Shown here one piece after another: positions 1 to 20,311 of a stretch of 20,311 nucleotides of DNA. The stretch lies in the IMG/VR virus record IMGVR_UViG_3300030451_004164, positions 1 through 20,311 of that record. One strand, 5' to 3'. Each line of letters begins with the position of its first letter. Position 1 is the first letter of the stretch. The notes under the pieces were generated by a model, which was given only the letters and a program-made list of their open reading frames with translations, searched no databases and was not told the origin of the DNA. The DNA comes from a virus. Made by a program: the position numbers and the translations under genes.

Positions 1-1
1 A

Positions 2-148
2 GATTCATACTTATCAGATACAGTTGACCAATGTATTTGTGAGTTTGACGATTGGGTACATTTATCTATAGCAGAAGTAAATGCTAAACCAAGAAAAATG
101 TTTTTAACGATTGATAGTAATGGAACAAGACAATTTAAATTTACCTAG
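2..148 (+). CDS. C-terminal end of an unidentified phage protein (partial, 5' cut)
   Basis: An open frame runs from base 2 to a TAG at 146-148 and gives 48 residues, so the start lies outside the window. The tail contains DDWVHLSIAEVNAKPRKMF and ends QFKFT. I do not recognise the family. The next gene overlaps it by 29 bp in another frame, which is usual for compact phage operons. Its rightward direction, facing the leftward early operon, fits the last genes of a late operon if the genome is circularly permuted. That placement is inference. Confidence 0.5.
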   Translation, partial: DSYLSDTVDQCICEFDDWVHLSIAEVNAKPRKMFLTIDSNGTRQFKFT

Positions 149-314
149 AATAAAATGTTACTACTGCGTATCATTTGAAAAAGAATTAGAGCCAGACAAG
201 GTTTTATGTGTTATAGATAAAAAAGTCCATACATCAGGTTGTAGTTATTTTATGAGAGAAATAGGTTCTGATGATGACCTTACAATGGAACAAACAAATA
301 CGTTGTATAAATAA
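120..314 (+). CDS. small Cys-containing protein, possible zinc ribbon
   Basis: This encodes 64 residues from the ATG at 120. An in-frame TTG at 111 is also possible, but the ATG is preferred; neither has a clear Shine-Dalgarno. Cysteines fall at residues 13, 16, 30 and 41, in a CYYC pair followed by two spaced cysteines that could form a small zinc-binding site. The tail is acidic (GSDDD). The gene overlaps the upstream frame by 29 bp, and its stop lies immediately before the terminator hairpin. I do not recognise the family and make no functional claim beyond possible metal binding. Confidence 0.5.
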   Translation: MEQDNLNLPRIKCYYCVSFEKELEPDKVLCVIDKKVHTSGCSYFMREIGSDDDLTMEQTNTLYK

Positions 315-344
315 AAAACCAGTTCATATTTCTACAAACTGGTT
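311..344 (-). terminator. rho-independent terminator of the leftward early operon
   Basis: An 8-bp perfect stem (AACCAGTT at 317-324, AACTGGTT at 337-344) has a 12-nt loop. Read leftward it is followed by TTTTTTAT, a proper U-tract. Read rightward there is no T-run, so it mainly ends the operon that finishes at 428, although the hairpin also lies just after the rightward gene ending at 314. Confidence 0.7.
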
Positions 345-427
345 AAACTCTATTATTTGGTAAGACTTATTAGAAAGGATAAGTAAATTGGTAATAGAGA
401 AACTACATTATATCAGTCATTTTTACA

Positions 428-664
428 TTAAGCAAATAAGTCAGGTCTGGATTTATGTAGTCTTATCATCTCATTTCTAACTATATTGTAACCATCAATA
501 CCTCTTTTATCTTTTATTTTCATTAACCACGATTGTCTTTCTTGACTCGTTTTATAAGTAGTTAGAATGTGTTTTGCCTCACAATACAATCTATATTCTT
601 CTGACCATGATTCTAATTCACGACCATCAAGTGTTTTGATTTTGTTTGATTTTAAGTTCCTCAT
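428..664 (-). CDS. small conserved phage protein, unknown function
   Basis: This encodes 78 residues starting MRNLKSNKIK at the ATG at 664; an upstream in-frame TTG at 676 is less likely. It holds the pattern DGRELESWSEEYRLYCEAKH followed by a helical stretch and RGIDGYNIVRNEMIRLHKSR. That resembles a short family common near phage replication genes, possibly DUF7696, but I cannot confirm the family. Its start overlaps the end of the upstream PriCT-like gene by 38 bp, so translation is probably coupled. It is the last gene of the leftward operon, just before the terminator. Confidence 0.75.
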   Translation of the reverse strand: MRNLKSNKIKTLDGRELESWSEEYRLYCEAKHILTTYKTSQERQSWLMKIKDKRGIDGYNIVRNEMIRLHKSRPDLFA

Positions 665-1628
665 ACAATTTATCAAGAGTCATATCCATAATTTCTTTTG
701 TATACTCTATTTTAGATTTTATCTTTTCTAAATCATTATGAGAATCGTTTTTTGTACCATTAACTTCACTATTAGCAGTAGAAATATTATTTAGTAATTT
801 ATCAGTAGAACTTTCTATATGAGGAATATCAAAATTATCAAGATGAAATGTGTTTTTTACTTCTTGAGCAAATTTACTCAAACTTAACAATTTAAAACCC
901 TCTCTTTTTTTTTGTTTATTGTTAATCCAAAATTTTCTTGTTCCTTTTTTAAAACTTGTTTTATAGACTCTACTCATAAATTTGTTTATATCAGCAAAAC
1001 TTACTTCAACATATTTGTTTGGATTTGATTGACTCATCATACTTACAATGTCTTTTAATTCTGATATTAAAATAAAATCTTTATCTCTCCCATATGTACT
1101 ATATGTATTTTTAATATTAAAAAATTTACCAAGTCTTGATAATGTGTACATAATCTCATGTAGTGCTTTATACTCACGATTAGGTTTATATTCTTGTACT
1201 TTTGGTCTATTTTTAATTTCTTGTTGAATTGTTTCATACACAGGATTCTTTGGAATATCCAACTCTTTATCGTAATCTATAGTGTTTTGGCGAAAGTATG
1301 TTTCGTAATAAAATTCAAAAGATTCTATATGTATCGGTTTTACGCCTTTAATTCTTGGATTGTTCCAAAAATGGTTTAATTGTTTTAATTTTGTTATTGG
1401 ATTTTTATGCCAACTATTTTTATCTTGTTTTGCTTTTTTACACCAATTAATAACTATTTCTTTTAATTCTGCATCATTCCAATTATTTTCTATAACTAAT
1501 GTTTTAATAGACCTAACAACTGAGTTCCATACTTTATAATTACAATCTGGATTACATCTATCCAACATATATTTAAGTTTAGTAACATTTTCTGGACAAT
1601 ACGACCATCTATTATCATTGGTAATCAT
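627..1628 (-). CDS. PriCT-like replication-associated protein
   Basis: This encodes 333 residues. The start at 1628 has a strong Shine-Dalgarno (AGGAGGG, 4 nt before the ATG). Residues about 23-75 (CNPDCNYKVWNSVVRSIK, then a helix, NWCKKAKQDKNSWHK) have the D-Y-W-V and W-S spacing of the PriCT domain found after primase domains and in phage replication proteins. No primase or helicase catalytic motif is visible. The middle (about 150-260) is basic and contains KGTRKFWINNKQKKREGFKL, possibly a DNA-binding wing. The C-terminus is helical and charged. The resemblance is moderate; a DNA-binding replication accessory role is inference from it and from the neighbouring recombination genes. Confidence 0.8.
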   Translation of the reverse strand: MITNDNRWSYCPENVTKLKYMLDRCNPDCNYKVWNSVVRSIKTLVIENNWNDAELKEIVINWCKKAKQDKNSWHKNPITKLKQLNHFWNNPRIKGVKPIHIESFEFYYETYFRQNTIDYDKELDIPKNPVYETIQQEIKNRPKVQEYKPNREYKALHEIMYTLSRLGKFFNIKNTYSTYGRDKDFILISELKDIVSMMSQSNPNKYVEVSFADINKFMSRVYKTSFKKGTRKFWINNKQKKREGFKLLSLSKFAQEVKNTFHLDNFDIPHIESSTDKLLNNISTANSEVNGTKNDSHNDLEKIKSKIEYTKEIMDMTLDKLYEELKIKQNQNT

Positions 1629-1649
1629 TTACCCTCCTAAATTTTTTAA

Positions 1650-1850
1650 TTAATAATTTTTATCTCGACCATAACAAATATTCCAACATTTTAAACAGTA
1701 ACCTTTATCTCGCATACCAGGGTATTTCGTTTCTAAATGGTCAACTTTTTTGTTACATCGTTTACAATACTGCTTACCTAGTGCATTGTCAAGTATCTTT
1801 CTTATCTCATCATTGCTACATTGGTACATTATTGGGTAGTTTTTTTTCAT
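1650..1850 (-). CDS. small zinc-ribbon protein (paralogue of the one at 2163-2402)
   Basis: This encodes 66 residues. A helical N-terminus (SNDEIRKILDNALGKQYC) leads into a four-cysteine site, CKRC then CLKCW, ending YGRDKNY. The same layout (EI-hydrophobic-DN/DK, G-Q-Y/F-C, CxxC, CxxCW, YG) occurs in the product of 2163-2402, so the two look like paralogues. The gene starts 5 nt after the resolvase gene without a clear Shine-Dalgarno, so it is probably translationally coupled. A nucleic-acid or protein-binding role is likely for a ribbon of this kind, but the function is unknown. Confidence 0.75.
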   Translation of the reverse strand: MKKNYPIMYQCSNDEIRKILDNALGKQYCKRCNKKVDHLETKYPGMRDKGYCLKCWNICYGRDKNY

Positions 1851-1855
1851 ATAGA

Positions 1856-2170
1856 TTACATAGTGTCCATATAGACTCGTAGTAGTTTAAAAAATGTTTT
1901 TTCACTCACGACAAAATTAAATTCAGTTGAATTAATTTTTTTTATTGCAAGTAACCAATTCTCACCATCAGAATTACTTTTTGCTTGTTCTATCCATTTG
2001 TTAAATTGTATTGTTTTACAATTTTTTACCTCACAAGAAAACTCTCTAAGTTTTCCATCATCACCAGCACTTCCTACCGATGGTGGTCGTATCTCTATTC
2101 CTAGTTGTTCTTTGACTTTATCTCGAAACAGTTTTTCACCACGATAACCTTTATTTCTTGAATTAACCAT
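1856..2170 (-). CDS. Hjc-like Holliday junction resolvase (PD-(D/E)XK fold)
   Basis: This encodes 104 residues from the ATG at 2170 (MVNSRNKGYRGEKLF). The frame could begin at a GTG at 2233, but the family normally begins with the SRxKGxxGE motif, which favours 2170; that start overlaps the upstream gene by 8 nt (ATGGTTAA). Visible features are GYRGE (catalytic Glu about residue 12), RPPSVGSAGDDG, EVKN (Glu-x-Lys about 48-50) and a WIEQA helix, all typical of archaeal/phage Hjc-type nucleases. It would resolve branched DNA made by the annealing recombinase and exonuclease in the same operon before packaging. The family assignment is by motif only. Confidence 0.75.
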   Translation of the reverse strand: MVNSRNKGYRGEKLFRDKVKEQLGIEIRPPSVGSAGDDGKLREFSCEVKNCKTIQFNKWIEQAKSNSDGENWLLAIKKINSTEFNFVVSEKTFFKLLRVYMDTM

Positions 2171-2402
2171 ATCTTTTATTCCAACAATATCTACATAATT
2201 TTTTATCTGTATTGTTACCAATACTTTTTGCACTAGTCCAACTTAATTTTTTTTTACAATGATGACAAAATTGTAAACCAAATGTCTTATCAACAATATC
2301 ATTAATTTCTTTACTACTTGGAACGTAAAGTAATGAGGTTTTCTCTAATAAGCCATCTAATTGATTTTTGCCATGCTTGATTATGTTTTTGTCTTTTTTC
2401 AA
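2163..2402 (-). CDS. small zinc-ribbon protein
   Basis: This encodes up to 79 residues. The only long start is a TTG at 2402, with AGGA about 13 nt upstream. That gives an 88-bp overlap with the HNH gene, so the start is uncertain. The C-terminal half, FGLQFCHHCKKK, then CRYCWNKRYG, is a CxxC/CxxC ribbon matching the product of 1650-1850. Similarity between the two begins near LLYVPSSKEI, suggesting that the N-terminal 25 residues may not be translated or are variable. It lies between the HNH and resolvase genes in the leftward operon. Function unknown. Confidence 0.65.
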   Translation of the reverse strand: MKKDKNIIKHGKNQLDGLLEKTSLLYVPSSKEINDIVDKTFGLQFCHHCKKKLSWTSAKSIGNNTDKKLCRYCWNKRYG

Positions 2403-2619
2403 ATCTATCTAATTTTCCTATTTGTCCATCAACCATCATATGACAGTTATGACACAAAAAAGCACCAAACAAATCATCACTTTTATGTCCATATCCTCTC
2501 CCATCTTCATAATTATTACTATGAGCCAAACATAATAAATCCCCATTTGGATTCTCTAAACCACAAGACATACAATGGGGACATATTTTTGCTAACTCTC
2601 TAAACTTCTTACTGTGCAT
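2314..2619 (-). CDS. YbcO-like (DUF1364-type) HNH nuclease
   Basis: This encodes 101 residues. The pattern ICPHCMSCGLENP, then LCLAHSNN, GYGHKSDD, and FLCHNCHMMVDGQ matches the DUF1364/YbcO family of small phage treble-clef nucleases, where the LAH segment and the CxxCH motif hold zinc and the active site. Such proteins sit in the recombination or nin-like regions of phages and act on DNA. The ATG at 2619 overlaps the end of the upstream gene by 11 nt, and the sequence continues into the resolvase cluster. Nuclease activity is inferred from the family. Confidence 0.75.
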   Translation of the reverse strand: MHSKKFRELAKICPHCMSCGLENPNGDLLCLAHSNNYEDGRGYGHKSDDLFGAFLCHNCHMMVDGQIGKLDRFEKRQKHNQAWQKSIRWLIRENLITLRSK

Positions 2620-2947
2620 TTACTAACTTCATTTCTGCACGTCTGTCTGCTTGTTTAGTTTGATGTAACATAACTTTCCATTCAATCACTCGTAACTCAT
2701 ACTTAAGTTGCATTGATTTTTTTGTCGCCTCTGTCAAACCTTTTAATAATTCAATATATTCATTATGTGACCTTGCCTCTCTTTCTTGTGCTGATATCGC
2801 ACCAAATCCTTGCTGGTTAAATTCTTTCATTAATATTGCTAATTTAGATTTTTTAAATTCTTCTAAATAAACTCTATCACTTTCTGCTTGTGCAAATTGT
2901 TTTGCTTTTTGTTCTGCGTCATACAATATTTTTTGTATCTCTGTCAT
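2609..2947 (-). CDS. conserved helical phage protein, unknown function
   Basis: This encodes 112 residues, almost entirely charged helix: AEQKAKQFAQAESDRVYLEE, KKSKLAILMKEFN, then AQEREARSHNEYIELLKGL and EWKVMLHQTKQADRRAEM. This ReA-x-x-x-x-EYxxLLxGL layout is one I associate with small proteins next to phage replication initiators, but it has no assigned role. Its ATG forms an ATGA overlap with the stop of the zinc-ribbon gene upstream, and the Shine-Dalgarno AAAGGAG lies inside that gene, so the pair is co-translated. It could be a coiled-coil partner of the replication or recombination proteins; that is a guess. Confidence 0.75.
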   Translation of the reverse strand: MTEIQKILYDAEQKAKQFAQAESDRVYLEEFKKSKLAILMKEFNQQGFGAISAQEREARSHNEYIELLKGLTEATKKSMQLKYELRVIEWKVMLHQTKQADRRAEMKLVNAQ

Positions 2948-3267
2948 TTAATTCTCCTTTTAATAGATAAACTCAATATATCTTTAATATTCCTCATGTG
3001 ACCTGAATTATCTTTTTTTGTAAATGTTGTACCAAGTTCATCATCTATATGTTCACTACAATAATATGAACCACCACCAATAGATACTGTTCCATATCTT
3101 CCACATCGTTTACTGTTAATAACTCTAGCACATTGTCTATCATGCCAAATACCATCAATCTCAATACCATACTTAAATGGATTACCAGTTACATGACTTT
3201 TATTCTTAGTCCAACCACAAGAACAAGTGTCACCATACAACTGTCTATCACAATCAGGACAATTCAT
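2944..3267 (-). CDS. zinc-ribbon protein following the replication initiator
   Basis: This encodes 107 residues. The N-terminus, MNCPDCDRQLYGDTCSCGW, is a rubredoxin-like knuckle (CPDC, CSCGW). A second cluster follows: C at about 47, RCGRYG, then YYCSEH. It overlaps the initiator gene by an ATGA and is itself overlapped in the same way by the next gene, so three genes are strictly coupled. Proteins of this type regularly follow phage DnaD-like initiators, but their role is not established. Binding DNA or bridging the initiator to a host helicase loader would fit and is inference. Confidence 0.75.
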   Translation of the reverse strand: MNCPDCDRQLYGDTCSCGWTKNKSHVTGNPFKYGIEIDGIWHDRQCARVINSKRCGRYGTVSIGGGSYYCSEHIDDELGTTFTKKDNSGHMRNIKDILSLSIKRRIK

Positions 3268-4055
3268 TTACTGACCTCACTTAGTTCACCAAGATACTGT
3301 TCAAACTTTGATTTACTAAATAAAGTCTGTGGTCTAATGTACATGGACATATTTTGTTGTGTACTCCATTCTCTATTCTTCTTAGCTATTACAGACTTGA
3401 TGTCATCTTTAGAATAACCATCTTTAAGTAACTGACGTACTAACTCATAATTTTTAGTTTGTTTTCCATTAGGTTTATAGATTGGAAAATTACGACCAGA
3501 TTTTTGATTAAGAAATGTAAGTATCTCTACTACATCATCACTTTTTACAAGATGTTTTGCTTTAGCTAAACTTATATTATCTATATCAATATCTTTATCT
3601 ATATCTATATCTATGTAGCTTGAACCTGTCTTAAGTATACCTTGAGTCGGTCTTACACCTGTCTTTTTTTCTTTTAAATTGTTGATTTTATTAAGTTCCT
3701 CATCTAACTGAAATGGACTAATTGGATAAAGTTTTTTAAAGTACCGAACTCTTTGTCTATGATTTAGTATGTGAATGTAATCTTTTTCCTCACTAGAATC
3801 ATCTTCTTTACCTTTATACATTCTTACTAAATCTTTCTCGATTAGTTGTTCTAATACCAATGTTGCTTTGTCAATAGATGTAATACCATCAAAATCTCGC
3901 CACAATCTAAATAATCCAAAAATATTACCCTCTAAATTACCTAAGTCATCTTGTTCACTAATCAACCTCAAAAAACATAGTCGAACAGTATCTGATGGTA
4001 AACAGTTAAATTTCTCACTATTCCATATTCCTTGCCTTAACATTCTCGTTGCCAT
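3264..4055 (-). CDS. phage replication initiator (winged-helix N-terminus, Phg_2220_C-like C-terminus)
   Basis: This encodes 263 residues. Residues 1-115 (RQGIWNSEKFNCLPSDTVRL ... GIFGLFRLW-type segment ... LIEKDLVRMY ... YIHILNHRQRVRY) look like the winged-helix domain of phage O/DnaD-type initiators. A linker with a repeated IDID/DKDID pattern (about 145-160) follows. The C-terminal 90 residues, VEILTFLNQKSGRNF, LVRQLLKDGYSKDDI, then MYIRPQTLFSKSKFEQYL, match the conserved phage C-terminal domain Phg_2220_C. Such proteins open the origin and recruit the host helicase loader. The start at 4055 has an AAAGGT ribosome site. No helicase is encoded nearby, which supports dependence on host helicase. 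Confidence 0.85.
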   Translation of the reverse strand: MATRMLRQGIWNSEKFNCLPSDTVRLCFLRLISEQDDLGNLEGNIFGLFRLWRDFDGITSIDKATLVLEQLIEKDLVRMYKGKEDDSSEEKDYIHILNHRQRVRYFKKLYPISPFQLDEELNKINNLKEKKTGVRPTQGILKTGSSYIDIDIDKDIDIDNISLAKAKHLVKSDDVVEILTFLNQKSGRNFPIYKPNGKQTKNYELVRQLLKDGYSKDDIKSVIAKKNREWSTQQNMSMYIRPQTLFSKSKFEQYLGELSEVSK

Positions 4056-4069
4056 AGTCTTACCTTTTT

Positions 4070-4276
4070 TTAATGTTGAGTTTCAATTACCTCTGTAATC
4101 AAATCAAGATTATCTCTAATATCTTGTAATACTCTATTTGTTTCAGATATTTCTTTAATCCTTACAAGCTGTAATACATAAGATATATCAAAGTTTTTAT
4201 CTTTCGATATTTTTTTGATAAAATCAATTTGACCACATAAGTATTCGTAATCTATATCTTCTTTTTTTCTAGCCAT
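4070..4276 (-). CDS. small helical protein, unknown
   Basis: This encodes 68 residues beginning MARKKEDIDYEYLCGQIDFI and continuing as charged helix to the end (RVLQDIRDNLDLITEVIETQ). It has no catalytic motif or membrane segment. The start at 4276 has no strong Shine-Dalgarno and lies 5 nt after the stop of the 58-residue gene upstream, so translation may be coupled. It sits just before the initiator gene (14-nt gap). I do not recognise the family. Confidence 0.65.
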   Translation of the reverse strand: MARKKEDIDYEYLCGQIDFIKKISKDKNFDISYVLQLVRIKEISETNRVLQDIRDNLDLITEVIETQH

Positions 4277-4281
4277 AATTA

Positions 4282-4458
4282 TTATTCATGTAAATTTTCA
4301 ATGTCATGTGACTCCATTCTTTCATATAAAACTTCTTCTACAAGTCTTAATAAATGTGTGTCTTTTGTTCCTGTACCACCAACTCCACTTGTGAGTTGGC
4401 TGTACAACGCATTTAATTTGTCATTTGACATATTTTGTAATCGTTCATAAAAGTTCAT
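4282..4458 (-). CDS. 58-residue protein, unknown
   Basis: This encodes 58 residues from an ATG at 4458 preceded by the strong leader TTAGAAAGGATAAAG, used repeatedly in this genome. The protein begins MNFYERLQNMSNDKLNALY, has a Gly-Thr turn (SGVGGTGTKDTH) and ends with a helix, LLRLVEEVLYERMESH. It fills what would otherwise be a gap between the SSB-like gene and the 68-residue gene, has the same strand and spacing as its neighbours, and so is very probably real. It could be a small helical partner protein; no function can be assigned. Confidence 0.7.
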   Translation of the reverse strand: MNFYERLQNMSNDKLNALYSQLTSGVGGTGTKDTHLLRLVEEVLYERMESHDIENLHE

Positions 4459-4469
4459 CTTTATCCTTT

Positions 4470-4727
4470 CTAAAATGGCACATCATCTTTTAAATCATCT
4501 ATTGTTTTTGGTTGTGATGATTTATTAGTATATTGTTGATATTCGTCTTTACTTTGAAATTTAAGTGATAAATTCTTACCATTATCCCAAATAGCTAATC
4601 TGTATATCTCACCATTAACTTTGACTAATCCACTAAACTCTGGTTGTTTATCGTTAGTCTTGTTGGTGTTTTTCCATACAGTTCCAACATTGTTTTTATC
4701 TTTAAAATAATCTTCTTGATTTGACAT
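4470..4727 (-). CDS. SSB-like protein with acidic tip
   Basis: This encodes 85 residues. The core VGTVWKNTNK, then PEFSGLVKVNGEIYRLAIW and LSLKFQ resembles the small OB-like beta proteins that phages use in place of, or with, SSB. The last five residues, DDVPF, copy the acidic C-terminal tip of bacterial SSB (DDDIPF), which recruits repair and replication proteins. The gene lies directly after the YqaJ exonuclease and annealing-protein genes, and its ATG at 4727 shares a base with the end of the exonuclease gene. It has a good ribosome site (AAAGGAG). Single-strand DNA binding is inferred from context, fold pattern and tip. Confidence 0.7.
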   Translation of the reverse strand: MSNQEDYFKDKNNVGTVWKNTNKTNDKQPEFSGLVKVNGEIYRLAIWDNGKNLSLKFQSKDEYQQYTNKSSQPKTIDDLKDDVPF

Positions 4728-5275
4728 TATTTTCTCCTTATTGGTGGTTTGGTGTCAGTTTTTACAAATTCCCAGAACTCTTGTAATTGTACAAACATAT
4801 CATTCCAGTAATTCTTATCTCTATCTATAAGTAAAATGTTATGACCATCTTCATTAATACTTATAAAATAACATTGGTCTATGTCACATATCTCCATTTG
4901 ACCTTGTATCTGTGGCACATACAATTCAGGAACTTCCTTATGTACAACTCTTGGTGATTTTATTTCTACTACAAATTTATCACCAATAATTCCATCAGGA
5001 CTTGCTCCTAACCAATCATGGTCTTTATGTATCCTAAAACCAATTTCTTCTGCTATATGTCCAGTTTCAACCTCTAGTACATCTATACCTGATTGTTCTA
5101 AATCAATACCACGTTGCATATCAACATTAATTTCATCAGGTGGTTTCTTACCAGTTTTTTCTTCCCACAGTTTTTGTCGTGATTTGTATTTATTCAAACC
5201 ACACGCACTCGCAAAATCAGATGCAGTTAGTCGATTCTTACGAACCTCAAACCATTCATCACTTCTTTGTTTCAT
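4727..5275 (-). CDS. YqaJ/lambda-type 5'-3' exonuclease
   Basis: This encodes 182 residues. SDEWFEVRKNRLTASDFASA at the N-terminus is the hallmark of YqaJ viral recombinases. Catalytic residues are visible at LGASPDGIIG (Asp about 94), VVEIKSP (Glu 104 and Lys 106) and the QIQGQM helix (about 122-127). It would resect double-stranded ends to give single strands for the annealing protein encoded just upstream. The two genes overlap by 17 nt, so they are made together. Length and motif order are normal for the family. Magnesium-dependent PD-(D/E)XK chemistry is family knowledge. Confidence 0.92.
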   Translation of the reverse strand: MKQRSDEWFEVRKNRLTASDFASACGLNKYKSRQKLWEEKTGKKPPDEINVDMQRGIDLEQSGIDVLEVETGHIAEEIGFRIHKDHDWLGASPDGIIGDKFVVEIKSPRVVHKEVPELYVPQIQGQMEICDIDQCYFISINEDGHNILLIDRDKNYWNDMFVQLQEFWEFVKTDTKPPIRRK

Positions 5276-5915
5276 CTACCTCTCCCTGTACAGTTTCTTT
5301 TTTAGATAATTCTTCTTTTTTCTGATTCTTGTAAGTAATACCCATGTTACGTTCTTCAACTGTAAAACTTTCCCAAACTTCTTTCAGTTCTTCTAATGTT
5401 TTACATTTTTTTATTTTTCTTTCTATTTCTGGATTAGGTGGTAAATCCTCACCAGTATAAATGTATAAACCAATTCCATGTAGACTAATTGCCTTTGCCA
5501 AACATCTTTGCATTGCTGTATTTAGTTGAAACGAGTCAAAATCAGCTATAGGTTTGTTTTTGTAGTCCATAACAGGTAAATGTGCTGTTTTAGTTTTACC
5601 AAATGCAGTAACACTTACATAAACCATCGCTGTTCCATTTGGTAAACTTTCGTACTTTTGTTTCTCTGTAATAAGATAACTATTGTTTTTACCCTCAAGA
5701 ATACGAGATACCTCGAACTCATGGTGATGATATGTTGCCCTTGGGTCTAGTTGCATTAATATGTCATACGCATTTGCCCAAGATACATAACTTAGGTTTC
5801 CTTTCTTTTCAACTGCATGATTTACATTGATGGTTCGTAAAAAACTAAAATCGTCAACCTTGACATTTACTGTTTTTTCTTCCATTTCGATGGTTTTTTC
5901 TTTAAATTTTCCCAT
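5259..5915 (-). CDS. DUF1071 (Sak3-type) single-strand annealing protein
   Basis: This encodes 218 residues. The DUF1071 signature is clear: FLRTINVNHAVEKKGNLSYV at about 24-43, VSWANAYDILMQLDPRA, TAFGKTKTAHLPVMDYKNKP and MQRCLAKAISLHGIGLYIY followed by GEDLP. This superfamily anneals complementary single strands in phage recombination and works with an exonuclease, here the adjacent YqaJ protein. The ATG at 5915 has AGGAGA 7 nt upstream. The C-terminal 55 residues are charged helix and linker, as is common. Together with the SSB-like protein and the resolvase, it forms a complete annealing-type recombination set. Confidence 0.9.
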   Translation of the reverse strand: MGKFKEKTIEMEEKTVNVKVDDFSFLRTINVNHAVEKKGNLSYVSWANAYDILMQLDPRATYHHHEFEVSRILEGKNNSYLITEKQKYESLPNGTAMVYVSVTAFGKTKTAHLPVMDYKNKPIADFDSFQLNTAMQRCLAKAISLHGIGLYIYTGEDLPPNPEIERKIKKCKTLEELKEVWESFTVEERNMGITYKNQKKEELSKKETVQGEVDETKK

Positions 5916-6049
5916 TGTTTATCTCCTAATATTTTTATTAAATCACTAGCACATATATTTTTATCTTTGAGAAACTGTATTGCTTTTAATCTTTGTGTTT
6001 CTAAATATTTGTTTGGATAAGACCTATCAGTTTTCGATTTGTAGTTCAT
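5867..6049 (-). CDS. 60-residue basic protein, unknown
   Basis: The best start is the ATG at 6049 (MNYKSKTDRSYPNKYLETQR), because AAGGAA lies just upstream; the frame is open further but without a better site. The protein is very basic, ending in a run of Lys/Trp (LKKKPSKWKKKQ), and has one helical stretch (RLKAIQFLKDKNICASDLIK). It overlaps the 69-residue gene upstream by 23 bp and the annealing-protein gene downstream by 49 bp. A nucleic-acid-binding role is plausible from charge alone. I do not recognise the family. Confidence 0.6.
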   Translation of the reverse strand: MNYKSKTDRSYPNKYLETQRLKAIQFLKDKNICASDLIKILGDKQWENLKKKPSKWKKKQ

Positions 6050-6236
6050 ACCATTCCTTACTTTGTTTAAACTCTTGTTCCGAAAAGTAGTAACACGCTT
6101 CACGAATATTACCGACCACATTAAGTACATCTCCCTTTAATATTTCTACTTTGATGTGAAGAAACATAATGTAATTAATTAATACAATTACAACACCAAA
6201 ATTAACAATAGATAAAAATATAAATCGTTTTCTCAC
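6027..6236 (-). CDS. small single-pass membrane protein, unknown
   Basis: This encodes 69 residues with a GTG start at 6236, forming a GTGA overlap with the stop of the gene upstream. The N-terminus MRKRF is followed by a hydrophobic helix from about residue 5 to 27 (IFLSIVNFGVVIVLINYIMF), then a charged cytoplasmic or periplasmic tail containing REACYYFSEQEFKQ. Basic residues before the helix suggest an inner-membrane anchor with the N-terminus inside. Small membrane proteins in early operons often modify the host or block superinfection, but nothing here specifies this. Confidence 0.6.
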   Translation of the reverse strand: MRKRFIFLSIVNFGVVIVLINYIMFLHIKVEILKGDVLNVVGNIREACYYFSEQEFKQSKEWYELQIEN

Positions 6237-6376
6237 TTATTCTGATTGTTTTTATATAAATCCATAGCTAAGTATAACAATTCCTTATATGTTTTACATT
6301 TACATTCAATCATAAAGTGTTTTATTTCTTTTTTTTCTTCGTCTGTCACACGAAATGCTACAAAAGGTTGATTCAT
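6233..6376 (-). CDS. 47-residue ribbon-helix-helix-like protein
   Basis: The likely start is the ATG at 6376, because AAGGAG lies 6 nt upstream; a longer frame from 6424 lacks such a site. The protein MNQPFVAFRVTDEEKKEIKH then FMIECKCKTYKELLYLAMDL has the layout of a short beta strand, DEE-K helix and second helix seen in ribbon-helix-helix (CopG/Arc-type) DNA-binding proteins. It could be a phage regulator acting on one of the dyads in this window. Both the fold and the target are inferences from a very short sequence. Confidence 0.6.
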   Translation of the reverse strand: MNQPFVAFRVTDEEKKEIKHFMIECKCKTYKELLYLAMDLYKNNQNK

Positions 6377-6386
6377 AATAATCTCC

Positions 6387-6686
6387 TTATTCATTATCAA
6401 ATTGACTAACTTGTGGATTAACAAACTTCAACATATCAATAATTATATGTTTGTCTGACCATGTACTCTTTACCTCTCTGTTAGGTACATGATATGACCA
6501 ATCATCTAATTTCTTCCATTGAAATGTATCACTATGTTTATTCCACCACTCATAACCTTTTTCATGGTCATCAAACAACGATGTCCAATAAATCGAGTTA
6601 TCCTTTACTTTATACGCACATTCAGTTTCTGTATAAATTAAATCTTTATTAAAAAACTTTACTGATACTGGAAATATTTTTTTCAT
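6387..6686 (-). CDS. hypothetical protein, Trp/aromatic rich
   Basis: This encodes 99 residues from the ATG at 6686, chosen because GGGAG lies 5 nt upstream; it begins one base after the stop of the preceding gene. The sequence MKKIFPVSVKFFNKDLIYTE then YEWWNKHSDTFQWKKLDDWS is rich in Trp and aromatic residues and looks like a small mixed alpha/beta domain. No metal site, nucleotide motif or membrane segment is seen. It is in the first part of the early operon. Function unknown. Confidence 0.65.
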   Translation of the reverse strand: MKKIFPVSVKFFNKDLIYTETECAYKVKDNSIYWTSLFDDHEKGYEWWNKHSDTFQWKKLDDWSYHVPNREVKSTWSDKHIIIDMLKFVNPQVSQFDNE

Positions 6687-6687
6687 G

Positions 6688-7104
6688 TTACTCCCATACC
6701 TTTCTGTCCATTTCAAAATCGTAACCAAGATTGTAGTCATCAATAGCTAAATCAGTCATTCTTGACTGTTCTATTAATATCTCGTTTTCTTTGTTTTTAT
6801 TGTAATAGAAATGTGGTGACCTCTCACGATTGTAATACCTGTCTGCACTACCTCTATCATACGCACTACCACTATGTGTCTTAATCACTCTATCTACTAA
6901 AGATATGTCTACTGGTAACTCAAATTGACCATCATAATGGACATGAACCTGTACACCTTGACCATTTTCCCAAACGTCAATCACAGTACCAACACAATCT
7001 ATAAGAGAATCTTGTAATGAGTTTAAACTACCACCTATCGACTTATAATCCTCAATAACTTTTGGTAACTTAAACTTAATAGTATCGTCTACTTTTACTT
7101 TCAT
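6688..7104 (-). CDS. conserved phage early protein with DRGSADxYY motif
   Basis: This encodes 138 residues and is the first gene of the leftward operon, preceded by TTAGAAAGGATAAATT and a sigma70-like promoter. The N-terminal half (VGTVIDVWENGQGVQVHVHY then LPVDISLVDRVI) looks like a small beta-barrel. The C-terminal segment SAYDRGSADRYYNRERSPHF then IDDYNLGYDFEMDR matches a motif I have seen in small phage proteins, where DRGSAD-x-YY and a final YxxGY recur. The biochemical role of that motif is not known to me. Its first-gene position suggests high early expression. Confidence 0.8.
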   Translation of the reverse strand: MKVKVDDTIKFKLPKVIEDYKSIGGSLNSLQDSLIDCVGTVIDVWENGQGVQVHVHYDGQFELPVDISLVDRVIKTHSGSAYDRGSADRYYNRERSPHFYYNKNKENEILIEQSRMTDLAIDDYNLGYDFEMDRKVWE

Positions 7105-7132
7105 AATTTATCCTTTCTAAAAATATAATCCT

Positions 7133-7161
7133 AGTATAAGTTATAAAGTCATACAAGTCAA
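7133..7161 (-). promoter_or_regulatory. strong sigma70-like promoter of the leftward early operon
   Basis: Read leftward: -35 TTGACT (7156-7161), 17-bp spacer, -10 TATACT (7133-7138). Transcription should start near 7126, giving a leader of about 22 nt before the ATG at 7104. A short direct repeat AAGTCA occurs in the spacer and -35, which could be part of a regulator site. Confidence 0.8.
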
Positions 7162-7238
7162 ACACCAAATAAAAAATTACAGAGCAAGTTGACCTTTGCT
7201 TTGTGTTGTTTTTTTTGAAATTAGTAATATCCTAAAGG

Positions 7239-7270
7239 GGGTTCACTAATACACCATTATTAATGAACCC
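7239..7270. promoter_or_regulatory. 12-bp inverted repeat, candidate operator
   Basis: GGGTTCACTAAT (7239-7250) and ATTAATGAACCC (7259-7270) are inverted copies with one mismatch and an 8-nt spacer. They lie between the two divergent promoters. No T-run follows either side, so an operator is more likely than a terminator. Confidence 0.5.
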
Positions 7271-7320
7271 ACTAGAAAATAATTCATTTGACAAGTTTAC
7301 ACAGTATGCTAACCTATGAT

Positions 7321-7353
7321 TATTGTTTACCCTCCGAAAACAATAGATATAAA
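7321..7353 (+). promoter_or_regulatory. candidate rightward promoter overlapped by a perfect dyad
   Basis: Promoter: TTTACC (7326-7331), 16-bp spacer, TATAAA (7348-7353), with the start expected near 7360. The -35 and spacer lie inside a perfect inverted repeat, TATTGTTT (7321-7328) and AAACAATA (7338-7345), separated by 9 nt. This is a typical layout for repression by steric block. A second -35-like TTGACA at 7288-7293 exists but has no well-spaced -10. Confidence 0.5.
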
Positions 7354-7356
7354 CTA

Positions 7357-7384
7357 ATGTCCGATTCTTGATTGAGTCGGACAT
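7357..7384 (+). promoter_or_regulatory. 5'-leader hairpin, mRNA stabiliser or attenuator
   Basis: An 11-bp stem (ATGTCCGATTC at 7357-7367, GAGTCGGACAT at 7374-7384, one G-U pair) has a 6-nt loop and is followed by CTTTTAAAAGG. If transcription begins near 7357-7360, the hairpin is at the extreme 5' end of the mRNA, as in stabilised messages. The short T-run also allows weak termination. It ends 18 nt before the first ATG at 7403. Confidence 0.55.
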
Positions 7385-7402
7385 CTTTTAAAAGGAAATG
7401 TT

Positions 7403-7540
7403 ATGGCAATGACCGATGAAAGAGCAATGTTAATGATGAAGAACTACCTAAATGCAGATATGGGTATGGGTTATGGTAAAAAATCTAAAAACAAAAAAGT
7501 TGCAAAAGTTAAGAAAAAAAAATACACAAGACGAGCTTAA
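7403..7540 (+). CDS. 45-residue lysine-rich protein (cassette member 1)
   Basis: This encodes 45 residues from the ATG at 7403, with AAAAGGAAA 4-13 nt upstream. The N-terminus is Met-rich (MAMTDERAMLMMKNYLNADM), followed by a Gly/Tyr turn and a Lys-rich tail (about 14 lysines in the last 20 residues). It is the first of four adjacent tiny basic genes on the same transcript. The sequence is too short for family assignment. The tail could bind nucleic acid, but this is inference from charge. Confidence 0.65.
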   Translation: MAMTDERAMLMMKNYLNADMGMGYGKKSKNKKVAKVKKKKYTRRA

Positions 7541-7543
7541 CAA

Positions 7544-7690
7544 ATGAGTTTATACGAAAATATAAATAAAAGACGTAAAAAAGGAATTAGTCGCACTAAA
7601 AAGAAATCTACAATCAGTAAAGAAGCATATGCAAATATGAAAGCTGGTTTTCCAAAAAAGAAAAAAAAGAAAACAAAAAAGAAAAAGTAA
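7544..7690 (+). CDS. 48-residue Lys-rich protein with YENINKRRKKG motif (cassette member 2)
   Basis: This encodes 48 residues: MSLYENINKRRKKGISRTKK then AYANMKAGFPKKKKK and more lysine. I recognise this motif set (Y-x-NINKR-K-G, A-Y-x-NM-x-AGFP-KKK) as a frequent tiny protein in uncultured marine phages, without known function. It begins 3 nt after the previous stop and ends next to the following ATG. Its extreme basic charge and the conserved NM-AGFP motif suggest a defined ligand rather than random charge. This, and any DNA or virion role, is inference. Confidence 0.75.
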   Translation: MSLYENINKRRKKGISRTKKKSTISKEAYANMKAGFPKKKKKKTKKKK

Positions 7691-7873
7691 ATGGCAAAAG
7701 GCGTACCACATTACTTTAAGTCAGGTAGGTTACATAAAGGCGAGTATCACAAAATGCCTAATGGACAACTACATAGTGGTAAAACACACACAGCAAGTAG
7801 TCAAAGGTTATATCACCTAAACGAATTACCAAAATCAGTCCAGAAAAAAATTAAAGCGAGAATGAAAGCATAA
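7691..7873 (+). CDS. 60-residue basic protein with HKMPNGQLHSGKTHT motif (cassette member 3)
   Basis: This encodes 60 residues starting at the base after the previous stop. The centre, YHKMPNGQLHSGKTHTASSQ, is a motif I have seen in small marine-phage proteins that occur beside the previous family. Two His-rich segments (HYFKSGRLHKGEYHKMP and GKTHT) might bind metal or nucleic acid. The C-terminus is a Lys-rich helix (LPKSVQKKIKARMK). The last base is shared with the start of the next gene (TAATG). Function unknown. Confidence 0.75.
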   Translation: MAKGVPHYFKSGRLHKGEYHKMPNGQLHSGKTHTASSQRLYHLNELPKSVQKKIKARMKA

Positions 7874-8034
7874 TGCCATTTAGTAAATATTCATCAAAAC
7901 AAAAAAAACTTGCACGAGTCGCACCACCTCGTGATAAAATTACAGGTGCTGATTTAAAAACTTTAGCTAAAAATAGAAAGAAGAAAAAAAGTAAAACAAA
8001 AAAATCTAGGAGAAAAATAGTATGCTATGCCTAA
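7873..8034 (+). CDS. 53-residue Lys-rich protein (cassette member 4)
   Basis: This encodes 53 residues from the ATG at 7873, overlapping the upstream stop by one base. The N-terminus MPFSKYSSKQKKLARVAPPR then DKITGADLKTL is a compact motif; the tail RKKKKSKTKKSRRKI is almost pure Lys/Arg. Its end overlaps the start of the next gene by 8 bp. It shares the conserved-head plus basic-tail design of its neighbours but no obvious sequence identity with them, so the cassette is convergent or anciently duplicated. Function unknown. Confidence 0.7.
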   Translation: MPFSKYSSKQKKLARVAPPRDKITGADLKTLAKNRKKKKSKTKKSRRKIVCYA

Positions 8035-8512
8035 TTATATGTACAATAGAGGTTCTTTTATGAATCAATCGTTGTTACAACCACCTATGATGCAACAATC
8101 CTATAACCCATTTGGTTCATTCAATCAACCAATGATGCAACCACCACCAAGTCCAAGTCAAATGGGTATAGGTGAACCACCACCTGAATTTACTCCAATG
8201 GAGTCACCAACTTTTACACCTATGCAAAGTAATATTTATCAACCACCAGTTCAACCAGTAACACCAGTTGAAGATAAACCACCAGCATTTAACCCATATA
8301 CTAATTGGACATCATTTACTGAATTAGGTGAACGAGCAAATGTCCCTGGGCAAAGTGGTAGAGTTTTCAGAGATGTTGTTAGTGGTTACACAAGTAGTGG
8401 TGAGCCAATTTATACAAGACAAACAAAATATACAATCCCTGGCTATAATCCATATAGCGATAGTAGTGGTAAGGGTCCAGTTAGATATGGAACACGACCA
8501 ATAAACTTTTAA
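8027..8512 (+). CDS. Pro/Met/Gln-rich low-complexity protein
   Basis: This encodes 161 residues. The first 90 are low complexity (Pro, Met, Gln, Asn, Ser), with PPMMQQ, QPMMQPPPSPSQ and PPPEFTPMESPTFTPMQ repeats, and look disordered. The C-terminal 70 (NPYTNWTSFTELGERANVPG then TSSGEPIYTRQ and GKGPVRYGTRPINF) are more ordered. The best start is 8027; AGGAG lies about 12 nt upstream, which is long, and a second ATG at 8039 is possible. It could be a virion or scaffold-linked protein. I do not recognise it. Confidence 0.7.
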   Translation: MPNYMYNRGSFMNQSLLQPPMMQQSYNPFGSFNQPMMQPPPSPSQMGIGEPPPEFTPMESPTFTPMQSNIYQPPVQPVTPVEDKPPAFNPYTNWTSFTELGERANVPGQSGRVFRDVVSGYTSSGEPIYTRQTKYTIPGYNPYSDSSGKGPVRYGTRPINF

Positions 8513-8516
8513 AAAG

Positions 8517-8552
8517 TTTACTTTATAAAAAACATCTGCTAATATCTTTGAA
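8517..8552 (+). promoter_or_regulatory. promoter with extended -10 for the ParB/ABC-GNAT operon, probably leaderless
   Basis: -35 TTTACT (8517-8522), exact 17-bp spacer ending TGC, -10 TAATAT (8540-8545). The predicted start falls about 7 nt after the -10, at 8552, which is the A of the ATG. No Shine-Dalgarno precedes that ATG, so the transcript would be leaderless. The elements are seen directly; the leaderless reading is inference. Confidence 0.65.
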
Positions 8553-9103
8553 TGGAACAAATAGAGCAAGTCGCTATTGAAACTCTAATTCCTTATAAGA
8601 ATAATGCAAGACTTCATAGTGATAAACAAATAGGACAAATAGCAGAGTCCATTAAGTCATTTGGATTTAACAATCCAGTTCTTATAGATAGTAAGAACAA
8701 CATTATAGCTGGTCATGGTCGTGTACAAGCCGCAAAACGACTAAAGATGAAAACAGTTCCTACAATAAAGATAGAACACTTAACAGAAGAACAAAAAAAA
8801 GCGTTCATCATAGCAGATAACCAAATAGCACAAAATTCTAGTTTTGATAAAGGTATATTGTCGTTAGAAATAGCGAGTTTAAAGAACTCAGACATAAATC
8901 TTAATATACTTGGTTTTGATGACAGAGAATTGAAAGAGTTAGAATTTGACCTAGTGGAAGATATAAAAGAACAAAACACTAACGAGTTGGACTTAGAAGA
9001 AAAATTTGAAGTATTAGTAGAGTTAAAATCAGTACAAGAACAAGAGGAACTCTATGAAGAACTTGAAAACAGAGGGTATCAATGCAAAGTGTTAAGTTTT
9101 TAA
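8552..9103 (+). CDS. ParB/Srx-fold protein without a methylase domain
   Basis: This encodes 183 residues. Residues 1-95 form a ParB N-terminal-type domain: ETLIPYKNNARLHSDKQI, AESIKSFGFNNPVLID, IIAGHGRVQAAKRL (the GHGR nucleotide-binding motif at about 54-57) and FIIADNQIAQN. In phages this domain usually precedes a DNA methyltransferase; here the protein ends with a helical acidic tail (ELDLEEKFEVLVELKSVQEQ) and has no methylase motif. ParB-fold proteins bind or hydrolyse CTP/ATP. The gene overlaps the ABC-GNAT gene by 22 bp, implying joint function, perhaps target choice or nucleotide sensing for DNA modification. That role is inference. Confidence 0.85.
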   Translation: MEQIEQVAIETLIPYKNNARLHSDKQIGQIAESIKSFGFNNPVLIDSKNNIIAGHGRVQAAKRLKMKTVPTIKIEHLTEEQKKAFIIADNQIAQNSSFDKGILSLEIASLKNSDINLNILGFDDRELKELEFDLVEDIKEQNTNELDLEEKFEVLVELKSVQEQEELYEELENRGYQCKVLSF

Positions 9104-10188
9104 AACAAACACCATATAAAAAAACATTTAGAACTGAACAAATCTGTGGTATCTACGACCTACAACCAGAATCCATACTAAAAAAACAATTTGATTTTGA
9201 CATTGACTTAACCTTTGACTGGCAAATTGGTGTCATCGTTGGTACATCAGGTAGTGGTAAAACCAGTTTAGCTAAAAAACTATTTAAAGATAATTATGTA
9301 AAAGATATAACTTGGGAGAGTAAATCATCATTTGTTGACGAATTTGATAAAAAAATAAATGTAAAAGATATAATTAAATGTCTTGGTGCTATTGGTTTTG
9401 CAAGTCCACCATTGTGGTTATTACCATATGATGCGTTAAGTACAGGTCAACAGTTTAGAGTGAATGTTGTACGAGCATTGTTAGAAAGTAAAGACTTAGT
9501 ATGTTTTGACGAATTTACGTCAGTTGTAGACAGACAGGTGGCTAAAATCGGTAGTCATTGTATTAATAAGTTCGTAAGAAAAACAAAAAAACGATTTGTC
9601 GCTGTTTCATGTCATTATGATATTTTAGAATGGTTAGAACCTGACTGGGTATTTGACGTAAACAAAAACGAATTGTTTAGGGGGCGTCTTAGGCGACCAG
9701 AACTTAACATTGAAGTTTATAAATCAGAGCAACAAGTTTGGAAACTGTTTAAAGAATATCATTATTTAAATACAAGTATTAATCCAACTGCTCAATGTTT
9801 TGTGGCACTTTTATGGGATAAACCAGTCGCCATTTCATCTGTTATACATTTTCCACACCCAACAGTAAGAAATATTAAGAAAGCACACAGAACTGTAGTG
9901 TTACCAGATTATCAAGGTATGAGTATTGGTAATAAATTATCTGACTTTGTTGGAGAATATTACACATCGAAAGGTTATACCTTTTTATCTACAACATCTC
10001 AACCGAGTATGATTTATTACAGGAACAAGAGTAAAAATTGGGTTGTTACTCGCAAACCAAGTCATGTAGGTAAATTTAGTAATACATCAAAATTCAAGAA
10101 ACCATTAAAACGTGGTGTATCAAAACGTATGCGTCAAGACAATAGTTCACGAAACCGAATTACTTGCTCTTTTCGTTATGTCCTATAA
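9082..10188 (+). CDS. fused ABC-type ATPase and GNAT (Mom-like) DNA-modification candidate
   Basis: This encodes 368 residues. Part 1 (about 45-200) is an ABC ATPase: Walker A GTSGSGKTS (54-62), signature LSTGQQFR (119-126), Walker B DLVCFDEFTS (138-147) and switch His in SCHYD (178). No membrane segments exist, so it is not a transporter. Part 2 (about 210-368) is a GNAT fold with HYL (227-229), AHRTVVLPDYQGMSIGNKL (268-286, cofactor loop) and a basic C-terminus (KRGVSKRMRQDNSSRNR). HYL plus this loop recall Mom of phage Mu, which converts adenine to N6-carbamoylmethyladenine in DNA. The start at 9082 has AGAGGG upstream. DNA modification to resist restriction is the best reading, but another acyl transfer is possible. 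Confidence 0.8.
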   Translation: MQSVKFLKQTPYKKTFRTEQICGIYDLQPESILKKQFDFDIDLTFDWQIGVIVGTSGSGKTSLAKKLFKDNYVKDITWESKSSFVDEFDKKINVKDIIKCLGAIGFASPPLWLLPYDALSTGQQFRVNVVRALLESKDLVCFDEFTSVVDRQVAKIGSHCINKFVRKTKKRFVAVSCHYDILEWLEPDWVFDVNKNELFRGRLRRPELNIEVYKSEQQVWKLFKEYHYLNTSINPTAQCFVALLWDKPVAISSVIHFPHPTVRNIKKAHRTVVLPDYQGMSIGNKLSDFVGEYYTSKGYTFLSTTSQPSMIYYRNKSKNWVVTRKPSHVGKFSNTSKFKKPLKRGVSKRMRQDNSSRNRITCSFRYVL

Positions 10189-10291
10189 TTAGCGTCGCTG
10201 TAAATTTCGATTTTTGTCAAATGTAATTTTGGTCAATTTTAGCGTCGCCCCGATTTTCGATTAGAAGTAAATACAATTTTGGTTAAATTTT
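10189..10291. repeat. tandem imperfect repeat of about 50 bp, two units
   Basis: Unit 1 (10189-10238) and unit 2 (10239-10291) both begin TTAGCGTCGC, share TTTCGATT, and then AATTTTGGT followed by a TTAAATT/CAATT end. A third partial start (TTTAGTTAGT) follows. The repeat begins at the stop of the ABC-GNAT gene and is noncoding. GCGTCGC is rare in this AT-rich genome, which makes the two copies stand out. Confidence 0.7.
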
Positions 10292-10292
10292 A

Positions 10293-10346
10293 GTTAGTAA
10301 ACATTCACTTCGCTATAAATCAATGTTAGTTAGTACTCACTAACAT
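10293..10346. promoter_or_regulatory. two operator-like dyads (motif copies 1 and 2)
   Basis: Copy 1 core AGTAAACATTCACT (10296-10309). Copy 2 core AGTTAGTACTCACT (10328-10341), inside GTTAGTTAGTACTCACTAAC (10325-10344), a near-perfect 20-bp palindrome flanked by AT on each side. The centres are 32 bp apart, about three helical turns. The form AGTnA-N4-TnACT resembles operators of TetR-type regulators. No protein in the window is an obvious match. Confidence 0.55.
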
Positions 10347-10436
10347 GAAAAAAATTAAAATATTATATTTTTTTATCAAAATTTTTAAAAAAGTAAGATT
10401 ATAAAAAGATTAATAAAAAAACTCTTTATATAAGTC

Positions 10437-10503
10437 TAGCCACTCAATTTAAATTATACAAGTTAGGTAATTATATCAACTTAAAAATAAAGTTGTATGG
10501 CTA
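10437..10503. other. long imperfect hairpin in the noncoding region
   Basis: Three nested stems: TAGCCA/TGGCTA (10437-10442, 10498-10503), CAATTT/AAGTTG (one G-U pair) and AAGTT/AACTT. Together they make a 67-nt hairpin on either strand. There is no coding frame of note. A small RNA or processing site is possible but not shown. Confidence 0.3.
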
Positions 10504-10544
10504 ACGATTATTACAGGATTTTACATATTTTTTAACCTTTCTGA

Positions 10545-10596
10545 ATGGTTTTTATAGATTTTTAATAAAATATTAAATAAATTATTAAAAAACCAT
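10545..10596. repeat. 9-bp inverted repeat
   Basis: ATGGTTTTT (10545-10553) and AAAAACCAT (10588-10596) enclose a 34-nt AT-only centre. It stands just outside the bidirectional terminator. In such AT-rich DNA, arms with two or more G/C pairs are slightly above chance. Significance is uncertain. Confidence 0.35.
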
Positions 10597-10600
10597 AAAA

Positions 10601-10634
10601 AAAAGGATACGAATTTAAAAAAACGTATCCTTTT
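10601..10634 (-). terminator. strong bidirectional rho-independent terminator
   Basis: An 11-bp perfect stem (AAAAGGATACG at 10601-10611, CGTATCCTTTT at 10624-10634) has a 12-nt loop. Read leftward it is followed by TTTTTTTTATGG and ends the AT-rich operon, 13 nt after the last stop codon. Read rightward it ends in TTTTATAG and would stop readthrough from the ParB/ABC-GNAT operon. Confidence 0.85.
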
Positions 10635-10646
10635 ATAGTTAATATA

Positions 10647-10811
10647 TTATTTTTCAAGTCTTTTTATCTGTTTATCTGAATAATTATATTCTTTTTTTAA
10701 AATTTCTTTAATTTCGTCTAAACTTAAATAATTTTCATCAAGTAAGAAAAAATTTTCATATTTAAAACAGTCTAATAAAACTTTCAATCTATTTTTTTTG
10801 AATATATCCAT
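10647..10811 (-). CDS. 54-residue orphan protein, last gene of the AT-rich operon
   Basis: This encodes 54 residues from the ATG at 10811, preceded by ATAGAAAGGATAAAAAAG, the recurring ribosome site. The sequence MDIFKKNRLKVLLDCFKYEN then LDENYLSLDEIKEILKKEYN and KQIKRLEK is a short helix pair of mixed charge. It overlaps the upstream gene by 23 bp and lies directly before the strong terminator. It has no recognised family. The ribosome site, coupling and terminator placement support it as a real gene. Confidence 0.7.
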   Translation of the reverse strand: MDIFKKNRLKVLLDCFKYENFFLLDENYLSLDEIKEILKKEYNYSDKQIKRLEK

Positions 10812-10956
10812 CTTTTTTATCCTTTCTATTATTTTTTAATATTGATTGTCCTCCAGTTCGAAAAAATTCGACTGTATCATGTTTTTTAGTTTTTCCATTT
10901 TCTGAAATAGATATTATTTCAATATGACTTTCTAAAAATTTTTTATTAAATTTCAT
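10789..10956 (-). CDS. 55-residue orphan basic protein
   Basis: The start is the ATG at 10956 (MKFNKKFLESHIEIISISEN), chosen because TTAGAAAGGAAATA lies 6 nt upstream; the open frame upstream of it lacks a site. The body GKTKKHDTVEFFRTGGQSIL then NNRKDKKDGYIQKK is basic. It starts with MKFN, as does the gene upstream, which may hint at leader copying rather than homology. No known family. Confidence 0.65.
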   Translation of the reverse strand: MKFNKKFLESHIEIISISENGKTKKHDTVEFFRTGGQSILKNNRKDKKDGYIQKK

Positions 10957-10969
10957 AATTATTTCCTTT

Positions 10970-11173
10970 CTAATGTATTTTATTGATAAGTATTTTAAAT
11001 GGAGTATTAAATGAATTAATACCATTTAAAACAACATTTTTTTTATATTTAATAATATTTATATCATCATATATAAAACCATTAAATCTTAAGTACCATT
11101 TTAAATGGTACAAATTGAAAACTCTATTCTCTCTTATTTTTTTATTTATTATATATTTACAATTAAATTTCAT
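10970..11173 (-). CDS. 67-residue orphan protein
   Basis: This encodes 67 residues from the ATG at 11173, with the TTAGAAAGGATAAAAAG leader. The protein MKFNCKYIINKKIRENRVFN, then LYHLKWYLRFNGFIYDDINI and KKNVVLNGINSFNTPFKIL, is rich in Asn, Ile, Lys and aromatic residues, as expected for very AT-rich DNA. It is probably a small mixed alpha/beta protein. It lies 14 nt from the gene downstream and 23 nt from the gene upstream. No known family. Confidence 0.65.
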   Translation of the reverse strand: MKFNCKYIINKKIRENRVFNLYHLKWYLRFNGFIYDDINIIKYKKNVVLNGINSFNTPFKILINKIH

Positions 11174-11195
11174 CTTTTTATCCTTTCTAATAAAA

Positions 11196-11651
11196 TTATT
11201 TAATATTTTTTAATCGTTGTTGGTAATTGTTAAACATTTTGTTGTAACCATCTATAAATGAATACATACATAGATTAGTTTTAAAACTTTCAAAGTCACA
11301 ATTTTCAATTATAATTTTAGGACAATATACACACTTAAAACGAAATATAACTTTTGGATATTCCACTTGTTGGAGATATTGAGATTTATTAAAAATACCA
11401 AATTCATTAATATTGAGTACAAAGTCTTTGAACTGATTAATTAAATATGGTTTAGAAAAATATTCATCATCTTTATATTTAAAAACACCATGAAAAAATT
11501 TACTTTTTAATAATGTTTGTATTTGGTTAAAATGGTTATCTCTCAATTGATTAATTTTTTTAGAATTTCCATTTTCTTGTTTGTAGTATTCTTCAAATTC
11601 TTGTTTTTGATTTAATACGAGTTCGATTAATTGTTGTGAGTTACTTAACAT
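11196..11651 (-). CDS. 151-residue orphan protein
   Basis: This is the largest gene of the AT-rich operon, with the ATG at 11651 behind TTAGAAAGGATAAAAAA. Residues 1-55 are helical and charged (QQLIELVLNQKQEFEEYYKQ). A more ordered part follows (FFHGVFKYKDDEYFSKPYL). Near 108-128 come three cysteines in FKCVYCPKIIIENCDFESF, where one CxxC is visible; a fourth is nearby in NLCMYSF. A zinc site is possible. No known family and no membrane segment. Confidence 0.7.
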   Translation of the reverse strand: MLSNSQQLIELVLNQKQEFEEYYKQENGNSKKINQLRDNHFNQIQTLLKSKFFHGVFKYKDDEYFSKPYLINQFKDFVLNINEFGIFNKSQYLQQVEYPKVIFRFKCVYCPKIIIENCDFESFKTNLCMYSFIDGYNKMFNNYQQRLKNIK

Positions 11652-11718
11652 TTTTTTATCCTTTCTAATATAAGTTATTGAAATATAATAATTTATTTGT
11701 TAAAATTATAATAGTTCT

Positions 11719-12138
11719 TTAAAAATTTAATGTTATTTCTTGAAATATAGTTGATAAATCATCGTTCAATAATTGTTTTTTAATTATTGGTTTAAAATTT
11801 CTATTGGATAAATAATTAACGATATTAACTAGGTTATCTTGATTATTAAATATTGTTATTTCATCATCTATAGAATAATCAATAAATGTTAAAGAAAATT
11901 TATCTTTAAAAAAATCATAATAAATAGTTAATTTTTCTTCATTTAATTTATGATAATGTACCAATTTAACAATATCCAACAATATATTGTCCATTTGGTC
12001 ATTGGTTAATATGTTTTTAAGATAATGAGAATTATTAAAACTAGTACATAATAATTCATCTATAGAAATTTTAATGTCACTATCAAGTAAATTTTTATTT
12101 AAATAGTGTTTAAAATGATTAAATTCCAAATTATTCAT
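11719..12138 (-). CDS. 139-residue orphan protein
   Basis: The start is the ATG at 12138 (MNNLEFNHFKHYLNKNLLDS), because GAAAGG lies 8 nt upstream and it forms an 8-nt ATGAATAA overlap with the gene upstream. An ATG at 12153 is possible but lacks a site. The protein is acidic, helical and rich in Asn, Asp and Leu (NILTNDQMDNILLDIVKLVH then DYSIDDEITIFNNQDNL). There are no cysteines beyond one, no signal peptide and no nucleotide motif. Acidic small proteins are common among phage host-takeover or anti-defence factors, but nothing here proves such a role. Confidence 0.7.
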   Translation of the reverse strand: MNNLEFNHFKHYLNKNLLDSDIKISIDELLCTSFNNSHYLKNILTNDQMDNILLDIVKLVHYHKLNEEKLTIYYDFFKDKFSLTFIDYSIDDEITIFNNQDNLVNIVNYLSNRNFKPIIKKQLLNDDLSTIFQEITLNF

Positions 12139-12340
12139 TAGTAAACCTTTCATTGTGTTTAAATATTATTATTTTTTCATCATGTCCATACAGTTCCAGA
12201 CTTTTATTATTTTTTAAATTCTTAATTCTTTCTATTTCATCATCATTAAAACCATTCATCGAATTAAAAAAATCAAAATGTAGATTTGTTTTTAATTTGG
12301 AATTGTGTTTATAACCTTTTATATAATAGATTGAATACAT
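12131..12340 (-). CDS. 69-residue orphan protein
   Basis: This encodes 69 residues from the ATG at 12340 behind AGAAAGGATAAAAAT. The sequence MYSIYYIKGYKHNSKLKTNL then GFNDDEIERIKNLKNNKSLE and HDEKIIIFKHN suggests a short beta strand, a central helix and a final beta strand. It is translationally coupled to the next gene through an 8-nt overlap. No known family. Confidence 0.65.
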   Translation of the reverse strand: MYSIYYIKGYKHNSKLKTNLHFDFFNSMNGFNDDEIERIKNLKNNKSLELYGHDEKIIIFKHNERFTNE

Positions 12341-12421
12341 ATTTTTATCCTTTCTTGAGTAAATAAAGAACTGGAGAAATTAACATTAAATTTATAATTA
12401 AGTAACTTATAATAAATATAA

Positions 12422-12712
12422 TCATAATGGTTTAAAACTAATTGTTGTTTTTTCCACCATTTCAGAATTATTACTAATAAAAGAACTATCAACAGAATTT
12501 ACTTTATCTTTCAATAATTCTTTCTTAATATCTGAATATTTAATTTTATCTATACATATATAATTAGATAAACCTTTTATCAAATGTATATTATAATGTT
12601 TAGAGTATATTTTTAACTCATCTTTTATTTGTTTTTCTTTTTTCTTTAACTCTTTACATTGTTTAAATACTTCAATGTAACTTTCTATTACTTTTTTAGT
12701 ATATTTTTTCAT
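12422..12712 (-). CDS. 96-residue orphan coiled-coil protein, first gene of the AT-rich operon
   Basis: This encodes 96 residues with TTAGAAAGGATAATAAA before the ATG at 12712, and lies closest to the operon promoter. The N-terminal 45 residues (KKVIESYIEVFKQCKELKKK then EKQIKDELKIY) form a highly charged coiled coil. The C-terminus (DSSFISNNSEMVEKTTISFK) looks flexible. It might be a regulator or partner protein; no DNA-binding motif is visible. No known family. Confidence 0.7.
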   Translation of the reverse strand: MKKYTKKVIESYIEVFKQCKELKKKEKQIKDELKIYSKHYNIHLIKGLSNYICIDKIKYSDIKKELLKDKVNSVDSSFISNNSEMVEKTTISFKPL

Positions 12713-12735
12713 TTTATTATCCTTTCTAATTGATG

Positions 12736-12775
12736 TATTTAATACAATACTAACACCTATTTAATACAATGTAAA
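12736..12775 (-). promoter_or_regulatory. promoter of the AT-rich operon with two 13-bp direct repeats
   Basis: Read leftward: -35 TTTACA (12770-12775), exact 17-bp spacer, -10 TAGTAT (12747-12752). The 13-bp sequence TATTTAATACAAT (plus strand) occurs at 12736-12748 and 12758-12770, 22 bp apart (two helical turns), one copy touching the -10 and the other the -35. This is a layout for an activator or repressor. Confidence 0.7.
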
Positions 12776-13040
12776 ACAGTTATACAAAAATATTTATTTA
12801 TATAATAAAATCAAGTATTTAAAAAAGTAAATTAATTAATAATTTGTAAAAATATCGTTAAAATTAAGACAAAATGTTTATTTTTGAAAGATTAAAGCGA
12901 TTATTACTTTCTTCACTTTCGTTACCTATAAAAGAAATAATTAATATGTTGTAATGTTTAACACTTATTAATGAATAGATAAGAACTCAATAACCATTAC
13001 ATATATTTAATACTTAATGAGAATAGGAAATATAAATATA
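12776..13040. other. noncoding AT-rich stretch
   Basis: There is no credible gene on either strand here. A 26-codon rightward frame at 12874-12954 (MFIFERLKRLLLSSLSLPIK) lacks a ribosome site. I see no strong hairpin. This stretch separates the leftward promoter from the operator-like dyads of the late control region. Confidence 0.5.
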
Positions 13041-13044
13041 TTAT

Positions 13045-13146
13045 GTTGGTAAGTATTCACTTGCTTTTATTTTCTTTTTATTTACAATAAAAGTAATACA
13101 TATATGTTAGTAAGTACTCACATATGCGAAGTAAGTGTTTACTTAC
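13045..13146 (+). promoter_or_regulatory. late promoter candidate with three operator-like dyads (motif copies 3 to 5)
   Basis: The promoter candidate is TTTACA (13081-13086), 16-bp spacer, TATGTT (13103-13108). Dyad cores: GGTAAGTATTCACT (13048-13061), AGTAAGTACTCACA (13109-13122) and AGTAAGTGTTTACT (13130-13143, extending to the perfect GTAAGT-N4-ACTTAC at 13131-13146). Copy 4 covers the expected start. Centre spacings are 61 and 21 bp. This placement suggests repression of head-gene transcription. Confidence 0.5.
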
Positions 13147-13206
13147 ATTATAACTTATGAGAAATAATTTTTTTTATTAAGTTTTTTATATATAGAAAGT
13201 TTTTAA

Positions 13207-13275
13207 ATATGGACACCGCTGATTGACGCATAATCAGAATCCGTATATGACATTCGGAAATTTTGCAGAGGACAA
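13207..13275 (+). promoter_or_regulatory. structured leader upstream of terS, possible pac or regulatory element
   Basis: This segment of clearly higher GC than its surroundings has a 6-bp hairpin (CTGATT at 13219-13224, AATCAG at 13232-13237, 7-nt loop) and a shorter TCCG/CGGA pair. It ends with the ribosome site AGAGGA. A five-codon upstream frame (MDTAD) starts at 13209. Sites recognised by the small terminase often lie in or near its gene, hence the pac suggestion, which is inference. Confidence 0.4.
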
Positions 13276-13623
13276 ATGGCACAAGGAAAAAGACATAAAC
13301 CGACAGAAGAATCACGAAAAATAGTAAAATCCCTCACAGCAGTTGGCACTACAGTTCAGGACATAGCTTTAAAGCTACACATAAACGTGGATACTGTACG
13401 AAAGTATTACAAGGAAGAATTAGATGTTGGTAGAGTAGATGCCAACTTCACAATTGGAAGTGCCTTGTATGACAATGCGAAGAGTGGAAGTGTACCAGCA
13501 CAGATATTTTGGTTAAAGGCGAGAGCTGGTTGGAAAGAAGTTGACAAACATGAGTTATCAGGTACAAATGGTCAACCGATAGAGTATGTCATTAATTTTG
13601 GTGAGAACGACAAACCTGAATGA
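13276..13623 (+). CDS. terS: small terminase subunit (TerS)
   Basis: This encodes 115 residues. The N-terminal half has a helix-turn-helix, TVQDIALKLHINVDTVRKYY (about 27-46), typical of TerS DNA recognition. The middle (NFTIGSALYDNAKSGSVPAQ then IFWLKARAGWKEVDK) matches small terminases that end with a flexible tail. It recognises the packaging site and recruits the large subunit. The large-subunit gene starts 4 nt before this gene ends (TGAATGAG region), so the two are coupled. The ATG has AGAGGA at good distance. Confidence 0.85.
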   Translation: MAQGKRHKPTEESRKIVKSLTAVGTTVQDIALKLHINVDTVRKYYKEELDVGRVDANFTIGSALYDNAKSGSVPAQIFWLKARAGWKEVDKHELSGTNGQPIEYVINFGENDKPE

Positions 13624-14882
13624 GAAAACAGATATCGTTAAATTATTCTGCGAGGAATCCACAAAGGAAAATCCACGATGCGTTGAATAATTATCGTTTT
13701 GTGGTAACTGTAGCCCATAGACGTATGGGAAAAACTGTAGCTGGTATTATCGAATTAATTAGACAAGCTGGAATGTGTAAGAAGATAAGACCGAGATATG
13801 CGTACATAGCACCAACTTATGCTCAGGCAAAACGAGTCGCATGGGATTACTTAACACACTATACGAGAGTGGTTCAGGCGAAAGTGAATAATAGTGAATT
13901 AAGGATTGATTTTGGTGATAGAAGAATCAGTTTATATGGTTCTGAGAACGCAGATAACTTGCGTGGTCAATACTTTGATGGTGTGATTATAGATGAGGTA
14001 GGTGACCAGAATCCACGAATATGGAACGAGATAGTTAGAGCCGCCCTTGCCGATAGAGAGGGTTGGTGTCTATTTATTGGAACACCTAAAGGACAAAACC
14101 ATTTTAAAGATTTGAGAGATAGAGCAGAGAAACAAGAAGATTGGTGTTTACTTGAATTTAAGGCGAGTGAAACGAAGTTATTGAAAGACGAAGAACTTAA
14201 ATCTGCCAAACGTGAAATGGGAATTGAAAGATATAACCAAGAATTTGAATGTAGCTTTAACGCCGCTGTAACAGGAAGTTACTACGCAGAACTGATAAAC
14301 GAACTCGAAAAAGAGAATCGACTTGTACCTATTGAGAGAGATGATGCGTGTAAAACTGTGGCGAGTTGGGATTTAGGTATGTCTGACTCTACCAGTATAT
14401 GGATTTGTCAAACAACAAATAACGAAGTACGACTGTTAGACTATTATGAGAATCATGGTGTTGGTTTAGACGTGTATATGAATTGGTTACGAGAGAATAA
14501 TTGGTTTCATTGTGAACAGTTATTACCACATGACGTAGAAGTAAGAGAATTAGGTACAGGTAAGTCTAGGTTAGAGATTTTACAAAATGGTGGACTAGAT
14601 TGTCGAGTGGTACAACGTATTAGTGTGGCAGATGGAATACAGGCAGTTAGGAGAATGTTACCGAAGTGTTGGTTTAATTATCCTCAAGTCAAACAAGGAG
14701 TGGACTCTTTACGAAACTATCGTAGAGAGTATAATGAAAAGCAAAAGGCGTTCTATGACAAACCTTTACATGACTGGACATCACATTGTGCTGACAGTTT
14801 TCGTTATTTAGCTGTTGGATTAGATAATACGAGTGTGGAGTGGTCACGACCTTTAGACATTAACTTACGATGGGTGGTTTAA
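13620..14882 (+). CDS. terL: large terminase subunit (TerL)
   Basis: This encodes 420 residues. The packaging ATPase shows the Walker A variant AHRRMGKT (32-39), Walker B GVIIDEVGD (121-129) with catalytic Glu, and the coupling motif GTPKGQ (154-159). The nuclease domain shows SWDLGMSDSTS (Asp 251), LLPHDVEVRE (Asp 305) and CADSFRYL (Asp 392), an RNase H-like metal site. It pumps DNA into the prohead and cuts the concatemer. Length and motif order are complete. Downstream genes follow without gaps. Confidence 0.95.
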   Translation: MRKQISLNYSARNPQRKIHDALNNYRFVVTVAHRRMGKTVAGIIELIRQAGMCKKIRPRYAYIAPTYAQAKRVAWDYLTHYTRVVQAKVNNSELRIDFGDRRISLYGSENADNLRGQYFDGVIIDEVGDQNPRIWNEIVRAALADREGWCLFIGTPKGQNHFKDLRDRAEKQEDWCLLEFKASETKLLKDEELKSAKREMGIERYNQEFECSFNAAVTGSYYAELINELEKENRLVPIERDDACKTVASWDLGMSDSTSIWICQTTNNEVRLLDYYENHGVGLDVYMNWLRENNWFHCEQLLPHDVEVRELGTGKSRLEILQNGGLDCRVVQRISVADGIQAVRRMLPKCWFNYPQVKQGVDSLRNYRREYNEKQKAFYDKPLHDWTSHCADSFRYLAVGLDNTSVEWSRPLDINLRWVV

Positions 14883-15257
14883 ATGGGTGAATTAGATAGA
14901 ATATTAAGAGTAATGCTAGGTGAAATAGCTGGACAACGTGGTGGTCTTGGTAGTATGACAGATTTAGAGATGAGAGAACCAGTAGGAATTGGAAGAATGA
15001 CAGAAAATGAAATGATGTCAAATCCTAGTGGATTAGGAAGTATGAGTGAATACGAATTAGCGCAGATGATGCAACCAAGAGGTATAGGTAATTTATCAGC
15101 AAGTGAAGCAGGTCTTTTAGGTAGTATACTTGGAGATAGTTCAGGTCTTGGTATGACAACTGAAAGAGAAAATGAACTAATGAATCAAGCTAATAGACGA
15201 TTACAACAATTAAAAGCATTAGAAGAAAAAATGTTGTTACAAAGATTAATTCGTTAA
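14883..15257 (+). CDS. Gly-repeat protein between terL and portal genes
   Basis: This encodes 124 residues starting at the base after the terL stop. At least five degenerate units of about 15-20 residues are visible: GLGSMTDLEMRE, VGIGRMTENEMMS, GLGSMSEYELAQ, GIGNLSASEAG and GLGMTTERENEL. Each combines G-L/I-G, a Met/Leu and an acidic helix start (S/T-x-x-E). The C-terminus is a helix, QANRRLQQLKALEEKMLLQR. I do not know a family with this repeat. By position it could be a minor virion, packaging or head-vertex protein. Confidence 0.75.
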   Translation: MGELDRILRVMLGEIAGQRGGLGSMTDLEMREPVGIGRMTENEMMSNPSGLGSMSEYELAQMMQPRGIGNLSASEAGLLGSILGDSSGLGMTTERENELMNQANRRLQQLKALEEKMLLQRLIR

Positions 15258-15283
15258 TACAATAAAAAATTGGGAGATAAACA

Positions 15284-15433
15284 ATGACAGGAGTGTGGTT
15301 ACAAAAACGAGGTGAATGGGTTTCAAGAAAAGAACTCGACAAAGTAATTAAAGAACTCGAAGAATTAAAGCAATCTTTAAAGGAAATGAATGGACACAGG
15401 GAAACTAAAAGGAATACTCGAAAGCGAAATTGA
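15284..15433 (+). CDS. 49-residue conserved protein preceding the portal
   Basis: This encodes 49 residues from the ATG at 15284 with GGGAG upstream. The sequence MTGVWLQKRGEWVSRKELDK then VIKELEELKQSLKEMNGHRE starts like other small proteins I have seen before podophage portal genes, and is followed by a helix and a basic tail. It overlaps the portal start by 44 bp in another frame. It could be a head or packaging accessory. Function unknown. Confidence 0.6.
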   Translation: MTGVWLQKRGEWVSRKELDKVIKELEELKQSLKEMNGHRETKRNTRKRN

Positions 15434-17435
15434 TTCATCTATAGGTTTCATTGAGTCAGAAACAACAGACGAAAGAAAAAGGTCACTCGAATATTACCAA
15501 CGACATCAATATGGCAACGAAGTCGAGGGTAGGAGTCAAATTGTCACATCAGAGGTAGCTGAAGCTGTTGATGGCTCACTTCCACAGTTAATGCGTATTT
15601 TTACTCAAACAAAAGACTTTGTGAAGTTTATTCCACGCAAACCAGAAGATGAAATGGGTGCAAATCAAGCAACTGACTTTGCAAACTGGGTACTTGAGCA
15701 AAATAATGGTGTAATTTTGTTCCATAACTGGTTTAAAGACGCACTTTTACAAAAAGTTGGTGTTGTGAAAGCATTTTGGGATACTCAAGAGAGTGTCAAC
15801 GAAGAAGAATATAACAATTTAACAGATGATGAACTTCTTATGTTACTCCAAGATGAAAAAATGGAGATAACAGAACAAGAAACAATAGAAGAATCTATAC
15901 TTGATGAACTCGGTCAAGAGATTTTAATAAAAAAACATGACGTAAAAGTCAAAAAAAGAGAGGAAACAGGTCAAATTGTCATACAAAATGTTCCTCCAGA
16001 AGAATTTTTAATCTCAAAAAAGGCGACAACCATCTCAGATGCCCCATTTGTCGCACATAGAAAGCTAATTACACGAAGTGAACTTATTGCGATGGGTTTT
16101 GACGAAAATATTGTAGCTACTTTACCAAGTTATGACGATATTTCGTTTTCAAGTGAAAAAGTAGCAAGATTTAGTAATGGTGAACACCCACATGAGCAAG
16201 ATAGTTTAGATGATTCGATGCAAACAGTTGAGGTGTTTGAGTGTTACTTAAAAACAGACTTTGATGATGATGGAATAGCAGAGTTACGAAGAATCGTATA
16301 TTCAGGTTCAGAAATTTTATATAACGAACCATGTGACTATGTTCCATTTTATAGTATATGTCCTTATCCGATGCCACATAAATTCTTTGGACAAAGTTTG
16401 GCTGACAGAGCAATGGATATACAGTTAATTAAATCTACAGTTACAAGACAGATGTTAGATAACCTATATCTAACAAACAATGCTAGAGTTGGTGCAGTTG
16501 AGGGTCAAGTCAATTTAGATGACTTACTTTCTGTGACTCCCGGCGGTATAGTAAGAATGAAATCACCTAACGCAGTTGTACCATTTAATATACAACCAGT
16601 TGCTAACCAAGCGTTTCCAATGTTGGAATACTTGGATAATATACAGGCAAAACGTACTGGTGTTAATGATATGGCACAAGGTCTTGACCCCAACATTTTA
16701 CAAAATGTGACTGCGGCGGCAATTGCGGCGTCAACAAAAGCGTCAAGTGGTAAGTTAGAATTAATTGCTCGTGTATTTGCAGAATCAGGAGTGAAAGAGT
16801 TATTTAAAGGTATTTTACATTTATCTACCAAGTATCAAGATAAAGCTGTGACAATAGCACTAAGAGGTAAGTATGTTCAGATGGACCCAAGAACTTGGTC
16901 AAACCTCTATGATGTATCTGTCAATGTAGGACTCGGAACTGGAGATAAAGAAGAACAAGTAGCTAATCTTGGTTTTGTATTAAATAAACAAGAAGAAATT
17001 ATCAAAGGTTATGGTATTAACAATCCATTAGTGTCATTAAGAAAGTATGCAAATACACTTAATGAGTTCATACAAGAACTAGGAATCGCTAATGCTCAAG
17101 AACACTTTAATGAAATAACACCAGAAGTCGAGATGATGTTATCTCAACCTCAAGAACCACCAGTTGACCAAACAGCACAAGTGTTAATGCAACAAGCACA
17201 GGCACAGATAGAGATTGATAGACAAAAAGCTATGGCGGATATTGAGTTGAAACGAGTCAAGATGGAAGAAGAAATGAAGTTGAAACGTGAAGAAATGATG
17301 TTTGAGTTACAACTTGAAAAAGAAAAATCAGAGGCAGATATTATTCGTAAAGAAAGAGAATTGATAGCAGAGGCGAATATTAAGGCACAAAAAGTAAGTG
17401 CTGGAATAACTGGAAACGTGGAGATACCATCATAA
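15390..17435 (+). CDS. portal protein
   Basis: This encodes 681 residues. The N-terminus (RKRSLEYYQRHQYGNEVEGR then SQIVTSEVAEAVDGSLPQLM) and the core (PHKFFGQSLADRAMDIQLIK, then PGGIVRMKSPNAVVPF and NVTAAAIAASTKASSGKLEL) match large portal proteins of podophages and SU10-type phages. Twelve copies would form the DNA gate at one vertex, binding TerL outside and the adaptor inside. Residues about 590-681 form a long charged coiled coil (IEIDRQKAMADIELKRVKME then EEMKLKREEMMFELQ), as in portals with a barrel extension. A good ribosome site (AAAGGA) precedes the ATG at 15390. Confidence 0.93.
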   Translation: MDTGKLKGILESEIDSSIGFIESETTDERKRSLEYYQRHQYGNEVEGRSQIVTSEVAEAVDGSLPQLMRIFTQTKDFVKFIPRKPEDEMGANQATDFANWVLEQNNGVILFHNWFKDALLQKVGVVKAFWDTQESVNEEEYNNLTDDELLMLLQDEKMEITEQETIEESILDELGQEILIKKHDVKVKKREETGQIVIQNVPPEEFLISKKATTISDAPFVAHRKLITRSELIAMGFDENIVATLPSYDDISFSSEKVARFSNGEHPHEQDSLDDSMQTVEVFECYLKTDFDDDGIAELRRIVYSGSEILYNEPCDYVPFYSICPYPMPHKFFGQSLADRAMDIQLIKSTVTRQMLDNLYLTNNARVGAVEGQVNLDDLLSVTPGGIVRMKSPNAVVPFNIQPVANQAFPMLEYLDNIQAKRTGVNDMAQGLDPNILQNVTAAAIAASTKASSGKLELIARVFAESGVKELFKGILHLSTKYQDKAVTIALRGKYVQMDPRTWSNLYDVSVNVGLGTGDKEEQVANLGFVLNKQEEIIKGYGINNPLVSLRKYANTLNEFIQELGIANAQEHFNEITPEVEMMLSQPQEPPVDQTAQVLMQQAQAQIEIDRQKAMADIELKRVKMEEEMKLKREEMMFELQLEKEKSEADIIRKERELIAEANIKAQKVSAGITGNVEIPS

Positions 17436-17674
17436 TGGATAGACATGAGAAAGCCAAAAGGGCAGAAAACTATTTACAAGATGAATTTTTTATCGGAGAA
17501 TTAGATAATCTCCGAAATATTCAGTATGAAATTATTGGAAATTCAGGAAGTAGTAATACAGAAGAACGAGAATCTGCTTATTACATGATTACTGCAATTA
17601 ACAATATCAAATCACACTTTGAATCTATTTCGATGAACAAGAAAATAGATGAAAAGAAATTTAAAATATTATAG
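17435..17674 (+). CDS. 79-residue conserved protein between portal and scaffold
   Basis: This encodes 79 residues; its ATG shares one base with the portal stop (TAATG). RAENYLQDEFFIGELDNLRN then ESAYYMITAINNIKSHFESI is an all-helical protein of the type often found between portal and scaffold genes in podophages. It is probably a head-assembly accessory by position. No enzyme motif is visible. Function not established. Confidence 0.75.
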   Translation: MDRHEKAKRAENYLQDEFFIGELDNLRNIQYEIIGNSGSSNTEERESAYYMITAINNIKSHFESISMNKKIDEKKFKIL

Positions 17675-17684
17675 GAGATAGACC

Positions 17685-18671
17685 ATGACCTCTAATGAGA
17701 ATGGAAAAGAATCAGTTGTTGACCGAATGGTAGGGATTTTAGAACCAGCGACCTCACAAGAGCAATCAACAGTTCAAGAAGAACAACCACAAGTCCAACA
17801 GGAAACAGAACAACCTATTGATGAAATTGCTCAAGAGGAAACTCAAGAGTCAACTGACCTGATAGATGAAACTGTTGAAGAAAACGAAATAACCGAGCAA
17901 GAAGTTGAGCAACCTCAAACATACCGAGTCAAAGTACAAGGTGAAGAAGTTGATGTTACGCTTGATGAACTGCAAAAAGGATATTCTCGCCAAGCTGATT
18001 ATGTTAGAAAAACGCAAAAGTTAGCCGAACAACGCAAAGAGTTGGAAAGTGAACTTACGAATCTACAAAAGTTTAATAACTTAAGTCAACAATATGACGA
18101 AGGGTTAAAACAGATTGAACAAATCTTAAACCAGACCGATAGTCAGGAAGATTTACAAAAACTGAAACAAACTAACCCACAACAATATGCTATTAAGCTT
18201 GCAGAAAGAAGTGAACAGGAACAACAACGTGCAAAAATACAAGCAGAAAGGGCAAAAGTACAACAGGAACAACAACAGTTACAGCAACAACAGATACAGA
18301 AACACTTAAAAAGAGAAACTGAGATTCTGCATGAGTCGTTGCCAGAGATGAAGAATCCTAAAACTAGAGAAAACGTGATGCAAGAGATAATGAAAGGTGC
18401 AAAGAAGTTGAACTATACAAATGAAGAGCTCTCAAATGTATACGACCACAGAAATGTGCTAACTTTACTTTACGCATCAAGATATCTAGCACTTAAAGAC
18501 TCTCAACCTGAAGTATTTAAAAAAATGAAATCGGCTCCAAAAATTATGAAAGCTGGGGTTGCGAAAGCTACTACCCAAACACAATCAGATAATATAAAGA
18601 GAGCAAAGACACGACTCAAACGTAGCGGTAACGTAAGAGATGCGTCTAAACTCTTTGAACAACTACTTTAA
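17685..18671 (+). CDS. scaffolding protein
   Basis: This encodes 328 residues. Residues 1-78 are acidic and Gln/Glu-rich, probably disordered. A motif found in many phage scaffolds follows: RVKVQGEEVDVTLDELQKGY (81-100) and SRQADYVRKTQKLAEQRKEL (101-120). A long Gln-rich coiled coil spans about 115-215. The basic C-terminus (NIKRAKTRLKRSGNVRDASK) is the usual capsid-binding tail. The protein would template prohead assembly and then leave. AGGAGA precedes the ATG, and the gene lies directly before the capsid gene. Confidence 0.88.
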   Translation: MTSNENGKESVVDRMVGILEPATSQEQSTVQEEQPQVQQETEQPIDEIAQEETQESTDLIDETVEENEITEQEVEQPQTYRVKVQGEEVDVTLDELQKGYSRQADYVRKTQKLAEQRKELESELTNLQKFNNLSQQYDEGLKQIEQILNQTDSQEDLQKLKQTNPQQYAIKLAERSEQEQQRAKIQAERAKVQQEQQQLQQQQIQKHLKRETEILHESLPEMKNPKTRENVMQEIMKGAKKLNYTNEELSNVYDHRNVLTLLYASRYLALKDSQPEVFKKMKSAPKIMKAGVAKATTQTQSDNIKRAKTRLKRSGNVRDASKLFEQLL

Positions 18672-18682
18672 AGGAAAAAATT

Positions 18683-19630
18683 ATGGCTACATATCAAACT
18701 TTTCAAGCAGTTGGTGAGAGAGAAGATTTAATTGATGTTATTTACGACATTTCACCAACAGACACACCATTTATGAGTTCAGTTGCAAAAACATCAGCAT
18801 CAAATGTTTTTCACGAATGGCAAACAGACTCACTTGCGGCGGCGGCAACAAATGCGGCAGTTGAGGGTGCTGATGCTAGTGATGCAACTCTTTCAGCTAC
18901 AACAAGAGTTGGTAACTACACACAAATCAGTCAAAAGACAATTAAAATCTCTGGAACATTAGAGTCAGTAGATAAAGCTGGTAGAAAGTCTGAAAAGGCA
19001 TATCAACTAGCAAAAGCATCAAAAGAAATTAAAAGAGATATGGAAAAAGCTCTTTTGAATAATACTGTTCAAAGTGCTGGTAATGCAACTACTGCTAGAG
19101 TTCTTGGTGGTATTCAAACTTGGATTAATTCAAACTATGATGGTGGTTCAGGTGGTACTGCTGGTGCTACAGGAACAACAGCAAAAGGTAATGGTACTGA
19201 TAGAACATTTACAGAAACCATTCTTAAAACTGTAATTAAAGAAGTCTTTAACTCAGGTGGTGAACCTAAGGTTCTAATGACTACTCCAACACAAAAACAA
19301 GTTGTATCTGGATTTGCTGGTATTGCGGCACAAAGATACATGGCACCTGCTGACCAACCGACTACAATTATTGGTGCGGCTGATGTCTATATGTCAGACT
19401 TTGGACAAGTTTCTGTTGTTCCAAACAGATTTATGACTGCTGAATCTGATAATGGTGAGGTTGCGTTAGTTCTTGACCCAGAAATGGCAAGTGTTGCGTA
19501 CTTAAGACCTTTCCAAACTAATGAGTTAGCAAAAGCTGGTGACGCTGAAAAGACTCAGTTATTAGCTGAGTATACACTCGTGGTTAATAATGAGGCGGCA
19601 CATGGTATTTGTGCAGACTTGACTGAGTAA
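18683..19630 (+). CDS. major capsid protein (SU10-like, HK97 fold)
   Basis: This encodes 315 residues. The N-terminus, GEREDLIDVIYDISPTDTPF then MSSVAKTSASNVFHEWQTD, is the hallmark of the SU10 major capsid family, formerly DUF5309. The rest shows a Gly/Thr loop (GGSGGTAGATGTTAKGNGTD at about 152-171), a helix-rich centre and a strongly folded end (NNEAAHGICADL). Codon use is a little less AT-rich here than in the orphan operon. It is preceded by AAAGGA and followed by a terminator-like hairpin, consistent with high expression. Confidence 0.93.
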   Translation: MATYQTFQAVGEREDLIDVIYDISPTDTPFMSSVAKTSASNVFHEWQTDSLAAAATNAAVEGADASDATLSATTRVGNYTQISQKTIKISGTLESVDKAGRKSEKAYQLAKASKEIKRDMEKALLNNTVQSAGNATTARVLGGIQTWINSNYDGGSGGTAGATGTTAKGNGTDRTFTETILKTVIKEVFNSGGEPKVLMTTPTQKQVVSGFAGIAAQRYMAPADQPTTIIGAADVYMSDFGQVSVVPNRFMTAESDNGEVALVLDPEMASVAYLRPFQTNELAKAGDAEKTQLLAEYTLVVNNEAAHGICADLTE

Positions 19631-19640
19631 TATAGGAGTT

Positions 19641-19660
19641 AGGGGGAGGTAACTCCCCCT
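19641..19660 (+). terminator. post-capsid hairpin, partial terminator
   Basis: A perfect 8-bp GC-rich stem (AGGGGGAG at 19641-19648, CTCCCCCT at 19653-19660) has a GTAA loop and is followed by TTTACC. The T-run is short, so it probably causes partial termination or protects the capsid mRNA 3' end. A competing pairing, GGAGTT (19635-19640) with AACTCC (19651-19656), overlaps it. Confidence 0.6.
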
Positions 19661-19670
19661 TTACCTTGAT

Positions 19671-19979
19671 ATGTTAAGTGAATACAAAACACAATTAGTT
19701 CACCCAGATGGAGAGGGTGGTGTTGTTATTGAAACAAAACAAGACTGCTCAGACATTGTTGAACAAAACAAAAAGGAATTTAATTCATTTGATGAAAGAG
19801 CAAGATGGGGTAATGACATTTTTAGTAATAAAGTGGCATCTATACCATTGACTGCTATTGATGATTTACAAAGAAAAGGAATCATGCGAGGTTTTACTGT
19901 TGTAGACCAAAAAAAGTTCAATGAATGGTTAAATCACCCAGACCAAAGATTTTTTAGAACACGACCAGGAAAATTATAA
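19671..19979 (+). CDS. small conserved head-region protein
   Basis: This encodes 102 residues. RWGNDIFSNKVASIPLTAID then DLQRKGIMRGFTVVDQKK and WLNHPDQRFFRTRPGKL is a pattern I recognise from small proteins after the major capsid gene in marine podophages, with a VA-x-IP, a Gly turn and a C-terminal RTRPGK. Its role is not established, but its position between capsid and adaptor genes suggests head completion. The ATG at 19671 has no clear Shine-Dalgarno of its own: the nearest purine-rich stretch (GGGGGAGG) is locked in the preceding hairpin. Confidence 0.8.
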   Translation: MLSEYKTQLVHPDGEGGVVIETKQDCSDIVEQNKKEFNSFDERARWGNDIFSNKVASIPLTAIDDLQRKGIMRGFTVVDQKKFNEWLNHPDQRFFRTRPGKL

Positions 19980-20311
19980 ATGGCATTTACCACTTATTCA
20001 GACTTACAAACAAGTGTGGCAAGTTGGTTAGGTAGAGATGATTTAACAGATAGAATTAAAGATTTTATTGAGTTAGGTGAATTTAGATTAAGAAGAAATT
20101 TAAGAATCAGAGAAATGTTGAAAGATGTAACAGCGACAACAACTGCTGGTGATTCGACTGTAGGACTTCCAACTGATTTTTTAGAAGTCAGAGATATTCA
20201 TGTTTCTACTAATCCAATACAACCATTAGATTTTTTAACACCTAGTGCGTTTTTTAGTAATACAAGAGCCACAGAGTCAGGTAGACCTTTACAATATACG
20301 ATTAAAAGTCA
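19980..20311 (+). CDS. head-tail adaptor protein (SU10-like), 3' end cut by the window
   Basis: The gene runs off the end after 110 complete codons. YSDLQTSVASWLGRDDLTDR then IKDFIELGEFRLRRNLRIRE is the typical N-terminus of phage adaptor proteins of the gp6/SU10 type, which bind under the portal and start the tail. A second motif, STVGLPTDFLEVRDIHV, fits the family. The ATG overlaps the previous stop (TAAATG), so it is coupled to the gene upstream. Full length cannot be known here. Confidence 0.88.
   Translation, partial: MAFTTYSDLQTSVASWLGRDDLTDRIKDFIELGEFRLRRNLRIREMLKDVTATTTAGDSTVGLPTDFLEVRDIHVSTNPIQPLDFLTPSAFFSNTRATESGRPLQYTIKS

Follow-up and report, generated by a model that had tools for sequence, protein, structure and literature searches.

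A ParB-type adaptor gene overlapping an ABC-ATPase-GNAT gene as a candidate nucleobase acyltransferase module in phages

Description

Here, we describe a pair of overlapping genes in a stretch of viral DNA of 20,311 nucleotides (IMG/VR record IMGVR_UViG_3300030451_004164, analysed as a whole and called the window below), a 20.3-kb virus record in which profile searches identified an SU10-type portal and a capsid protein. The first gene encodes an adaptor with a ParB/Srx fold and the second an ABC-type ATPase fused to a GNAT domain (ABC-GNAT) (Table 1). Both reading frames and their overlap, as given in an earlier note made from the sequence alone, were found in the ORF list and in the sequence; the promoter with which that note had credited the pair was not borne out, the region having 12 sigma70-like sites against 16.5 expected in shuffled sequences. 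Of the 98 clusters of the family with an upstream adaptor, 62 allow an overlap of 22 bp, and nearly all representatives having it (45/49) carry a Shine-Dalgarno-like motif, which lies inside the ParB gene. Together, the overlap and the motif within the ParB gene suggest coupled translation of the two genes. In the ORF list of the window, no com-like ORF precedes the pair. Elsewhere in the window (4727-5915, minus strand), genes for a YqaJ exonuclease and a Sak single-strand annealing protein, a phage recombination pair, adjoin.

Table 1. Features of the gene pair and its surroundings, in window coordinates
Feature	Position	Strand	Evidence or remark
ParB/Srx-fold adaptor gene, 183 aa	8552..9103	+	PF02195, phrog_620, phrog_15396 and phrog_498 matches
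ParB core, about residues 1-140, AGHGR motif	8552..8971	+	tblastn matches end near residue 140
C-terminal adaptor tail, residues 148-183	8993..9100	+	constant partner of ABC-GNAT
AGAGGG, Shine-Dalgarno-like, inside ParB gene	9071..9076	+	5 nt upstream of ABC-GNAT start
22-bp overlap of ParB and ABC-GNAT genes	9082..9103	+	conserved in family
ABC-ATPase fused to GNAT, 368 aa	9082..10188	+	phrog_11143
ABC-ATPase domain, residues 1-200	9082..9681	+	fold match to ABC nucleotide-binding domains
Walker A GTSGSGKT, residues 54-61	9241..9264	+	G54, S56, G57, G59 and K60 invariant in 75 sequences
ABC signature LSTGQQ, residues 119-124	9436..9453	+	L119, S120 and G122 invariant
Walker B LVCFDE with catalytic Glu, residues 139-144	9496..9513	+	D143 and E144 invariant
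Switch His178	9613..9615	+	invariant in 75 homologues
GNAT domain, residues 205-368	9694..10185	+	separate structure model
HYL motif, residues 227-229	9760..9768	+	His227-Tyr228 invariant
Acyl-CoA loop PDYQGMSIGNKL, residues 275-286	9904..9939	+	family alignment
Low-GC island, several minus-strand ORFs	10189-13275		18-21% GC against window mean of 31%
Two tandem repeats of about 50 bp, 70% identical, starting TTAGCGTCGC	10189-10288		directly after ABC-GNAT stop
26-bp direct repeat, 85% identical, near both island ends	10315-10340, 13096-13121		sequence comparison
Terminase small subunit	13276..13623	+	phrog_309, E 1e-16
Terminase large subunit	13620..14882	+	phrog_2, E 2e-34

Protein domains and predicted structure

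The Walker A, signature, Walker B and switch-histidine motifs reported earlier for the ABC half are all present, with their key residues invariant in 75 homologues. Arg270, Pro275, Asp276, Gln278 and Gly279 of the C-terminal half are also invariant in these homologues, like His227 and Tyr228, and the QGxGxG pattern of the CoA loop is kept in the family, the window member having Ser281 where 96% of sequences carry Gly. The assignment of this half to the GNATs, on its HYL motif and CoA loop, agrees with a confident predicted fold (AlphaFold2; pLDDT 91.7 and pTM 0.85 for the whole protein, pLDDT 89.8 for the GNAT domain alone), in which the GNAT fold is accompanied by the acyl-CoA loop of the superfamily (Q/R-x-x-G-x-G/A, with Ser281 here). 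Conservation of the ABC and CoA-site residues suggests that both activities are probably needed.

Pfam searches matched the ABC half to PF00005 above chance (E 7e-9), and the GNAT match of the window protein fell under the cutoff (23.4 versus 27 bits). Sequence searches for solved relatives returned only weak ABC-transporter matches for the ABC half and chance matches (FimH) for the GNAT half. By structure, the ABC half aligned with the nucleotide-binding domain of the PmtCD exporter (VIA-align; Z 15.9, 176 residues, rmsd 2.7), and the GNAT model, among the matches listed, with the IAA acetyltransferase 1y9k (Z 14.7, 135 residues, rmsd 3.1) and with RimI 5isv (Z 14.2, 132 residues, rmsd 2.8). 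The GNAT half thus resembles ordinary GNATs, and its substrate is not named by the fold. The earlier note had held that matches solely to acetyltransferases with known non-DNA substrates would speak against DNA modification, and the RimI-, NAT- and IAA-type GNATs returned by the fold search come close to that outcome. The case for DNA modification is carried by context, not by fold.

An ABC transporter was rejected as an identity for the protein: the GNAT domain replaces the membrane domain, and the usual neighbours are ParB and terminase genes. Separate ORFs encode the ABC and GNAT parts in Lactococcus P335, Oenococcus and Streptococcus phages, with a 4-bp overlap in P335 and the Oenococcus phage; the two halves can therefore probably act as separate chains.

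In the adaptor, the ParB_N domain (PF02195) scores 30.1 bits against a cutoff of 26.3 (E 5e-7). The protein matches the ParB part of the ParB-methyltransferases of phrog_498 (E 1e-47), and its core matched 340 phage records (tblastn), many of them annotated as DNA methyltransferases. For the tail, the sequence pattern suggests a beta-alpha-beta arrangement. Adaptors ending in or consisting of this tail of about 36 residues lie upstream of ABC-GNAT in 165 of 186 loci (98 of 112 clusters at 70% identity). The tail profile reached E < 1e-3 in 95 of 99 cases, the nine sequences that seeded it matching by construction and the great majority lying outside the seed. Porphyromonas, Pseudomonas and gut phages have the tail as a free protein of 41-49 aa that overlaps the ABC-GNAT start by 4 bp (41-50 aa over all free versions), and every phage record matched by the free 41-aa adaptor (22/22, tblastn) is an ABC-GNAT carrier. 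The partner can consist of the C-terminal 36 or so residues alone, which makes the ParB core dispensable. The core, common to methyltransferases, seems to serve phage DNA-modifying enzymes in general as a partner, and we infer that the tail, tied to ABC-GNAT, is the specific connector.

The adaptor tail was also considered as a feature shared with Mom, and this was rejected: in Microbacterium phage Appa (L228, 1969-3121), the ParB gene that overlaps mom by 8 bp has a zinc-ribbon-like tail at its end instead of the adaptor. Judged by this pattern, the tail of the Appa protein differs along with the modifying enzyme that it goes with.

Databases annotate the adaptor as ParB, and its ParB_N domain would suit a chromosome or plasmid partition locus. 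Against the partition model TIGR00180, however, it scores 36.2 bits where the cutoff is 58.45, its core is common to methyltransferases, its conserved partner is ABC-GNAT, and that partner's companion is sometimes the tail alone. Partition is exceedingly improbable and, on these sequence comparisons, already contradicted.

Distribution in phages

The ABC-GNAT protein is a full-length match to phrog_11143 (E 4e-100; residues 14-367 of 368 against profile positions 11-349 of 357), a family carrying no annotated function. Scans found relatives in at least 597 viral stretches and at least 468 genome stretches; 51 phage records have one, 45 of them across at least 80% of its length. Both the fusion and the ParB partner, which had been thought unusual, proved in this survey of viral contigs and genomes to be the norm in a large family. 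The name of COG2401, 'ABC-type ATPase fused to a predicted acetyltransferase domain', presumably denotes the same domain pair, and no papers on COG2401 were found in the literature searched. Five actinobacterial contigs (Nonomuraea and relatives) carry ABC-GNAT with no adaptor found upstream, a possible host-side use.

As told in a later account (PMC7824862), Iyer 2013 predicted that ABC-ATPase-coupled GNATs acylate a DNA base. Within this large family, predicted in 2013 to modify DNA, the window pair is ordinary. The accessible text of the later account makes no mention of the adaptor tail, the replacement at the mom site, com, or a linkage to formyltransferase or aspartate decarboxylase; some of these may already be in Iyer 2013. 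No experimental test of the prediction was found in the searchable literature, whose coverage leaves out most subscription journals, and the paper on Leptospira phages LE3 and LE4 lists the pair under replication, with DNA modification and restriction unmentioned.

Genomic context

The usual downstream neighbour of the cassette is the terminase small subunit gene (many loci of the family), and in at least 43 of 93 loci the large subunit gene comes second after the cassette. In the window, cassette and terminase genes are set apart by an AT-rich island of minus-strand ORFs, with a leader, TATTAGAAAGGATAAAAA, repeated before ORF starts (families D1 and D13); by its sequence the island looks like an inserted block of strongly translated small genes. 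A cassette placed before terminase could mean late modification ahead of packaging, or a role in packaging itself, with ParB and ABC-GNAT marking or selecting the packaging site or regulating terminase. The cassette does lie directly upstream of both terminase subunits in many unrelated phages, yet Mu-like phages have it at the right end after the tail genes, others carry it among unrelated genes, and DNA modification shortly before packaging accounts for the terminase linkage too, so that a packaging factor seems to us quite improbable.

The earlier note had called the GNAT domain Mom-like, after mom, the DNA-disguising gene of phage Mu. By sequence this did not hold: the domain has no match at E<=0.1 to PF25680, a model that does match Mu Mom, and two profile-profile comparisons with Mom (hhalign) gave E 0.12-0.28 at a probability below 1%, so that membership of the Mom family was rejected on sequence. 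The Mom structure 8bv8, present in the PDB, is not among the GNAT fold-search matches listed, which weighs neither way.

At its right end, Porphyromonas phage 012a carries a homologue of Mom (E 1e-19). This phage is 87.5% identical to phage 011a along 3709 bp of tail genes and 81% identical in the final 91 bp, and between those flanks 012a has Mom where 011a has an adaptor, ABC-GNAT and a formyltransferase. In Pseudomonas phage JD024, com overlaps mom; in Pseudomonas phage Komp_PAO1_1, com is kept (PF10122, E 9e-21; com and leader 70% identical to JD024 over 206 bp) and overlaps an adaptor of 49 aa, behind which come ABC-GNAT and formyltransferase. Among the formyltransferase loci of IMG/VR, com occurs in 47 of 80, or 23 of 44 independent clusters (80% identity), and 21 of these 23 com clusters have a free adaptor, which com usually overlaps. 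Com is annotated in the Mu record as the translational regulator of Mom. The cassettes have thus taken over the site of mom and probably its regulation. Mom replacement and com linkage, both drawn from sequence comparison, are regarded as the strongest evidence for a DNA-modifying role. In Aeromonas phage PX29 (NC_023688), a Mom homologue (36309-36881) and ABC-GNAT (53266-54237) are both present; the two are thus not always alternatives.

The same evidence bears on two further explanations. A GNAT that acylates a host protein, as Rac of phiKMV does RNA polymerase, could serve host takeover with the ATPase and adaptor for targeting; the nearest folds among the matches listed are protein N-acetyltransferases (RimI, NatA/NatC), and there are known phage GNATs that act on proteins (PMC7824862). 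Such a role is unlikely, as it leaves the replacement of Mom, the retention of com and the methyltransferase-type ParB core unexplained. GNAT toxins also exist, and two overlapping genes with a small upstream partner recall a toxin-antitoxin or abortive module, here a TacT-like GNAT acetylating aminoacyl-tRNA with its antitoxin encoded by the overlapping upstream gene. We know of no GNAT toxin fused to an ABC ATPase, however; the ParB core of the partner is of the kind typical for DNA methyltransferases, the cassette trades places with mom and shows linkage to com, and the PADLOC defence-system library gave only generic ATPase matches and a type II methyltransferase match for the ParB core, with no toxin match. 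A toxin-antitoxin module is thus very improbable.

Genes for tailoring enzymes accompany the cassette in several clades. When IMG/VR was searched with the formyltransferase as starting point, ABC-GNAT was present in 79 of 80 viral formyltransferase loci; in the exception (L302), only 95 bases precede the match. The formyltransferase (PF00551) tracks one well-supported ABC-GNAT clade, in Bacteroidota, Pseudomonas and Gordonia phages. Formyltransferase active sites usually include an Asn, and the linked enzyme retains the active-site His and Asp with this Asn replaced. A gene for aspartate decarboxylase (PF02261, E 1e-29 to 2e-33) that retains the Gly-Ser self-cleavage site lies behind ABC-GNAT in Jace, L107, L140 and others, the ends of the two genes being close, touching or overlapping. 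A search starting from the decarboxylase added 12 viral loci, 11 of them with ABC-GNAT; since these include seven near-identical copies and Jace itself, independent cases are few, roughly four. Two more come from bacterial genomes (L139/L140 and L160). ASCH-domain genes lie downstream of ABC-GNAT in two Firmicute phages. At two loci (L231 and L234), aspartate decarboxylase is flanked by two ABC-GNAT genes. Formyltransferase, decarboxylase and ASCH proteins act on amines, acyl groups or modified nucleosides; this agrees with acyl chemistry on a base and suggests that the final group on the base differs between clades. The window pair has no adjoining tailoring genes, so its own product may be a simple acyl form.

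Proposed function

We consider it likely that the pair is an ATP-gated nucleobase acyltransferase module that protects phage DNA, resembling com-mom without being Mom. The DNA (hyper)modification system put forward in the earlier note is, through the mom swap and the com-led operons, the best-supported reading; it had, however, already been predicted (PMC7824862). To that idea, the wider comparison lends strong new support.

ABC-GNAT, probably as an ABC-type dimer, would clamp on DNA upon ATP and place the amine of a base in the GNAT site, where an acyl group would be moved from an acyl-CoA-type donor to this exocyclic amine. The adaptor tail would bind ABC-GNAT, and the ParB core, where present, would bring the enzyme to DNA or bind nucleotide, with the translation of adaptor and enzyme coupled through the gene overlap. 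In some clades, formyltransferase or aspartate decarboxylase would tailor or supply the group, and packaged phage DNA would thereby resist restriction or host nucleases. The target base could be adenine, by analogy with Mom, or cytosine, by analogy with TmcA.

More tentatively, and short of an even chance, ABC-GNAT may be the core of modular DNA hypermodifications, in which adaptor-guided attachment of acyl or amino-acyl groups is followed by clade-specific tailoring and mom is displaced under com. As part of this same tentative proposal, the formyltransferase would tailor the group, aspartate decarboxylase would give beta-alanine or beta-alanyl adducts, and several new bases would exist.

Several points count against DNA modification. 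A sequence link between the GNAT domain and Mom was not detectable, the nearest GNAT folds among the matches listed are acetyltransferases of proteins and small molecules, terminase adjacency could mean another role, and some actinobacterial chromosomes have ABC-GNAT without an identified adaptor. Near-identical phages that differ in having mom or ABC-GNAT, together with cultivated carriers led by com, make the old prediction directly testable. If DNA modification is correct, the cassette would be a second solution to the problem that Mom solves, would explain the 'ABC transporter' and 'ParB' genes beside phage terminases, would give the 36-residue adaptor a role, and would point towards formyl or beta-alanyl chemistry in new DNA bases.

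Comparison with known systems

Com-mom of Mu and the ABC-GNAT cassette are alike in their GNAT fold, in being phage-borne, in occupying the same genomic site in sister phages and in having the same com gene in many phages. An HY dipeptide early in the GNAT domain also aligns, without significance. Unlike Mom, with which it has no significant sequence match, ABC-GNAT has an additional ABC ATPase, an adaptor and tailoring genes.

TmcA (2zpa) ranks 5th for the whole ABC-GNAT model (Foldseek; TM 0.29), a rank that may rest mostly on the GNAT half. Like the proposed ABC-GNAT, TmcA/NAT10 combines an ATPase with a GNAT and acts on the exocyclic amine of a nucleobase, the cytidine of tRNA(Met). It differs in its RNA substrate, in the low TM-score and in its ATPase, which is of another, helicase-like class.

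Fusions of ParB to DNA methyltransferases (phrog_498) share the ParB core of the window adaptor; there the enzyme is the fused methyltransferase, whereas the core in the window continues into a tail whose partner is a separate ABC-GNAT. In DpdA-DpdB, which inserts 7-deazaguanine into DNA, the base-modification enzyme likewise has a ParB-like partner (PMC12839542), but the chemistry is that of a transglycosylase, without GNAT or ABC.

The ABC-ATPase-coupled GNAT system of Tenacibaculum phage pT24 belongs to the same family as the window pair, its locus being directly homologous to the window protein (E 1e-54). The chemistry independently predicted for this type of system (Iyer 2013, as told in PMC7824862) is the same as that proposed here for the window pair.
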